This document shows, in pieces, positions 1 through 64,000 of a stretch of 64,000 bases of DNA. Numbering within the stretch: the stretch's first letter is position 1; every line of letters begins with the position of its first letter. Under the pieces are notes generated by a model. It was not told the origin of the DNA, searched no databases, and worked only from the letters and a program-made list of their open reading frames with translations. The position numbers were made by a program, and so were the translations under genes. Source of the stretch: Gemmatimonadota bacterium (lineage in GTDB: Bacteria > Gemmatimonadota > Gemmatimonadetes > Gemmatimonadales > Gemmatimonadaceae); NCBI GenBank assembly GCA_003134685.1, contig PLCA01000005.1, positions 124,001 through 188,000 on the forward strand, written 5' to 3'.

Positions 1-2
1 GA

Positions 3-680
3 TTTCCCGAGGCGCGCAGTCACATCAGTCCGTCGAAGATGACCGAGGTGTTCGACTCCGGAAATCCCATCGAGCCCCCGCCTGCCGACGCGTTCGAAAA
101 GGCGCCGGCGCGGGCGAAATGGGGATTCTCGACGTCGGGCGGAAGTGTGCTGCTGGTCTACGGCGGAAGTCAGGGATCAAAGGCGATAAATGACGTTGTC
201 GCCGGATGGATCGACCAGGGCCTTCCGCCCGATCTGTTCGTGATCTGGGCGACGGGCAAGGCAAACTATGACGAGCTCGCGCGCTACGAGAGCGCGCGGG
301 TCAAGGTCAGAGCGTACATCGCGCCCGTCTCGGAAGCGTATCGCGCCGCGGACTTCGCGCTTACGCGCGCGGGCGCAATGGCGACGGCGGAGCTGTGCGC
401 GTGGGGAATTCCCGCAATCGTGGTCCCGCTCCCAACCGCCGCGGCAGACCATCAGACCGCCAACGCCAAAGCCCTGGCCGCGTCTGGCGCAGCGGAGATG
501 ATCCGGCAACCGGACCTCACCGTTGATGCACTATCCGGCACGGTTGAATCGATGCTGTCGAATCCAGCGAAGCTTGCGACGATGCGTGCCAAGGCTCTCG
601 ATCGCGCCAGGCCGACCGCGGCGGCCGACATCGCCCAACACATACTTCGTCTCGTCGAGAGCGGGCGGAAGCGGCGCTGA
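3..680 (+). CDS. murG: MurG, C-terminal part (cut by window start)
   Basis: This is the C-terminal part of UDP-N-acetylglucosamine--N-acetylmuramyl-(pentapeptide) pyrophosphoryl-undecaprenol GlcNAc transferase, which converts lipid I to lipid II on the inner face of the membrane. The frame is open from base 3 with no start, so the N-terminal domain lies outside the window. About 225 of the roughly 360 residues usual for the family are visible. They include the donor-binding domain with LLVYGGSQGSKAIND, the segment RAGAMATAELCAWGIPAIVVPLP and the AAADHQTANA loop, all typical of GT28/MurG. The gene is followed 30 bases later by murC, as in dcw clusters. The identification is firm; only the 5' end is missing. 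Confidence 0.95.
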   Translation, partial: FPEARSHISPSKMTEVFDSGNPIEPPPADAFEKAPARAKWGFSTSGGSVLLVYGGSQGSKAINDVVAGWIDQGLPPDLFVIWATGKANYDELARYESARVKVRAYIAPVSEAYRAADFALTRAGAMATAELCAWGIPAIVVPLPTAAADHQTANAKALAASGAAEMIRQPDLTVDALSGTVESMLSNPAKLATMRAKALDRARPTAAADIAQHILRLVESGRKRR

Positions 681-710
681 CGCGAGTCGGATTGCCGCCC
701 AACAACGCTG

Positions 711-2129
711 ATGACCTCAACGGATAGCTCCGACCAGCGTCCGGTTCATTTCGTCGGGATCGCCGGCGCCGGAATGCGCGCGCTCGCCGAGCTGCTCGCT
801 CGGCGTGGAGTTCTGGTGACGGGCTGCGACGCCAATCCGGGCCCGACGGACGATCTGGAGGCGCTCGGAATCAGCGTCGCCAAGGGACATAGCCCCGACC
901 ACGTCGAGGGTGCGCGCGAGCTGGTCGTCACGTCGGCGATGTCCAGGGCTCATCCCGAGCTCGCTCGCGCGCGTGAGCTCGGAATTCCGATCACCAGACG
1001 AGCGGAGGCGCTTGGATTGGCCGTTGCGGGCGGACGGGTTGTCGGAATCGCCGGCACTCATGGAAAGACGACGACGACAGTGATGACGACCGCCTCGCTC
1101 GCGGCCGCCGGTCTCAGGCCAACCGGGATTGCGGGTGGACGCGTCGCCGAGTGGAAGGGGAACCTTCACTACGAGTCGGACGAGCTGTTCGTCGTGGAAG
1201 CAGACGAATACGATCGATCCTTTCTCTCGCTGTCGCCGACCGTCGCCGTGGTGACGAACGTGGAGGCCGATCACCTCGACATCTATCGCGACCTCGAGGA
1301 CATCAGGATGACGTTCTCGCGATTCGTGCGCGACGCGGCCGCGATCGTCGTGTGCGACGATGACGCGGGGGCGAGGTCGCTGGATCTTCCGTCGAGCGCG
1401 GAAGTCATTCGCTACGGTATCAAATCCCGCGACGCGCGCCTTCTCGCGAGCGGTGTCAGAACCGACGGCCATTCGACGACTTTCTCTGTCACCTACGACG
1501 GTCGCCGCCTGGGCGATGTTGCTCTGCGCGTCCCGGGCTTTCACAACGTGCAGAACGCGCTCGCCGCGATCGGAGCGGGACATTCGCTGGGTGTCACGCT
1601 CGACGCCATGCGCCCGGGACTTCTCCATTTCGCGGGGGTGGATCGCCGCTTCCAGCATCTTTTCGATGTCGCGGGGGTGACGATCGTCGACGACTACGCG
1701 CACCATCCGACCGAAATCGCGGCGACGCTCCAGGCCGCGCGCGCGTCCTATCCGGGCCGACGCATCGTGGCGGCGTTTCAACCCCACCTCTTCTCGCGCA
1801 CGCGGGATTTCTCGGACGCGTTCGGAGAGGCTCTCTGCGGAGCGGACTGCGTTTTCCTGGCTGAGATTTATCCGGCACGCGAGCAGCCAATCCCCGGAAT
1901 CACGTCCGATCTGGTTGCTTCCTCGATGAAGCGAGCAGGGCGCGCGGTCACGTGGCAGGGATCGCGCTCAGAGCTCGCCGATGCGCTCACGAGCTTCGTG
2001 CTCGAGGGAGATGTCGTGATTACGATCGGCGCCGGGGACATCACGCGCACGGGACCCGAGCTCAAGTCACGGCTGGAGGCCCGGGTCACGACGCCCGAGG
2101 CCAAGTCGCGCCCCGAGGGCCGGAAATGA
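711..2129 (+). CDS. murC: UDP-N-acetylmuramate--L-alanine ligase MurC
   Basis: MurC adds L-alanine to UDP-MurNAc, the first amino-acid step of peptidoglycan precursor synthesis in the cytosol, using ATP. The 472-residue protein has the N-terminal Rossmann segment VHFVGIAGAGM (about residues 12-22), the ATP-binding GTHGKTTT loop (about 115-122), the central segment FVVEADEYDRSF and the C-terminal segment DDYAHHPTEI typical of Mur ligases. The length is normal. Its stop codon sits inside the first unit of a 23-bp tandem repeat, so the C-terminal EGRK is encoded by that repeat. It lies between murG and ftsQ, the standard dcw order. Confidence 0.97.
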   Translation: MTSTDSSDQRPVHFVGIAGAGMRALAELLARRGVLVTGCDANPGPTDDLEALGISVAKGHSPDHVEGARELVVTSAMSRAHPELARARELGIPITRRAEALGLAVAGGRVVGIAGTHGKTTTTVMTTASLAAAGLRPTGIAGGRVAEWKGNLHYESDELFVVEADEYDRSFLSLSPTVAVVTNVEADHLDIYRDLEDIRMTFSRFVRDAAAIVVCDDDAGARSLDLPSSAEVIRYGIKSRDARLLASGVRTDGHSTTFSVTYDGRRLGDVALRVPGFHNVQNALAAIGAGHSLGVTLDAMRPGLLHFAGVDRRFQHLFDVAGVTIVDDYAHHPTEIAATLQAARASYPGRRIVAAFQPHLFSRTRDFSDAFGEALCGADCVFLAEIYPAREQPIPGITSDLVASSMKRAGRAVTWQGSRSELADALTSFVLEGDVVITIGAGDITRTGPELKSRLEARVTTPEAKSRPEGRK

Positions 2130-2157
2130 TTTCTCCCGAAGGCCGGAAATGATTTCT
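2112..2157 (+). repeat. 23-bp tandem duplication at the murC/ftsQ junction
   Basis: Two directly adjacent 23-base units (2112-2134 and 2135-2157) differ at one base (gag versus gaa). Each carries the sequence ggccggaaatgatttct, which includes an ATGA start/stop overlap. The murC stop overlaps the ATG at 2126. That ATG opens an eight-codon frame (MISPEGRK) ending at 2152, whose stop in turn overlaps the ftsQ ATG at 2149. The duplication therefore placed a tiny coupled cistron between the two genes. The repeat and overlaps are read directly; translation of the mini-frame is inference. Confidence 0.9.
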
Positions 2158-2892
2158 CAGGAGAGGCTCGGCAGGCCGGGCTGGAAAATACTCGGAGCGC
2201 TGCTCCTGATCGGCGTGATCATGGCTGCCGCGTTGGGCGCGCGCGCTGCCGCGAGGCAGATGGCTTTCTTCCGGGTGCGTGCCGTCGAGATCAGAGGCGT
2301 CCGGTATATCCAGCCGAACGAAGTCATTTCGCGACTGCGGATCGATACGGTCGCGTCGCTGTGGGACGATCTCGAGCCCTACAGGCAGCGCGTCATGCGC
2401 CATCCGCAGGTGTCCGACGTCAGAATCACGCGGCGGATGCCGGGAACGCTCGTGGTGACGATACAGGAAAATCTTCCCGTCGCGTTGGTACAGACTACGG
2501 CCGGACTGCTCCCGTACGATTCCCTCGGCAAGCAGCTCCCGATCGACCCGGCGCGGATGAATCTCGATCTTCCAATTGTTGCGACAACCGATCCCGTTCT
2601 TCTTAAGTTCGTGGGAGCCATTCGCGCGGCGGAGCCGCGGGTGTTCGCGCGCATTGAAGAAGTGAGGCGAACGGGCAGAGATGAAATTCTGCTCACGCTC
2701 TCCAGTGGCGCGCGTGTCGCGGGCGTCGCGGCGCCGCAGAGTCGAACGTTGCGCGTGCGTGTTCCGGTAGGACTGTCAGTGGAGCGTTTGGCCGATATCT
2801 TTCCGGTTGAAACCGATCTCGCTCGCCGGCAGGTACAAGTTGGTGAGCTGGATTTACGTTATCGCGATCAAGTCATCGCAAGGCTTCAATGA
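2149..2892 (+). CDS. ftsQ: Cell division protein FtsQ
   Basis: FtsQ is a bitopic inner-membrane division protein that links early and late divisome components. The 247-residue product has a short cytosolic N-terminus, one membrane segment (about residues 13-33, ILGALLLIGVIMAAALGA) and then a POTRA-type domain (about 42-110, FFRVRAVEIRGVRYIQPNEV) followed by the FtsQ beta domain. Sequence identity in this family is low, so the call rests on topology, the POTRA pattern and position between murC and ftsA. The ATG at 2149 is the second of two ATGA junctions created by the tandem duplication; the earlier ATG at 2126 is in another frame. The 3' end overlaps ftsA by 4 bases. Confidence 0.9.
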   Translation: MISQERLGRPGWKILGALLLIGVIMAAALGARAAARQMAFFRVRAVEIRGVRYIQPNEVISRLRIDTVASLWDDLEPYRQRVMRHPQVSDVRITRRMPGTLVVTIQENLPVALVQTTAGLLPYDSLGKQLPIDPARMNLDLPIVATTDPVLLKFVGAIRAAEPRVFARIEEVRRTGRDEILLTLSSGARVAGVAAPQSRTLRVRVPVGLSVERLADIFPVETDLARRQVQVGELDLRYRDQVIARLQ

Positions 2893-4154
2893 ATCCCGAA
2901 CGCATCATCGCTGGCCTGGACATCGGTTCCTCGAAGACGACTGCTCTGATCGCCCAGGCGGTCGGCGGCGGTGACAGCAGGAGCGAGCCGAGCCTGAAAA
3001 TCCTGGGAGTGGGGCAGGCCCGCACGACCGGCCTCCGGCGCGGCGTCGTATCCGATATCGAGGAGACGACCAAGTCGATCAAGAAAGCGATCGAAGATGC
3101 GGAAAGGATGTCGGGCATCAAGATCGACACCATCTACGCCGGGATCGCGGGCGAGCACGTGCGGGCGATGATCAGCAAGGGAATCGTGGCCGTGAACGGC
3201 GACGAGATATCGAAGGCCGATGTCGATCGCGCCAACGATGTGGCCCGCGCGCAGCCGGTGCCGCAGGACCGCGAGCTGCTGCACGCGATTCCGCAGGAGT
3301 ATTCGGTCGACAAGAATCAGGGTATCCGCGATCCCATCGGTATGATCGGCACCCGCCTCGAGACCGAGATGTATCTCGTAACGATCGGCGCGTCGCCCGC
3401 GATGAATCTCCGCAAATCAGTCGAAAGGGCGGGCTACCACGTTCGCGAGCTGGTGCTCGAGCCCCTCGCCAGCTCCCTCAGTGTGCTCACCGAAGACGAA
3501 AAGGAGCTCGGCGTCGCGCTGGTGGAGATGGGCGCCGGCACGACCGACATCGCGGTCTTCCACGAGGGAAAGATTCGACACCTGGGCACGGTCAATTACG
3601 GTGGCAACAACGTCACCAGCGACATCGTGCAGGGCATCGGCGTCACGCAGGCGGACGCCGAGCGGCTAAAGGAGAAATACGGCTGCGCGTACGAGCCGCT
3701 GGTTGATCCAACGGACGTAATCCAGCTGCCGAGCACCGTCGCTCAGGGTGACCGGCACGTTCCGCGCGAGGTTCTGGCGCACATCATCCACCAGCGCATG
3801 GACGAGATCTTCAATCTCGTGCTGAGCGAGATCGAGCGAGCAGGCTTTGCGCAGCGAATGAATGGAGGTGTGGTGATCACAGGTGGCGCAGCAGCGATGC
3901 AGGGCGTCGCGGAGCTCGCTGCGGACGTCTTCGGCACCGGAGTCAGGATCGGCTCTCCCGCGGAGAACATCAGCGGGTTGAGCGACTCCGTGGATGCCCC
4001 GCGCTTCGCCACGGTGGTCGGTCTAGCACTCTACGGGGCTCATCGCTCGGCCGCGGGCTTCGCGCCCACGAGTGGCAGGCACAGGGCGCTGGCGGGCGCG
4101 GGCGTGGACCGCTTTACGAAACGAATCAAGACCTGGCTCGAGGATTTCTTTTAG
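2889..4154 (+). CDS. ftsA: Cell division protein FtsA
   Basis: FtsA is the actin-like ATPase that tethers FtsZ filaments to the membrane. The 421-residue protein opens with the nucleotide-binding phosphate loop DIGSSKTTALI (about residues 11-21), has the 1C domain characteristic of FtsA, the second phosphate loop EMGAGTTDIAVF (about 212-223) and VVITGGAAAMQG near residue 328. It ends in a short amphipathic stretch, RFTKRIKTWLEDFF, that matches the membrane-targeting helix of the family. The start overlaps the ftsQ stop (ATGA). Unusually, ftsZ does not follow directly but after a 783-base spacer. Confidence 0.96.
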   Translation: MNPERIIAGLDIGSSKTTALIAQAVGGGDSRSEPSLKILGVGQARTTGLRRGVVSDIEETTKSIKKAIEDAERMSGIKIDTIYAGIAGEHVRAMISKGIVAVNGDEISKADVDRANDVARAQPVPQDRELLHAIPQEYSVDKNQGIRDPIGMIGTRLETEMYLVTIGASPAMNLRKSVERAGYHVRELVLEPLASSLSVLTEDEKELGVALVEMGAGTTDIAVFHEGKIRHLGTVNYGGNNVTSDIVQGIGVTQADAERLKEKYGCAYEPLVDPTDVIQLPSTVAQGDRHVPREVLAHIIHQRMDEIFNLVLSEIERAGFAQRMNGGVVITGGAAAMQGVAELAADVFGTGVRIGSPAENISGLSDSVDAPRFATVVGLALYGAHRSAAGFAPTSGRHRALAGAGVDRFTKRIKTWLEDFF

Positions 4155-4223
4155 CCGTCTGCTGTTCGTTGCGGCGCATCGATGGCGCTGCGCAGTTTTT
4201 GATTCAGGGCCGGTCAGTCGGGC

Positions 4224-4715
4224 GTGGGTATCCTCTTCGGGAGCTCTCGCCTGCAGCTTCGCCTCGCGGCTCGCTGCACCGCGCCGCCTTGCAGCGGCGC
4301 TGGCTCCGGCCGCTCCCTCAGAGGACACCCCCACCCTCCTTCCAGGGGATTCGGAACTGCGCCCGCCCGGGGAGGCGCCTCACTTCACAGCATGCGTCGA
4401 AGCATCCTCTCGCTTAGCACTAACTGCTTGCGCGCTGTGCGCGCGCGGCGCTCCGCGCCGCCCGTCGGAGCGTGAGTCACGCCTGGCTCGAGTTGCGGCG
4501 CACGTTGTGCCCGGGGGTTACGACAGCCGCAGCGCGTGTGGACGCGCGTGCAGTTATAGATCTGTGCAGGGAGGTGAGGGTGTCCTCGTAGGCGACAACC
4601 CACGAGCGACAGGGGGGTCGGTATGACCCTGCGATGCGAAGCGATGGCCGGCCGCGCGTTTACAGATCGGTGGCGTCGCGAGCGAGAGCCTGGAGCCGTA
4701 GAGGACACCCTCACC
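4224..4715. repeat. Four-copy intergenic motif GAGGACACCCTCACC
   Basis: The motif occurs at 4321-4335 (plus, one C/T difference), 4573-4587 (minus, exact), 4701-4715 (plus, exact) and as a shorter relative gaggataccc at 4224-4235 (minus). The exact copies at 4573 and 4701 form a perfect 15-bp inverted repeat separated by 113 bases. The motifs are visible directly. Whether they are binding sites, an RNA stem or remnants of a small mobile repeat cannot be decided from this window; I did not notice the full motif elsewhere in it. Confidence 0.7.
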
Positions 4716-4800
4716 GACCGCACTCAGAGATGCCATTCGAAGCGCGCCGTCCGACTCGTGCGCTATGAGAAAATCATAAAGCTGCGGGCCTCAGAGCGCG

Positions 4801-4909
4801 TGTGGATAACTCGCCTGACAGGGGTTGTACTATTTTTGACTCACGTTCGTCTTTGCCTATGGTACTTATCGACTAACGGTCGTATACTTGCCCCAGATTT
4901 TTTTCCACA
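4801..4909. promoter_or_regulatory. DnaA-box-like cluster upstream of ftsZ
   Basis: A perfect DnaA box TTATCCACA lies on the minus strand at 4801-4809 (read as tgtggataa on plus). TTTTCCACA (one mismatch) lies at 4901-4909 and TTATCGACT (two mismatches) at 4866-4874, both on plus. They bracket the proposed ftsZ promoter. The 9-mer matches are direct observations; DnaA control of ftsZ is inference. There is no dnaA, dnaN or AT-rich unwinding block here, so an origin is unlikely. Confidence 0.5.
4836..4863 (+). promoter_or_regulatory. Probable sigma-70 promoter of ftsZ
   Basis: A -35 hexamer TTGACT (4836-4841) and a -10 hexamer TATGGT (4858-4863) are separated by 16 bases, about 75 bases before the ftsZ start, in the AT-richer end of the spacer. 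A second -10-like TATACT at 4883-4888 lacks a good partner. A separate promoter is expected because the long spacer separates ftsZ from ftsA. Confidence 0.5.
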
Positions 4910-4937
4910 ATCTTGCAGTGCCGGAGTTTCCAACCCG

Positions 4938-6152
4938 ATGATATTCGAATTCGAGGAAAGCCAGTCACAAGCCGCCCGCATGAAGGTCGTGGGCGTGGGT
5001 GGCGGAGGCGGAAACGCCGTCAATCGCATGATCGAGGAGCACCTCGAAGGGGTCGAGTTCATCTCGGTCAACACCGATGCCCAGGCCCTCCTCAATTCCA
5101 AATCAGACGTAAAGATCCAGATAGGTAAGAAGCTAACTCGCGGCCTTGGCGCTGGTGCGCGGCCGGAGATCGGGAAGCAGGCCATCGACGAGAACAGGGA
5201 AGAAGTCGCGCGTGCGATGCACAACGCCGACCTCGTCTTCGTGACCTGCGGCATGGGTGGTGGGACTGGAACGGGTGCCGCACCCGTCCTGTGCGAGCTC
5301 GCTCGCGCAGCTGGCGCCCTGACAGTTGGTATCGTCACCAAGCCATTCCTTTTCGAAGGCCGCAAGCGCATGCGTCAGGCTGAGCTCGGCATCGCCGAGA
5401 TGCGGAAGCACGTCGATACGATGATCGTTGTCCCGAACGAGCGACTCCTTGCCGTAGTCGGCAAAGGAATCCCGTTCCAGGACGCGCTCAAAAAGGCGGA
5501 CGAAGTGCTGCTGCACGCCACTCAGGGCATTAGCTCCCTCATCAGCGTTACCGGGCTCGTGAACGTCGATTTTGCCGACGTCCGGACCGTCATGCAGGAA
5601 GGCGGATCGGCCCTCATGGGCACCGGCATCGGTCGCGGTGAGAATCGCGCCATCGAAGCCGCCCAGCAGGCGATCGCCAGCCCGCTCCTCGACAACGTCT
5701 CGGTCTCGGGAGCAACCGGCGTCCTCGTCAACATCACCGGCGGCGCCGATCTGACCCTCGGGGAAGTGCACCAGATCAACGAAATCATCCACGACGCCGT
5801 GGGTGAGGACGCAGAAATCATCTTCGGCGCTGTGCATGAGCCGGCGATGCAGGGCGAGATCCGGGTTACTGTCATCGCGACCGGCTTCGACCGCCCACAA
5901 TCGGCATCGGTTCAGGTGCCGAACATGATCTCGACTCAGTCTCCGATCGTGAGAGGCTCACCGGTCATTCCCCTCCGTCCAATCCGCGGAAATGGCGTGA
6001 TGAGAAACACTCTCAACGAGATGCCGAGACGGAATATTCCGACACCTCCGACCAGCGCTCCGGCCGTGACTCCAGAGAGGGATCGGTCGTCTCCTGAGCA
6101 GGATCTGAGTGACATGGAAATTCCAACATTTATTCGAAGGCAGATGGATTGA
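4938..6152 (+). CDS. ftsZ: Cell division protein FtsZ
   Basis: FtsZ is the tubulin-like GTPase that forms the Z ring. The 404-residue protein starts MIFEFEESQ, has [16 protein letters not shown] at residues 16-31, the tubulin signature [11 protein letters not shown] at about 107-117 and a C-terminal tail ending [12 protein letters not shown], the conserved peptide that binds FtsA. The frame stays open upstream to 4623, but those 105 codons resemble nothing and cover the promoter region, so the ATG at 4938 is chosen on family alignment. The next gene begins inside the stop codon region (TTGA). Confidence 0.97.
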
Positions 6153-7192
6153 AGCGGGTAAGAGTACGGCCAGCGAGTTATGCAGTTGTGGCGGTCATGG
6201 GTTTGGTCGCCGTTTGGCTTACACCCGCTTTGGAGCCGAAGCAGATCTTCCCAATGGCGCCGGTTGTTGTCACTCGACCCGGCCTCGAGCCCGCCGACTT
6301 CCTGTTCCGGCCGGTCGTGATCGAAGCTTCCAACACCGAGCTGGTAGACACCCTCCAGATCTCGGGCGTCATTCAGTCCAGCCTCTATAACGCGCTCAAC
6401 GAGAGCGGCGTCGGCGTTCTACCGCCCTCGGCCCGCCACCAGCTCGCCTGGTCACTTGCCGACATTTTCGAGTACAAGGTCGACATGAGCCGCGACTTGC
6501 ATCAGGGCGACAAGTTCCACCTGCTGATCGAGCGACTCCAGAAGCCCAACGGCGCGATCATCGTCCAGAAGGTTCTGGGCGTGCGTCTGGCGCTCTCGAA
6601 CAGTAGCAATCCGCTCGAGGCGATTCACTTCGACACGCCAGGCACCAGCACTGGCCAGTACTACGACGCGAGCGGAATGTCTCTTCGGGCGGCCTTTCTT
6701 CGTGCTCCCGTCGCGTTCCGTCGAATCAGCAGCATTTTCGGCATGCGCAAGCATCCGCTCTTCGGTCAGTGGCGCAATCACACTGGAACCGACTACGCGG
6801 CGCCGATGGGCACGCCTGTCCGCGCAATCGGCGATGGCGTCGTGATCTTTGCCGGCACAAAGGGCGGCTACGGCAACATGATCGACATCCGCCATCGGAA
6901 CGGGATGATCAGCCGTTACGGCCACATGCGGAATTTCGCCACGGGCATGCGCTCGGGCACGCGAGTGGCTATGGGAACAACCATTGGCTACGTCGGGATG
7001 ACTGGATGGGCAACCGGCCCGCACCTCCACTTCGAGATCCGCGTCGACGGCGTGGCGCGTGACCCGAAGCTGGCGCTTCAGAGCAGGAGCGGCGAGCCGA
7101 TCCCCGCCAATGAGCGCGTTCTCTTTCAGAAGATGAGAAATCAGACGCTGGCGAGCCTGAACCAATCGCGTTTGGCGAGCGTGACCGAGTAA
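6149..7192 (+). CDS. M23 family metallopeptidase, membrane-anchored
   Basis: This is a probable peptidoglycan endopeptidase or amidase activator of the LytM/M23 family. The 347-residue protein has an N-terminal membrane segment or signal (about residues 10-28) and a middle region resembling the OapA/DipM type. Its C-terminal M23 domain has zinc ligands His211 and Asp215 (HTGTD), His259 (YGHM) and the HLHFE motif (His292, His294). The catalytic set is complete, so enzymatic activity is plausible. It starts with TTG overlapping the ftsZ stop; an in-frame ATG lies further in, but would remove part of the membrane segment. Coupling to ftsZ and the terminator after it suggest a role in septal wall splitting (inference). 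Confidence 0.88.
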
Positions 7193-7221
7193 CGCCCCGG
7201 AAGCTCGCAGGGCTTATCTTC

Positions 7222-7250
7222 AACCCGGACTTGATGTCCGGGTTTTTTTT
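7222..7250 (+). terminator. Rho-independent terminator after the ftsZ-peptidase unit
   Basis: A perfect 9-bp stem (aacccggac / gtccgggtt) with a TTGAT loop is followed by a run of T to 7250. It ends the ftsZ-M23 transcription unit, 30 bases after the peptidase stop and before ftsY. Confidence 0.92.
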
Positions 7251-7273
7251 GCCCTCAATCAGACAGCGACCTA

Positions 7274-8209
7274 ATGGCAGGCAGGATACTCCGGCGCGCG
7301 GGCGACGTACCCACCCGTTCGCTGTGGACCAAAATAAAGGACGTCGCGCTCAGCGACGTTGCGGCAATAGCGCGCGGCGGCGCCATCCAGGGCTCGCTGG
7401 AGAATCTGGAGCAGATACTCCTCGAGGCTGACTTCGGCGTTCCTGCCACGATGCGCCTGGTCGCGGAGATCGAAGGACAGGCGCGCCGCGGTTTCATCAA
7501 GACGCAGGAGCAATTCCTCAACGCGCTGGAGAAGGCGATCGAGAGCTCCCTTCGCGCAGGCAACAGTGATCCCCGGTTCGTTCCGACGGCGTCGGGACCC
7601 ACGGTTGTGCTGGTCGTCGGGGTCAACGGCGCGGGAAAGACGACATTCATCGGGAAGTTCTCCGACTTTCTGAAGGCGAAAAAGATGTCGGTCCTCGTCG
7701 GCGCGGCCGACACCTTTCGCGCGGGGGCCATCGACCAGCTGCGGGCATGGTCAGAGCGCACCGGGGCCGATTTCGTCGGCGGGAAGCCAGGTTCTGATCC
7801 CGCAGCGGTGGCGTTCGATGCCGTCGATGCCGGGATCAGCCGAGGCAAGGATGTCGTCGTCGTCGATACTGCGGGCCGCCTTCATACGAGCGGATCACTG
7901 ATGGACGAGATGAAGAAGATCGACCGCGTAATTGGCAAGCGCCTTCCAGGCGCGCCGCACGAGACCCTGCTGGTCCTGGACGGCACGATCGGACAGAACG
8001 CCGTCGTGCAGGCAAAGACTTTTGCCGAGGCAATTCCCATCACCGGCCTTGTCATCACCAAGGTTGACGGGACGGCCAAAGGGGGAATAGTGCTCGCGGT
8101 GCACGACGCCCTCAACGTGCCCGTGAAATTCATCGGAACTGGCGAGAAAGCGACGGATCTCGAGGCTTTCGATCCCAAGGCTTTCGCGCACGAGGTTCTC
8201 GAGGGCTAG
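7274..8209 (+). CDS. ftsY: Signal recognition particle receptor FtsY
   Basis: FtsY is the SRP receptor GTPase that docks ribosome-SRP complexes at the membrane for co-translational insertion. The 311-residue protein has the N domain (about residues 15-95) and the G domain with G1 GVNGAGKTTFIGK (about 116-128), VGAADTFRAGAIDQL (the SRP-specific DTFRAGA segment), G3 DTAGR (about 198) and G4/G5 TKVDGTAKGG (about 262). It lacks the long acidic A region of enterobacterial FtsY, as in many bacteria. The ATG at 7274 follows the terminator by 23 bases, and recG begins directly after the stop. Confidence 0.96.
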   Translation: MAGRILRRAGDVPTRSLWTKIKDVALSDVAAIARGGAIQGSLENLEQILLEADFGVPATMRLVAEIEGQARRGFIKTQEQFLNALEKAIESSLRAGNSDPRFVPTASGPTVVLVVGVNGAGKTTFIGKFSDFLKAKKMSVLVGAADTFRAGAIDQLRAWSERTGADFVGGKPGSDPAAVAFDAVDAGISRGKDVVVVDTAGRLHTSGSLMDEMKKIDRVIGKRLPGAPHETLLVLDGTIGQNAVVQAKTFAEAIPITGLVITKVDGTAKGGIVLAVHDALNVPVKFIGTGEKATDLEAFDPKAFAHEVLEG

Positions 8210-10303
8210 ATGGCGGCCGCGACGGAGACGCGTAGCGGAAAGGTCTACCTCGACATGCCCGTCAATTACCTGAAGGGCGTCGGGCCCGCCCGCGCCGAAT
8301 CCCTGAGAAAACTCGGAATCGTCACCGCGCGCGATCTCCTGTTCCACATTCCTCACCGCTACGAAGACGCGAGCACGATCAGCCCCATAGCCTCCCTCGA
8401 GACCGGCATGGACGGGACGATCATCGGGAAGGTGATCTCCAAGGGCATAATACCCACCCGCCGTGGCCTCAGGATCTTTCAGGCAGTGCTCCAGGACGAC
8501 AGCGGCATGATCGAGGCGTCGTGGCCCGGACAGCCCTTCCTCGATCGAAGCATCGAGAAGGGTGACATCATGCTGCTGACCGGATCCGTCCGCTTTTTTC
8601 ACGGCCGCCAGCTCCAGCCGCGCGAGTACATCCAGCTGGGAAGGGACGACGATGATGTAAAGGCCGGTAAGGTCCTGGCGGTCTATCCAGCCACCGAAGG
8701 TCTCTCTTTCAAGGCGATTCGGGGAATCATCGATCAGCACCTCGACGCGCTGCTGCCCCTGATCAAGGAGTATCTGCCCGAGGACGTACTGCGCGCCGCC
8801 GGCCTGCCGAGCCTCGGCGAAGCGTTACTGATGGTGCACCGGCCCAGCACGATCACCGAAGGGACGCGGGGGAGAGCGCGGCTTGCGTTCGAGGAGCTGC
8901 TCTTCGTCCACATCCTTCACCGGCGGGCCAACGCGCTCAAGAGAGAGAAGCGAAGCGGAATCGCGTTTGAAAACCGACGTCAGCTCACGAGCGCCCTGAA
9001 AAAGGCGCTCCCATTCACTCTGACCAACGCCCAAACGGTTGCAGTGCGCGAGATCGTCGCCGACATGGCGAGCGACCGCAAGATGCATCGGCTGCTGCAG
9101 GGCGATGTCGGGAGCGGGAAGACCATCGTGGCGCTGTTTGCGGCGCTGCTGGCAATGGAGAATGGATATCAGGCCGCCATTATGGCGCCGACGGAGCTGC
9201 TCGCGGAACAGCACCTCCGAACGTTCACAACGTTGCTGGAGCCGCTCGGAATCGAGCCCGTTCTGGTGACGGGAAGCATCAGCGCGCGCGCGAGAAAAGC
9301 GGCGGCGGCAAAGCTCGCGGGGACGGACCCGGTGCTGGCGGTGGGAACGCACGCTCTGGCGCAGGACGCGACCGTATTCGGGCGCCTCGGGTTCGTCACG
9401 ATCGATGAGCAGCACCGCTTCGGCGTCGAGCAGCGCGCGGCGATCTCGGCCAAGGGTAAATCACCCGACGTGCTTCTGATGAGCGCGACTCCGATCCCCC
9501 GGTCGCTCGCCCTAACGATGTACGGCGACCTCGACGTCAGCACGCTCGACGAGCGTCCGGCGGGGCGGCAGCCGGTCACGACAGTCATGCGACCCGAATC
9601 GGCGCGCGAGCGCATACTCCAATTCGTGGCGCGGGAAACCGAGAAAGGCCGCCAGGCATACGTCGTCTACCCGGTGATTGAAGAATCCGAGAAGACCGAC
9701 CTCAAGGCCGCGACTACGATGTACGAGCAGCTTTCGGCGGGCGCCTTCGCGGGCAGAGTCGTCGCGCTGATTCATGGACGCGTTCCCGCGGACGAGCGCG
9801 AGACCATCATGCGCGCGTTTCGCGATGGAAAAATCGATGTGCTGGTGTCTACGACAGTGATCGAAGTGGGAATCGATGTGCCGAATGCCACGGTCATGCT
9901 CATCGAGCATCCGGAGCGATTTGGATTGTCCCAGCTTCATCAGCTGCGGGGGCGCGTCGGCCGCGGTGCCGAAGCCTCCTACTGCATCCTGCTCGGCGGC
10001 GTGGGAGAGGAAGCGGCGGAGCGCCTGAAGATTTTCGTCGACACGGACGACGGCTTCGAGATCGCGCGCGCAGATCTTCAGCTGCGAGGCATGGGCAATC
10101 TATTCGGTGAAGAGCAGAGTGGGGCAGCGACATTCCGCATCGCCGACCCCCTTCGGGACGAAGCGCTGAACGTCGAGGCGCGCCTCGCCGCCGAGAGACT
10201 GCTGCAGCGCGATCCCGAGCTCACCGCAAAGGAGAATATCGGAATTCGCAACGTGCTCAGTGCCCGCTACTCGCGGGCCCTCGAGCTGTTCAGGGTCGGC
10301 TGA
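8210..10303 (+). CDS. recG: ATP-dependent DNA helicase RecG
   Basis: RecG remodels stalled forks and branch-migrates Holliday junctions. The 697-residue protein has an N-terminal wedge/OB domain (starting LKGVGPARAESLRKLGI), helicase motif I GDVGSGKT (about residue 300), motif II DEQH (about 398, with DEQHRFGVEQR typical of RecG), motif III SATPIPRSLALT and the C-terminal region with RGRVGRGAEASYCIL and QLRGMGNLFGEEQSG. The length is normal. It starts on the base after the ftsY stop and is probably cotranscribed. It converges with a minus-strand gene 18 bases downstream without an obvious terminator. Confidence 0.97.
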   Translation: MAAATETRSGKVYLDMPVNYLKGVGPARAESLRKLGIVTARDLLFHIPHRYEDASTISPIASLETGMDGTIIGKVISKGIIPTRRGLRIFQAVLQDDSGMIEASWPGQPFLDRSIEKGDIMLLTGSVRFFHGRQLQPREYIQLGRDDDDVKAGKVLAVYPATEGLSFKAIRGIIDQHLDALLPLIKEYLPEDVLRAAGLPSLGEALLMVHRPSTITEGTRGRARLAFEELLFVHILHRRANALKREKRSGIAFENRRQLTSALKKALPFTLTNAQTVAVREIVADMASDRKMHRLLQGDVGSGKTIVALFAALLAMENGYQAAIMAPTELLAEQHLRTFTTLLEPLGIEPVLVTGSISARARKAAAAKLAGTDPVLAVGTHALAQDATVFGRLGFVTIDEQHRFGVEQRAAISAKGKSPDVLLMSATPIPRSLALTMYGDLDVSTLDERPAGRQPVTTVMRPESARERILQFVARETEKGRQAYVVYPVIEESEKTDLKAATTMYEQLSAGAFAGRVVALIHGRVPADERETIMRAFRDGKIDVLVSTTVIEVGIDVPNATVMLIEHPERFGLSQLHQLRGRVGRGAEASYCILLGGVGEEAAERLKIFVDTDDGFEIARADLQLRGMGNLFGEEQSGAATFRIADPLRDEALNVEARLAAERLLQRDPELTAKENIGIRNVLSARYSRALELFRVG

Positions 10304-10321
10304 GCGGAGTCGTTCGGCTAC

Positions 10322-10891
10322 CTAGTTGCTCGGATTCGCCAGCCGCTTCTTGATGCGATCCAGCTCGGCGTTGGCCTTGGCGAGATCGTCCTTGCTCTTG
10401 GCGAGTTGATCCTTGAGGGATGCAATTTGCTCGTCCCTGGTTTTGCTGACGACTACTACCGTGTCCTTCACCACGGGTGTTGCCAACGTGTCTGCCATGG
10501 CCGTTCTGGATGCGTTCGCGATCCCTTGCGCGACCGCCGCCGTCCGGCGGAGGACCGTGGCCTGCTCGCGGTACAACCCCGCCGATTTATCCGCGAGATA
10601 CGCGTCGAGCGCGGCTATCCCCGCGTCCAGCGACCCACGTTCATTCGCCGGATCGATCAGGTATGCCGCCTTCCAAAACCCGATCTCTCTGGACTCAGGC
10701 GTACCCGGGTGCGTCCGCACAAACTCGTCGAGAATCTTGTCCGCCGCGAAGTAGTTGCTCGCCTCGACGTCGCGGCGGGCGTAAGAAAGCGTCTGCGCCC
10801 AATCGCTCTGGAGCGGCGGATCGGCCGTCTGGACCTGCGCGCAGGCCGTCAGGGCCAGCAATGAAATCAACAATTGGAAAGCTTTCTTCAT
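10322..10891 (-). CDS. Putative lipoprotein with C-terminal coiled coil
   Basis: The 189-residue product starts with a lipoprotein signal (MKKAFQLLISLLALTAC, lipobox LTAC with Cys17). A helical middle region follows, probably TPR-like (SYARRDVEASNYFAADKILDEF). The C-terminal stretch (about residues 150-186) is a clear heptad coiled coil rich in Lys, Asp and Ala. The gene overlaps the end of the upstream sensor kinase by 4 bases, so the two are very likely translated together. The arrangement recalls QseE-QseG, where an outer-membrane lipoprotein follows a HAMP kinase, but I see no sequence signature proving homology. Function is unknown; a partner or regulator of the kinase is inferred. Confidence 0.8.
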   Translation of the reverse strand: MKKAFQLLISLLALTACAQVQTADPPLQSDWAQTLSYARRDVEASNYFAADKILDEFVRTHPGTPESREIGFWKAAYLIDPANERGSLDAGIAALDAYLADKSAGLYREQATVLRRTAAVAQGIANASRTAMADTLATPVVKDTVVVVSKTRDEQIASLKDQLAKSKDDLAKANAELDRIKKRLANPSN

Positions 10892-12399
10892 CCCGCGTCC
10901 TCAAACTGTGGTGAAGTCTCCTGCGGCGTAGGGTGGGGCCGCCTCTTCGTGCCCGGCGGCTCTACCGGCAACGTAACGACAAAGGTCGTGCCTTCACCAA
11001 CCCTGCTTTCGACGGTCGTCTCGCCACTGTGGGCCTCGACGATCTCTTTCGCAATCGCCAGGCCTAAACCCGTGCCTTCGGTGGCCGCCTGCGCCTGATT
11101 ATCGGCCTGGTAAAACTTGTCAAAAATGTGGGGGAGCTGTGCCGCCGATATCCCGGCCCCTGTGTCGGCGACGGTGATGACGACGTTTGTATCCACCGAA
11201 TCCACTGACAACGCCACCCTGCCGCCGCGCGGCGTGAACTTGAAGGCGTTGGAGATGAGATTTCCCAGGACCTCGTTGATGCGGTCCTCGTCCCAATACA
11301 CTATCGACGGAAGTTCCTCGCCATGCTCCACTGAGAATGCGATATCCCGCTGCATGGCGAGAACCGAGAACGAGCTCTCGAGGGTCTTGAGCAGCCGCTG
11401 AAGGTCGACCTGCCGGACCTCGAGCTTTCCGCCGCCCGCCTCGAAGCGGCTAATGTCGAGAAGACGCTTGACGAGTCTCGTGAGTCCGTTCGCCTGCTTA
11501 CCAATCGTAGAGAGAATCTCCTTCTGCTTCGGCGTCAGGGCTCCGAAAATCCCCTCCTGAAGGAGCTCGAGATATCCGATGATGACGTTGATGGGCGTCT
11601 TGAGCTCGTGCGAAGCTACTCCCACGAACTCGGCGCGCAGCCTCTCGAGCTCGGCCAGTTGTCTCGTCATTGTCTGATAGCTTGAGGCCAACCTCCCAAA
11701 CTCCGTCTCCTGATTCGGCGCCATCGGGAGCTTGTGAGTGAGATCCCCCTCGGCGATTGCGTGCATTCCCCGCTCGAGCTCGTACACCGGCCGGCTGATC
11801 GACCGCATCAACCAGATGCCGATCGCCAGCGCCAGCAGGAGCGCTATGGGCAGAGCGCCTGCGACCAACCGCTCGGCATTGAGCGTTTCGTTCGTCGCGT
11901 CGGCAACCCGCTGGCCGGTGCTGTTCCGAAGCGTCGTCGCGCTCGCGCCGAGCGCGCTGTCGACCGAAGCGATCGCCGGGCGTGTGCGCTGTTGCGATAT
12001 CAGCTCCGCGACGGTGCTCCTCCCGGCGGCGGCGTGCTCGTACTCCTCCCGCGCGGCGGAGCGAAGCGCGTCGAGGGATGCGGGTATCTGGGATGCCGAC
12101 AGGCCGAGACGGTATCGGTCGAGTGAATCGGTCAGCGAAACGAGCCCGTCAATCACACTCTGCATCCGTACCGCGCTTTTCTGATCGTGGATGAACAGCA
12201 GCGCAACCTCGGCTCGGCGCGCATCATCCGTTCGCTCGCGAAACGATCCGAGGAGGAGTGAGGCCGCGAATTCGCGGTCGCGCAGCAGCCGGCTCGTCTC
12301 GTAGAGGTGCTCGAGGGATTTGAGCGACAGCAGCAGCGGGACGATCAGCACCAGCGTGATCGCGAACAGGCCCCACGCGAGGCGGGCGCGTAACGTCAT
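10888..12399 (-). CDS. Membrane sensor histidine kinase (HAMP-HisKA-HATPase)
   Basis: This 503-residue two-component sensor has TM1 at about residues 8-27, a periplasmic helical region of about 150 residues, TM2 at about 178-198, a HAMP linker (199-251), a HisKA domain with phospho-acceptor His264 in ASHELKTPIN and a HATPase_c domain with the N box NLISNAFKFTP, the G1 box ADTGAGIS and the G2 box GTGLGLAIAKEIVE. It has no receiver domain and no response regulator lies next to it, so its partner is elsewhere. It is paired with the lipoprotein gene immediately downstream. Domain order matches QseE/GlrK-type kinases; the stimulus is unknown. Confidence 0.93.
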   Translation of the reverse strand: MTLRARLAWGLFAITLVLIVPLLLSLKSLEHLYETSRLLRDREFAASLLLGSFRERTDDARRAEVALLFIHDQKSAVRMQSVIDGLVSLTDSLDRYRLGLSASQIPASLDALRSAAREEYEHAAAGRSTVAELISQQRTRPAIASVDSALGASATTLRNSTGQRVADATNETLNAERLVAGALPIALLLALAIGIWLMRSISRPVYELERGMHAIAEGDLTHKLPMAPNQETEFGRLASSYQTMTRQLAELERLRAEFVGVASHELKTPINVIIGYLELLQEGIFGALTPKQKEILSTIGKQANGLTRLVKRLLDISRFEAGGGKLEVRQVDLQRLLKTLESSFSVLAMQRDIAFSVEHGEELPSIVYWDEDRINEVLGNLISNAFKFTPRGGRVALSVDSVDTNVVITVADTGAGISAAQLPHIFDKFYQADNQAQAATEGTGLGLAIAKEIVEAHSGETTVESRVGEGTTFVVTLPVEPPGTKRRPHPTPQETSPQFEDAG

Positions 12400-12461
12400 T
12401 TCAGCATTTTGGATTTTGGCAAGCCTGCAAATTATCGTTCAACACTGGTAGACGGAACAGC

Positions 12462-12490
12462 GACGTGATGATAGTCTCACGTCATATGAC
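12462..12490. promoter_or_regulatory. Inverted repeats in the divergent kinase/asnS region
   Basis: GACGTGA (12462-12468) and TCACGTC (12477-12483) form a perfect 7-bp inverted repeat with an 8-base centre. It runs into the perfect palindrome GTCATATGAC (12481-12490), 22 bases before the asnS start. This could be an operator or a 5' leader stem. It is symmetric and lies in the only space shared by the two divergent genes. Confidence 0.4.
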
Positions 12491-12511
12491 GCCCAATTCG
12501 ATTCTTTCCTA

Positions 12512-13816
12512 ATGACCGTTGTGCCTTATTCGCGAATCTCGGAGCTACCCTCACACTCCGGCCAGGCCGTGCGGGTGCGCGGCTGGGTCACGCACGTCCG
12601 GTCGTCGGGCAAAGTCGCGTTCATCGTGATGCGCGACGGGACGGGGCTGCTCCAGGCGGTGCTCGTCAAAAACGCCGTCTCACCCGAGGCCTGGGATCGG
12701 TTCGGCAAGCTGACGCAGGAGACTTCCATCGAGGTCGAGGGCGAAGTCCGCCCCGATGCGCGCGCGCCTGGTGGGTTCGAGCTCGGCGTCAAGGATCTCT
12801 CGATCTACGGGGAGAGCCCGATCGACTATCCGATCCAGCCGAAAGAGCACGGCATCGACTTTCTCCTCGACAACAGGCACTTCTGGCTACGCACGCCGAG
12901 GCAGCGCGCGATTGGCCGCGTGAGGCACGAGGTCGAGCAGGCGATCCGCGATTTTTTCTACGAGCGGGATTTCACTCTCGTGGATACTCCAATCCTTACA
13001 TCGGCGATCGGTGAGCGAAGCGGGCTGTTCGGAACCGAGTATTTCGATCTGGGCACCGCATACCTGGCGCAGACCGGCCAGCTCTATGGCGAGGCGGCCG
13101 CGGCCGCGTTCGGAAAGATCTACTGCTTCGGCCCGACGTTCCGCGCCGAGAAGTCCAAGACGCGGAGACATCTCACCGAATTCTGGATGGTCGAGCCCGA
13201 GGTCGCCTTCAACGACTCCGACGACAACATGCGTCTCCAGGAAGAGTTCGTTTCGTACATCGTGGCGCGGGTCCTCGAGCGCAGGCAGCCCGAGCTAAAG
13301 GAGCTCGAGCGCGACGTCTCCAGGCTCGAGAAGATCAAAGCGCCCTTCCCTCGCATCGACTACAGCGACGCGGTAAAGATTCTGCAGGCGAAGGGAAGCT
13401 CGGTGAAATGGGGCGACGATCTTGGCGCCGAGGACGAGTCGTTGCTGGTCGAAGGACAGGACATTCCGGTCTTCATCTACAACTATCCGAAGCAGGCAAA
13501 AGCCTTCTACATGAAGGAAAACCCGGCCGACCAACGCACGGTGCTCTGCGACGACCTGCTGGCGCCTGAAGGCTATGGCGAAATCATCGGCGGCTCGCAG
13601 CGCGAGGACAATCACGACAAGCTTCTCGCCAGGATCAAGGAAGAGGGTTTGCCTGTCGATGCTTACAATTGGTACCTGGATCTCCGGAAGTACGGCACGT
13701 TCGTCCACTCCGGCTTCGGGTTGGGGCTGGAGAGAACGGTGGGCTGGATCTGCGGAATCCATCACATTCGCGAGGCAATTGCGTTTCCGCGAACAATGAA
13801 TCGGCTGCGGCCTTGA
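12512..13816 (+). CDS. asnS: Asparaginyl-tRNA synthetase
   Basis: AsnRS charges tRNA-Asn. The 434-residue protein has the N-terminal OB anticodon-binding domain (VRVRGWVTHVRSSGKVAFIVMRD) and a class IIb catalytic core. Motif 2 reads FRAEKSKTRRHLTEFWMVEPE and motif 3 GFGLGLERTVGWICG. The RRHLTEFWMVEPE form and QTGQLYGEA favour AsnRS over AspRS, and the length is shorter than bacterial AspRS because no GAD insertion is seen. The ATG at 12512 fits the family start. It is transcribed divergently from the kinase pair and followed by the ferritin-like gene. Confidence 0.93.
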   Translation: MTVVPYSRISELPSHSGQAVRVRGWVTHVRSSGKVAFIVMRDGTGLLQAVLVKNAVSPEAWDRFGKLTQETSIEVEGEVRPDARAPGGFELGVKDLSIYGESPIDYPIQPKEHGIDFLLDNRHFWLRTPRQRAIGRVRHEVEQAIRDFFYERDFTLVDTPILTSAIGERSGLFGTEYFDLGTAYLAQTGQLYGEAAAAAFGKIYCFGPTFRAEKSKTRRHLTEFWMVEPEVAFNDSDDNMRLQEEFVSYIVARVLERRQPELKELERDVSRLEKIKAPFPRIDYSDAVKILQAKGSSVKWGDDLGAEDESLLVEGQDIPVFIYNYPKQAKAFYMKENPADQRTVLCDDLLAPEGYGEIIGGSQREDNHDKLLARIKEEGLPVDAYNWYLDLRKYGTFVHSGFGLGLERTVGWICGIHHIREAIAFPRTMNRLRP

Positions 13817-13868
13817 TCGTAGATTGTTTCGCCACGTCGGACATTTCTCGCACACTGAGGACACCACC

Positions 13869-14186
13869 ATGGGATTCGAGCAGTACCACGAGCCGGCCAG
13901 CGAGCTGTCGGCAAAGACGCGGACCTTTGCGCGGATGATCACTTCGATGATCGAGGAGGCCGAAGCGATCGGCTGGTACGAACAGCGTCTCTCGCTCGAG
14001 AAGGATCGCTCGGCGCGCGACATCATGCGCAACGCTCAGCACGAGGAGTTCAAGCATTTCGGGATGGACCTCGAGTTCCTGCTGCGGCGAAAGCCCAAAT
14101 GGCGCGAGATCCTGCAGGGGATTCTTTTCAAGCCCGGCGACATCGTCGAGCACGGTGTAGAGGCGGAGGAAGAAAGCTCCGAGTAG
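13869..14186 (+). CDS. Encapsulated-ferritin-like protein (EncFtn family)
   Basis: This 105-residue all-helical protein resembles EncFtn, the half-ferritin ferroxidase normally packed in encapsulin shells. Matching residues are Glu30 and Glu32 in MIEEAEAIGWYEQR, Trp36/Tyr37, Glu60 and His63 in HEEFKHFGMDLEFL, then KWREIL and LFKPGDI. These correspond to the metal-binding Glu/Glu/His set at the EncFtn dimer interface. The start at 13869 is supported by GAGGA at 13857-13861. The C-terminus ends in an acidic EAEEESSE and lacks the usual encapsulin-targeting peptide, and no encapsulin shell gene is next to it. Iron or metal oxidation is inferred from the family; encapsulation is doubtful. Confidence 0.82.
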   Translation: MGFEQYHEPASELSAKTRTFARMITSMIEEAEAIGWYEQRLSLEKDRSARDIMRNAQHEEFKHFGMDLEFLLRRKPKWREILQGILFKPGDIVEHGVEAEEESSE

Positions 14187-14228
14187 CTACATCTGGCGGA
14201 ATTTCCGCCGCGGTGAAAGTTTCTTCTC

Positions 14229-14594
14229 ATGATGGTTCTCTCGGCGCTCCGACCGGACGCGGGCCTGTTCGAATTCCTGGCTCACAGGGCTCGCTCGGCG
14301 TCCGTGCGGCGCCTCGCGATCGATGCGGTGGTGGGCGCGGGGGCATTCGTCGCTGCGCTTAGGTGGATCTCCGTGGCGCCCCTGGTGATTGCGAGCGCCG
14401 CGACCCTTCTTTTTTCCTATGGGGTCTGGGGGATGCTCGATCGAGTGCTGTCGAGCTTCGCGAGTCGTCTCGGGCCGAGGTCAGCCGGGCTAATCGAAGC
14501 GCTTTGCGCCCTTTGTGCGGCGCTCGGAGCGTTGGCCGTCGCCGGCGTGCTGCTGACCGTGTGGGCGCTCGCGCTGGGAACCTGGATCAGCTAG
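14229..14594 (+). CDS. Small membrane protein, three predicted helices
   Basis: The 121-residue product is strongly hydrophobic with likely membrane segments at about residues 28-46 (LAIDAVVGAGAFVAALRWI), 49-69 (APLVIASAATLLFSYGVWGM) and 91-118 (LCALCAALGALAVAGVLLTVW). I recognise no family. It lies 42 bases after the EncFtn-like gene on the same strand and may be cotranscribed with it. Codon use looks coding and the GC-rich third positions match the neighbours. Function unknown. Confidence 0.65.
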   Translation: MMVLSALRPDAGLFEFLAHRARSASVRRLAIDAVVGAGAFVAALRWISVAPLVIASAATLLFSYGVWGMLDRVLSSFASRLGPRSAGLIEALCALCAALGALAVAGVLLTVWALALGTWIS

Positions 14595-14663
14595 GCAGAG
14601 CCGACTCAGCGCCGCAAGCGTAGTCCGCGCCAACTCACAGCAACTCGCCAGGGAGGCTTCGCC

Positions 14664-15260
14664 ATGGGGAAACGTGATCCTCGCGTTGACACTTACATCG
14701 CGAACTCGGCCGATTTTGCCAAGCCCATTCTTACACATATCCGCGCCGTCGTTCATGAGGCATGCCCTGACGTGGAAGAGACGATCAAATGGAGCATGCC
14801 GCATTTTGACCACGAAGGCATTCTCTGCGGCATGGCGTCGTTCAAGGAGCACTGCGCGTTCCACATCTGGAAGGGCTCGCTGATCGTAGGCGACGGGGCG
14901 CGCGAGGCCATGGGACAGTTCGGGCGCATCACCAGGGTTTCCGATCTCCCATCGAAGAAGGCAATCGCGGTTTACATCAGGCAGGCGATGAAGCTGAGAG
15001 AGGATGGAGTAAAGAATCCCGCCCGCTCGAAGCCCAGAAAGAAGGCGAGACTCGTCGTTCCGACGGAGCTCACGAGCGCGCTGAAGAACAACAAAAAGGC
15101 GGCCGCTGCGTTTGAGGGGTTTCCACCCAGCCACAAACGGGAGTACGCGGACTGGATTTCCGAAGCTAAGAGAGACGAAACGCGGAAGCGTCGCGTCGAT
15201 GCCGCGGTCGAGTGGATGGCAGAGGGAAAATCGCGGAACTGGAAATACGAAAAGCGCTGA
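14664..15260 (+). CDS. YdeI/OmdA-like protein with DUF1801-type domain
   Basis: The 198-residue protein has an N-terminal DUF1801/YdhG-type domain (VDTYIANSADFAKPILTHIR, WSMPHFDHEGILCGMASFKEH, HIWKGSLIVGD). Its C-terminal bacteriocin-protection/OmdA-type tail has LKNNKKAAAAFEGFPPSHKREY and the downstream basic region. Both domains are usual in YdeI-like proteins, whose biochemical role is unclear. The start at 14664 is preceded by GGGAGG at 14650-14655. Its stop directly abuts the stop of the convergent mazG, with no bases between the two reading frames. Confidence 0.85.
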   Translation: MGKRDPRVDTYIANSADFAKPILTHIRAVVHEACPDVEETIKWSMPHFDHEGILCGMASFKEHCAFHIWKGSLIVGDGAREAMGQFGRITRVSDLPSKKAIAVYIRQAMKLREDGVKNPARSKPRKKARLVVPTELTSALKNNKKAAAAFEGFPPSHKREYADWISEAKRDETRKRRVDAAVEWMAEGKSRNWKYEKR

Positions 15261-16055
15261 CTACCGCGTAGACTCTTCGGTCTTAGCCTCTTCCCAAAGC
15301 GCGTCGAGCTTCTCGAGCCCGGCGTGGGGAACGTCGATCCCTCGCTCGCGCGCCATCTTTTCGATCCGCTGAAACCGACGCTCGAACTTCGCGTTTGCCT
15401 TGTCGAGCGCGATGGACGAATGGACGCCAGCTTTCCGGCAGAGATTGACGACTGCGAACAAAAGGTCGCCGAGCTCGGCTTCGAGAGCGTAGTGACGCTC
15501 GTCGAGCACGAGAGGAGTGCCCGGCTTTGGCGGCGGCGACTTCTCGAGTTCGGCCCGTACCTCTCCCAGCTCTTCTTCGACTTTCTCGGCCGGTCCGTCG
15601 ACGTTTGGCCAGTCGAACCCGACGCCCGCGGCGCGATCCTGCAGTCGGTGCGCGCGGTGCAGAGCCGGAAGTCCGGCGGGGAGCCCGTCCGCGATGCTCT
15701 TCCGGTCCTTCGACTTCATGCGCTCCCACGGCTCCTTCGCCGCATCGCCATAGAGATGCGGATGCCGCCCCCTCATCTTGGTGATCAGTCCTGCCGCGAC
15801 ATCGCCGAACGCGAAAGCGCCACGCTCCTCCGCCAGCACCGAGTGAAAGAGAACTTGCAGCAGCACGTCGCCCAGCTCTTCTCGCACTAGCTTGTCGTCC
15901 TCGAGACGGATCGCCTCGTCGAGCTCGTGCGCCTCTTCGATCAGGTACGGGCGAAGCGACTCGTGCGTCTGGGAGGCGTCCCATTCGCAGCGGGCCCGGA
16001 GATCGCGCATGAGCGCGAGCGTATCGTTGAGAGAGTGCGTGCTTGTCTTATCCAT
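15261..16055 (-). CDS. mazG: Nucleoside triphosphate pyrophosphohydrolase MazG
   Basis: MazG hydrolyses NTPs to NMP and pyrophosphate and is thought to clean the nucleotide pool. From the ATG at 16055 the protein has 264 residues, close to the 263 of the E. coli enzyme. It has two MazG domains, the first with EEAHELDEAI and EELGDVLLQVLFHS, the second with EEELGEVRAEL and EAELGDLLFAVVNLCRK, giving the acidic metal-binding EExxE...ExxD pattern. The usual CPWD reads CEWD here. An earlier ATG at 16076 is in frame and encodes the same MDK beginning, from a direct repeat of tatggataaga; the frame is open to 16142. The 16055 start is chosen on family length. Confidence 0.93.
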   Translation of the reverse strand: MDKTSTHSLNDTLALMRDLRARCEWDASQTHESLRPYLIEEAHELDEAIRLEDDKLVREELGDVLLQVLFHSVLAEERGAFAFGDVAAGLITKMRGRHPHLYGDAAKEPWERMKSKDRKSIADGLPAGLPALHRAHRLQDRAAGVGFDWPNVDGPAEKVEEELGEVRAELEKSPPPKPGTPLVLDERHYALEAELGDLLFAVVNLCRKAGVHSSIALDKANAKFERRFQRIEKMARERGIDVPHAGLEKLDALWEEAKTEESTR

Positions 16056-16102
16056 AGAAATGAAATTCTTATCCATACAGAAGTAAACGCGGACGAAGTT
16101 TC

Positions 16103-16131
16103 TTGAAGGCGCCAGTGGTCGGGGGTATACT
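16103..16131 (+). promoter_or_regulatory. Sigma-70-type promoter of the alr operon
   Basis: TTGAAG (16103-16108), a 17-base spacer and TATACT (16126-16131) precede the alr start by 24 bases. Consensus match and spacing are good. The GTATAC core is palindromic, so a divergent promoter for mazG could overlap it. Confidence 0.65.
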
Positions 16132-16155
16132 ACCCGCAACATAAACTAAGCGTTG

Positions 16156-17238
16156 ATGAAGCACTCTTTAGCTCGCGCCCGGGTCGAGATCGATCTTGGC
16201 GCGTTGCAGCGTAATGGAGCATCGCTCGCGCGGCGCGCGGGCGTTCCACTGCTCCCGATGATCAAGGCGGACGCCTACGGGTTGGGTGCCGCCGCGGCTT
16301 TGCGGGCACTCGATGTTCTTGAGCCGTGGGGGTACGGGGTGGCCACCGTCGCCGAGGGCGAGGAGCTTCGCCACCTCGGCGTTACTCGTCCGGTTGTGGT
16401 GTTCACGCCATTGCTCGACCAGGAGCTCACGCGCGTCCGATCCGCGCGACTGACTCCGACGCTCGGGTTTCCGGCCGAGATCGAGGCATGGCGCAGTGCT
16501 GGAGGAGGCGCGTGGCATCTCTCGATCGACACCGGCATGAGCCGCGCGGGGATTCCGTGGCGCCAGGTGTCCGAGATCAGGCATCTGACGGAGTTGCTGC
16601 CACCCGAAGGCGCGTTCACGCACTTTCACTCCGCCGAGCTCGACGATGGAACCCTCGAGGCACAGGAGCGGCTGTTTCGCGAGGCGGTGGCATCGCTGCC
16701 GTCCCGCCCGAGACTGCTCCACGCGGCCAACAGCGCCGCCATCGCGCGCCAGGGCCGGAGCGATTGGGATCTCGTGCGTCCCGGCATTTTCCTCTACGGC
16801 GTAGGCAGCGGAAGCAGCGCGGCAATCCAGCCCGAGCCGGTCGTCAACCTTCGCGCTCCGATCGTCGAGATCCGAGATCTCCAGGCCGGCGACACCGTGA
16901 GCTACGACGCGACGCTTCGGGTGGAGCGAGCGGCGCGAATTGCGACGCTCGCCATTGGCTATGCCGACGGCTATCCGCGGTCTCTCAGCGAACGCGGCTC
17001 CGTGCTCGTAGGAGGTACGTTGGCTCCTATAGCGGGCACGGTTACCATGGACATGACGATGATAGATGTCACGACGGTGCGATGCGAAGTCGGGGACGTC
17101 GCAACTCTGATCGGCAGGGCGGGGGACACGGTGCTTACGGTCGAGCGCGTGGCGGACGACGCGGGCATGTCGCCCTATGAGCTCATCACCGGCTTGCGAT
17201 CGCGAGTCGAGCGGACTTACACGGGCGCGCGCAGTTGA
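16156..17238 (+). CDS. alr: Alanine racemase
   Basis: Alr interconverts L- and D-alanine with pyridoxal phosphate, supplying D-Ala for peptidoglycan. The 360-residue protein has the PLP lysine Lys37 in MIKADAYGLGA and the SYDAT segment containing the second catalytic tyrosine (about residue 250). Other typical segments are LAIGYADGYPR and the C-terminal TVTMDMTMIDVT / SPYELITGLRSRVERTY. ATG 16156 is preferred; a TTG three bases earlier is also in frame. It leads a run of tightly linked genes (deoB overlaps its stop, then cdd), so a promoter just upstream fits. Confidence 0.96.
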   Translation: MKHSLARARVEIDLGALQRNGASLARRAGVPLLPMIKADAYGLGAAAALRALDVLEPWGYGVATVAEGEELRHLGVTRPVVVFTPLLDQELTRVRSARLTPTLGFPAEIEAWRSAGGGAWHLSIDTGMSRAGIPWRQVSEIRHLTELLPPEGAFTHFHSAELDDGTLEAQERLFREAVASLPSRPRLLHAANSAAIARQGRSDWDLVRPGIFLYGVGSGSSAAIQPEPVVNLRAPIVEIRDLQAGDTVSYDATLRVERAARIATLAIGYADGYPRSLSERGSVLVGGTLAPIAGTVTMDMTMIDVTTVRCEVGDVATLIGRAGDTVLTVERVADDAGMSPYELITGLRSRVERTYTGARS

Positions 17239-18398
17239 AGCGAGCAGCCATCGTCATTCTCGACGGCGTCGGCATCGGCGAGGCTCCCGACGCGGCCCTC
17301 TATGGAGATACTGGGAGTGACACGCTCGGAAACGTTGCGCGCGCATGCGGGGGTCTCGCTCTCCCGCGCCTGGAGCGTTTTGGGCTGGGGAATATTCGCC
17401 CCCTCGAAGGGATGCGGCGGCGCGGCGACGCCGCCGGGGCATGGGGCACGATGCGACCTGCATCAGCGGGCAAGGACAGCATCGCCGGTCACTGGGAGAT
17501 CGCTGGAGTGCACCTCGAGAGAGCCTTCCCAACCTTTCCCAACGGATTCCCGCGCGACGTGATAGAGAAGTTCTCGCGCGAGACGGGTCGCGGCGTGATC
17601 GCAAACGTCGTCGGAAGCGGGACAGACGTGATCGACAGGTACGCGGCAGAGCACGTCGCGACTGGCAGCTGGATTGTCTACACTTCGGCGGATTCCGTTT
17701 TTCAGATTGCGGCCCACGAACAAGTCATCCCTCTCGACGAGCTTTATCTTGGCTGCGAGATCGCGCGCAAAATGCTCGTTCCTCCCAATGATGTGTCGCG
17801 GGTCATCGCGCGCCCATTCGAGGGAGCGCCGGGAAGCTACATGCGCACGGCAAACCGTCGTGACTATTCGATCGAGCCGCCTTCGGAAACGCTGCTCGAT
17901 GCGCTATCGAACGCGGGGATCCCGCGGGCCGGTGTCGGCAAAGTAGACGATCTTTTCGCTGGACGATCCCTGACGTCGCACCACACCGCATCGAACGCGG
18001 AAGGCATCCGCGGCATCAAGACTTGGCTCTCGACGGCGGAAAGTGGGTTCCTTTTTGCCAACCTAGTAGATTTCGACCAGTTGTATGGGCACCGTAACGA
18101 CGTTGCGGGGTTTTATGGTGCGCTGCGCGAATTCGACGCGGCACTGCCTTCCATCACATCGCGGCTCAAAGAGGACGATCTGCTGTTCATTACGGCCGAC
18201 CACGGCAATGATCCTACATCGCCTTCCACCGATCATGCGCGAGAGCGTGTGCCTTTGCTGGTAGGAGGCATGCGCGTCGTACCCCGGGATCTTGGAGACC
18301 GCGATACATTCTCGGACCTCGGCGCGACCGTTGCGGAATGGTTTGGCCTCTCCTTCAGGGGTTGCGGCAAATCGTTTCTGTCAGAGCTGGTAGTCTGA
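17235..18398 (+). CDS. deoB: Phosphopentomutase
   Basis: DeoB interconverts (deoxy)ribose-1-phosphate and -5-phosphate in nucleoside salvage. The 387-residue alkaline-phosphatase-superfamily enzyme shows the N-terminal metal motif ILDGVGIGEAPDA, the phospho-acceptor region GKDSIAGHWEIAGV, the NLVDFDQLYGHRND metal motif and the C-terminal ITADHGNDP and STDHARERVPLL motifs. It starts with TTG inside the alr stop (TTGA) and its own stop overlaps the cdd ATG by one base. The pair deoB-cdd is a coherent nucleoside salvage unit. Confidence 0.96.
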   Translation: MKRAAIVILDGVGIGEAPDAALYGDTGSDTLGNVARACGGLALPRLERFGLGNIRPLEGMRRRGDAAGAWGTMRPASAGKDSIAGHWEIAGVHLERAFPTFPNGFPRDVIEKFSRETGRGVIANVVGSGTDVIDRYAAEHVATGSWIVYTSADSVFQIAAHEQVIPLDELYLGCEIARKMLVPPNDVSRVIARPFEGAPGSYMRTANRRDYSIEPPSETLLDALSNAGIPRAGVGKVDDLFAGRSLTSHHTASNAEGIRGIKTWLSTAESGFLFANLVDFDQLYGHRNDVAGFYGALREFDAALPSITSRLKEDDLLFITADHGNDPTSPSTDHARERVPLLVGGMRVVPRDLGDRDTFSDLGATVAEWFGLSFRGCGKSFLSELVV

Positions 18399-18814
18399 TG
18401 AAGAGGGATTCGAGGCAGGACGCCTCCCTCCGGGAGGCCGCGTTGCGCGCGCTGGAGAACGCGTACGCTCCCTATTCGAACTTCCGCGTCGGAGCCGCCT
18501 TGCGCACCCGGAGCGGCGAGCTCATCACGGGCTGCAACGTCGAGAACTCGGTGAACGGCCTTGCAATGTGCGCGGAAACCCTTGCGGTGGCTTCTGCTGT
18601 CTCACAAGGACTTACCGAATTCGACGAGATCGCCATCGCAACAGAAGACAGCGAGCCCACCCCGCCGTGTGGCGCGTGCAGACAGGTCCTGAACGAGTTC
18701 GCGCCGAACATAAAAATCTCGAGCTACACGCGCGAGGGAAAGGAAGCAACTTGGACCCTTCAAGAGCTGCTTCCCTACGCTTTCGCACTGAACCCTTCAC
18801 GTGGAAGAGTGTAG
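18398..18814 (+). CDS. cdd: Cytidine deaminase
   Basis: Cdd deaminates cytidine and deoxycytidine to (deoxy)uridine. The 138-residue product is the usual size for the small homotetrameric form, with APYSNFRVGAALRT, the substrate/zinc motif GCNVENSVNGLAMCAETLA (zinc-binding Cys followed by the catalytic Glu) and PPCGACRQVLNEF (two more Cys ligands). Three Cys ligands and no His are typical of the tetrameric class. The ATG at 18398 shares its A with the deoB stop (TGATG). The frame extends further upstream but only through deoB sequence. Confidence 0.95.
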   Translation: MKRDSRQDASLREAALRALENAYAPYSNFRVGAALRTRSGELITGCNVENSVNGLAMCAETLAVASAVSQGLTEFDEIAIATEDSEPTPPCGACRQVLNEFAPNIKISSYTREGKEATWTLQELLPYAFALNPSRGRV

Positions 18815-20076
18815 TGAAGCTTTCGCCAATCCTGCCGCGAGTGTTCGCGGCCGCGGCTTTGTTTGTTTCGATCTCGTCGTGTTCGGAGAACCTCGATAGC
18901 ACGGGGGTTTGCGACGTTCTGTGCACCCAAATCGGTGGCGCCGTCCAGAACATCACACTCGACGCCGTGCTTCTCGACACGACGGTGCAAGCGCTGTCGG
19001 GGCTGGGAACCGAGCCCGGACTTCTCCTGGCATCGCGCGGAGACACGCTCGACACCCGGGTCGTCATCCGCTTCGACTCGCTGCCCGCGACTTTCGTCCC
19101 GACGGGCGGCACGGCGCAACCAATCGCCAGCGTGGACAGCGCCTATATCCGGCTCATGCTCGATACGACCACGATCAAGGGCACGGACCCGGTCACGATC
19201 GAAGCCTATGATGTCGATACGACGGCAAACGATACCTCTTCGGCGGCCGTGCTGGCTCTTTTCCGGCCGGACCGATTCATCTCGTCCCAGACCTTCCTGC
19301 GAGCCCAGCTGACCGATACGCTGAAGTATTTCATCTCGAATGCGGCGGTGCTCGCCAGGATTCAGAGCGGGGCAGCACTCCGCGTCGGACTTCGCGCGGT
19401 CAGCGTGGGATCGTCGCAGCTGCGCTTCATCTCCACCGAAGGCTCATTCGGGCCGGAGATGTTCTTCCGCGCCACGCCCGACACTCTGACGGCGCCTCTG
19501 ACGGTGTTGCCATTCTCGAGGACTCCGGTCGGTGAGGCCATCCGTGCCGGCAACCTCTCCGACTACACGCTGATCGCGAAGGGTCCGCCGCCAGCGCCGC
19601 CCAGCGTCCTAGCAGTAGGTGGATTGCCCGCGCGCAGGGTCTACATCCTGTTCGACATTCCGTCCAACATCATCGACTCGTCGACGATCCTACGCGCGAC
19701 CCTGTTGCTCAATCAGTTGCCGAACACCGGGATCGACCCGACGGACACCGTCGCGTTCTTGCCCCAGGTGGTTCTGGCGGGGAAAGCAGTAACGGATCCC
19801 GCGAAGGCGGCGCAAATCATCGGCGCCATTAGTGTCGACACGCTCAGGCTCAGACCGGGCGACGCAGGTCCCGCGAATGTGGAGCTTGCGAGCGCAATTG
19901 CGATCTGGCGCACTGTGAAGCCTGACACCCTTTCACGCGCGATCGTGCTGAAATCCGTTTCCGAGGGGAACTCGCCGCTCGAGCTTCGCTTCTCCTCCAG
20001 CGAGGACGTCGTCACCGCTCTGCGGCCGCGGCTGAGAATCAGTTTCACACCCAAAGTTCCCCTGAGGCTTCCCTGA
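18814..20076 (+). CDS. Putative lipoprotein, large, unknown function
   Basis: From a GTG that overlaps the cdd stop (TAGTG), the 420-residue product has a lipoprotein signal (VKLSPILPRVFAAAALFVSISSC, Cys about residue 23). The mature part is rich in Thr, Asp and beta-strand patterns. Two segments look alike: TRVVIRFDSLPATF...SAYIRLMLDT (near residues 70-112) and ARRVYILFDIPSNI...ATLLLNQLP (near 272-302). This suggests two similar beta domains of the kind that report as DNRLRE-like. I do not recognise a specific family. The stop overlaps the start of an outer-membrane barrel gene, so the two probably act together at the cell surface (inference). Longer starts upstream would lie inside cdd. Confidence 0.72.
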   Translation: MKLSPILPRVFAAAALFVSISSCSENLDSTGVCDVLCTQIGGAVQNITLDAVLLDTTVQALSGLGTEPGLLLASRGDTLDTRVVIRFDSLPATFVPTGGTAQPIASVDSAYIRLMLDTTTIKGTDPVTIEAYDVDTTANDTSSAAVLALFRPDRFISSQTFLRAQLTDTLKYFISNAAVLARIQSGAALRVGLRAVSVGSSQLRFISTEGSFGPEMFFRATPDTLTAPLTVLPFSRTPVGEAIRAGNLSDYTLIAKGPPPAPPSVLAVGGLPARRVYILFDIPSNIIDSSTILRATLLLNQLPNTGIDPTDTVAFLPQVVLAGKAVTDPAKAAQIIGAISVDTLRLRPGDAGPANVELASAIAIWRTVKPDTLSRAIVLKSVSEGNSPLELRFSSSEDVVTALRPRLRISFTPKVPLRLP

Positions 20077-21218
20077 TGCACAAATCACTGTGGGCGGGAA
20101 TCGCTCTCTTCACGGTCTCCTTTGCTTCTCGCGGCGGAGCCCAGGGCGCGCTGAGTCTTGAGGGTCTCGGGTATCCTACCGGGGGGCTAAGCGCTCGCGC
20201 GGAAGGGACGGGCGGCGGGGTCGCCGACTTCGACGCGCTGAGTACCGCGAGCCCTGCGTCAGTAGCGGGCGTCGGATCGCCCGCGCTTTTTCTGCAGTAT
20301 TCGCCGGAGTTCCGACGCGTCACCAGTCCAGCGGGAAGTGCAACCACGACGACGGCCCGCTTCCCGCTCGTTGTGGGAGTGCTGCCTATGGGGGAATCCT
20401 GGACGCTGGCCCTGAGCTCCTCGACTTTCCTTGATCGCTCGTCCGAGACCAGTCTCGCGCGTGTGGAAGTGGTCGGCGGCCCTACGGACACGGTCACCGT
20501 CACCGAGCAAAACAAGGTGCTCGGGGCGATCGACGACTTCAGATTGGCGCTGGCGTGGTCCACGAGCCCCAAATTTCGGATCGGGGTTGGCGGGCACGCA
20601 TTCGCCGGCAGCAATCGAATCACCTTTTCGCAGCTATTTCCCGACAGCACGAAATTCATCAGCTCCGCGCAGGCCGGCCGCATCAGCTACGCCGGGTTCG
20701 CCGCTTCGGTCGGCATGGAGTTCCGTCCGTCGCGCGTGATCGGATTCGCGATCTCCGGCCGCAAGGGTGGAGATCTCCGGGCGCAATCGGGGGATACCGC
20801 GATCGGCAAAGGGCGCCTTCCGGATCATTACTCGGGGTCGGTGACGTTCGAGGGCATCCCGGGAGTTATAGTCTCGGCGCGGGCGGCGCATGACAACTGG
20901 AGCTCGCTCAACTCCCTTTCTTCGTCGGGAATTCAGGCGTTCGATGGCTGGGACATCGGCGGCGGTGTGGAAGCGACCGGGCCCCGTATCATGCAGCGAA
21001 TCGTCACTGTGCGTGCCGGCGCCAGATTCCGGACGCTGCCGTTTGGGTTCAACGGCGAGAAAGTATCGGAGAAAACTTTTGCGGCTGGGCTCGGCGTTCC
21101 GCTCACGCGTGACCGGGCGAGCCTCGACATCGCCATTCAGCGCGCCGCCAGAACCGCCGGCTCCGACGTGAAAGAGCGTGGATTCATTCTCAGCGTCGGG
21201 CTGAGAGTTTCCCCCTGA
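20076..21218 (+). CDS. Putative outer-membrane beta-barrel protein
   Basis: The 380-residue protein has a signal peptide (MHKSLWAGIALFTVSFASRGGAQG) and an N-terminal part reading PTGGLSARAEGTGGGVADFDALSTASPAS. That pattern resembles the hatch region of PorV/FadL-type barrels (early segment of the type ..ANPAgla..). Alternating beta strands with aromatic ends follow to the C-terminus LSVGLRVSP. It is translationally linked to the preceding lipoprotein gene (overlap at 20076). The family assignment is only by pattern. No transport substrate can be inferred. Confidence 0.7.
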   Translation: MHKSLWAGIALFTVSFASRGGAQGALSLEGLGYPTGGLSARAEGTGGGVADFDALSTASPASVAGVGSPALFLQYSPEFRRVTSPAGSATTTTARFPLVVGVLPMGESWTLALSSSTFLDRSSETSLARVEVVGGPTDTVTVTEQNKVLGAIDDFRLALAWSTSPKFRIGVGGHAFAGSNRITFSQLFPDSTKFISSAQAGRISYAGFAASVGMEFRPSRVIGFAISGRKGGDLRAQSGDTAIGKGRLPDHYSGSVTFEGIPGVIVSARAAHDNWSSLNSLSSSGIQAFDGWDIGGGVEATGPRIMQRIVTVRAGARFRTLPFGFNGEKVSEKTFAAGLGVPLTRDRASLDIAIQRAARTAGSDVKERGFILSVGLRVSP

Positions 21219-21219
21219 T

Positions 21220-22434
21220 ATGGCGGACGCGGGCCGCAAGCCCGAAGTCATCCTCGTCGCTGACGACATTCCCGCCAACGTCGAGCTTCTGCTGGACCAG
21301 CTGAACAGCCTGGGTTACGACACGATCACAGCGGTAGACGGACCGTCGGCTGTCGCGGTGACGTTCGAGCAGCAACCCGATCTGTGCATTCTCGACGTGT
21401 CGATGCCGGCGGGCGACCTCGGCGTGGATGATCGATCGACTGGATTCGAAGTGTGCCGTCGCATCAAGCGCGACCCGCGCACGTCTCGCATTCCGGTGAT
21501 CTTCGTGACCGCCCTCAATGATACGAGCGACCGTGTGCGCGCCATCGAGGCGGGGGGCGACGACTTCCTTACCAAGCCTCACAATCGCCTGGTGCTTGGC
21601 GCACGCGTCCGGAGTCTGCTCAAGCTCAAGGCAGCCACCGACGCCCTCGAGGACAGCCTGCGCAAACTGCGCGAGCTCGAGAAAGTTCGCGACGATCTTA
21701 TGAAGATGATCGTACACGATCTGAAGACGCCGCTCACCTCGGTGCTGGCGACGCTCGAAATGCTCTCCGATGGTGACTTCGGGCAGGTATCCACGTCGCA
21801 GAAAGTCGCGATTGGCGACGTCGAGGCCAAATCCGAGGATTTGCTGGCGCTGATCAACGACATCCTCGAAGTGGCGAGGATCGAAGAGGCGAACATAACA
21901 CTTGCTCTTTCGCCCATGGCTCCGGGGGCGCTTCTCGCCGAGCTGGTTCATGAGTGGGGGCACAGATTCCAGCAGGAGCAGACGACGGTTTCCGTCTCGG
22001 TCGCTGATGACGCGCCGATCTTCAACGGTGACAAGGGGTTGATCAAGCGCGTTTTCTCCAACCTGATTCAGAACGCGGTGACTCATTCCTCCAAAGCCGT
22101 CCATCTCGAGTTCAGCGCCCGACGCGCCGGTCACGGAGTTCTCTTCACAGTGACCGACAACGGGCCGGGAATCCCGCCCGAATATCATGAAATCATTTTT
22201 CGGAAATTTGGACAGGTCGAGGTGCCACGGACGCCGCGTACCCGTAGCTCAGGACTGGGTCTGACGTTCTGTAAGCTCGTCGTCGAGAGACACCACGGCC
22301 GAATTTGGGTCAAGAGCGCCGAGGGGAAGGGAAGCTCCTTCTATATCGAGCTCCCGTCGGATCCCACGGCGATGGATACGCCGCCCGCGGGCACGCAGCA
22401 GATCGCGGCGAGCGGAACCAGCCCAACCCGATAG
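21220..22434 (+). CDS. Receiver-histidine kinase (REC-HisKA-HATPase), soluble
   Basis: A 404-residue signalling protein with a receiver domain first and a kinase core after it, and no membrane segment. The receiver has the acidic pocket Asp15/Asp16, phospho-acceptor Asp59, Thr97 and Lys119. Between Asp59 and FEVCRRIK it carries about eight extra residues (AGDLGVDDRST) compared with usual receivers. The HisKA domain has His166 in IVHDLKTPL, and the HATPase domain has NLIQNAVTHS, TDNGPGIPPEYH and SSGLGLTFCKLVVE. It starts one base after the preceding barrel gene ends. No DNA-binding output or partner gene is adjacent; it likely takes phosphate or signals from another kinase (inference). Confidence 0.92.
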   Translation: MADAGRKPEVILVADDIPANVELLLDQLNSLGYDTITAVDGPSAVAVTFEQQPDLCILDVSMPAGDLGVDDRSTGFEVCRRIKRDPRTSRIPVIFVTALNDTSDRVRAIEAGGDDFLTKPHNRLVLGARVRSLLKLKAATDALEDSLRKLRELEKVRDDLMKMIVHDLKTPLTSVLATLEMLSDGDFGQVSTSQKVAIGDVEAKSEDLLALINDILEVARIEEANITLALSPMAPGALLAELVHEWGHRFQQEQTTVSVSVADDAPIFNGDKGLIKRVFSNLIQNAVTHSSKAVHLEFSARRAGHGVLFTVTDNGPGIPPEYHEIIFRKFGQVEVPRTPRTRSSGLGLTFCKLVVERHHGRIWVKSAEGKGSSFYIELPSDPTAMDTPPAGTQQIAASGTSPTR

Positions 22435-22475
22435 AATCTTCGCGCGATCTTCGCGGCGATGCTTATCTTTCCCTC

Positions 22476-23816
22476 ATGCTCCAGACTCCCCGCCCAACGG
22501 TCTACATAGAGACGTACGGTTGCCAGATGAACGTCAGCGATTCCGAGCTCATGCTCGGAAGGCTGGTGGAATCCGGCTATGAATCCGTCGAGCAGCCCGA
22601 CGGCGCGGATGTGATCCTCATCAACACCTGCGCGATTCGCGAACACGCCGAGCAGCGCGTGATCGGCCGGATCGGCGAGATGAAGAGCCGGATGAAACGC
22701 GATGCCGTGCTCGGCGTCACTGGCTGTATGGCGCAACGGCTCGGGTCGCAGCTGCTCAATCGCGCGAAGCACGTGAGCCTCGTGATCGGCCCCGATGGCT
22801 ATCGTGATTTGCCCTCGCTCATCGAGAGCGCCCGCGCCGGCGTCCGTACGACCGCCACGGACTTCGATCTCGAGGAGCACTACGAGGATTTCCAGCCGCG
22901 CCGCTTCGACGGAGTGAAGGCGTGGATTCCGGTGCAGCGCGGATGCGACTACAAGTGCACCTACTGCATCGTCCCGACGACCCGGGGACCGGAAAGAAGT
23001 CGTCAGCTCACGGAGGTCGTGCGCGAAACAGAAGCGGTCGTCGCCTCCGGGATCTCGGAGATCGTCCTGCTCGGGCAGACGGTCAACTCGTACTTCGACG
23101 GCCAGCACGATTTCGCGGATCTTCTGCGCGCAGTCGGTGGAGTCCAGGGTGTGAGAAGGCTGCGCTTCACGAGTCCGCACCCGAATGATTTCAGCAAGGC
23201 CGTGATCAGGGCGATGGCGGAGACCGAAGCCTACTGCGAGCACGTGCATCTTCCGATGCAGTCGGGCTCGACCCGCACACTCAAGCGCATGCTGCGACGC
23301 TACACGCGCGAGCAATACCTCGCGTGCGTGGACGAGCTGCGCGCGGCGATCCCGAACGTTTCGCTGACGACCGACGTCATCGTCGGATTTCCCGGCGAGA
23401 CCGAAGCCGATTTCGAGGAGACGCTGAGCGCCGTGCAGGAAGTCGGGTTCGACGACGCGTACACCTTCAAGTTCTCGCTTCGGGACGGAACACCCGCTAC
23501 TCGCCTTCCGGCCTCCGACACTGTCTCCGACGAAATTGCGAGCGACAGGCTGGCGAGACTCATCGCGACCGTTCGCGGCGCCAATCGGGAGCGGAACCTC
23601 AAGCTCCTCGGCGAGCGGCGCGAGGTTCTCGTGGAGAAATCCGCGCGGCGAGGCGGACTGCTTCAGTCGCGGACGCGAGACTTCAAGGTCGTCATGATCC
23701 CGGGTGATGTTTCCCTGATCGGGCAGTACCTCACCGTCAAGCTTACCGGAACCACAGGCTCGACCTTCCTTGGCCAGGTCGTGGGCCAGCGCGCGGAGCT
23801 TCCGCTCGCGGTGTAA
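22476..23816 (+). CDS. miaB: tRNA-2-methylthio-N6-dimethylallyladenosine synthase MiaB
   Basis: MiaB is a radical-SAM methylthiotransferase that modifies i6A37 of tRNAs reading UNN codons. The 446-residue protein has the N-terminal auxiliary cluster domain (YGCQMNVSDSE, NTCAIREHAE, GVTGCMAQR with three Cys), the radical-SAM motif Cys157-Cys161-Cys164 (RGCDYKCTYC) and a C-terminal TRAM domain. IVPTTRGPERSR and HLPMQSGS favour MiaB over RimO or MtaB. The ATG at 22476 is chosen because it begins just before the family-conserved YIETYGCQMN; the frame is open upstream only through the preceding kinase gene. Confidence 0.95.
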   Translation: MLQTPRPTVYIETYGCQMNVSDSELMLGRLVESGYESVEQPDGADVILINTCAIREHAEQRVIGRIGEMKSRMKRDAVLGVTGCMAQRLGSQLLNRAKHVSLVIGPDGYRDLPSLIESARAGVRTTATDFDLEEHYEDFQPRRFDGVKAWIPVQRGCDYKCTYCIVPTTRGPERSRQLTEVVRETEAVVASGISEIVLLGQTVNSYFDGQHDFADLLRAVGGVQGVRRLRFTSPHPNDFSKAVIRAMAETEAYCEHVHLPMQSGSTRTLKRMLRRYTREQYLACVDELRAAIPNVSLTTDVIVGFPGETEADFEETLSAVQEVGFDDAYTFKFSLRDGTPATRLPASDTVSDEIASDRLARLIATVRGANRERNLKLLGERREVLVEKSARRGGLLQSRTRDFKVVMIPGDVSLIGQYLTVKLTGTTGSTFLGQVVGQRAELPLAV

Positions 23817-23832
23817 TCCGCTGGCTTTGATT

Positions 23833-23867
23833 GCGCGACCCGCGGAATGATTCCGCCAGTGTCGCGC
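23833..23867 (+). other. Strong hairpin between miaB and comEC
   Basis: GCGCGAC (23833-23839) pairs with GTCGCGC (23861-23867) and inside it GCGGAA (23842-23847) pairs with TTCCGC (23851-23856) around a TGA loop. The structure lies 16 bases after the miaB stop and 38 bases before the proposed comEC start. There is no T-run, so it is not a standard intrinsic terminator. It may attenuate or stabilise the transcript. Confidence 0.5.
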
Positions 23868-23905
23868 TAGCGATCTAGGATAGGGCAGCGCTCGTCGGAG
23901 CCCAG

Positions 23906-24943
23906 CTGCCTCTCATTACAGCCGCATACCTCGCATACATAGCCGGCCTTCTCGCCGGGTTCGGCGGCTATGCCTGGATTGCGGTCGTCGTTGCCGCGAT
24001 AGCGTTCGCGGCCGCCTGCTTTCGCGGGCGTTCGGACCAGTCAGCACTCGCCCTGGTATTCGGAGCCGCGGCGATTCTCGCCATCACGACGCCACCTCCG
24101 GAGCGTCCGACTGTTCATCTACGGAAGGGTGAGCCTCCGTCCGACATCCTGTCGCGAGTCAGAGCGCGCGCAGCGCGCTCGATAGACCGGACGTTCGGGG
24201 ATGATGCTCCGCTGGCGCGGGCGCTCCTCATCGCCGACCAACATCAGATCCCGACCGAGATGCGCGATCGTTACGCCTCGGCGGGACTGATTCACATGCT
24301 CTCGATCTCGGGTCTTCATGTCGCTGTGATCGCGGCCGCGATGGAGCTTCTCTTTCAGGTCGCGCGCATGTCGCGCCGGGTTTCACTGTTCGGAGCATTC
24401 GTCGCGACCGGCGTGTACGTGGCTGTAATAGGAGCGCCACCGCCGGCTCTCAGGTCGGCGGCGATGCTGGGAGTGTCGATGGCCTCGCGGCTCTCGCAGC
24501 GGCCGACATCGCCCTGGGCGGCGTGGGCCGTCGGCGCGCTCGTGCCACTCGTTCAACCGAGAATCGCAGTGGACGTGGGCTATCAGCTCAGCGTCCTCGG
24601 CATGTGCGCTCTGGTGGCGGCCGGATCGCTGTGGCGACGACACCTCGCCAACCGATTGGATGGATGGAAGGGGAAGCTCGCCAGGGAGCTGGTCACGTCC
24701 CTCGTAGCCTGCGCGGTCACCGCGCCGCTCGTTGCCTGGGTGTTCGGCCGTGTCAGCATGATCGCGCCGTTGTCCAATCTGGTTGCTGCTCCCATAGTCA
24801 CGCTCGCTCAGCCCATCCTGTTTCTGGCACTGCTCCTCTCACCGCTCGGAGCGGTCGCTCGCTTCATCGCGCAGGCGGTGCACCCGCTTTTGCCTTCGAC
24901 TGGGTTGCCTGGGCGGCGGCATCTACACCCGGCGCTGCCATAA
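23906..24943 (+). pseudogene. comEC: comEC N-terminal part: CTG start, then frameshift
   Basis: This frame encodes the N-terminal and competence domains of ComEC/Rec2, the inner-membrane DNA-uptake channel. The reading frame opens after a stop at 23876 and contains no ATG, GTG or TTG until 24260, yet the upstream codons are clearly coding (LPLITAAYLAYIAGLLAGFG). A GGAG at 23897-23900 sits 5 bases before CTG 23906, exactly where the family Met-Pro-Leu start would be. HMLSISGLHVAVIAAAM and GAPPPALRSAAMLGVSM match the competence domain. Near 24888-24891 (a run of four T) homology moves to the -1 frame, and this frame then ends at 24943. It could be a decayed gene, a sequencing indel or a -1 ribosomal shift. 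Confidence 0.8.
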
Positions 24944-25929
24944 CCGTAACCACCACTCTCATAACAGCCCTCCTTGGCGCAATCGCGGCCGTCGCCCTGG
25001 TCGTGGCGTGCTCGAGTCGCTTTCCCGCGCGCCCGGCGATCACGGGATTGGCCGCTCTCGCGACTATGGCAATTGCTCCTGTGTTGCCGCCTCTGACGCC
25101 ATCACGAAGCGACCGTGTCGAGCTCCACGTCCTCGATGTGGGACAGGGGGACGCGATCCTGGTTCGAACGAATCGCGGCCACTGGATACTGCTCGATGCA
25201 GGTCCCGCCTGGCGCGGCGGTGACGCGGGTCGCACGACGGTGCTGCCATACATGCTTCGGCGGGGTGGCTCGCTCGAGGCGTTCGTGCTTTCTCATCCAC
25301 ATACCGATCATGTTGGCGGAGCGGCAAGCGTTCTCAATGCGATGCGTCCACACACGTACTGGGATGCGGCGTTCGCGGGCGGATCGGACGCGTACATCGC
25401 TTCGCTCGCCGCCGCCAGACAGGACGGAATCGAATGGCATCGCGTTCATCCCGGCGATTCGATTCAGATAGATGGAGTGAGTGTCTCCTTCCTTGCGCCT
25501 GATTCCGCCTGGACAGTTGGGCTCAAGGATCCGAACCTTGCCAGCACGATCGCCGTCGTGCGTTACGGCGTGGTGCGCTTTCTGCTCGTTGGAGACGCAG
25601 AGCGTGCGGAAGAGGACTGGCTGTTGGCGCATCATCGGGACGAGCTCCACGCCCAGGTCCTCAAGGTTGGCCACCATGGCAGCTCGACCAGCAGCAGCGA
25701 TGCATTCCTGGCTGCGGTTCATCCGGATGTCGCGGTAATTTCCGTGGGCGCCGGCAACATGTACGGGCATCCCAGCAACGATGTCCTGCACGCGCTGTCG
25801 CGAATTGGAGCCGAGGTGCTACGCACCGATGAAGCGGGAACGGTGATAGTGCGTACGGACGGTGTTCACATCGAGATTGAAGCAAAGGGAGACAAATGGG
25901 AGGTGGCTCACGACTCGTCAAAGCATTGA
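24892..25929 (+). pseudogene. comEC: comEC C-terminal part: membrane end and metallo-beta-lactamase domain
   Basis: The second part of ComEC continues in another frame from about 24892. It has one or two further membrane segments (AITVTTTLITALLGAIAAVALVVA) and a metallo-beta-lactamase-fold domain with VLDVGQGDAILV, LSHPHTDHVGG (HxHxDH metal motif), LLVGDAERAEEDWLL and VLKVGHHGSSTSSSDAFL. All are standard for full-length bacterial ComEC. Adding one T to the four at 24888-24891 would join it in frame to the N-terminal part and give about 675 residues, a normal length. The domain itself has no further disruption. The 3' end overlaps the next gene by 34 bases. Confidence 0.82.
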
Positions 25930-26282
25930 TCGGAGAGAGAATCGATCTCCCCGAAGAAATGATTCGGCGTTATCCCGACCTCGCTCAGGCGAAGTATCGT
26001 CGCGGCGGACTGCCCGTCCGAATCGGCGGTTGGTCGCTGGGAACCAGCACTGCGGAAGCCATCACGCTCTGGAGAACAGTGTTCGTGGCGCCGACGACCG
26101 TGCTCGATGCCGAGCTGCTCTTGCACGAGCTCCGTCACGTCCACCAATTTTTGGAACAGAGGGCATTTCCTGTCAGCTACCTCTGGCAGTCCATCCGTTA
26201 CGGCTACACGCGTAACGCTTACGAAGTCGATGCTCGCCGGTATTCCGCGTCCCGCCTCGGTACCGGTGACAAGGATCTCTGA
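25896..26282 (+). CDS. Small HELRH-motif protein (metallopeptidase-like)
   Basis: The 128-residue product has the motif LLHELRHVHQFLEQ (about residues 75-88). This is a HExxH zinc-peptidase signature with a second His, followed by VSYLWQSIRYGYTRNAYEVDARRY, where Glu/Asp could supply a third ligand. The short format resembles small DUF4157-like or M48-fragment proteins; no propeptide or membrane segment is seen. The start at 25896 has AGGGAGA a few bases upstream and lies inside the end of comEC. Peptidase activity is plausible but unproven. The next gene, fbp, starts on the base after its stop. Confidence 0.7.
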   Translation: MGGGSRLVKALIGERIDLPEEMIRRYPDLAQAKYRRGGLPVRIGGWSLGTSTAEAITLWRTVFVAPTTVLDAELLLHELRHVHQFLEQRAFPVSYLWQSIRYGYTRNAYEVDARRYSASRLGTGDKDL

Positions 26283-27335
<1,053 letters not shown>

Positions 27336-27363
27336 AGCCCCGCCGGCGCCACGGCCGGCGCGC

Positions 27364-28959
27364 GTGAGCAAACACGAGCCCGGCGAGAAGCTTTCTCCCT
27401 CGGGCATCCCCCTCAAAACGGTGTATCGGCCGGAAGATGCGGAGCTCGACTACGCGTCCGCGCTCGGTGATCCGGGAGAATGGCCGTACACGCGCGGCGT
27501 TCAGCCTTCAATGTATCGCGGACGACTCTGGACGATGCGTCAGTACGCCGGATTCGGGAGCGCGAAGGGAACGAATGAGCGCTTCAAGATGCTGCTCGAC
27601 GCCGGACAGACGGGGCTCTCCGTCGCGTTCGATCTTCCGACGCAGATGGGACTCGATTCGGATTCGCCGCGCGCCCTCGGAGAAGTAGGAAGGGCCGGCG
27701 TGGCGATCGACAGTGTCGAGGACATGCACGCCCTCCTCGAAGGCATCCCGCTCGACCAGGTCTCGACCTCGATGACGATCAACGCGACTGCGGCGACGCT
27801 GCTGGCGATGTACATCGTCGTGGCGGAGGAGCGTGGGATCGCGCGCGACAAGTTGAGCGGCACGATCCAGAATGATATTCTCAAGGAGTACATCGCGCGC
27901 GGAACCTACATCTACCCGCCCGAGCCGAGCATGGCCCTGATTGCGGAAGTGTTCCGATTCTGCGCGGATGAAGTTCCCAACTGGAATCCGATCTCGATCT
28001 CCGGGTACCACATTCGCGAAGCGGGCGCCACGGCGGTACAGGAGCTCGCCTTCACGCTTGCGAACACGATCCAGTACATCACCCGCGCAATCGAAGCCGG
28101 GCTCGCTGTGGACTCTTTTGCACCAAGGTTGTCATTCTTCTTCGCCGCCCACAGCGATCTGTTCGAGGAAGTCGCAAAGTTCCGCGCGGCGCGACGACTC
28201 TATGCGCGGATCATGCGCGGCCGCTTCCACGCGTCGGCGTCGAGTGCGCGGCTGCGCTTTCACACCCAGACTGGCGGGGTCACGCTCACTGCTCAGCAGC
28301 CGCTCAACAATGTCGTCCGCGTGGCAGTGCAGGCGCTGGCCGCGACTCTGGGTGGAACGCAATCGCTCCACACCAACGGATACGACGAGGCGCTCGCGCT
28401 CCCGACCGCCGAGGCGGCGAAGCTCGCGTTGCGCACACAGCAGATCGTGGGATACGAGTCCGGGATCGCCAACACCGCCGATCCTCTGGCCGGAAGCTAC
28501 TACGTCGAAAACCTCACCACGCAGCTGGAAGAGCGCGCCCTCGAGCTGATCCTGAAAGTGGACGAGCTTGGAGGCTCGGAGAAAGCGATCGCCGCCGGAT
28601 TTTTCCAGGAAGAGATCGCGCGTAGCGCGTACGAGTATCAGCTGCGCGTCGAGGCCGGCGAGACGGTGATTGTGGGCGTCAATCGCTTCGCGGACGAGGA
28701 AGAGACACTGTCCATTGCTGTTCCCGACTATTCGGCGCTGGAAAAGGCGCAGGTGAAGAGCGTGAAGGCGCTACGCAAGAAAAGAAATGCGGCTGATGTC
28801 AAGCGAGCTCTGGCCGCGCTAGGCGCGGCCTCGGCGAAAGATTCGAAGCAGCCGCGGCTGATGCCCATCATCATCGACGCTGCGCGCGCGCGTGCGACCG
28901 TTGGAGAGATTTCGGAAACTCTGGCGGCAAACTGGGGTTTCTACCGTCCGCCACTCTAG
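27364..28959 (+). CDS. Methylmalonyl-CoA mutase, large (catalytic) subunit
   Basis: This B12-dependent enzyme isomerises (R)-methylmalonyl-CoA and succinyl-CoA in propionate metabolism. The 531-residue product covers the TIM-barrel substrate domain only: [75 protein letters not shown] and [19 protein letters not shown]. The C-terminal B12-binding DxHxxG domain found in single-chain forms is absent, so a separate small subunit must exist elsewhere. Related acyl-CoA mutases (ethylmalonyl, isobutyryl) share this fold; the exact substrate cannot be read. It starts with GTG at 27364. The B12 uptake operon further along is a sensible partner. Confidence 0.9.
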
Positions 28960-29140
28960 AACCGCCGAAAGCTCTCGCTCCGATCTGCCATGAGTCGGCG
29001 GAAGGTCGAGCACCGCTCCGCTCGATCGTCGCTCTATCCATGCCGGTGCCGGCGAGATCACGTCGCTTGCCGCCGCGCTTGAGCCGCTCTCTCCAGCAAA
29101 CTAGCTTTCAGCGTAGCCCGCAGTTCTCTCCCGGACCAAC

Positions 29141-29557
29141 ATGCCCACATACGAGTTTCGTTGCCCCACGGGCCACGAGTTCGAAAAGTTTTATCGCTCC
29201 ATTAGCGGCGCGCCCAGCGAAGTCGCATGCCCGACGTGCGGCAAAAAGGCGGAGCGGCAAATCTCGGCCGGCGGCGGACTCGTCTTCAAAGGCTCCGGCT
29301 TCTACATCACCGACTACGGGAAGGACGGCAAGAAGCCGCAGGTTGCTCCAACGAAGTCTGGAGAAGGGGCAGCGAGCGTGAGCGGTGGGTCGGAGTCCGC
29401 TGGTCCGAAGGGAGAGTCGAAATCCGGCGCCGAAGCAAAACCGTCCGGTGATCCCAAGCCGGGCGTGGACTCAAAATCGGCGAGCGCCCCAAAGCCGGCG
29501 GCTGCATCGAAGTCCGCCGCGAAAGGGTCGTCCCGGAGAGCGAAAAGCAGCGAATGA
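29141..29557 (+). CDS. FmdB-type zinc-ribbon protein with low-complexity tail
   Basis: The 138-residue protein begins MPTYEFRCPTGHEFEKFY and has the two knuckles RCPTGH and CPTCGKKAER of the putative regulatory FmdB family; the first knuckle has Cys and His instead of CxxC. A conserved stretch, GLVFKGSGFYITDYGK, follows. The last 75 residues are a Lys/Ser/Pro/Ala repeat region, probably disordered. It precedes argS with a 4-base overlap (ATGA). Function is unknown for the family. The 180 bases before it hold no gene that I can support. Confidence 0.85.
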   Translation: MPTYEFRCPTGHEFEKFYRSISGAPSEVACPTCGKKAERQISAGGGLVFKGSGFYITDYGKDGKKPQVAPTKSGEGAASVSGGSESAGPKGESKSGAEAKPSGDPKPGVDSKSASAPKPAAASKSAAKGSSRRAKSSE

Positions 29558-31176
29558 CTGCTGCTGACCAGATCCGCACCGAGCTCATTCGCGCCGCGCG
29601 CGGGCTCGGCGCGCCCGAGGACGTGGATCCGCTGATGGAGCGCCCGCGGGAGTCTTCGCACGGCGACTGGGCAACGAATCTCGCCATGGTTCTCGCCAAA
29701 CCGCTCAAGTCGCGGCCGCGTGACATCGCCGAACGGTTGCGCGACTCGATGAGTCTCGAGAGTGCGGGGGTGTCGAAGGTCGACATCGCCGGACCCGGGT
29801 TCATGAATTTCTGGATCGATGCCGGTCGCATCGCCTCGGGACTGCGCGACATCATCGCCGCGGACGAGAGTTACGGGAGCAGCAAGGCCGGAGCCGGACG
29901 TGTCGTCAACGTCGAATTCGTCTCCGCGAATCCGACGGGACCGTTGCACGTCGGTCACGGACGGCAGGCCGCGCTCGGAGATGCAATCTCGACACTGCTG
30001 GGAGTCACCGGCTGGAAGGTGACACGCGAGTACTACTACAACGACGCCGGCGTTCAAATCGACAATCTCGCCGCCAGCGTCGAGGCGCGACTCAGTGAGA
30101 TCCGCGGCAAACCGGCTCAGATTCCAGAGGGCGGTTATCACGGCGAGTACATTCGCGAGCTGGCCGAGCGATACAACGCGGGCAGCGACGGGCTCTCGGT
30201 GCGCGAGTTCGCCGTGCGCGAGCTGCGAAAGGAGCAGGACCTCGATCTGCAGGCCTTCGGAGTGCGCTTCGACCGCTACTTCCTCGAATCGTCGCTCTAC
30301 ACGGACGGGATGGTCGAAGACACCGTGCGCCTTCTCGTCGCGTCAGGAAAAACGTACGAGCACGAAGGCGCGCTCTGGCTCCGCACCACCGAGTTCGGCG
30401 ACGACAAGGACCGCGTGATGCGGAAGGGCGACGGCACGTATACGTACTTCCTGCCCGATATCGCCTATCACGTCACCAAGTGGAAGCGTGGATTTCGCCG
30501 GGCGATCGACGTCCAGGGCGCCGATCACCACAGCACCGTGACGCGGGTGCGCGCGGGCCTTCAGGCGCTCGACATGGGCGTCAGCGAGAAGTACCCCGAA
30601 TATGTGCTGCATCAGATGGTGACCGTCATGAAGCACGGCGAAGAGGTGAAGATCTCCAAGCGCGCGGGCAGCTACGTCACCGTTCGGGATCTCGTCAACG
30701 AGGTGGGGCGCGACGCGGTGCGCTACTTCTTCCTCATGCGGAAGAGCGACTCGCAGCTGATCTTCAACGTGGATCTCGCCGCTTCGCACTCGGAAGAAAA
30801 TCCGGTCTACTACATCCAGATGGCGCACGCGCGCATGTGCGGCATCTTCCGCGTCGGTGAAATCGATCGGGAGTCGGTGTCGGGCGAGAACGTGAGCTTC
30901 GACGTGCTGAGCGAGCCGGAAGAGCAGGAGCTGATCAAGGCGCTGCTCGACTTCCCGGCTCTCGTCGAATCAGCCGCGGAGACGCTGGAGCCTCAGCGCA
31001 TCGCGACCTATCTCCTCGAGACGGCGCGCCTCGCGCACCTTTGGTATCACAAGCATCACGTTCTGGAGCAAGCCGAGGACGTAACCCGCGCCCGGCTGGT
31101 GCTGGCGAGGGGTGCCCAGATCGTGTTGCGGAACGGCCTGCAAATCCTCGGCATCACGGCGCCGGAGAGAATGTAG
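29554..31176 (+). CDS. argS: Arginyl-tRNA synthetase
   Basis: ArgRS charges tRNA-Arg. The 540-residue class I synthetase has the N-terminal Add-1 domain, the HIGH-type motif in NPTGPLHVGHGRQAALGDAI (about residue 132), the KMSK-type motif as VKISKRAGSYVTVRDL (about 365) and a DALR anticodon-binding C-terminus ending GLQILGITAPERM. Both class I signatures are present and the length is typical. It overlaps the zinc-ribbon gene by 4 bases. Confidence 0.96.
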   Translation: MTAADQIRTELIRAARGLGAPEDVDPLMERPRESSHGDWATNLAMVLAKPLKSRPRDIAERLRDSMSLESAGVSKVDIAGPGFMNFWIDAGRIASGLRDIIAADESYGSSKAGAGRVVNVEFVSANPTGPLHVGHGRQAALGDAISTLLGVTGWKVTREYYYNDAGVQIDNLAASVEARLSEIRGKPAQIPEGGYHGEYIRELAERYNAGSDGLSVREFAVRELRKEQDLDLQAFGVRFDRYFLESSLYTDGMVEDTVRLLVASGKTYEHEGALWLRTTEFGDDKDRVMRKGDGTYTYFLPDIAYHVTKWKRGFRRAIDVQGADHHSTVTRVRAGLQALDMGVSEKYPEYVLHQMVTVMKHGEEVKISKRAGSYVTVRDLVNEVGRDAVRYFFLMRKSDSQLIFNVDLAASHSEENPVYYIQMAHARMCGIFRVGEIDRESVSGENVSFDVLSEPEEQELIKALLDFPALVESAAETLEPQRIATYLLETARLAHLWYHKHHVLEQAEDVTRARLVLARGAQIVLRNGLQILGITAPERM

Positions 31177-31241
31177 TTGCCGCGCCCGCCCGCTCGATTA
31201 CCATTAGCACCCTGACCTTTTCTCAAACGATATAGGCGCGA

Positions 31242-32159
31242 ATGTCTGTCCTCGTTGTTGGCTCGGTTGCGCTCGACTCTGTCGAGACCCCGTTCGGAAA
31301 GGCGGACGATGTCCTCGGCGGATCCGCGACATTCTTTGCCGCATCGGCGAGTCATCTCACCAAGGTGAGTGTCGTCGGGGTCGTCGGCTCCGACTATCCC
31401 ATCGAGAAGCTCGATCCGCTTAAGAAGCGCGGAGTCGATTTCAGCGGTCTCGAGCGGGCCGAAGGGCAGTCCTTTCGCTGGCGCGGCCGCTATCGGCACG
31501 ACCTCAACTCGGCCGAGACGCTGGAGACGCACCTCGGCGTTTTCTCCCACTTCAGCCCCAAGATTCCGGCGAAGCTTCGCTCCTCGCCGTATCTCTTCCT
31601 CGCCAACATCGACCCGCGGCTCCAGCTCGATGTCCTGGGGCAGGTCGATAAGCCGAAGCTCGTCGCCTGCGACACGATGAACTTCTGGATCCAGAGCCGG
31701 CGCGCCGACGTTCTGAAGCTCCTGGGACACGTCGACCTCATGACGCTCAATGACGCGGAAGCACGCCAGCTGACGGAAAAGGCGAATCTCGTCCAGGCGG
31801 CGCAGTGGATCATGGAGCGCGGACCGCGGCACGTCATAATCAAGAAGGGCGAGCACGGCGCATTCATGTTCACCGAAAAGTCCATCTTCTTCGCGCCCGC
31901 GTTTCCGCTGGAAAACGTGTTCGATCCTACTGGCGCGGGAGACGCGTTCGCGGGAGGATTCATCGGGTACCTCGCCGCGACGGGCGATCTGAGCGAGGCC
32001 AACATGCGACGCGCCGTCATTTACGGCTCCGTGATGGGATCGTTCGCCGTCGAGAAATTCTCGATCGAACGCCTCATGACTGTGACTCGCGCCGAGATCG
32101 ATCAGCGCATGCGCGAAATGCGACGGCTCGTGGCGTTCGAGGAGGAGTTGCCCGCGTGA
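31242..32159 (+). CDS. PfkB-family carbohydrate or nucleoside kinase
   Basis: The 305-residue product has the ribokinase-like fold with the C-terminal PfkB signature DPTGAGDAFAGGFIGYL (catalytic Asp in GAGD) and the central motif LNDAEARQLTEKANL. The N-terminal GGSATFFAASASHL substrate region is also in place. The substrate cannot be read from sequence; ribokinase, fructokinase and adenosine kinase are all in the superfamily. It overlaps purM by 4 bases (GTGA), which hints at a purine or sugar-phosphate link but does not prove it. Confidence 0.88.
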   Translation: MSVLVVGSVALDSVETPFGKADDVLGGSATFFAASASHLTKVSVVGVVGSDYPIEKLDPLKKRGVDFSGLERAEGQSFRWRGRYRHDLNSAETLETHLGVFSHFSPKIPAKLRSSPYLFLANIDPRLQLDVLGQVDKPKLVACDTMNFWIQSRRADVLKLLGHVDLMTLNDAEARQLTEKANLVQAAQWIMERGPRHVIIKKGEHGAFMFTEKSIFFAPAFPLENVFDPTGAGDAFAGGFIGYLAATGDLSEANMRRAVIYGSVMGSFAVEKFSIERLMTVTRAEIDQRMREMRRLVAFEEELPA

Positions 32160-33184
32160 GCGATGACGCGCTTCGTTACGGAAGCGCCGGAGTCGATATC
32201 GATGCTTCCAATGCGGCAAAGAATCGGATCAGGAAGCTCGTTGAATCCACGTTCACCAAAGGTGTCGTAGGCGGCTTCGGTGGCTTCGGTGGGATGTTCA
32301 GGATTCCTCCGAATCTCAAGAAGCCTGTCCTCGTTTCGAGCGCCGATGGCGTCGGCACCAAGATCAAGATCGCGATTGAGGCTGGCCGGCACGACACGAT
32401 CGGGCGCGACCTCGTCAACCATTGCGTCAACGACATCCTCGTCCAGGGTGCGCTCCCGGCCTTTTTTCTCGACTACATAGCGTTCGGAAAACTCGACCCG
32501 ACCGTCGTCGAAGCCGTCGTGGCGGGGGTCGCCGCCGGCTGCCGGGACAACAGTTGTGCGCTAATAGGCGGGGAAACCGCAGAAATGCCCGGTTTGTACA
32601 CGCCGCCTGATTACGACTTGGCGGGCTTCATCGTCGGTTATGTGGAAGAGGATCGAATACTCGGCTCGCACCGTGTGCGGCCCGATGATGTCTTGATCGG
32701 TCTTCCGAGCTCGGGATTGCACACAAACGGATACTCACTCGCACGCATGATCGTCACAGATCGGCTGAAGCTGCGGCTGACAGATCCGTTTCCGGGTGGT
32801 GGCGGGAGCGTCGCGGATATTCTTCTGGCCGAGCATCGGTCGTATTTGCCAGCGCTGAAACCCTCGCTCGATCGGGTTCACGCGATGGCGCATATCACCG
32901 GCGGAGGATTGCTGGAGAATCTCGATCGCGCTCTGCCGAAGACGCTGGACGCTGTAATAGATGTCTCGAGCTGGAAAACCCCGAATGTCTTCAGGGTTTT
33001 GATGGGCGCGGGGGCAGTGGAACCCGCGGAGATGTACCGAACGTTCAACATGGGTGTAGGAATGGTCGTTATCTGCGCGTCGTCCGACTTAAAGGCAGTG
33101 TTGTCGGCGGCATCCGCGGCTGGGGTTGCGGGCTGGAAAATCGGCTCGCTCAAGCCCGGCTCCGGGGCAGTCATACTTTCTTGA
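32156..33184 (+). CDS. purM: Phosphoribosylformylglycinamidine cyclo-ligase PurM
   Basis: PurM (AIR synthetase) closes the imidazole ring in de novo purine synthesis using ATP. The 342-residue protein starts with GTG overlapping the PfkB gene and shows RYGSAGVDIDASNAAK, the glycine-rich segment GGFGGFGGMF, VSSADGVGTKIKIA, HCVNDILVQGALPAFFLDY, LIGGETAEMPG and GLPSSGLHTNGYSLAR. A longer open frame upstream lies inside the PfkB gene and is not used. The length is normal. Confidence 0.96.
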   Translation: MSDDALRYGSAGVDIDASNAAKNRIRKLVESTFTKGVVGGFGGFGGMFRIPPNLKKPVLVSSADGVGTKIKIAIEAGRHDTIGRDLVNHCVNDILVQGALPAFFLDYIAFGKLDPTVVEAVVAGVAAGCRDNSCALIGGETAEMPGLYTPPDYDLAGFIVGYVEEDRILGSHRVRPDDVLIGLPSSGLHTNGYSLARMIVTDRLKLRLTDPFPGGGGSVADILLAEHRSYLPALKPSLDRVHAMAHITGGGLLENLDRALPKTLDAVIDVSSWKTPNVFRVLMGAGAVEPAEMYRTFNMGVGMVVICASSDLKAVLSAASAAGVAGWKIGSLKPGSGAVILS

Positions 33185-33195
33185 GGAACTTACAA

Positions 33196-34224
33196 ATGAA
33201 AGGTCGTTTGTTCATTTCGCTCGCAGCAATGGCGTTCGCGGCTACATCGGCTGGTGCTCAGGGTATCGACACCCAGAGCTGCCCGCCGGGCACCGTCAAT
33301 GGTCTGGGAGTTCCGGATCAGGCCCGCGCTTCGCAGGACGCATGTCAGAAGGCGATCGATCTCTTCAAGTACCTGGCGCCGCAGCTAGGCACGAGCATCG
33401 CGGGCGGTAACGCGACACTCGGCCAGGCGGGAAGTCTGGGTGGCCTCGGTCACTTTTCTCTGGGTCTCAGAGTCAACGCTGTTCAGGGGAGCCTCCCCCA
33501 GATTCAGAACATCACGCCGTCCGTGACCGGCGCGACAAATACGCCTCCTATCGATACCAAGACTCAGCTCTTTCCGATGCCGACGGCCGATCTCGCGATC
33601 GGTATTTTCAAGGGACTGCCGCTCGCCATCACCAACGTCGGCGGAGTAGACCTCCTCGTCAGTGCGTCATACGTGCCCGAGTTCAATAGCAGCGGAGTGA
33701 GTGTCAAGGTGCCCAGCGGCTCGCTCAAGCTTGGCTATGGCGCGCGCATCGGAATCCTGCAGGAATCGCTGCTCGTCCCGGGCGTCTCGGTGAGCTATAT
33801 CCGCCGCGATCTGCCGACAGTTAACATCTCGGCAAACAGCGGCAATGACTCGCTGTACGTCAACAACCTTGCCCTGAAAACAACTGCCTTGCGCCTTGTC
33901 GCTAGCAAGGGCTTCCTGTTGTTCGGCCTCGCTGCGGGTATCGGCCAGGACAAGTACGAGTCATCCACGGAAATTGGTGCGCACCTTGCCGCGCGAGCGG
34001 TCCCGCCTATCTCAGCGTTCAACACTGCTCCAGTTTCGCTCTCCCAGAGCATCACCCGCACGAATATGTTTGCGGACTTGTCGATAAACCTTCTGATTTT
34101 GAAGCTGACCGGCGAAATTGGACAAGTATCCGGCGGCACAATCAACACCTACAATACCTTCAGTGGCAAGCAAGCAGCCGATTCCAGAGTCTACGGATCG
34201 GTCGGAGCTCGATTCGGGTTCTAA
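33196..34224 (+). CDS. Putative outer-membrane protein
   Basis: The 342-residue product has a signal peptide (MKGRLFISLAAMAFAATSAGAQG) and a DTQSCPPGT...QDACQKAIDLF segment with two Cys. Beta-rich sequence follows to the C-terminal RVYGSVGARFGF, which ends in Phe like Bam-assembled barrels. The start at 33196 is supported by GAGGAA at 33183-33188; a TTG at 33181 would add only five residues. The 3' end overlaps the ribD frame. The family is not recognised. Confidence 0.78.
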   Translation: MKGRLFISLAAMAFAATSAGAQGIDTQSCPPGTVNGLGVPDQARASQDACQKAIDLFKYLAPQLGTSIAGGNATLGQAGSLGGLGHFSLGLRVNAVQGSLPQIQNITPSVTGATNTPPIDTKTQLFPMPTADLAIGIFKGLPLAITNVGGVDLLVSASYVPEFNSSGVSVKVPSGSLKLGYGARIGILQESLLVPGVSVSYIRRDLPTVNISANSGNDSLYVNNLALKTTALRLVASKGFLLFGLAAGIGQDKYESSTEIGAHLAARAVPPISAFNTAPVSLSQSITRTNMFADLSINLLILKLTGEIGQVSGGTINTYNTFSGKQAADSRVYGSVGARFGF

Positions 34225-35305
34225 CGACGAGCGCGACGCGGAGTACATGCGTCGCGCGCTCGTCCTCGCCCAGCAAGGGTGGGGTCAAACAGCGCCGAAC
34301 CCTATGGTCGGCGCTGTTGTCGTTCGCGACGGCGTAGTCGTCGGCGAAGGGTACCACGCCCGCTACGGTGACGCGCACGCCGAGCTGGTAGCGCTCAAGG
34401 CGGCTGGCGATCGCGCTCGCGGCGCGACCATGTACGTCACCCTCGAGCCTTGCAACCACTTCGGGAAACAGCCGCCCTGCACCGAGGCGATTCTCGAGGC
34501 TCGGGTAAAGCGCGTCGTGATCGCCGCTGCTGATCCTACCGCGCTCGCCGGTGGCGGCGCGCGTCACCTCGCCGACTACGGCGTCGAGGTCAACTTTTCC
34601 GTCGAAGAGGTCGCGGCCCTGGAGCTCAATGCTCCGTTCTTTTTCGCCGCCACCAATCCCGCGAGACCATGGGTGACTCTCAAGCTCGCGCTCTCGAGCG
34701 ACGGGAAGATGAATGATCCCAGCGGGGAGCGACGCTGGATCAGCAACGAGCTCTCACGAAAGGAAGTTCAACGGCTCCGCGCGAACGTCGATGCCATCGC
34801 GGTCGGCCTCGGGACCGTGCGCGCGGACGATCCACAACTGACGGCACGGGGATCGATCCGCCCGCGAGTGCCACCGACGCGCGTCGTGTTCGACAGAAAC
34901 GCCGAGACCCCGCTCGATTCGACGCTCGTCCGGACGGCGAAGGAGACTCCGACCGTGGTATTCGCGCACCATCCCCCGGTCGCGCGCCTTGCCGCGCTCC
35001 ACAATGCAGGAGTCGACGTCTTCGAGGCCGAAGACCTCCCGGCAGCACTGGAGGCGCTCCATGGATTCGAGGTTCAACACCTGCTCGTGGAGGGCGGTGC
35101 CCGCGTCGCGCGGGAGTTCCTGCGTCAGAGCCTTGTGGACCGACTGATTATCTTTCAGTCACCAATCACTCTTGGCCCCGACGCGCTCGGTCCATTCGAT
35201 GAATTGCCTGGCGATTTTCGTGAGACGCTCGCCAGGCTCCCCATCGTCCGGCGCGCGGAGTTTGGAGAGGATGTGATGTCGGTGTACGCGCCGCGTGAGG
35301 CTTGA
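34163..35305 (+). CDS. ribD: Bifunctional riboflavin deaminase/reductase RibD
   Basis: RibD deaminates and then reduces the pyrimidine intermediate of riboflavin synthesis. The N-terminal deaminase domain has EYMRRALVLAQQGWGQT, APNPMVGAVVV, HAELVAL and the zinc motif EPCNHFGKQPPC. The C-terminal reductase domain has LKLALSSDGKM, WISNELSR, GLGTVRADDP and LLVEGGARVA. Start choice is uncertain. The family-conserved D..YM helix extends upstream of the first ATG (34247), and the only in-frame starts before it are GTG 34163 and TTG 34118, both inside the outer-membrane protein gene. GTG 34163 gives 380 residues. No FMN riboswitch was found before the cluster. Confidence 0.93.
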   Translation: MASKQPIPESTDRSELDSGSNDERDAEYMRRALVLAQQGWGQTAPNPMVGAVVVRDGVVVGEGYHARYGDAHAELVALKAAGDRARGATMYVTLEPCNHFGKQPPCTEAILEARVKRVVIAAADPTALAGGGARHLADYGVEVNFSVEEVAALELNAPFFFAATNPARPWVTLKLALSSDGKMNDPSGERRWISNELSRKEVQRLRANVDAIAVGLGTVRADDPQLTARGSIRPRVPPTRVVFDRNAETPLDSTLVRTAKETPTVVFAHHPPVARLAALHNAGVDVFEAEDLPAALEALHGFEVQHLLVEGGARVAREFLRQSLVDRLIIFQSPITLGPDALGPFDELPGDFRETLARLPIVRRAEFGEDVMSVYAPREA

Positions 35306-35941
35306 ATGTTTACCGGATTGATCGAGGCGGTTGGCGAAGTTGAGAGCGTGCGGCAGACCGATGCCGGACGCGAGCTTCGCATTCGCGCTCCGTTCACCGA
35401 TCTCAAGAATGGCGAAAGCATCGCCATAAACGGCGCCTGCCTGACTGTTCGTGAATTCGGCTCGGGCTGGTTCGACGCGGCCGCGGTCGTGACCACGCTC
35501 GAGCGAACCGCCATCGGCGACTGGAAGGCAGGAACACGGCTCAATCTCGAGAGGTCGCTGCGCTCCACAGACAGGCTTGGCGGACACATCGTGCAGGGTC
35601 ACGTGGACTGTGTCGGTGTCGTGGCCGCGGTCGAGCGCAGCACAGATGCGCTGCTCGTCGACCTTTCGCTGCCACAATCGGTCGAGCCGCTTTTCGTGCT
35701 GCACGGGTCGATCGCCGTCGACGGCGTCAGCCTCACTGTGAACGAGTTGAAGCCTGGCGGTTTGCAACTTTCGCTGATCGAGTACACCTTGCGTCATACC
35801 ACGCTGGGTGATTTGAAGCCGGGAGCCCGGGTGCACGTAGAGGCGGACGTAATCGCTAAACACGTGCGGCGACTTCTGGAGCCATACCTGCGCGAAGCGT
35901 CGGCGCTAAATTCGCTGGACGATTTTTCGCTGGACCATTAG
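35306..35941 (+). CDS. ribE: Riboflavin synthase, alpha chain
   Basis: This enzyme dismutates two 6,7-dimethyl-8-ribityllumazine molecules to riboflavin. The 211-residue protein has the two tandem lumazine-binding repeats. The first is MFTGLIEAVGEVE with NGACLTV, the second GGHIVQGHVDCVGVV with IAVDGVSLTVNEL and LIEYTLRHTTLGDLKPG. It begins on the base after the ribD stop and is followed after 7 bases by ribBA, a standard rib operon order. Confidence 0.95.
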   Translation: MFTGLIEAVGEVESVRQTDAGRELRIRAPFTDLKNGESIAINGACLTVREFGSGWFDAAAVVTTLERTAIGDWKAGTRLNLERSLRSTDRLGGHIVQGHVDCVGVVAAVERSTDALLVDLSLPQSVEPLFVLHGSIAVDGVSLTVNELKPGGLQLSLIEYTLRHTTLGDLKPGARVHVEADVIAKHVRRLLEPYLREASALNSLDDFSLDH

Positions 35942-35948
35942 AGGAATA

Positions 35949-37154
35949 ATGAATTTCGGAACAGTCGAGCAGGCAATTGTCGACATCAAGGCCGGCAAGC
36001 TGATCGTCGTCGCCGACGATGAGAATCGCGAGAACGAAGGAGACCTTATCTGTGCGGCCGAGCTGGTCACGCCGGAAATGATCAACTTCATGATCCGCAA
36101 GGCGGGCGGGTGGATTTGTCTCGCGCTGACCGGGGAACGCGCCGACCAGCTCGAGCTCGCTCAACAGAGCGAAGTCAACACCGACGAGTACCGCACTGCT
36201 TTCACCATCAGCATCGATGCGGACGAACGCTTTGGGATCACTACGGGAGTGAGCGCGCAGGATCGCGCCAAGACCATCCGTGTTGCCGTCGATCCCAGGA
36301 GCGTTCCCACCGATCTGCGCCGTCCTGGACACGTCCCTCCGCTCCGCGCTCGCGACGGAGGAGTACTCCAGCGCGTGGGCCACACCGAAGCGGCCGTTGA
36401 TCTCGCCCGCCTTGCCGGCCTCATTCCGGCCGGAGTCGTCTGCGAGATTCTGAGCGAGGACGGCTCGAGCGCCCGCCGCCCCGAGCTCGAGCGATTTGCG
36501 CAGGAGCACGGGCTCACATTCATCACGGTCGCGCAGCTCGTCGCGCATCGCCTTCAGACCGAGCGGCTCGTGCACCGTGTCGCCGAGGCTCGGCTTCCGA
36601 CGGAAGTGGGGATCTGGCGCGTCGTCGGCTACCGCAACGACGTCGACAAGCACGAGCATATTGCGCTGGTGTTCGGCGACGTCAAGCCCGACTCGAGCGT
36701 GCTGGTGAGAATGCACTCGAAGTGTCTCACCGGTGATGTCTTCCATTCTCTCCGCTGCGATTGTGGATGGCAGCTCGACACCGCGATGAAAATGATTGCG
36801 AAGGAAGGGAAGGGCGTGATTGTGTACCTCGATCAGGAGGGCCGCGGCATCGGCCTTCTCAACAAGCTCAAGGCCTATGAGCTTCAGGATCAGGGAATCG
36901 ACACCGTCGAAGCCAACGAGCGCCTCGGGTTTCCGCCCGACCTGCGCAATTACGGCATCGGCGCGCAGATCCTCCTCGACCTCGGGCTCAGGATCATCCG
37001 CCCAATCACGAATAATCCGCGCAAGCTCGTCGGCCTCGAAGGCTACGGGCTGACCATCGACGATCGAGTGCCGATCATCTCGATCGCGCACGACGAAAAC
37101 TCAAGCTACCTCGAAGCCAAACGGGCGAAGCTCGGACACCTCTTCGCTTCGTAG
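35949..37154 (+). CDS. ribBA: RibBA: DHBP synthase / GTP cyclohydrolase II
   Basis: A 401-residue fusion supplies both riboflavin precursors. The N-terminal RibB domain has VADDENRENEGDLICAAE, FGITTGVSAQDRAKTI, PLRARDGGVLQR and GHTEAAVDLARLAGL. The C-terminal RibA domain has the zinc-binding Cys set in HSKCLTGDVFHSLRCDCG, DQEGRGIGLLNKLKAY, the DLRNYGIGAQIL motif and TNNPRKLVGLEGYGL. Both domains look catalytically complete. GAGGAATA precedes the ATG. Confidence 0.96.
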   Translation: MNFGTVEQAIVDIKAGKLIVVADDENRENEGDLICAAELVTPEMINFMIRKAGGWICLALTGERADQLELAQQSEVNTDEYRTAFTISIDADERFGITTGVSAQDRAKTIRVAVDPRSVPTDLRRPGHVPPLRARDGGVLQRVGHTEAAVDLARLAGLIPAGVVCEILSEDGSSARRPELERFAQEHGLTFITVAQLVAHRLQTERLVHRVAEARLPTEVGIWRVVGYRNDVDKHEHIALVFGDVKPDSSVLVRMHSKCLTGDVFHSLRCDCGWQLDTAMKMIAKEGKGVIVYLDQEGRGIGLLNKLKAYELQDQGIDTVEANERLGFPPDLRNYGIGAQILLDLGLRIIRPITNNPRKLVGLEGYGLTIDDRVPIISIAHDENSSYLEAKRAKLGHLFAS

Positions 37155-37634
37155 ATGGCCGAGTTTCACGGATTGCCGAGCGGCGTTGGACGGCGCATAG
37201 TCGTCCTCGCCAGCCGCTTCAACGAGCCAATCGTTAAGAAGCTCGTCGACGGCGCTCTCGAGGCGCTGATCAAGTACGGCGTCGCGTTCGAGGACATCGA
37301 TGTCGTCTGGGTTCCGGGCGCCTGGGAGCTTCCCAGCGCCGCGCGCTGGCTCCTCGCCAGCGAGCGATACGACGGCCTCGTGGCTCTTGGAGCAGTCATC
37401 CGCGGCGAAACCGCGCACTTCGACTATATCGCTGGTGAAGCGTCTCGCGGACTGGCCGTGGTGAGCGCAGACTCGGAGATGCCCATCGGGTTTGGCGTGC
37501 TCACCTGCGATACCGACGAGCAGGCCGAAGCCCGCGCTGGTGGCGCGCACGGCAACAAGGGGTGGGACGCCGCGGTGGCCACACTCGAGATGGTCGACCT
37601 GCACAGTCGCCTGGATCCTGACGATGCGGATTGA
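37155..37634 (+). CDS. ribH: 6,7-dimethyl-8-ribityllumazine synthase
   Basis: RibH condenses the pyrimidine with 3,4-dihydroxy-2-butanone phosphate to form the lumazine used by riboflavin synthase. The 159-residue protein shows ASRFNEPIVKKLVDGALEAL, the turn VPGAWELPSAARWL, LGAVIRGETAHFDYIAGEA (catalytic His in the family) and GVLTCDTDEQA. It starts on the base after ribBA and overlaps nusB by 11 bases, completing the rib-nusB arrangement seen in many bacteria. Confidence 0.95.
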   Translation: MAEFHGLPSGVGRRIVVLASRFNEPIVKKLVDGALEALIKYGVAFEDIDVVWVPGAWELPSAARWLLASERYDGLVALGAVIRGETAHFDYIAGEASRGLAVVSADSEMPIGFGVLTCDTDEQAEARAGGAHGNKGWDAAVATLEMVDLHSRLDPDDAD

Positions 37635-38034
37635 ATCCCGCGCCCGCGCGCGGGCCCTTCAGGCGTTGTACGCGTGCGACATGAGGGGCGGAAAAAATCT
37701 TGATCGGGTCGCCTCCCAGGTGTGGGACGATCTCGCGGTAGCGCCCGAGGAACGGAGACTGGCTGGCCTGCTCGTGAGAGAGGTCGCGACCGCCGGCGGC
37801 GAGCTGGACGCGCGGCTCGCCGTTCTCACGACCAACTGGCGCCTCGAGCGGCTCGGCGCCATCGAAAGGTCGGTGCTTCGCCTTGGCGCCGCCGAGCTGA
37901 TGAAAGGAGAGACCCCGCCACGCGTCGCAATTCAGGAAGCTGTGAGGCTGGCCGAGCGGTTCGGAACCTCCGCGAGCGCCAAATTCGTCAACGGAGTTCT
38001 CGATGCCTTCGCGCGACAGGCCGGCATGATCTAG
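37624..38034 (+). CDS. nusB: Transcription antitermination protein NusB
   Basis: NusB works with NusE in rRNA antitermination complexes. The 136-residue all-helical protein begins MRIESRARARALQALYACDM and contains LTTNWRLERLGAIERSVLRLGAAEL and TPPRVAIQEAVRLAERFGTSASAKFVNGVLDA (split here by description only), the family-conserved C-terminal helices. The ATG at 37624 is within the ribH end. The next gene shares its last base. Confidence 0.93.
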   Translation: MRIESRARARALQALYACDMRGGKNLDRVASQVWDDLAVAPEERRLAGLLVREVATAGGELDARLAVLTTNWRLERLGAIERSVLRLGAAELMKGETPPRVAIQEAVRLAERFGTSASAKFVNGVLDAFARQAGMI

Positions 38035-39134
38035 TGCGGATACTCGTCCTCAACTGGCAGGATTACAAAAACCCGCAGGCTGGTGGTGCCGAGCTTCACC
38101 TTCAGGAAATCTTCAGCCGCATCGCCGCGCGCGGCCATAGTGTCGACCTGCTCTGCAGCTCCTGGCCGAACGCTCCCCAGCGCGAGAATCTGGACGGGAT
38201 CGACGTTCACCGAATCGGCGCGCGCCACACTTATCCATTTCTCGCCCGTGGCTATTACACGGAGAATCTCGCCCGCAACGACTATGATGTCGTGATCGAG
38301 GACCTGAACAAGGTTCCTCTCTACACGCCGTTATGGGGCGTGCGTAATCTCGTAGCCCTGGTGCACCATCTCTTCGGCGCGACTGCATTTCGCGAAGCTC
38401 CGGCGCCCCTTGCCGCCGCGGTGTGGCTCTCCGAGCGTCCGCTTGGAATGCTTTATCGGAACGTGCCATTCGAGGCCGTCAGCAGGAGCACGGCCGACGA
38501 CCTCGTGGCTCGCGGTATTCCGCGCAGCTCGATTCGTGTCATCTACAATGGCGTCGACTCGACCCGACTGACCCCAAACTCCGCGGAGCGGTCCGCGACG
38601 CCGCTCTTCGTCTATCTCGGGCGGCTCAAGAAGTACAAGCGAGTGGACATCGTCATCCGGGCGTTCGCCGGCCTCAACGTTCCGGAGGCGACCATGGAGA
38701 TCGCCGGAACCGGCGACTATCGCGCTCAGCTCGAACGTCTGGTAAAATCACTCGACCTGAGTAGCAGGGTAAAGTTTCTTGGCTTCATTCCCGAGGAGGA
38801 AAAGGTTCATCTTCTTCGTCGCGCGTGGGCCTCGACGTTGGCGTCGCCAAAGGAAGGGTGGGGAATCAGCAATCTCGAAGCTGCGGCGTGCGGAACTCCC
38901 GTGATTGCGGCCAACTCTCCGGGCATCCGGGAATCGGTGATCGATGGCGAGACCGGGTTTCTCGTAGACCCGGACGACCACCAGGCGATGACAGCGGCGA
39001 TGAGGGGGCTCGTACAGTCTCCGGATCTCGTCGACGTGCTCGGAACCGCGGCCCGGCGCTTCGCTGCAACCTTCACCTGGGATCGCTCGGCGAATGAAAC
39101 GCTCGCGCATCTGGAGGAAATCGTCGCGAAATGA
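38034..39134 (+). CDS. Glycosyltransferase, GT4-like
   Basis: The 366-residue protein has a GT-B fold. Its N-terminal acceptor domain reads ILVLNWQDYKNPQAGGAELH. The C-terminal Rossmann domain has VIYNGVDSTRLTP, FVYLGRLKKYKRVDIVI, EEKVHLLRRAWASTLASPKEGWGISNLEAAACGTPVIAA (the nucleotide-sugar site, with EGWGISNLEA) and GETGFLVDPDD. GTG 38034 overlaps the nusB stop. It has no membrane segment. The sugar and acceptor are unknown; an envelope glycan role is likely for the family. Confidence 0.9.
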   Translation: MRILVLNWQDYKNPQAGGAELHLQEIFSRIAARGHSVDLLCSSWPNAPQRENLDGIDVHRIGARHTYPFLARGYYTENLARNDYDVVIEDLNKVPLYTPLWGVRNLVALVHHLFGATAFREAPAPLAAAVWLSERPLGMLYRNVPFEAVSRSTADDLVARGIPRSSIRVIYNGVDSTRLTPNSAERSATPLFVYLGRLKKYKRVDIVIRAFAGLNVPEATMEIAGTGDYRAQLERLVKSLDLSSRVKFLGFIPEEEKVHLLRRAWASTLASPKEGWGISNLEAAACGTPVIAANSPGIRESVIDGETGFLVDPDDHQAMTAAMRGLVQSPDLVDVLGTAARRFAATFTWDRSANETLAHLEEIVAK

Positions 39135-39165
39135 CGCGCGTTAGCCAGAAGACAACGGATTTGGA

Positions 39166-40146
39166 ATGCCAGCGCCCAAGGTAACGGTCGGGGTACTACT
39201 CGACCGGCTGCGGGGATCGCTGCAGCTGGAGGAGATGGAGCCCGGTTCCGGACTCGATCGCATCGTTGGCAACCCCGAGGTTTCGAGCCCCGGCCTGGTG
39301 CTGGCGGGCTACGTCAAGCGATTCTCGGCGGAGCGCCTCCAGGTGCTTGGTGAAACCGAGATCACATACCTTCAGTCGCTCACTCCCCCGGATCGCAAGA
39401 AGATTCTCGAGCTGTTCTTTTCCTTCCCCATTCCCGCCGTATTCGTGACCAAAGGGCAGCGGCTGCCCGTTGGCCTCAAGGAGATCGCCAGCGCTGCTGG
39501 CGTTCCGCTCATCCGGACCAAGCTGAAAACGGCGGAGTTCTATCGGCGGATCAAGCCGGTGCTGGAGATGGAATTCGCGCCGACCGTCTCGCTTCACGGC
39601 TCACTCACCGATGTCTTCGGCGTCGGACTTTTCTTCACCGGGAAAAGTGGCATCGGCAAATCGGAATGCGTGCTCGATCTCGTCGAGCGCGGGCATCGCC
39701 TTGTCGCGGACGACCTCGTCATCACCAGCAAGCGCGGAAACGACGTTCTGATTGGGCGCGGCCATGAGCTGCAGCGTCATTACATGGAAATTCGTGGCGT
39801 GGGACTGATCGATATTCCGGCGATCTTCGGGATCCGCGCCGTCCGGCAGCAGAAGCGCATCGAGGTCGTGGTCCAGCTCGAGGAGTGGGATCAGCACGCC
39901 GTCGTGGAGCGACTTGGCCTCGATGTCGAGACCACGACGATCCTCGGCGTCGAGCTGCCCAAGATCACGGTATTTCTGAACCCCGGCAAGAACATCACGG
40001 TGATCGCCGAGGTCATCGCGCTGAATCACCTGTTGCGCTACTCCGGCATCAACGCCGCCGAGGCATTCAACGAACGGCTCGTCGGTCGCATGAAAACCGC
40101 GGCCGCGAGCAACATCCAGGCTTATCTTCAGGAAGATCATGAATGA
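39166..40146 (+). CDS. hprK: HPr kinase/phosphorylase
   Basis: HprK phosphorylates HPr on Ser46 using ATP or PPi and can reverse the reaction, coupling carbon status to PTS activity. The 326-residue protein has an N-terminal domain and a catalytic C-terminal domain with Walker A FTGKSGIGKSECVLDL (about 157-172), the RHYMEIRGVGLIDIP signature of the family and the C-terminal KNITVIAEVIALNHLLR. It leads the PTS cluster and overlaps the EIIA gene by 8 bases. The HPr gene in the same cluster carries the matching Ser46. Confidence 0.95.
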   Translation: MPAPKVTVGVLLDRLRGSLQLEEMEPGSGLDRIVGNPEVSSPGLVLAGYVKRFSAERLQVLGETEITYLQSLTPPDRKKILELFFSFPIPAVFVTKGQRLPVGLKEIASAAGVPLIRTKLKTAEFYRRIKPVLEMEFAPTVSLHGSLTDVFGVGLFFTGKSGIGKSECVLDLVERGHRLVADDLVITSKRGNDVLIGRGHELQRHYMEIRGVGLIDIPAIFGIRAVRQQKRIEVVVQLEEWDQHAVVERLGLDVETTTILGVELPKITVFLNPGKNITVIAEVIALNHLLRYSGINAAEAFNERLVGRMKTAAASNIQAYLQEDHE

Positions 40147-40543
40147 CGAAGTAGCTGGCGGCTCGGACAAACCGCGCGCGATAGTCGTTGGCCACGGAGA
40201 GTTCGCCGGCGGGTTGGTGTCCGCGGTCGGACAGATCTGCGGCCTGGCCGACAAGCTCGTCGTGCTCTCGATGATGGGCATGACGCCGGAAGACATCGAA
40301 GGCGCGCTTCGCGAGCAGATCGCCCTGACGGGTGCTCGCGTGATCTTTACCGATCTTCCGGCGGGAAGCGCGACTCTGGCCGCGCGGCGCATCGTCAGAG
40401 ACGACCCGGGGGTCGTCCTCGTGAGCGGAGTAAACCTCGCGACGCTGCTGGATTTCGTGTTCAACACGTCCGTCCCACCGACCGAAGCCGCCAGGGCGGC
40501 CGCCGAAAGAGGAAAGGCATCGCTGATCGTGGTCGGGCGCTGA
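40139..40543 (+). CDS. PTS mannose-family EIIA component
   Basis: The 134-residue cytosolic protein has the EIIA-Man fold with phospho-acceptor His19 in IVVGHGEFAGGLV and the segments VLSMMGMTPEDIEGAL, FTDLPAGSATLAARRI and VSGVNLATLLDFVF. It should receive phosphate from HPr and pass it to EIIB. The start lies inside hprK, and the stop shares a base with the EIIB ATG. It is shorter than E. coli ManX because EIIB is a separate gene here. Confidence 0.92.
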   Translation: MNDEVAGGSDKPRAIVVGHGEFAGGLVSAVGQICGLADKLVVLSMMGMTPEDIEGALREQIALTGARVIFTDLPAGSATLAARRIVRDDPGVVLVSGVNLATLLDFVFNTSVPPTEAARAAAERGKASLIVVGR

Positions 40544-41031
40544 TGGGAATTCACCTCTACCGTATCGACGACCGTCTCGTTCACGGACAGGTCGTCGTCG
40601 GTTGGGGCCAACCCCTCAATGCTCGTTTTCTGGTTCTTGTCGATGACCTGGTGGCATCGAGTGACTGGGAGAAGGAGCTCTACCGAATGGCCATTCCGCC
40701 CGAGATGGAGATCTATTTTGCCGACGTCGGCGGAGCGATCCGGGATCACGCGCGGTACGCGGCCGACCCACGGCCCGGACTTCTCATCACCGGCGACATC
40801 GCCAGCATGTACCGGCTGGTCAAGGGCGTGAAAGCGATCGGTAGCGTCAACCTCGGCGGCATCCACCACCGCGCTGGCCGCACCGCGAAGCTTCGCTACA
40901 TCTTTCTCACCCCGGGCGAAGAAGGGCAGCTGCACGATCTCGAAGCGGCAGGCGTCGAGGTGACGGCACAGGATGTCCCGTCAGCGCGCGCGGTCCCGCT
41001 CGCCGAAGTGCTCGAGGGAGAGTCACAGTGA
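40543..41031 (+). CDS. PTS mannose/sorbose-family EIIB component
   Basis: The 162-residue protein begins MGIHLYRIDDRLVHGQVVVGWGQ, in which His14 is the phospho-acceptor of the EIIB-Man family. It goes on with FLVLVDD, EIYFADVGGAIRDH and VNLGGIHHRAGRTAKLRYIFLT. It transfers phosphate to sugar bound by EIIC-EIID. It overlaps the EIIA gene by one base and the EIIC gene by four. Confidence 0.92.
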   Translation: MGIHLYRIDDRLVHGQVVVGWGQPLNARFLVLVDDLVASSDWEKELYRMAIPPEMEIYFADVGGAIRDHARYAADPRPGLLITGDIASMYRLVKGVKAIGSVNLGGIHHRAGRTAKLRYIFLTPGEEGQLHDLEAAGVEVTAQDVPSARAVPLAEVLEGESQ

Positions 41032-41711
41032 GTTTGATCGAGGCGCTTCCGATCGCCCTTCTTGGCGCATTGCTGGGTCTCGACGTCGTGAGCTTCCCCC
41101 AGGCGATGATATCGAGGCCAATCGTCGCGGCGACGCTGGCGGGCGCGTTCATCGGCCACCCACCGGCTGGCCTCCTCATCGGGGTGGTGCTGGAGATGAT
41201 CGCGCTCGACACTCTTCCATTCGGGGCTTCGCGCTACCCGGAGTGGGGATCGGCGGGCGTCGTCGGAGGCGCGCTCTTCGGAGCGCAGCCGCATGGAATG
41301 CCAGGCGCGCTTCCCGCTTGCCTGCTTGCCGCTCTGCTCACCGCCAGCATCAGCGGATGGAGCATGGTAGTGCTGCGGCGACTGATCGCGATGCGGCTCG
41401 AGCAAACGCGGGACAGGATTGAGGAAGGATCGCGGAACGCGCTGCTCTCGCTCCACCTGTCCGGCATGTCGATGGACCTGCTGCGCGGCGGTCTCGTGAC
41501 GATCACCGCCATGATGATCTTCGCCCCTCTCGTCCGTGCGATAGTCGCGATCTGGGGGAGTGACTCGGCGCCATCGCGCGCGGTCGTCGTGGTCATCGCC
41601 GCGATCGTCGCGGGCGCGGCGCTCTGGAAAGTCTTCCACTCAGTTCGACACGTGCTCTGGTTCTTCCTCGCCGGCCTTCTGGTCTGGGTCGGGTTGCTGG
41701 TGACGAGATGA
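41028..41711 (+). CDS. PTS mannose-family EIIC permease component
   Basis: The 227-residue membrane protein has six or more predicted membrane segments. Family-like stretches are ALLGLDVVSFPQAMISRPIVAATLAGAFIGHP (described in part) and LLIGVVLEMIALDTLPFGASRYPEWGSA, in which the FGASRYPEW motif is typical of EIIC-Man/Sor. It starts with GTG overlapping the EIIB stop. With EIID it forms the sugar channel. The sugar is not determinable. Confidence 0.88.
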   Translation: MSLIEALPIALLGALLGLDVVSFPQAMISRPIVAATLAGAFIGHPPAGLLIGVVLEMIALDTLPFGASRYPEWGSAGVVGGALFGAQPHGMPGALPACLLAALLTASISGWSMVVLRRLIAMRLEQTRDRIEEGSRNALLSLHLSGMSMDLLRGGLVTITAMMIFAPLVRAIVAIWGSDSAPSRAVVVVIAAIVAGAALWKVFHSVRHVLWFFLAGLLVWVGLLVTR

Positions 41712-42478
41712 CGGCCCCAACAAGCTCAGGGGCAGACCTGCCCGTGCGCGTCAAGTTCGCGATGTATTTCCGCCTCCTTGCCATGCAGGGGTCATGGAAC
41801 TACGAGACGCTGAATGGGACTGGAATCGGGTTCACCATGGAGCCCGCGCTCAGATACTTGCCGGGAGGAATTGACGGACCCGCGTATCGCGCCGCGCTGG
41901 CGCGCGAATCGCGCTATTTCAACGCGCACCCGTATCTGGCCGGAATTGCCGTCGGCGCACTGGTCCGGGCCGAGCTGGATGGGGTGGAGCCCGCGAGAAT
42001 CGAACGGTTTCGAACGGCTCTGGCTGGGCCTCTCGGAAGCGTCGGAGACCGGCTCGTTTGGGCGAGCTGGCTGCCGTTCTGCTCGCTCGTCGCGATCGGA
42101 GTCTATGGGGCCGGCGGCTCGCCCATGGGGGTCGTTGGTACATTTCTCTTGCTGTACAACGCCGGACATATCCTACTCAGGGCATGGGGACTTCGGATTG
42201 GTCTCTCGCGCGGTCTGCACGTCGCCTCGGCACTGGGGAATCCAGTGCTACGGCAGGGACCGCAGTACATCGGATGCGCTGCCGCGCTGGTGGCCGGGGT
42301 AGCGTTGCCGCTCGCGCTACAGCGAGTGGCGGGTCCCGGCCTCGGCCTCGTGGGCGGCATCATCGGGGCGGCGTTGATTGGGATCGTGCTTCTCGCGCGG
42401 CTTCGGGAGCACGCGGAAGGCTGGCGCATCGCTCTTGGAGTTCTCGCGATTTTCGTTCTCTACTCGGTCCTCACCTGA
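41708..42478 (+). CDS. PTS mannose-family EIID component
   Basis: The 256-residue protein has the EIID-type N-terminal amphipathic region (YFRLLAMQGSWNYETLNGTGIGF and EPALRYLPG) with HPYLAGIAVGALVRAELDG, then membrane segments in the C-terminal half. The MQGSWNYE and FNTHP/NAHPYLA patterns are diagnostic for EIID-Man. It overlaps EIIC by four bases and HPr by one. It lacks a long cytosolic insertion. Confidence 0.9.
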   Translation: MTAPTSSGADLPVRVKFAMYFRLLAMQGSWNYETLNGTGIGFTMEPALRYLPGGIDGPAYRAALARESRYFNAHPYLAGIAVGALVRAELDGVEPARIERFRTALAGPLGSVGDRLVWASWLPFCSLVAIGVYGAGGSPMGVVGTFLLLYNAGHILLRAWGLRIGLSRGLHVASALGNPVLRQGPQYIGCAAALVAGVALPLALQRVAGPGLGLVGGIIGAALIGIVLLARLREHAEGWRIALGVLAIFVLYSVLT

Positions 42479-42744
42479 TGCCTGAGCGCGAAGTAAGAAT
42501 CCTGAACAAGCTTGGCATACACGCCCGCCCCGCCGCCGAGATCGTGAAGACCGCGGGGAAATTCAAGAGCGCCATCACCATCGTGCGCGATGATCTCGAG
42601 GTCAATGCTAAGAGCATCATGGGTGTGATGATGCTGGCCGCGGAACACGGGGCCATGATAATCCTTCGGGCGATCGGCGACGACGCCGAAGCGGCACTTG
42701 ACGCGCTTTCGGCCGTGATCGCGAACAAGTTCGGAGAGAGCTGA
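42478..42744 (+). CDS. ptsH: Phosphocarrier protein HPr
   Basis: HPr carries phosphate from EI to EIIA. The 88-residue protein has the EI-dependent phosphorylation site His15 in LGIHARPAAE and the HprK target Ser46 in NAKSIMGVMMLA, both at the canonical numbers. A longer open frame upstream lies inside the EIID gene and is ignored. The ATG shares a base with the EIID stop, and EI begins right after its own stop. Confidence 0.96.
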   Translation: MPEREVRILNKLGIHARPAAEIVKTAGKFKSAITIVRDDLEVNAKSIMGVMMLAAEHGAMIILRAIGDDAEAALDALSAVIANKFGES

Positions 42745-44571
42745 GTGGCAAAGGGAATCGCGGGCACGCCGGCTTCACCGGGAATCGTGGACGGACAAGT
42801 CCACCTTCTCCGCTGGGAAGTTCCGGACGTGCGCCACCGCATCATTCCCGACGAAGCCATACCCGGGGAGATCAAGCGCTTTCACGCAGGGCTGGCACAG
42901 GCAAGGGAGAGACTACACCACGTGCGGGCGCGCGCCGAGAAGAACGCCGGTCCCGAGGAAGCGGCGATCTTCGACGTCCAGCTTTCGATTCTCGAGGACG
43001 GTGAGCTGCTGCGACAGGTCGAGGAGTTGATAACGCAGAACCTCGGCGCGGAAAAGGCATTCGATCTCGTCCTGTTCGAGTGGCGCCAGCAATTCGCGAG
43101 TCACGCGCGGCCGCTGCTGCGCGAAAGAGTCGGCGACCTCATAGACGTGCACATCAGAGTGCTCTCGATCCTGCTCGGGCTGCCGGATCATGATCCTGTC
43201 GATCTCCCGAAGGGATCGAACAGAATCCTCGTCACGCACGATCTCACGCCGAGCCTTACGGTACAGCTGGATCGCGAAGCGATCATCGGCATCGCGACGG
43301 ACGCGGGTACGCGTACGTCGCACGTCGCGATTCTCGCGCGATCGCTGGGGTTGCCCGCGGTCGTCGGACTCAGAGATGCAACCGAGCAGCTGACCGGAAA
43401 CGAGCACGTGATTCTCGATGGGACGTCAGGTATCCTGATCGTTGACCCCACGCCGTCGCAGATCAAGACCTACCGTGAGCGTCGCGCCATCGAGGCTCTG
43501 GAGGACAAGGAGCTACAGGCTCTCTCTGTCGCCGATTCCGTAACGCTGGACGGCCACTGGGTGACGCTGCGCGCCAACGTCGACCTACCCGAGGAAGCGG
43601 GGTTCGCGGCGCGGAGCGGCGCCGAAGGCGTGGGCCTCATGCGCACCGAGTTTCTGGTCGTCGGACGCGCGACCATGCCCGACGAGGAGGAGCAGTACCG
43701 TGCCTACCGGCACGTGGTGGAGGCGTTTGGCGGACGCCCCGTCGTGATTCGCACCTTCGACGTGGGCGGCGACAAGCTCCCGATCGGCAGCTACCAGACC
43801 GACCCCAATCCATTCCTCGGCTGGCGCGCGATCAGGATGTGCCTTGACGAGCCTGAGCTGTTCAAGACCCAGCTCCGCGCACTATTGCGCGCGGCGATGC
43901 ACGGCGACGTCAGGATCATGTTTCCCCTCATCATCACTCTCGACGAAGTCCTGCAGGCCAAGCACCTGCTGATGGAAGCGGCGACCGAGCTCGACGTGAG
44001 GGGAGTGCCGTACCGGCACGACCTTCCGCTCGGAATAATGGTCGAGACGCCGGCCGCCGCGCTCTCAGTGCATACTCTCGTCGATGACGTGTCGTTTCTC
44101 AGCATCGGGACGAATGACCTGGTCCAGTACACGCTCGCGGTTGACCGCGGCAACGCAAACCTCGCCTCGCGCTTTACCCCGCTCCACCCGGCGGTACTAA
44201 CGCTGATCAAGCGCATCGTCGATGTCGGCGCTGCTCATCGTCTCGAGGTCGCCGTCTGCGGCGAGATGGCATCCCAGCCGCTCATGGCGTTCGCCTTGAT
44301 AGGGTTGGGCGTCCGGTGTCTGAGTGTCGCCGGGAGGGCGGTGCCCCTGGTCAAGCGAATCGTCCGGGGCGTGAGCGCTGCCGTTGCCGCTGAAGCAGCG
44401 AATGCCGCGCTCGAATCCCGGACTGCCCGAGAGGCCGAAGGTGAGCTGCGGCGGCGGCTGATGACGGCTTTCGGAGACGCCCCATTCTTGCGCGATGGGT
44501 TGCCCAGCTTCGTCGAAGGAAATATCTTCGAAGGCTCCGGTGGGCTTAATACATCCTCGGCGCACGAATAG
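42745..44571 (+). CDS. ptsI: PTS enzyme I (phosphoenolpyruvate-protein phosphotransferase)
   Basis: Enzyme I takes phosphate from PEP and passes it to HPr. The 608-residue protein has the N-terminal [14 protein letters not shown] segment and the active-site His193 in [23 protein letters not shown] (described). The central and C-terminal PEP-binding barrel has [25 protein letters not shown], the [10 protein letters not shown] signature and a C-terminal [16 protein letters not shown] followed by VCGEMA. It starts with GTG directly after the HPr stop and ends the PTS cluster. The C-terminal tail is slightly longer than in E. coli (575 residues). Confidence 0.95.
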
Positions 44572-44604
44572 TACGGCGTGCGACCGTTGCCACCCTTCAT
44601 CCTC

Positions 44605-44623
44605 AAATTCCTCAGAGGAATTT
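44605..44623 (+). promoter_or_regulatory. Palindrome covering the metK ribosome binding site
   Basis: AAATTCCTC (44605-44613) and GAGGAATTT (44615-44623) form a perfect 9-bp inverted repeat around a single A. The right arm contains the GAGGAA ribosome binding site, one base before the metK GTG at 44625. As RNA it would fold with a short stem and a loop of about five bases and hide part of the ribosome binding site. As DNA it could be an operator. No SAM riboswitch is present in the 53 bases available. Confidence 0.5.
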
Positions 44624-44624
44624 C

Positions 44625-45791
<1,167 letters not shown>

Positions 45792-45817
45792 CGGCGTCCC
45801 GCGGCGAACAATGCAAG

Positions 45818-45850
45818 AAAAGCTGGCCGCTCCTGATGGCCAGCTTTTCC
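45818..45850. terminator. Terminator after metK
   Basis: A perfect 12-bp stem (gaaaagctggcc / ggccagcttttc) with a 9-base loop lies 26 bases after the metK stop. An A-run on the left and a T-run on the right flank the GC core, so it can act in either direction. It separates metK from the nuclease gene. Confidence 0.85.
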
Positions 45851-45879
45851 ACTTTCAGGCCCTGACGTTAATTTGATTC

Positions 45880-46395
45880 ATGCAACTCGTCGAAGTCGAA
45901 GTGATGCGCCTTGGTCTCGACCGCTCCACCAACTCCTACGTTGTGATCCTTCAGGAGAAGGGCGGCGCTCGGCTGCTTCCGATCTGGATCGGGCAGCCGG
46001 AGGCGGAATCCATCGTGATCGAGATGAACAAGCTCAAGCGCGAGCGGCCGCTCACTCACGACCTGTGCAAGAATCTCATCATCGGCATGGGCGGCACCCT
46101 GCGCCGCGTCAACATCACGAAGGTCGAGAACCGCACTTTTTACGCGGAACTTCACATCGCGCGCGAATCCGGCGCCGTGCACATAGATGCGCGTCCTTCC
46201 GACAGCATCGCGATTGCGCTGAGATTCGAAGCGCCGATCTTCGCCCAGGAAAGTCTTCTCACCGCCCTGCTGCTCGAGGAAGGGCAGGTTCCCCCGGAGA
46301 CTTTGGCCGAGCCGTCGGACGAAATGTCAGCCGAACAGTTGAAAGAGTACCTCGAGAACATGCGTCCCGAAGATTTTGGGAAGTTCAATATGTAG
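45880..46395 (+). CDS. Bifunctional nuclease family protein (BFN, DUF151)
   Basis: The 171-residue protein belongs to the BFN/DUF151 family. It has VEVMRLGLDRSTNSYVVILQEK, RLLPIWIGQPEAESI and the later HIDARPSDSIAIALRFEAPIF, where the RPSDSIALA-type stretch is the family hallmark. A plant homologue has DNase and RNase activity; the bacterial role is unsettled. It begins after the metK terminator, and the next gene starts inside its 3' end. Confidence 0.9.
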   Translation: MQLVEVEVMRLGLDRSTNSYVVILQEKGGARLLPIWIGQPEAESIVIEMNKLKRERPLTHDLCKNLIIGMGGTLRRVNITKVENRTFYAELHIARESGAVHIDARPSDSIAIALRFEAPIFAQESLLTALLLEEGQVPPETLAEPSDEMSAEQLKEYLENMRPEDFGKFNM

Positions 46396-47335
46396 GCTGG
46401 CGGTCCTGCTGATCATGCAGGCCGCTCTCCCATCGGTACCGCAACAGGTCTCCGGACGCATCGTGCGCCCTGGCGGCAAAGGCATGGACCCCGTGAGCGG
46501 GGCGTGGGTCGTCCTGCATCGCGTCGGCCCGGACAAGGCCGGACCACTCGACTCCGCTCGATCGGACTCTCGCGGTCGCTACTCCTTCACGTACGCGCGC
46601 ACCGGCAGCGAGGACGCGATCTATTTCGTCTCCGCGTCGCACGACGGCATCGCGTATTTCACTCTGCCCCTCGCCGAGGGCCGCGTGAGCGGTGACGATG
46701 GCGAGATAACCGTCTTCGACACGACTTCGGGCCACGTCCCGATGAGCCTGCGCGGACACCACGTAGTAGTATCGGCCGCCGACGCAAACGCTCGCAGGTC
46801 GATCGTCGAGGTGTACGATCTCTCCAACGACAGCACCGTCACGCGCGTCGCGATCGGCGAAACACCCTCTGGCGCCACGTGGCAGACGCACGTCGCTCCG
46901 GGAGCCGGCGATTTCAAGGTGAGCCAGGGCGACATATCAGCGGCCGCGGTGTCTTTTTCGGACGGGGTCGTCAGCGTATTCGCGCCGCTCGCGCCCGGAA
47001 TCAAGCAGTTGTCGTTCTCGTACTCGCTCCCCGCGAAGTCGTTTCCGCTCAAGCTACCACTCGAGACGGAGACCGGGATCTACGAGATACTGATCGAAGA
47101 AAAGGTAGGCAGCGTTACCGGTCCCAAGCTGAAGGAGATGGATCCGGTGACCGTGGACGAGCGAAACTTTCGCCGCTTCCTCGCCTCGGACATGCCACTG
47201 AATTCCTTCGCCATTATAGACCTACCCGCGCCTCCGCCCACGCACTCGATCGACTCGCGCTATCTCGTCGCGCTTACGCTTGTGATTGGGGGCACGATGG
47301 TTGTGGCGCTTGCGCACGCAATAAGACGTAGATAG
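46376..47335 (+). CDS. Membrane-anchored hypothetical with carboxypeptidase-regulatory-like domain
   Basis: The 319-residue product has an N-terminal signal (SSICRLAVLLIMQAALPSVP). A beta-sandwich stretch VSGRIVRPGGKGMDPVSGAWVVLHRV ... SDSRGRYSFTY follows, of the CarboxypepD_reg/SdrB-like type. A further extracytoplasmic region and one C-terminal membrane segment (about residues 295-314, YLVALTLVIGGTMVVALAHAI) precede RRR. TTG 46376 overlaps the nuclease gene; ATG 46415 is possible but would cut the signal. Function unknown; the next element is the cobalamin riboswitch, which does not appear to belong to it. Confidence 0.72.
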   Translation: MGSSICRLAVLLIMQAALPSVPQQVSGRIVRPGGKGMDPVSGAWVVLHRVGPDKAGPLDSARSDSRGRYSFTYARTGSEDAIYFVSASHDGIAYFTLPLAEGRVSGDDGEITVFDTTSGHVPMSLRGHHVVVSAADANARRSIVEVYDLSNDSTVTRVAIGETPSGATWQTHVAPGAGDFKVSQGDISAAAVSFSDGVVSVFAPLAPGIKQLSFSYSLPAKSFPLKLPLETETGIYEILIEEKVGSVTGPKLKEMDPVTVDERNFRRFLASDMPLNSFAIIDLPAPPPTHSIDSRYLVALTLVIGGTMVVALAHAIRRR

Positions 47336-47353
47336 CTTCGCCGAACAATTGAT

Positions 47354-47503
47354 CGCGGACGGGAGCCACGGAAACCGGTTTGATGCCGGTGCGGCCCCGC
47401 CACTGTAACGGGCATTAACGCAGACTCGTAACGCCACTGACTGCAGGAGCAGTCGGGAAGGTGAGTCCCGCGGCCCGGAGCCAGGAGACGACTCTCGTCC
47501 GCG
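47354..47503 (+). ncRNA. Cobalamin (B12) riboswitch
   Basis: The leader shows the conserved cobalamin-riboswitch core: ggaaaccggtttgatgccgg, then gcggccccgccactgtaac, GCCACTGACTGCAGG with a later gggaaggtgag, and the B12 box AGCCAGGAGAC at 47479-47489. Closing stem P1 pairs CGCGGACG (47354-47361) with CGTCCGCG (47496-47503). Downstream, GCCAC (47504 region) can pair with GTGGC near 47535, and a 6-bp hairpin GCGTCG/CGACGC lies at 47546-47560 before the ribosome binding site at 47583-47590. This fits control of the following B12 uptake genes, with expression lowered when B12 is bound. Confidence 0.95.
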
Positions 47504-47600
47504 CCACTTTCGCAGAACCTCGGGGGAGGTCCTGGTGGCGGTCAGGCGTCGTTTCGACGCGTGCTCGTTGCGGGCATTCCTCAGGGAGGAGTGTCCGTTT

Positions 47601-48488
47601 TTGATTTTCAACCGCCGATCATCCCGTTTTCTGATTGCATGCGCGCTCGCGATTGCCGCGTGCGAGAAGCCGCACACCGACCCGGCGACCGTAACCGACG
47701 ATTTTGGGGATCCGGTTCGCCTCGGCGCCGCTCCAACGCGCATCGTCTCACTGAATCCGGTGACGACGGAGATCCTCTTTGCGTTCGGTGCAGGGTCGCG
47801 CCTCGTCGGCCGCTCGTCGTTCGATCTCTGGCCCGATTCCGCCAGGCTCGTTCCGGACCTCGGTATGGGACTCCAGCCGAATGTGGAGGTTGTGCTCGGA
47901 GCGCACCCGGACCTGGTGATTCTTTACGCGAGCCAGGACAATCGCCCGGCAGCCGCGCGCTTTCGCGCCGCCGGAGTGGGCACGCTGACCTTGAGGACCG
48001 ATCACATCGCGGATTTCCGTCGGACCGTTCAATTGTTGGGCGCGATTCTACAAGACTCGGCGCGCGCCAGGACGGTTGCCGACTCAGTCTTTCGTACTCT
48101 CGACCGCGTTCGCACGGCAACAGCGAAACTCACGCGGCCGACAGTGTTCTGGCACATCTGGGACGCGCCGCTAATAACCATCGGCGCCGGCAGTTTCATG
48201 AACGAGCTCGTCGACATCGCGGGCGGCAGGAACGTCTATGCCGACATCACGAAACCGTCCGCGACAGTCTCACTCGAAGATGTGGCGCACAGAGACCCCG
48301 GTTTCATTCTCGCCGGCCCGCAGGGGGCGCAACAGATCGAAGCTGACCACCGCTGGCGGATTGTCCGCGCGGTGCGGGAAGGGAAAGTCCTGATCGTCGA
48401 CACCGTGCTCGTCGGCCGTCCGTCGGTGCGGTTGGGAGAAGCCGCTGTCTCGCTCGCAAACCTTCTTCATCCGGGCACGGTGCGTTGA
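47601..48488 (+). CDS. btuF: B12 ABC transporter substrate-binding lipoprotein (BtuF-like)
   Basis: A periplasmic-binding protein of the helical-backbone type (BtuF/FhuD). The product has a lipoprotein signal (FNRRSSRFLIACALAIAAC) and the family core TRIVSLNPVTTEILFAFGAGSRLVGRS, with LQPNVEVVLGAHPDLVIL and GGRNVYADI further on. TTG 47601 is chosen because GGGAGGA (47584-47590) lies 10 bases upstream and the signal begins there; the frame is open to GTG 47535, which would add 22 unlikely residues. The riboswitch upstream and BtuC/BtuD/BtuB-like genes downstream make cobalamin the likely ligand; iron-siderophore binders share the fold. Confidence 0.88.
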   Translation: MIFNRRSSRFLIACALAIAACEKPHTDPATVTDDFGDPVRLGAAPTRIVSLNPVTTEILFAFGAGSRLVGRSSFDLWPDSARLVPDLGMGLQPNVEVVLGAHPDLVILYASQDNRPAAARFRAAGVGTLTLRTDHIADFRRTVQLLGAILQDSARARTVADSVFRTLDRVRTATAKLTRPTVFWHIWDAPLITIGAGSFMNELVDIAGGRNVYADITKPSATVSLEDVAHRDPGFILAGPQGAQQIEADHRWRIVRAVREGKVLIVDTVLVGRPSVRLGEAAVSLANLLHPGTVR

Positions 48489-49474
48489 GGCGATTTCAAG
48501 GCTGGTACTGGCTCTTGCTCATCGTGGCACTGCTTGCCGTCGCAATGCTCGGTGTCGCGCGCGGCGCCGTGTCAGTGTCGCTCGCCGGTGTGATCGACGC
48601 GCTGCGCGGGCGTGGCGATCCAACCGCAATTGCGATCGTGCGAGACCTGCGACTTCCGCGCGTCGTGCTCGGCGCTCTCGTCGGGGCGGGCCTGGGCGCG
48701 AGCGGCGCCGCGCTTCAGGGTGCCCTCCGCAACCCGCTGGCTGAGCCGTACCTGCTCGGCGTTTCCGGCGGCGCGGCCGTTGGTGCTGTTATCGCGTTCT
48801 CCGTGGGCGTTTCGAGCGACGCCATGATCACGCTCGCCGCGTTCGCGGGCGGGATTGCCGCAGTGTTCGTCGCGCTCGCGGTTGCGCGTGCAGGCGGGAG
48901 GAGCGCGCGCGCCGACGTGAGGACTCTGCTCATAGCCGGCGTGATCGTAGGAGCGTTCGCGAATGCCGCGATCATGGTGGCGCTCGCGAGGGCGGAGCCA
49001 AATACCGTGCGCGGCGCGCTCTGGTGGATGATGGGCTCCGCGGCAGACGCAACCTGGCGTCGCGTCGCGTGGCTGGCGGCGAGCATACTCGTTGCCGGGG
49101 GGGCGCTGGTCTACTGGGCGCGAGAGATCGACGTTCTCTCTCTCGGCGATGATACAGCGGCCTCGCTCGGTGTCGACGCGGAACGAGCCGGACGACGAGC
49201 CTTCCTTCTCGCCGCGCTGCTTGCTGCCGCTACGGTCTCTGCCGCGGGGCTCATCGGGTTCGTCGGGCTCGTCGTCCCTCACATCGCGAGGCGAATGGGA
49301 CTGCGAGCTCATCGCCCGCTCATCATTGCGGCGGGATTGATCGGCGCGACTCTGGTCGTTGCCGCGGATCTCGCCGCGCGCACGGTCGCGGCGCCGACCG
49401 AGCTGCCACTGGGTGCGATCACAGCACTACTTGGCGTTCCGTTCTTCCTCGTGCAGCTCCGGCGGACGTCGTGA
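48485..49474 (+). CDS. btuC: B12 ABC transporter permease (BtuC/FecCD family)
   Basis: The 329-residue protein has about nine or ten membrane segments and the FecCD-type signatures RLPRVVLGALVGAGLGASGAALQ, RNPLAEPYLLGVSGGAAVGA and GFVGLVVPHIARRM, the last being the coupling region contacting the ATPase. It starts with TTG overlapping the binding-protein stop and ends overlapping the ATPase start, so the three are translationally coupled. The riboswitch sets its assignment to cobalamin rather than iron chelates. Confidence 0.9.
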   Translation: MRRFQGWYWLLLIVALLAVAMLGVARGAVSVSLAGVIDALRGRGDPTAIAIVRDLRLPRVVLGALVGAGLGASGAALQGALRNPLAEPYLLGVSGGAAVGAVIAFSVGVSSDAMITLAAFAGGIAAVFVALAVARAGGRSARADVRTLLIAGVIVGAFANAAIMVALARAEPNTVRGALWWMMGSAADATWRRVAWLAASILVAGGALVYWAREIDVLSLGDDTAASLGVDAERAGRRAFLLAALLAAATVSAAGLIGFVGLVVPHIARRMGLRAHRPLIIAAGLIGATLVVAADLAARTVAAPTELPLGAITALLGVPFFLVQLRRTS

Positions 49475-50259
49475 TCGAATTCAGGGACCTCGTCGTTTCA
49501 TATCCCGGCGCGCGACAGAACGCAGTCGACGGCGTCAGCTTCGTCGGCGCGCGCGGACAGCTCACGGCGCTCGCTGGACCGAACGGATCCGGCAAGAGCT
49601 CCATCGTGAAAGCGCTGCTACGGCGCGCTGACATCCCGCGCGGATCGGCCTCGATCGACGGTCGTGACGTGCGGTCGCTCTCTTACGCCGAGCTGGCGCG
49701 AAACGTCGCGGTCGTTCCACAGCGGGAAGAAGCGGCGTTTCCGATCCAGGTGCGCGAGTACGTCTTTCTCGGACGTTACCCGCATCTCGGACTCTGGCGT
49801 GCACCCTCGAGAGAGGATGATCTCGCGGTAGACCAGGCCCTGTCGCAAGCCGGGGTGGAAGACTTCGCTAACCGCGACACCGATGCCCTGTCTGGCGGTG
49901 AATGGCAGCGCGTCCGCATTGCCCGCGCGCTCGCGCAGAAGTCTCCCGCTCTCGTCCTCGACGAGCCGACGACGTTCCTCGATGTCGCCCACGAGATGGG
50001 GATCTTCGAGTTGATGTCTTCGCTCGCCCATTCGGGGTTGGCGGTGCTCCTCGTGAGCCACCAGCTCAATCTCGTCGCCCGCTTCGCCGACACGATCGTG
50101 CTCCTCGACCGCGGGAAAGTGGCGACGATCGGCTCGCCGGCAGAGGTCATGCGAGCCGACACACTCGAATCCATTTATGGCTGGCCCGTCGTGATCACAC
50201 GAGATCCCGCCGTAGGCGCGCCGGCCCTCGTTCCGCTTCGACGTCCAGTTCGACTCTGA
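49471..50259 (+). CDS. btuD: B12 ABC transporter ATP-binding protein
   Basis: The 262-residue ATPase has Walker A GPNGSGKSS (about residue 31-39), a Q-loop near VPQREEAAFP, the ABC signature LSGGEWQRVRIARAL, Walker B ALVLDEPTTFLDV and the switch His in LVSHQLN. It energises the BtuC permease. GTG 49471 overlaps btuC by 4 bases, and the TonB-dependent receptor follows 34 bases later. Confidence 0.92.
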   Translation: MIEFRDLVVSYPGARQNAVDGVSFVGARGQLTALAGPNGSGKSSIVKALLRRADIPRGSASIDGRDVRSLSYAELARNVAVVPQREEAAFPIQVREYVFLGRYPHLGLWRAPSREDDLAVDQALSQAGVEDFANRDTDALSGGEWQRVRIARALAQKSPALVLDEPTTFLDVAHEMGIFELMSSLAHSGLAVLLVSHQLNLVARFADTIVLLDRGKVATIGSPAEVMRADTLESIYGWPVVITRDPAVGAPALVPLRRPVRL

Positions 50260-50293
50260 TTCAAACGCAAACGACTCCTCAAACCTGAAACCC

Positions 50294-52258
50294 ATGGACA
50301 TCAAATCACTATTCGTTTTCTCGGCCTGCGCGTTTTCGCTGGCCGCGACGACCCGTGCCGGCGCCCAGGCTAAGGACACGGCGCAGCTCGGAACGGTCGT
50401 CGTGTCTGCTACCAAAGTGCCGAGACCCGCTGCGACCCTTTCGCAGGCGGTGACGGTGCTCCTGGGCGACGACCTCCGGGCGCGCGGAGTTACGCGAGTG
50501 ACGGACGCGCTGCGCGAAGTCCCGGGCGCATCGATCGTTCAAACGGGCTCTTTTGGCGGTATCACGTCGCTTTTCCTCCGCGGCGGAGAGAGTCGCTACA
50601 CCAAGGTCCTCATCGACGGGGTGCCGGTGAATGCGCCCGGCGGTTCCTTCGATTTCAGCCATCTCACCACGGACAACATTGACCGTATCGAGATCGTGAG
50701 AGGCCCCGCCAGTGTTCTGTACGGCGCCGATGCGGTGACTGGGATCGTGCAGATCTTCACACGCAGGGGCTCGGACCAGGGTCGCGCATCGCTTGGGGTG
50801 CGGGGCGGCACTTATCACTCCCTCGACTTCGATGGCGATGCGGTTGGCTCGAGTCCGCTCGGAGGGTTCTCAGTTGGTGCGGCGCACCATTCTACGGACG
50901 GCATCATCCCCTTCAACAACGAATACCGAAATGGAACACTGAGCAGCGCGCTGACTCTCGCTCAGGGCGCGGCGGGCGACGCCAGAATCGCCGCGAGGTA
51001 CACGACCGCCGAGTTCCACTATCCCACGGATTTTACCGGACAACCCGTCGACACCAATTCGTACCGGGTGCAACACCGCCTCACGGTTGGCCTCGATGCC
51101 GGACGCAATCTCACGCCGAACGTTCAAGCGCGATTGCTGGCCGGCAACAACGACGTCTGGGACCTCAGCGAGGACATTGCGGTCCCATTCGGAGGAACGG
51201 CGCCACAACATTCCGCATCCAGATCTCGCGGCTATCGCAGGGACGTAGAGGGACGTCTCGTTTTCTCCCTGCCTTCCGACGCCACGGTTACTGTCGGCGG
51301 AACGTACGAGAAGGAACACGAGAACAGCTCCAATGCTTCCGGCAACGTCGGCGCGCCGGCCATCGAGACTGATTCCTTCGACGCATCGCGTCATAACATC
51401 GCCTACTACTCCGAGCTGCTCGGAAATCTCACCGACCGCTTTTCCTACACTGTTGCAGGCCGGGTCGACGACAACTCCGACTACCGACGATTCGCCACCT
51501 ACCGGCTCGGCGTGAACGCGGCCGTCCTTCCCGCGCTGAAAATTCGCGCCTCGCTCAGCACCGCGTTCAACGCTCCCGCGTTTAACCAGCTCCGCCCGAC
51601 TCTCTTTACGGTAGGCAGCCCCGATCTTCGCCCCGAGAGGAGCAGGTCAGCCGAGATCGGGCTGATGACGAATTTCCATCCGGATCTTGTGCGGCTCAGC
51701 GCGAGCTACTTCAATCAGCGGTTTTCCGATCTGATCCAATTCGTAAATGGCGGACCGCCGAATTCCCTGGGCAGCTTCGCCAACCTTACGGGCGCGACCT
51801 CCAACGGCTACGAGGCCGAGCTGCAGCTCACTCCCGCTAGAAACTGGCGGGGAACGGCGAGCTACACGATCGTCAACCCGCGCGTCACAGAAGTCGATCC
51901 CGCGTTTCAGGGAACCGATCGGGCTGGCGACGAGCTGATTCGCCGGCCGACACATTCCGGCGGTTTTGTCCTGTCATATTCGCGTCCCTGGGGCGTGAGT
52001 CTCGGCGCCGCCGTGAGCTACGTCGGAAAGCGACCGGACACCGACTTCTCACAGTTCCCGTCGCCACGAGTGACGCTGCCTGCCTACACCAAGGTGGATC
52101 TGTCGGCCGAGTATCCGCTCACCGGTCTCAAGCGCGGCGGGCTGACGCTCAACGCCCGGGTGGATAACGTTTTCGACAAGCGCTACGAGGACATTCTGAA
52201 CTTTGCCTCGCCGAGACGGACCATTCTCATTGGGGGGCGGGTCTCGACGCTCTTTTAG
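50294..52258 (+). CDS. btuB: TonB-dependent vitamin B12 receptor (BtuB-like)
   Basis: The 654-residue outer-membrane receptor has a signal peptide (about 1-26, MDIKSLFVFSACAFSLAATT), a TonB-box-like stretch near LGTVVVSATK and a plug domain with DALREVPGASIVQTG, LFLRGGESRYTKVLIDGVPVN and VRGPASVLYGADAVTGIV. A 22-strand-type barrel follows, ending RTILIGGRVSTLF with C-terminal Phe. The form RGGESRYTKVLIDG is close to BtuB. As the last gene behind the riboswitch it should import cobalamin through the outer membrane. Confidence 0.92.
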   Translation: MDIKSLFVFSACAFSLAATTRAGAQAKDTAQLGTVVVSATKVPRPAATLSQAVTVLLGDDLRARGVTRVTDALREVPGASIVQTGSFGGITSLFLRGGESRYTKVLIDGVPVNAPGGSFDFSHLTTDNIDRIEIVRGPASVLYGADAVTGIVQIFTRRGSDQGRASLGVRGGTYHSLDFDGDAVGSSPLGGFSVGAAHHSTDGIIPFNNEYRNGTLSSALTLAQGAAGDARIAARYTTAEFHYPTDFTGQPVDTNSYRVQHRLTVGLDAGRNLTPNVQARLLAGNNDVWDLSEDIAVPFGGTAPQHSASRSRGYRRDVEGRLVFSLPSDATVTVGGTYEKEHENSSNASGNVGAPAIETDSFDASRHNIAYYSELLGNLTDRFSYTVAGRVDDNSDYRRFATYRLGVNAAVLPALKIRASLSTAFNAPAFNQLRPTLFTVGSPDLRPERSRSAEIGLMTNFHPDLVRLSASYFNQRFSDLIQFVNGGPPNSLGSFANLTGATSNGYEAELQLTPARNWRGTASYTIVNPRVTEVDPAFQGTDRAGDELIRRPTHSGGFVLSYSRPWGVSLGAAVSYVGKRPDTDFSQFPSPRVTLPAYTKVDLSAEYPLTGLKRGGLTLNARVDNVFDKRYEDILNFASPRRTILIGGRVSTLF

Positions 52259-52295
52259 GCGCGGTCGGCTCCGAGCCGCGTGTTACATTCTCTGA

Positions 52296-53057
52296 ATGCC
52301 GCTCCTCGCCACCGAGGCGATCGTCCTCCACGCCTTCGACTACCTCGAGAGCTCGCGGATCATCCGCCTGCTGACGAGGGAGGCAGGCGTGCAATCCGCG
52401 CTGGCGAGGGGAGCGCGGAAATCACGCGGTCGTTACGGCACGGCGCTCGATCTCTTCGCCGAAGGGTCGGCCCAGCTCTACGTCAAACCGAATCGGGAGC
52501 TGCACAACCTTGCCAGCTTCGAGATTTCGCGGACGCGCGGTGAGCTGGCGGAAGACATCGGGCGCTTCACGGCCGCGTCCACGATCGCCGAGCTCGCGCT
52601 TCGCTTCGCGGGCGAAGCCGACAATCCCCAGCTATACGATACCATAGCGGACGTGCTAGACCGGATCGCTCGCTCCGCCCCGGAGCGCACGATCGAGGAT
52701 GGCCTCGCGGGATGCTGGCGCGTCGTCTCCGTTCTTGGATTCACGCCGGAACTCTCCAGCTGCGCGCTGTGTCACACTCCGCTCCGCGATTCCGATGACA
52801 CGACCTTCTCGCATTCGTCGGGAGGAATCGTCTGCCCGGCGTGCAGCAAGCTGGCCCCAGGCGGGCGGAGAATTCCGTCGGCCGCGCGCGCGGCCATTCG
52901 CCATTGGCTCGAGGGTGACGACTCCGTTCACCTCATCGACGCGGAAGCCCGCTCCCATCAGCGACTTCTGCGCGAATTCCTCGGCGCGCACCTCGCCGAC
53001 GATCGTCCGCTGAGAGCGTTCGCCGTCTGGGAGCACGAGCGCTGGAGCGCGGCGTGA
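52296..53057 (+). CDS. recO: DNA repair protein RecO
   Basis: RecO helps load RecA at gaps with RecR. The 253-residue protein has the OB-fold N-terminus EAIVLHAFDYLESSRIIRLLTREAG, a helical middle region and a zinc-binding C-terminus with CALCHTPL and CPACSKL knuckles. Its last bases overlap the selB GTG. Four Cys in two CxxC-like pairs are complete. Confidence 0.93.
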   Translation: MPLLATEAIVLHAFDYLESSRIIRLLTREAGVQSALARGARKSRGRYGTALDLFAEGSAQLYVKPNRELHNLASFEISRTRGELAEDIGRFTAASTIAELALRFAGEADNPQLYDTIADVLDRIARSAPERTIEDGLAGCWRVVSVLGFTPELSSCALCHTPLRDSDDTTFSHSSGGIVCPACSKLAPGGRRIPSAARAAIRHWLEGDDSVHLIDAEARSHQRLLREFLGAHLADDRPLRAFAVWEHERWSAA

Positions 53058-54946
53058 TCATCGGCACGGCGGGCCACATCGATCATGGCAAGACAGCGCT
53101 CGTCAAGGCACTGACCGGTGTCGATGCCGACCGGCTGCCCGAAGAAAAGCGTCGAGGCATCACAATCGATCTTGGATTCGCGCCGCTTTCGCTCGAAGGA
53201 GTCGGCACCGTTGGCCTGATCGACGTTCCCGGCCACGAAGACTTCGTGCGCAGCATGCTGGTGGGCGCCAGCGGGATCGACCTCGGCCTGCTCGTCGTCG
53301 CGGCGGACGAGGGAGTGATGCCGCAGACGCGCGAGCATTTGTTGATCCTCGAGCTGCTGAGAATTCCGCAGATCGTCGTAGCCCTCACGAAATGCGATCT
53401 GGTTGACGACGAGTGGCTCGGACTCGTGCGAAGCGATGTTCTTGCCTTGTTCGACGAATCTCCACTGCCGACCCCACGCGTCGTCAGGTGCTCGAGCCGC
53501 ACCCTCGCCGGCCTGGATGAGTTGCGCCGTGTCCTGGGTGAACAATTGGCTAGCGCGAAACCACGCGGCAGCGACGACCTGTTCCGGATGCCAGTCGATC
53601 GCGCATTCACCATAAAAGGAACGGGCACTGTCGTGACGGGGACCGTGTGGAGCGGCGAGCTACCCGTTGATGCGAGCGTAATTGTTCTTCCGTCCGGCAA
53701 GACGGCGAGAGTGAGAAGAATCGAACAGCACGGAAAGTCCGCGGACGCTGCTCGAGCGGGAGGTCGCACTGCCATCGCGCTGGCCGGACTCGACGTCAGC
53801 GATGTTTCGCGCGGCTCCGTCCTCGTCCGCGACGAACACTGGCAGCCGACCTCACTCTTCGAGGCGGTGGTCACCCTCGAGCCCGGCATGGGAGCAGCTC
53901 TGACCTCGCGGACTCGACTGCGGCTTCATGCCGGCGCGTCCGAAGTTGAGGCGAGGCTGGTGTCGGCCGCCGCCGAACCCGGCTCCGGTGCGGCGGCCCT
54001 GATGCGCGTGACGACCGATGCTCCGCTCGCCATTCGGGGCGGCGACAGATTTGTCCTCCGGCTTCCCGCGCCCCTTCGGACAATTGGAGGCGGCGTCGTG
54101 ATCGACCCGTATGCGCGCCGCCGCCCCTTGCCGCACCCCTCCGTCCCGGAGTTGGCCAAGCTATCCGCGGAGAGCGGGGCGCGCCTGGCATACGCGCTCG
54201 AGGCCGAGTCCGCGCGCGGCATCCACGCGCACGACATTCCGGTGCGGGCGGGTTGCGCCCCTGCCGAGGCGCACAACCTCATTGGGCAGAGCGGCGCGCG
54301 GGGCGGAACGAACAACCTTTTCACGCCCGTTGCTGTCGAAAGAGTTATGGGAAGCGTAAGGCGAATAATCGCGGAGTACGAGATAACCGCTCCACTGTCC
54401 ATGGGCGTTCCCGCGCGGACGCTCAGGGAAGGACTTCGCGTTGATGAAGAACTGGCCGACATCTCGATTCGTGAGATGGAGCGAGCCGGGGAAATAGAGT
54501 CCGATGGACCCCTGGTGCGCAAAACCGGTTGGGTGCCTTCCCCCAGCGATCGCGATCTCGAAGCGAGCAGCCACCTGGTGCATGATATTTGCGCAGGGGC
54601 CCAGGAGCCGCCGAGCGTGGGAGAGCTGGTCTCGCGCTATGGTAGCTCGGTTCCGGCCCTGCTTCGATTTTTGGAACGGCAGGGGCGAATCGTCCAGGTG
54701 GAGACGGATCGCTATTATGACCGGAGCACGCTCGAGGCAATAATCGGGCGGCTCAGGACAAAGCTGGTTCCGGGACAGGTCTATGTCCCTGCCCAGCTCC
54801 GAGATGTGCTCGGGTTTTCGAGAAAATACCTTATCCCATTCCTGGAGTTCTGTGATCGAAACGGCATCACGGAAAGACGGGGGGAAGGCCGGATTCTGCG
54901 GCAAACAGGTGGAATTTTGCTTGACACTTCCCGAGCTCATTCATAA
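53054..54946 (+). CDS. selB: Selenocysteine-specific elongation factor SelB
   Basis: SelB is a GTPase that delivers Sec-tRNA to UGA codons with a SECIS element. The 630-residue protein has G1 GTAGHIDHGKTALVKAL, the GITIDLGFA segment, G3 DVPGHEDFVR and G4 TKCD. Beta-barrel domains 2 and 3 follow (MPVDRAFTIKGTGTVVTGTV). The C-terminal half ends in winged-helix repeats (PSVGELVSRYGSSVPALLRFLERQG, FSRKYLIPFLEFCDRNGITER) that bind SECIS RNA. GHIDHGKT and the C-terminal extension separate it from EF-Tu and IF2. Other selenium genes are not in this window. It starts with GTG overlapping recO. Confidence 0.94.
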   Translation: MIIGTAGHIDHGKTALVKALTGVDADRLPEEKRRGITIDLGFAPLSLEGVGTVGLIDVPGHEDFVRSMLVGASGIDLGLLVVAADEGVMPQTREHLLILELLRIPQIVVALTKCDLVDDEWLGLVRSDVLALFDESPLPTPRVVRCSSRTLAGLDELRRVLGEQLASAKPRGSDDLFRMPVDRAFTIKGTGTVVTGTVWSGELPVDASVIVLPSGKTARVRRIEQHGKSADAARAGGRTAIALAGLDVSDVSRGSVLVRDEHWQPTSLFEAVVTLEPGMGAALTSRTRLRLHAGASEVEARLVSAAAEPGSGAAALMRVTTDAPLAIRGGDRFVLRLPAPLRTIGGGVVIDPYARRRPLPHPSVPELAKLSAESGARLAYALEAESARGIHAHDIPVRAGCAPAEAHNLIGQSGARGGTNNLFTPVAVERVMGSVRRIIAEYEITAPLSMGVPARTLREGLRVDEELADISIREMERAGEIESDGPLVRKTGWVPSPSDRDLEASSHLVHDICAGAQEPPSVGELVSRYGSSVPALLRFLERQGRIVQVETDRYYDRSTLEAIIGRLRTKLVPGQVYVPAQLRDVLGFSRKYLIPFLEFCDRNGITERRGEGRILRQTGGILLDTSRAHS

Positions 54947-54949
54947 CTT
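54921..54949 (+). promoter_or_regulatory. Likely promoter of the T9SS-tail protein gene
   Basis: A perfect -35 TTGACA (54921-54926), 17 bases and TAACTT (54944-54949, weak -10) lie within the last codons of selB, about 75 bases before the next start. Position and spacing fit a promoter for the gene at 55027. Confidence 0.5.
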
Positions 54950-55026
54950 CGCAGCAGATGAACAAATGTCCACCTTTGTAGGAGTTAGCGTCTAGAGACC
55001 CTCTTTCGTCAGCATTTGGAGACAAA

Positions 55027-55488
55027 ATGAAGCACCTGTGGCGGGCGCTGTTCGTAGTGCTCGTGCTCGGCGCGTTCATGCCAAGTCGTTCGGCGGCGCA
55101 GGGAGCTACATCCCAGACCGGCGGAGGACAAGGCGCCGGGTTGCAACTGGGACAGAACTTTCCGAACCCAGTCAATCAGGATACACGGATTCGGTTCGTC
55201 ATTGGCGATGCGCAGGACTGCACCGACTCCGGACGTCAACACCGCGTAAGTCTGCGGATCTATAACCTTCTGGCGCAGCAGGTCGCTGTGCCGGTTCTGC
55301 AGGGCGGTGTCGGGAATGTCGCCGGCGGCGAGCCGCTGGAAAGTCTGCTGTTGACCTGCGGCGAGTACATCGTGTATTGGGATGGCAAATACTCGCAGAC
55401 GGGCGAAGATGTGGCATCGGGGATCTACCTCTATAGACTGGAAGTTGATGGCAAGGTCCTCGTCAAGAAGATGATCGTCAGAAAGTAG
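55027..55488 (+). CDS. Secreted protein made of a T9SS/FlgD-like C-terminal domain
   Basis: The 153-residue product has a signal peptide ([26 protein letters not shown]), a short Gly/Gln linker and then a single sorting-tail-like domain: [65 protein letters not shown] and KKMIVRK at the end. This is the pattern of FlgD-Ig/type IX secretion tails, which normally end large secreted proteins. Here the domain stands alone with no other module. It has its own promoter and terminator. Role unknown. Confidence 0.82.
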
Positions 55489-55503
55489 GAACACGACTTA
55501 TTT

Positions 55504-55546
55504 GAGACGCGTCCTGGCAGAAACAGGGCGCGTCTCTTTTCTTTTT
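55504..55546 (+). terminator. Rho-independent terminator after the T9SS-tail gene
   Basis: GAGACGCG (55504-55511) pairs with CGCGTCTC (55529-55536), with a further CCTG/CAGG pair inside, followed by ttttctttttg. It lies 16 bases past the stop at 55488 and before clpB. Confidence 0.93.
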
Positions 55547-55636
55547 GTGGCCGAAGTGTGCCAGGTTGGCGGGTTGTGTCGGCACCAGCGTTGCACGGTA
55601 TTAGGGGACTCGCGGCGTTCTCCCACCACGCAGACC

Positions 55637-58763
<3,127 letters not shown>

Positions 58764-58777
58764 GTTGCGAGGCTGCA

Positions 58778-58867
58778 GGACAGGTGGCCGAGTGGTTGAA
58801 GGCACCGGTCTCGAAAACCGGCATACCGGTGAACCCGGTATCGAGAGTTCGAATCTCTCCCTGTCCG
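58778..58867 (+). tRNA. tRNA-Ser (anticodon CGA)
   Basis: The 90-base cloverleaf has acceptor GGACAGG pairing with CCTGTCC and discriminator G. The D-arm lies around gccgagtggttgaaggc and the anticodon stem ccggt/accgg holds the loop CTCGAAA (anticodon CGA, reading UCG). A long class II variable arm (taccggtgaacccggta) and the T-loop ttcgaat complete it. No CCA is encoded. Confidence 0.95.
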
Positions 58868-58943
58868 TTCTGTTCTCTGTGTAGCGCCGCTATTTCGCGC
58901 GTAGGCCCGAATGTGGTGTTCCAAGCGGCCCAACGCAGCGTTG

Positions 58944-59141
58944 CTATTTCTCCTTACTTCTTCGTGTTGCTATCCATGGCAGGATGATGCTGAAGACGAT
59001 GGCGAAACGGAACGATGTCGCCCAGTCTATAGTGCTTGCGCCATGAAAGCTGAGATTCCAAAGCAAACCCACGATGACCATGACAATCAGGCTTACAGCA
59101 AACACGGTTACAGAATCAACGAGATATCTCTTGATGTTCAT
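58944..59141 (-). CDS. Small two-helix membrane protein
   Basis: The 65-residue product begins MNIKRYLVDSVTVFAVSLIV and has two hydrophobic stretches (about residues 11-29 and 44-57) joined by NLSFHGASTIDWATSFRF, ending in a basic RRSKEK. Composition, start and charge distribution look like a real small inner-membrane protein, and the opposite-strand frames do not. The region is less GC-rich than the chromosome around it and lies between two tRNA-Ser genes. I do not recognise a named family. Confidence 0.65.
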   Translation of the reverse strand: MNIKRYLVDSVTVFAVSLIVMVIVGLLWNLSFHGASTIDWATSFRFAIVFSIILPWIATRRSKEK

Positions 59142-59328
59142 TTCTCAGCCTGCTTGATGTTTGAGAGACGGTGTGAAGTATGTCGCAGCGACACCAGCGC
59201 GGTGGAAGTAGATGCCATGGTATTCGCACCTAAGCTGTGAGGAGCATGAAGTTTCACGCCATTTGTCAAATGGTGAACTGCTCGACGTTTCTTCAAGCCG
59301 TTGCGAATTGCTAACTTAAAAGATGCGG

Positions 59329-59416
59329 GGACGGGTGGCTGAGTGGTTTAAGGCGCACGCCTGGAAAGTGTGTGTACGTTAATAGCGTACCGTGGGTTCG
59401 AATCCCACCCCGTCCG
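59329..59416 (+). tRNA. tRNA-Ser (anticodon GGA)
   Basis: The 88-base cloverleaf has acceptor GGACGGG pairing with CCCGTCC and discriminator G. The D-arm gctgagtggtttaaggc, anticodon loop CTGGAAA (anticodon GGA, reading UCC/UCU), variable arm gtacgttaatagcgtac and T-arm gtgggttcgaatcccac are all present. No CCA is encoded. A recombinase remnant lies just past its 3' end. Confidence 0.96.
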
Positions 59417-59521
59417 TGGAGAAGTCGTTATCCCGTTTGCACTTAGAGAGTGAAGCGGGATTTCTTCTTTTTCGGACTGAACCGTCCAGGTGTCGGTTCG
59501 TGGTGCCTGTTGCTGTTTGAC

Positions 59522-60064
59522 TTAGGCCGTCGCTTTCAACTTCTTCCGCGTGGCCAACGCCTCTCGCTGCAATTCCATGTCGGGCTGTTGGTAGACCGTG
59601 AGCACCGTCTGTGGATTTTTCCAACCGCCCATGTAGGCGAGGTCTCGGAGATTCGTGCCCTTCAACTCGGACGCGAATTTCCGCCGGGCTGAGTGAAAGC
59701 CCATTCCCGGCACGTGATCCAGCTTCGCCTTTGCTTCTGCCCGTCTCCACCATTTGTTGGCTACGATTTTCTTGACAAGGTGGGAGCGGGGAACGCCCAT
59801 TTGACTGATCTTTACAAAAGGCGAGGGCTGTCCGGTGCATTGTTCGAAGGGCTGCCAGCAGATTTTGCGTGGACGAGCGCATCTATGCGGATTATGCCGA
59901 GGGGCTCCGCGCCGCGTTCCCCGCCTCGGAGTCGGGCTTTGAGGGATGCACAGCCAGTCACGCTGACAAGAAGACAAATCGTATTTGTCCACCATTATGA
60001 ATAATTCGAAGCGCTCCGCAGGTCGTCGGCCAGAATGGCCGCTAATCCTCCTCATCGCGATCAT
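59522..60064 (-). pseudogene. Tyrosine recombinase (integrase) remnant, C-terminal part
   Basis: Only the end of an integrase catalytic domain is recognisable, in about 59522-59833: KKIVANKWWRRAEAKAKLDH, then GFHSARRKFASELKG (the HxxR motif), LRDLAYMGGWKNPQTVLTVY with GGW in place of the usual GH, and the nucleophile Tyr. The first catalytic Arg, the Lys and the N-terminal arm-binding domain are missing; the upstream 230 bases of the frame do not look like an integrase. It faces the 3' end of tRNA-Ser(GGA), a common integration site. Probably the relic of an integrated island; activity is unlikely. Confidence 0.78.
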
Positions 60065-60144
60065 TTCGCTCGCGCTCTCACTCTGCTATCGGTGACGGGC
60101 TTCGTTCCATTACGCCATCGCCGAAGCTGGGGCTTCGCCCGTGA

Positions 60145-61965
60145 TTGGTCATAAGTCCGAAGCAATTTCGCGTGGCTAGAATACCCGCTCCCCGGCCGAT
60201 AGTCCGCCTCGCCGCGGACTCCAAACGATCGGACCAAAGTGCAGAGGCCCCGCGGATCGCCACTCCGCTCTGGGTCGATGCTCTGATGCTCGGCCTCCTC
60301 GTGGCCGTTGGCTTTGGCGTGATGCGAGCAGCAATAGAGTGGCGATCACCGCTTGTCCAGGGCGCCCGGATTGATCTGAGCCCGTGGAGGCTGCCGTACT
60401 ACGCGGGGCTTTCCACGCTCCGCATGGCGATTGCCTATCTCATATCGCTCGTATTCAGTCTCGTCTATGCACGGATTGCCGCGGGAAGCCGTGCGGCCGA
60501 GCGATTGATGCTGCCGGTTCTCGACATATTGCAAAGCGTTCCGATTCTTTCGTTCATGCCGGGAGTCGTACTCGGCTTGACCGCCCTTTTCCCGGGACGC
60601 ACGATCGGACTCGAGCTCGCAGCGGTCATTCTCATCTTTACGAGTCAGGCTTGGAATCTGGCGTTCAGCTTTCACCAATCGCTCCTCACAATTCCGCGCG
60701 AGCTAAGCGAAGCCGCATCCATCTATCGCCTTGGACTGTGGAGGAGATTCACGCGACTCGAGCTTCCTTCCGGCGTGATCGCGCTTCTGCAGAACAGCAT
60801 GATGAGCTGGGCGGGAGGCTGGTTTTTCCTCATGGCCTCGGAACAATTCACCCTTGGTGACAAGAACCTACGCCTGGCGGGACTGGGCTCCTATCTCGCC
60901 GCAGCCGCGGAGCGGGGGGATTTCTCCGCGCTCGCCCTAGGTCTGGCAGCACTCATTGTCGTGATCGTTCTGCTCGATCAGCTGGTGTGGCGGCCACTCG
61001 TCGCTTGGTCGGACAGGTTCAAGTTCGAGCAATCGGGGGGAGATGCGCCAAAGTCGCTGGTGTACGACGCCGTTCACGGGTCGGCACTGATCGAATTCTG
61101 CTCGACGCGGATTTTATTGCCGCTTGGGCGAGGAGTCGAAACTGCATTCAGCTCGACGCCCGCTGCTGCTCTGGGTGCTTTCATACCGGCGAAGCCCAGT
61201 CCTGCAGTGCGACGTGGGGCCTGGAGCGTGGTCGTCGCCGTGGCTGCGATGACCGTCTTTGCGTTGATTATTTGGGGAGCAGCAGCCGCCTTCCGCGTAA
61301 TCATACAACTGTCGGCGGGCAATTGGCGGCTCGTTGGTGTGAGTGCAGGAGCAACCCTCCTTCGCACCACAATCGCGCTTGTGTTCGCGGCTGCGTGGAC
61401 AATACCTGTCGGTGTCGCCATCGGACTCAGCACTCGCTGGTCGCAACGACTTCAACCTATCGTTCAGATTGCGGCGTCCATTCCCGCGACCGCGGTGTTC
61501 CCCGTATTGCTTCTTGCTCTTCTCACCGTCCCGGGCGGACTCAACATCGCAGCGGTCGGTTTGATGCTCCTCGGCACACAGTGGTACATCCTTTTCAACG
61601 TCATAGCTGGCGCGATGGCCATTCCCTCCGATCTCAAGGAGGCGGCCGAGGTTTACCGGATCGCGGGGTGGCAGCGTTGGAAGACGCTGATCCTTCCGGC
61701 GATCTTTCCCTATCTGGTGACGGGTATGATCACGGCGACCGGCGGAGCGTGGAACGCAAGCATCGTATCGGAGTACGTGACGTTTGCCGGAAAGAAAGAA
61801 AGTACGACCGGCCTCGGCGCATTGATCGCGCAAGCCGCGGATAAGGGAAACTTTCCGCTACTGCTTGCGGGCACGCTAACGATGGCTGCTATTGTCATTG
61901 CGGCCAATCGACTCGTTTGGCGACGCTTATATGGATTAGCCGAATCGCGTTATCGACTTGACTAG
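60145..61965 (+). CDS. ABC transporter permease, two fused permease domains
   Basis: The 606-residue protein carries two BPD-type permease domains, each with about five or six membrane segments. The two ATPase-coupling EAA loops are ELSEAASIYRLGLWRRFTRLELPSG (near residues 187-211) and DLKEAAEVYRIAGWQRWKTLILPA (near 498-521). This arrangement is seen in NitT/TauT-like importers for anions or small acids. It starts with TTG 60145 directly after an in-frame stop. The ATPase follows after 23 bases. No substrate-binding protein is next to it, so the substrate is unknown. Confidence 0.88.
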   Translation: MVISPKQFRVARIPAPRPIVRLAADSKRSDQSAEAPRIATPLWVDALMLGLLVAVGFGVMRAAIEWRSPLVQGARIDLSPWRLPYYAGLSTLRMAIAYLISLVFSLVYARIAAGSRAAERLMLPVLDILQSVPILSFMPGVVLGLTALFPGRTIGLELAAVILIFTSQAWNLAFSFHQSLLTIPRELSEAASIYRLGLWRRFTRLELPSGVIALLQNSMMSWAGGWFFLMASEQFTLGDKNLRLAGLGSYLAAAAERGDFSALALGLAALIVVIVLLDQLVWRPLVAWSDRFKFEQSGGDAPKSLVYDAVHGSALIEFCSTRILLPLGRGVETAFSSTPAAALGAFIPAKPSPAVRRGAWSVVVAVAAMTVFALIIWGAAAAFRVIIQLSAGNWRLVGVSAGATLLRTTIALVFAAAWTIPVGVAIGLSTRWSQRLQPIVQIAASIPATAVFPVLLLALLTVPGGLNIAAVGLMLLGTQWYILFNVIAGAMAIPSDLKEAAEVYRIAGWQRWKTLILPAIFPYLVTGMITATGGAWNASIVSEYVTFAGKKESTTGLGALIAQAADKGNFPLLLAGTLTMAAIVIAANRLVWRRLYGLAESRYRLD

Positions 61966-61988
61966 CTCTTACGAATCTGCGTGAAGAG

Positions 61989-63425
61989 ATGACAGTTCTC
62001 AGCACCACTGCGGCGGAACCGAAACCGGGAACCGGCACTGTGTTGCTTGCCTCGGAAGAAGTTCGAAAGTCATTCGGACGCGAAGGGACTCCAGTCCTGG
62101 ACGGTGTCACGCTGGAGCTACGCGAAGGCGAGTTCGTTGCTTTGCTCGGACCGTCAGGATCGGGAAAGTCGACGCTGTTGAGGATTCTGGCGGGATTGGT
62201 ACAACCGTCCGATGGAACCGTTCTCGTGCGCGGACTTCCGCTCGAGGGAATCAACCGTCAGGTAGCCATCGTCTTCCAGAATTTCGCGCTGTTCCCTTGG
62301 CTGACGGTGCTTCAAAACGTCGAGCTCGGTCTGCTGTCGACGGAGCTGTCTCAGTCTGAAAAACGGGAGAGAGCCACGAAGGCCATCGACCTGATCGGAT
62401 TGGATGGATACGAGGAGGCGTTCCCCAAAGAATTATCGGGCGGAATGAAACAACGCGTTGGCTTCGCGCGGGCGCTAGTCGTTCAGCCGGAGATTCTCTT
62501 CATGGACGAGCCATTTTCAGCGCTCGACGTGCTCACGGGAGAAAATCTCAGAACCGAGTTTCAGGCGATGTGGCTCGAGCGAACCATTCCGACCAAAGCG
62601 GTCCTGATGGTCACACACAACATAGACGAGGCCGTTGCTTTGGCCGACCGGATCCTCGTCTTTGGAGCGAACCCGGGGCACATTCGCGTCGAGCTTCCCG
62701 GCGTTCCCACCAGCGAGCGACACGCGAAATCCGGCGCTAGAGCGGCGCTTGTGGACACCATCTACCGCATAATGACGGAGCCCAATGCCGACGCGGTTGC
62801 GATTGCCGAGGAGGCTGCCCTTGCGGCCGGAGGGGAGCGGGCGCAGGCGCCGCGGAAGCGGCAGACGAAGCGTGCGCGGTCAAAGGCCGCGGGGTATCAA
62901 AGGCTGCCCGATGTGAGTGTCGACGACCTGACGGGTTTCGTGCAGTACCTGGGCGGAATCGGCGGGCAGGCCAATCTGAGCGAGCTCGGCCGGGACTTAC
63001 AGGTGAGAGCGGACGATCTGTTGGTGCTCGTCGAAGCGTGCGATCTCCTGAGATTTGTGGATCTGAAGCGACGGGTGGCGTTTCTCACCGAGCTCGGTAA
63101 GAGATTCGCCGAGGCCGAGCTGGACGAGGAAAAGGCGCTGTTTCGCGCCGCGGTGGCCGAGCAAGTCTCTCTCATCCGGTTCATCACTCGCGCACTCGAG
63201 GACGAGCCGAGCCACAGCCTCGAAGCGCAGTTCGTTCTCGACGAGCTCGAATTCGCCTTTCGGCCCAAGGAGGCACGTCAACAGCTTGAGACTGCCATCG
63301 ATTGGGGCCGGTACGCGGAGTTGTTCACTTATGACCAGGTGTCGGGCGAGTTTCGACTGGACGAAGAACATCGCCTGGGGTCCACAGAATCCAAAGGCAT
63401 TGGTGTCGGGCAAGAGCAGCCTTAG
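61989..63425 (+). CDS. ABC transporter ATP-binding protein with AAA-associated C-terminal domain
   Basis: The 478-residue protein has a NitT/TauT-type ATPase in the first 240 residues: Walker A GPSGSGKSTLLRILAG (about 53-68), Q-loop IVFQNFALFPWLTV, signature LSGGMKQRVGFARAL, Walker B ILFMDEPFSALDV and switch His in MVTHNIDEAV. After a basic linker (about 283-300, RKRQTKRARSKAAG) comes an AAA-associated C-terminal domain (about 305-450) with DDLTGFVQYLGGIGG and EEKALFRAAVAEQVSLI. That domain is typical of ATPases paired with two-domain permeases like the gene before it. Its role may be regulatory. The linker is unusually Arg/Lys-rich. Confidence 0.9.
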   Translation: MTVLSTTAAEPKPGTGTVLLASEEVRKSFGREGTPVLDGVTLELREGEFVALLGPSGSGKSTLLRILAGLVQPSDGTVLVRGLPLEGINRQVAIVFQNFALFPWLTVLQNVELGLLSTELSQSEKRERATKAIDLIGLDGYEEAFPKELSGGMKQRVGFARALVVQPEILFMDEPFSALDVLTGENLRTEFQAMWLERTIPTKAVLMVTHNIDEAVALADRILVFGANPGHIRVELPGVPTSERHAKSGARAALVDTIYRIMTEPNADAVAIAEEAALAAGGERAQAPRKRQTKRARSKAAGYQRLPDVSVDDLTGFVQYLGGIGGQANLSELGRDLQVRADDLLVLVEACDLLRFVDLKRRVAFLTELGKRFAEAELDEEKALFRAAVAEQVSLIRFITRALEDEPSHSLEAQFVLDELEFAFRPKEARQQLETAIDWGRYAELFTYDQVSGEFRLDEEHRLGSTESKGIGVGQEQP

Positions 63426-63493
63426 ATCCTACGCTCTGACGGTTTACGTAGCGGCGAGAATCAGTCCAAGGTTTGTTAGCACCTCGGCGTTGA

Positions 63494-64000
63494 CGCACTT
63501 TTTGCAATGCTGGAAGCGTCGAGATCCTCCATAGTGCGGGGATTACAAAGCTCGAAACCTCGCGCCAAGTTGCCGAAGCGCTCAGACCACTCGCGGGTCA
63601 GTTTGCGTCGCTTCTGTATACCGTCGGGTTGCTTGGCACCGGTCTACTCGCCATCCCGACACTGGCTGGAGCAGGGGCGTACGCCTTCACTGAGATCTAC
63701 GGCTGGCGGCAGGGCATCGACGAACGATACAATCGAGCCCCCGCGTTCTACGCTGTCTTCATTTGCTCGGTTGGTCTCGGCATCGCGCTCGATTTCGCTG
63801 GAATCAATCCGGTGGCCGCTCTGTATTGGACTGCGGTGATCAATGGCCTGCTCGCGCCCTTTCTCCTTGTGGGAATCCTCATTGCGGCATGCGACCGGTC
63901 CCTTATGCACGGACAACCGAGTTCGATGACCGGTCGGGTGGTCGTTGGAGTTACGACCGCCGTCATGTTCGCTGCGGCAATTGGCATGTTCGTTTTCTGA
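63494..64000 (+). pseudogene. NRAMP-family metal transporter, C-terminal fragment
   Basis: In-frame sequence from about 63494 (just after a stop at 63491) to the stop at 63998 encodes the end of an NRAMP-type Mn/Fe transporter: AGITKLETSRQVAEALRPLAGQ, VGLLGTGLLAIPTLAGAGAYAFTE, RAPAFYAVF, the GINPVAALYWTAVINGLLAP segment and a last membrane segment. These correspond to the final four membrane segments. Only 68 bases separate it from the ATPase gene, so the N-terminal two thirds are absent. A TTG at 63629 would give a 123-residue open frame, but the homology starts earlier without a usable start. Truncated relic, or the fragment left by a deletion. Confidence 0.8.

What the first reader, a model, noticed from the sequence alone, without database searches (positions are those of the whole stretch)
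13869..14186. Encapsulated-ferritin-like protein without encapsulin or targeting tail
The protein keeps the EncFtn metal residues (Glu30, Glu32, Glu60, His63, Trp36, Tyr37) but ends in an acidic tail lacking a cargo-loading peptide, and no encapsulin gene adjoins it. It may be a free ferroxidase or load into a shell encoded elsewhere, possibly with the small membrane protein next to it.
Basis: partly seen in the sequence, partly recalled or inferred. Interest (0 to 1): 0.6.

Follow-up and report, generated by a model that had tools for sequence, protein, structure and literature searches.

The report
Shell-less encapsulin-type ferritin, distinct widespread clade
A soil bacterium (Gemmatimonadaceae) with no recognisable ferritin and no encapsulin shell carries a small iron-oxidising-type protein normally found inside protein nanocompartments; it belongs to a large, mostly uncharacterised family found as a stand-alone gene in many phyla, with close relatives in one actinobacterial class that do carry the shell tag and the shell gene.

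Summary
The 105-aa protein at 13869-14186 (+) is EncFtn-like (Pfam PF22277, 78.5 bits; predicted EncFtn fold). All ferroxidase-centre residues are in register, there is no targeting peptide, and the 98%-complete genome has no family-1 encapsulin, ferritin/Dps/bacterioferritin or rubrerythrin by Pfam search. "EncFtn-like without a shell" is already a named kind (Non-EncFtn, s-FLP; PDB 3K6C). What seems new: this protein does not group with 3K6C. It belongs to a separate clade ("type II"), about 70-80% identical across some ten phyla (523 hits), also on conjugative plasmids, annotated there as hypothetical protein. The canonical outer metal motif HxxxEExEH is replaced by [N/D]xxxEExKH. Inside the same clade, Thermoleophilia members carry a linker plus SLGIGSLR and an encapsulin gene immediately downstream; every complete type II locus examined has tail plus shell or neither, and two genomes hold both forms. 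The neighbouring membrane protein is conserved only in close relatives and is probably unrelated. Most likely a free ferroxidase for Fe(II) detoxification; activity and oligomer are inferred. Whether tail and shell were gained or lost is unresolved (AU p=0.2).

The parts
13869..14186 (+). Type II EncFtn-like protein, 105 aa plus stop
   Evidence: PF22277 78.5 bits; PDB EncFtn homologues; AlphaFold2 model pLDDT 93.4, Foldseek best hits 5n5f/5da5/3k6c
13953..13979 (+). Helix A metal residues E29, E30, E32, W36, Y37 (Rru Glu31, Glu32, Glu34, Trp38, Tyr39)
   Evidence: Gap-free alignment to 5da5; E29, E30, W36, Y37 invariant in 138/138 clade members, E32 in 132/138
14031..14057 (+). Helix B motif N55-xxx-E59-E60-F61-K62-H63: ferroxidase E60 and H63 kept; canonical outer-site His57 and Glu64 replaced by N55 and K62
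   Evidence: Canonical sequences: H 11/11, E 11/11; type II: N/D 132/138, K 134/138; motif definition from PMC11202242
14124..14183 (+). Conserved C-terminal segment LFKPGDIVEHGVEAEEESSE; no targeting peptide; last helix predicted at residues 92-104
12512..13816 (+). Upstream neighbour, class II (D/K/N) aminoacyl-tRNA synthetase, asnS-like; genomic context only
   Evidence: Pfam tRNA-synt_2 in the syntenic upstream gene of L017
14229..14594 (+). Small membrane protein, 121 aa, judged NOT part of the system
   Evidence: No Pfam family above cut-off; adjacent only in the nearest Gemmatimonadaceae loci

Best explanation
A free-standing, shell-less ferritin-like ferroxidase. SHOWN: EncFtn sequence family and predicted fold, complete ferroxidase-centre residues, no targeting peptide, and no encapsulin, classical ferritin or rubrerythrin detected in this genome. 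INFERRED: two antiparallel helical hairpins pair to build one di-iron site per dimer, five dimers form an open ring as in R. rubrum EncFtn and 3K6C, and the ring oxidises cytosolic Fe(II). Without a cage it cannot hold a mineral core of its own, so it most likely acts in iron and oxidative-stress detoxification, or hands Fe(III) to other sinks or exporters, rather than as a bulk iron store. It belongs to a separate clade (type II) in which the outer electronegative metal path of canonical EncFtn (His57, Glu64) is replaced by Asn/Asp and Lys, so iron probably enters or leaves by a different route.
For: Family and fold. Residue conservation over 138 clade sequences. No PF04454, PF19307, PF00210 or PF02915 in the own genome. 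Of 57 clade-positive genomes searched, 3 have a family-1 encapsulin: two in Thermoleophilia, where this protein itself carries the targeting tail, and Parafilimonas terrae, whose shell follows a DyP peroxidase with its own tag. In the tree set, a shell gene lies beside 41 of 41 tailed loci and beside none of the 103 tail-less type II loci. Metal contexts: beside the iron exporter mbfA in Bradyrhizobium betae, and beside P1B heavy-metal ATPase, CzcA and CDF efflux genes in Bradyrhizobium and Rhodopseudomonas, on conjugative plasmids. In high-quality Gemmatimonadaceae genomes 12 of 13 carriers lack PF00210 against 27 of 92 non-carriers (Fisher p=2e-5).
Against: No biochemistry. The ferritin anticorrelation is weaker over all genomes (17/27 against 53/152 lacking, p=0.006), absent in the lower-quality genomes alone (5/14 against 26/60), and the genomes are not phylogenetically independent. 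Gene neighbours outside alphaproteobacteria show no metal theme. Di-iron geometry does not prove that iron is the substrate.
Confidence: 0.65

Rival explanations
1. The protein is a di-iron or other-metal enzyme or sensor (peroxide or O2 scavenging, or Mn/Zn/Ni handling) rather than a ferroxidase.
For: Heavy-metal efflux context on Bradyrhizobium and Rhodopseudomonas plasmids; charge reversal at the outer metal site, Glu64 to Lys.
Against: All ferroxidase-centre residues of R. rubrum EncFtn are invariant; mbfA iron-exporter context in two loci.
Confidence: 0.2
2. It loads into an encapsulin shell encoded elsewhere, through an unrecognised signal or by riding on another cargo.
For: Close relatives in Thermoleophilia look like shell cargo; genomes G755 and G729 hold both a tailed and a tail-less copy. 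A canonical-type short protein (L112) sits beside an encapsulin fused to DUF5661. The review PMC11202242 leaves this open for s-FLPs.
Against: No family-1 or SrpI-like shell in the 98%-complete own genome; family-1 shells absent in 54 of 57 clade genomes; tail and shell go together in the clade.
Confidence: 0.08
3. It is a decaying remnant of an encapsulin cargo gene.
For: A single loss of tail and shell is not rejected by the AU test (p=0.2).
Against: Intact ORFs about 70-80% identical across phyla, invariant active-site residues, and a conserved GDIVE..AE tail in 100+ sequences.
Confidence: 0.03
4. It works together with the adjacent small membrane protein, for example as an oxidase and exporter pair.
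For: Adjacent and co-directional in the window and its nearest relatives.
Against: The pairing disappears outside the closest Gemmatimonadaceae loci, and contexts otherwise vary.
Confidence: 0.03

Closest known systems
EncFtn, encapsulated ferritin (R. rubrum Rru_A0973, PDB 5DA5; H. ochraceum 5N5F)
   Same: Two-helix hairpin fold; ferroxidase residues Glu32, Tyr39, Glu62, His65; gateway Glu31/Glu34
   Different: No targeting peptide, no shell gene; His57 and Glu64 of the outer metal site replaced by Asn/Asp and Lys; Ala66 replaced by Phe; about 35-39% identity
s-FLP / Non-EncFtn, N. europaea NE0167 (PDB 3K6C)
   Same: Short C-terminus without targeting peptide, same fold and ferroxidase centre
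   Different: NE0167 keeps the canonical HxxxEExEH motif and groups with canonical EncFtn, not with this clade
Type II core plus SLGIGSLR in Thermoleophilia, upstream of encapsulin (L049, L070, L075, L095, L137-L173)
   Same: Same clade and same diagnostic residues, about 70-75% identical to the window protein
   Different: Carries linker plus targeting peptide and an encapsulin gene immediately downstream
MbfA (rubrerythrin-VIT1 iron exporter) and classical ferritins
   Same: Ferritin-superfamily iron handling; mbfA is the divergent neighbour on a Bradyrhizobium plasmid
   Different: No transmembrane domain and no cage-forming four-helix subunit

Membership tests
EncFtn-like superfamily (Pfam PF22277) | Profile match over the curated cut-off (27 bits) | tested here: met
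   78.5 bits, profile positions 1-84 of 85
EncFtn-like superfamily (Pfam PF22277) | Ferroxidase-centre residues Glu32, Tyr39, Glu62, His65 in register | tested here: met
   E30, Y37, E60, H63; invariant in 138/138 clade sequences
EncFtn-like superfamily (Pfam PF22277) | Antiparallel two-helix hairpin fold | tested here: met
   Model pLDDT 93.4, Foldseek prob 1.00 to 5n5f, 5da5, 3k6c, rmsd 1.4-2.0
EncFtn-like superfamily (Pfam PF22277) | Decameric ring and ferroxidase activity | not testable with these tools
   Only monomer prediction was available; no assay
Encapsulin cargo ferritin (EncFtn in the strict sense; TIGR04535) | C-terminal targeting peptide and a linked encapsulin shell gene | tested here: not met
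   No targeting motif; no PF04454 in the genome; TIGR04535 80.8 bits, below its cut-off of 125
Encapsulin cargo ferritin (EncFtn in the strict sense; TIGR04535) | Outer metal motif HxxxEExEH of bacterial EncFtns (PMC11202242) | tested here: not met
   NxxxEEFKH in the window; [N/D]xxxEExKH through the clade
s-FLP / Non-EncFtn | EncFtn-like, short C-terminus, no targeting peptide | tested here: met
s-FLP / Non-EncFtn | Groups with the only structural representative, 3K6C | tested here: not met
   3K6C falls with canonical EncFtn; the type II clade is separated by a branch with 100/100 support

The most novel reading that the evidence does not exclude
Type II is primarily a free, horizontally mobile ferroxidase family that can stand in for ferritin without any cage, and Thermoleophilia recruited it into encapsulins once by adding a targeting tail next to a shell gene. 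That would reverse the view of shell-less EncFtn proteins as cargo that lost its shell.
Probability: 0.35. Interest if true: 0.68.

Novelty: new variant of a known kind. Interest (0 to 1): 0.5.

Why it matters
EncFtn in isolation is reported to oxidise iron but not to mineralise it, so a widespread family that has the ferroxidase but no shell, in a genome with no recognisable ferritin, raises a concrete question: where does the Fe(III) go? The clade gives natural matched pairs (same core, with or without tail and shell, sometimes in one genome), which make the role of the shell and of the outer metal site directly testable.

Tried and rejected
(1) Neighbour-gene function: clustering of ORFs around 80 loci and a Pfam scan of 122 neighbour representatives gave no shared partner; only alphaproteobacterial loci show metal genes. 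(2) Membrane-protein partnership: rejected. (3) Phage origin: no match in 50,697 phage records. (4) Lysine 62 as a mark of shell loss: rejected, because the tailed, shell-linked members carry it too. (5) Direction of tail evolution: trees put the tailed members inside the tail-less clade, but forks are weakly supported and a single loss is not rejected. The shells of tailed members form one clade (quick tree with long outgroup branches), which fits one origin but does not settle direction. (6) Ferritin replacement: strong in high-quality genomes, weaker or absent otherwise, so only suggestive. (7) SrpI search: the standard control genomes did not ring, so it was repeated on 59 genomes, where 8 rang and the window's genome did not. 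Encapsulin families 3 and 4 were not searched.

Full report
OBSERVATION. The ORF at 13869-14186 (+) encodes 105 aa. The start at 13869 is supported because 14 of 14 Gemmatimonadota relatives begin at the same MxxxQYHEP. The protein matches Pfam EncFtn-like at 78.5 bits against a cut-off of 27. It matches NCBIfam TIGR04535 (encapsulin-associated ferritin-like) only at 80.8 bits, below its cut-off of 125; all 50 clade members scanned match that model at E<=0.001. Solved homologues are R. rubrum 5da5, H. ochraceum 5n5f/7oe2 and N. europaea 3k6c. The AlphaFold2 model (mean pLDDT 93.4; helices 15-43, 47-74, 76-83, 92-104) matches EncFtn chains and 3k6c.

GENOME. The genome (3.63 Mb, 16 contigs, 98.4% complete, 0.13% contamination) has one EncFtn-like gene. 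It has no match to family-1 encapsulin PF04454, classical ferritin/Dps/bacterioferritin PF00210 or rubrerythrin PF02915. SrpI-like shells (PF19307) gave nothing in the own genome; the standard controls were silent for that model, but in a repeat on 59 genomes 8 rang and this one did not.

NEIGHBOURS. The gene follows an asnS-like gene and precedes a 121-aa membrane protein without a Pfam family above cut-off. tblastn finds that membrane protein beside the ferritin-like gene only in the window and its closest Gemmatimonadaceae loci (L016-L020, L022). Among 80 loci from many phyla there is no shared neighbour. In alphaproteobacteria the gene sits in metal islands: divergent from mbfA on B. betae plasmid pBbPL7HG1 and in L071, and next to P1B ATPase, CzcA and PilZ genes, with CDF or MgtC in some, in four loci. 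Three of these loci are on conjugative plasmids, where the product is called hypothetical protein.

CLADE. A scan of genome contigs gave 523 relatives; the best 80 are 69-100% identical over nearly full length and come from Gemmatimonadota, Bacteroidota, Pseudomonadota, Chloroflexota, Actinomycetota, Acidobacteriota, Verrucomicrobiota and others, many of them metagenome bins. In trees they are separated from canonical EncFtn, including 3k6c, by a branch with full support. Canonical sequences have His at the position of N55, Glu at K62 and Ala at F64 in 11 of 11 cases; the clade has N/D in 132 of 138, K in 134 of 138 and F in 137 of 138. A 2024 review (PMC11202242) describes HxxxEExEH as the conserved bacterial EncFtn motif and proposes that its outer pocket guides iron; He et al. 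2016 (PMC5012862) call it the putative iron exit site. This protein therefore belongs to a distinct class, which I call type II here.

TAIL AND SHELL. In Thermoleophilia, type II proteins with the same core continue past GDIVExGxxAE with a linker and SLGIGSLR, and an encapsulin gene follows at a gap of -4 to +8 bases. All other type II members, including others in Thermoleophilia, stop at or soon after the acidic tail and have no adjacent shell. In the tree set a shell lies beside 41 of 41 tailed loci (type II and canonical), and 104 of 105 tail-less loci have no shell nearby. The one exception, L112, is a canonical-type protein beside a DUF5661-encapsulin fusion. Two genomes, G755 and G729, carry both a tailed and a tail-less copy. 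Since lysine 62 is present in both forms, it does not mark the loss of a shell. Trees place the tailed members inside the tail-less clade, which suggests gain, but a single loss is not rejected (AU p=0.2). The shells paired with type II form one group.

FERRITIN. In the same bacterial family (179 genomes), 17 of 27 carriers lack PF00210 against 53 of 152 non-carriers (p=0.006). In high-quality genomes the figures are 12 of 13 against 27 of 92 (p=2e-5). In the lower-quality genomes alone there is no association (5/14 against 26/60, from the same tables). Relatedness is not corrected for, so this is suggestive only.

MECHANISM. Shown: fold family, ferroxidase residues, no tag, no detected shell. 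Inferred: an iron-bridged dimer and ring as in EncFtn, Fe(II) oxidation in the cytosol, and a detoxifying rather than storage role, because isolated EncFtn oxidises but does not mineralise iron (PMC5012862). Where the Fe(III) goes is open.

COMPARISON AND NOVELTY. EncFtn-like proteins without a targeting peptide are known as Non-EncFtn (PMC5012862) and s-FLP (PMC11202242). The window protein meets that loose definition but differs from the only structural representative, 3k6c, in the outer metal motif and in phylogenetic position. In the papers I could search I found no description of this clade, of its K62 signature, or of its tailed Thermoleophilia branch; most subscription papers and the supplementary sequence lists could not be read, so priority is uncertain. 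Rating: new variant of a known kind.

Noticed in passing
L112 (genome G474), 118-1806, minus strand: A canonical-type EncFtn-like protein without a targeting peptide lies just upstream of a 404-aa encapsulin with an N-terminal DUF5661 domain; this could be tag-independent loading.
   Followed up: partly
L124/L154 (genome G755) and L127/L173 (genome G729): Two Thermoleophilia genomes hold both a tail-less type II protein and a tailed type II protein with its own encapsulin.
   Followed up: partly
L104, L105, L106 (plasmids of Bradyrhizobium and Rhodopseudomonas): The clade gene sits in metal-efflux islands of conjugative plasmids: beside mbfA in one, beside P1B ATPase, CzcA and CDF/MgtC genes in the others.
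   Followed up: partly
L097 (Parafilimonas terrae), 466-2307: Encapsulin preceded by a DyP peroxidase with a SLNIGSLKK tag, in a genome that also has a tail-less type II protein elsewhere.
   Followed up: partly
L174 (G443), L175 (G401), L177 (G486): A third, much weaker PF22277-matching group in Thermoleophilia: 75-aa proteins beginning MSD and containing HIDATDNPxIQK, unlike either class.
   Followed up: no
window 14664-15260: OmdA/DUF1801/DUF5655-domain protein downstream of the membrane protein; no evident link to the ferritin-like gene.
   Followed up: no
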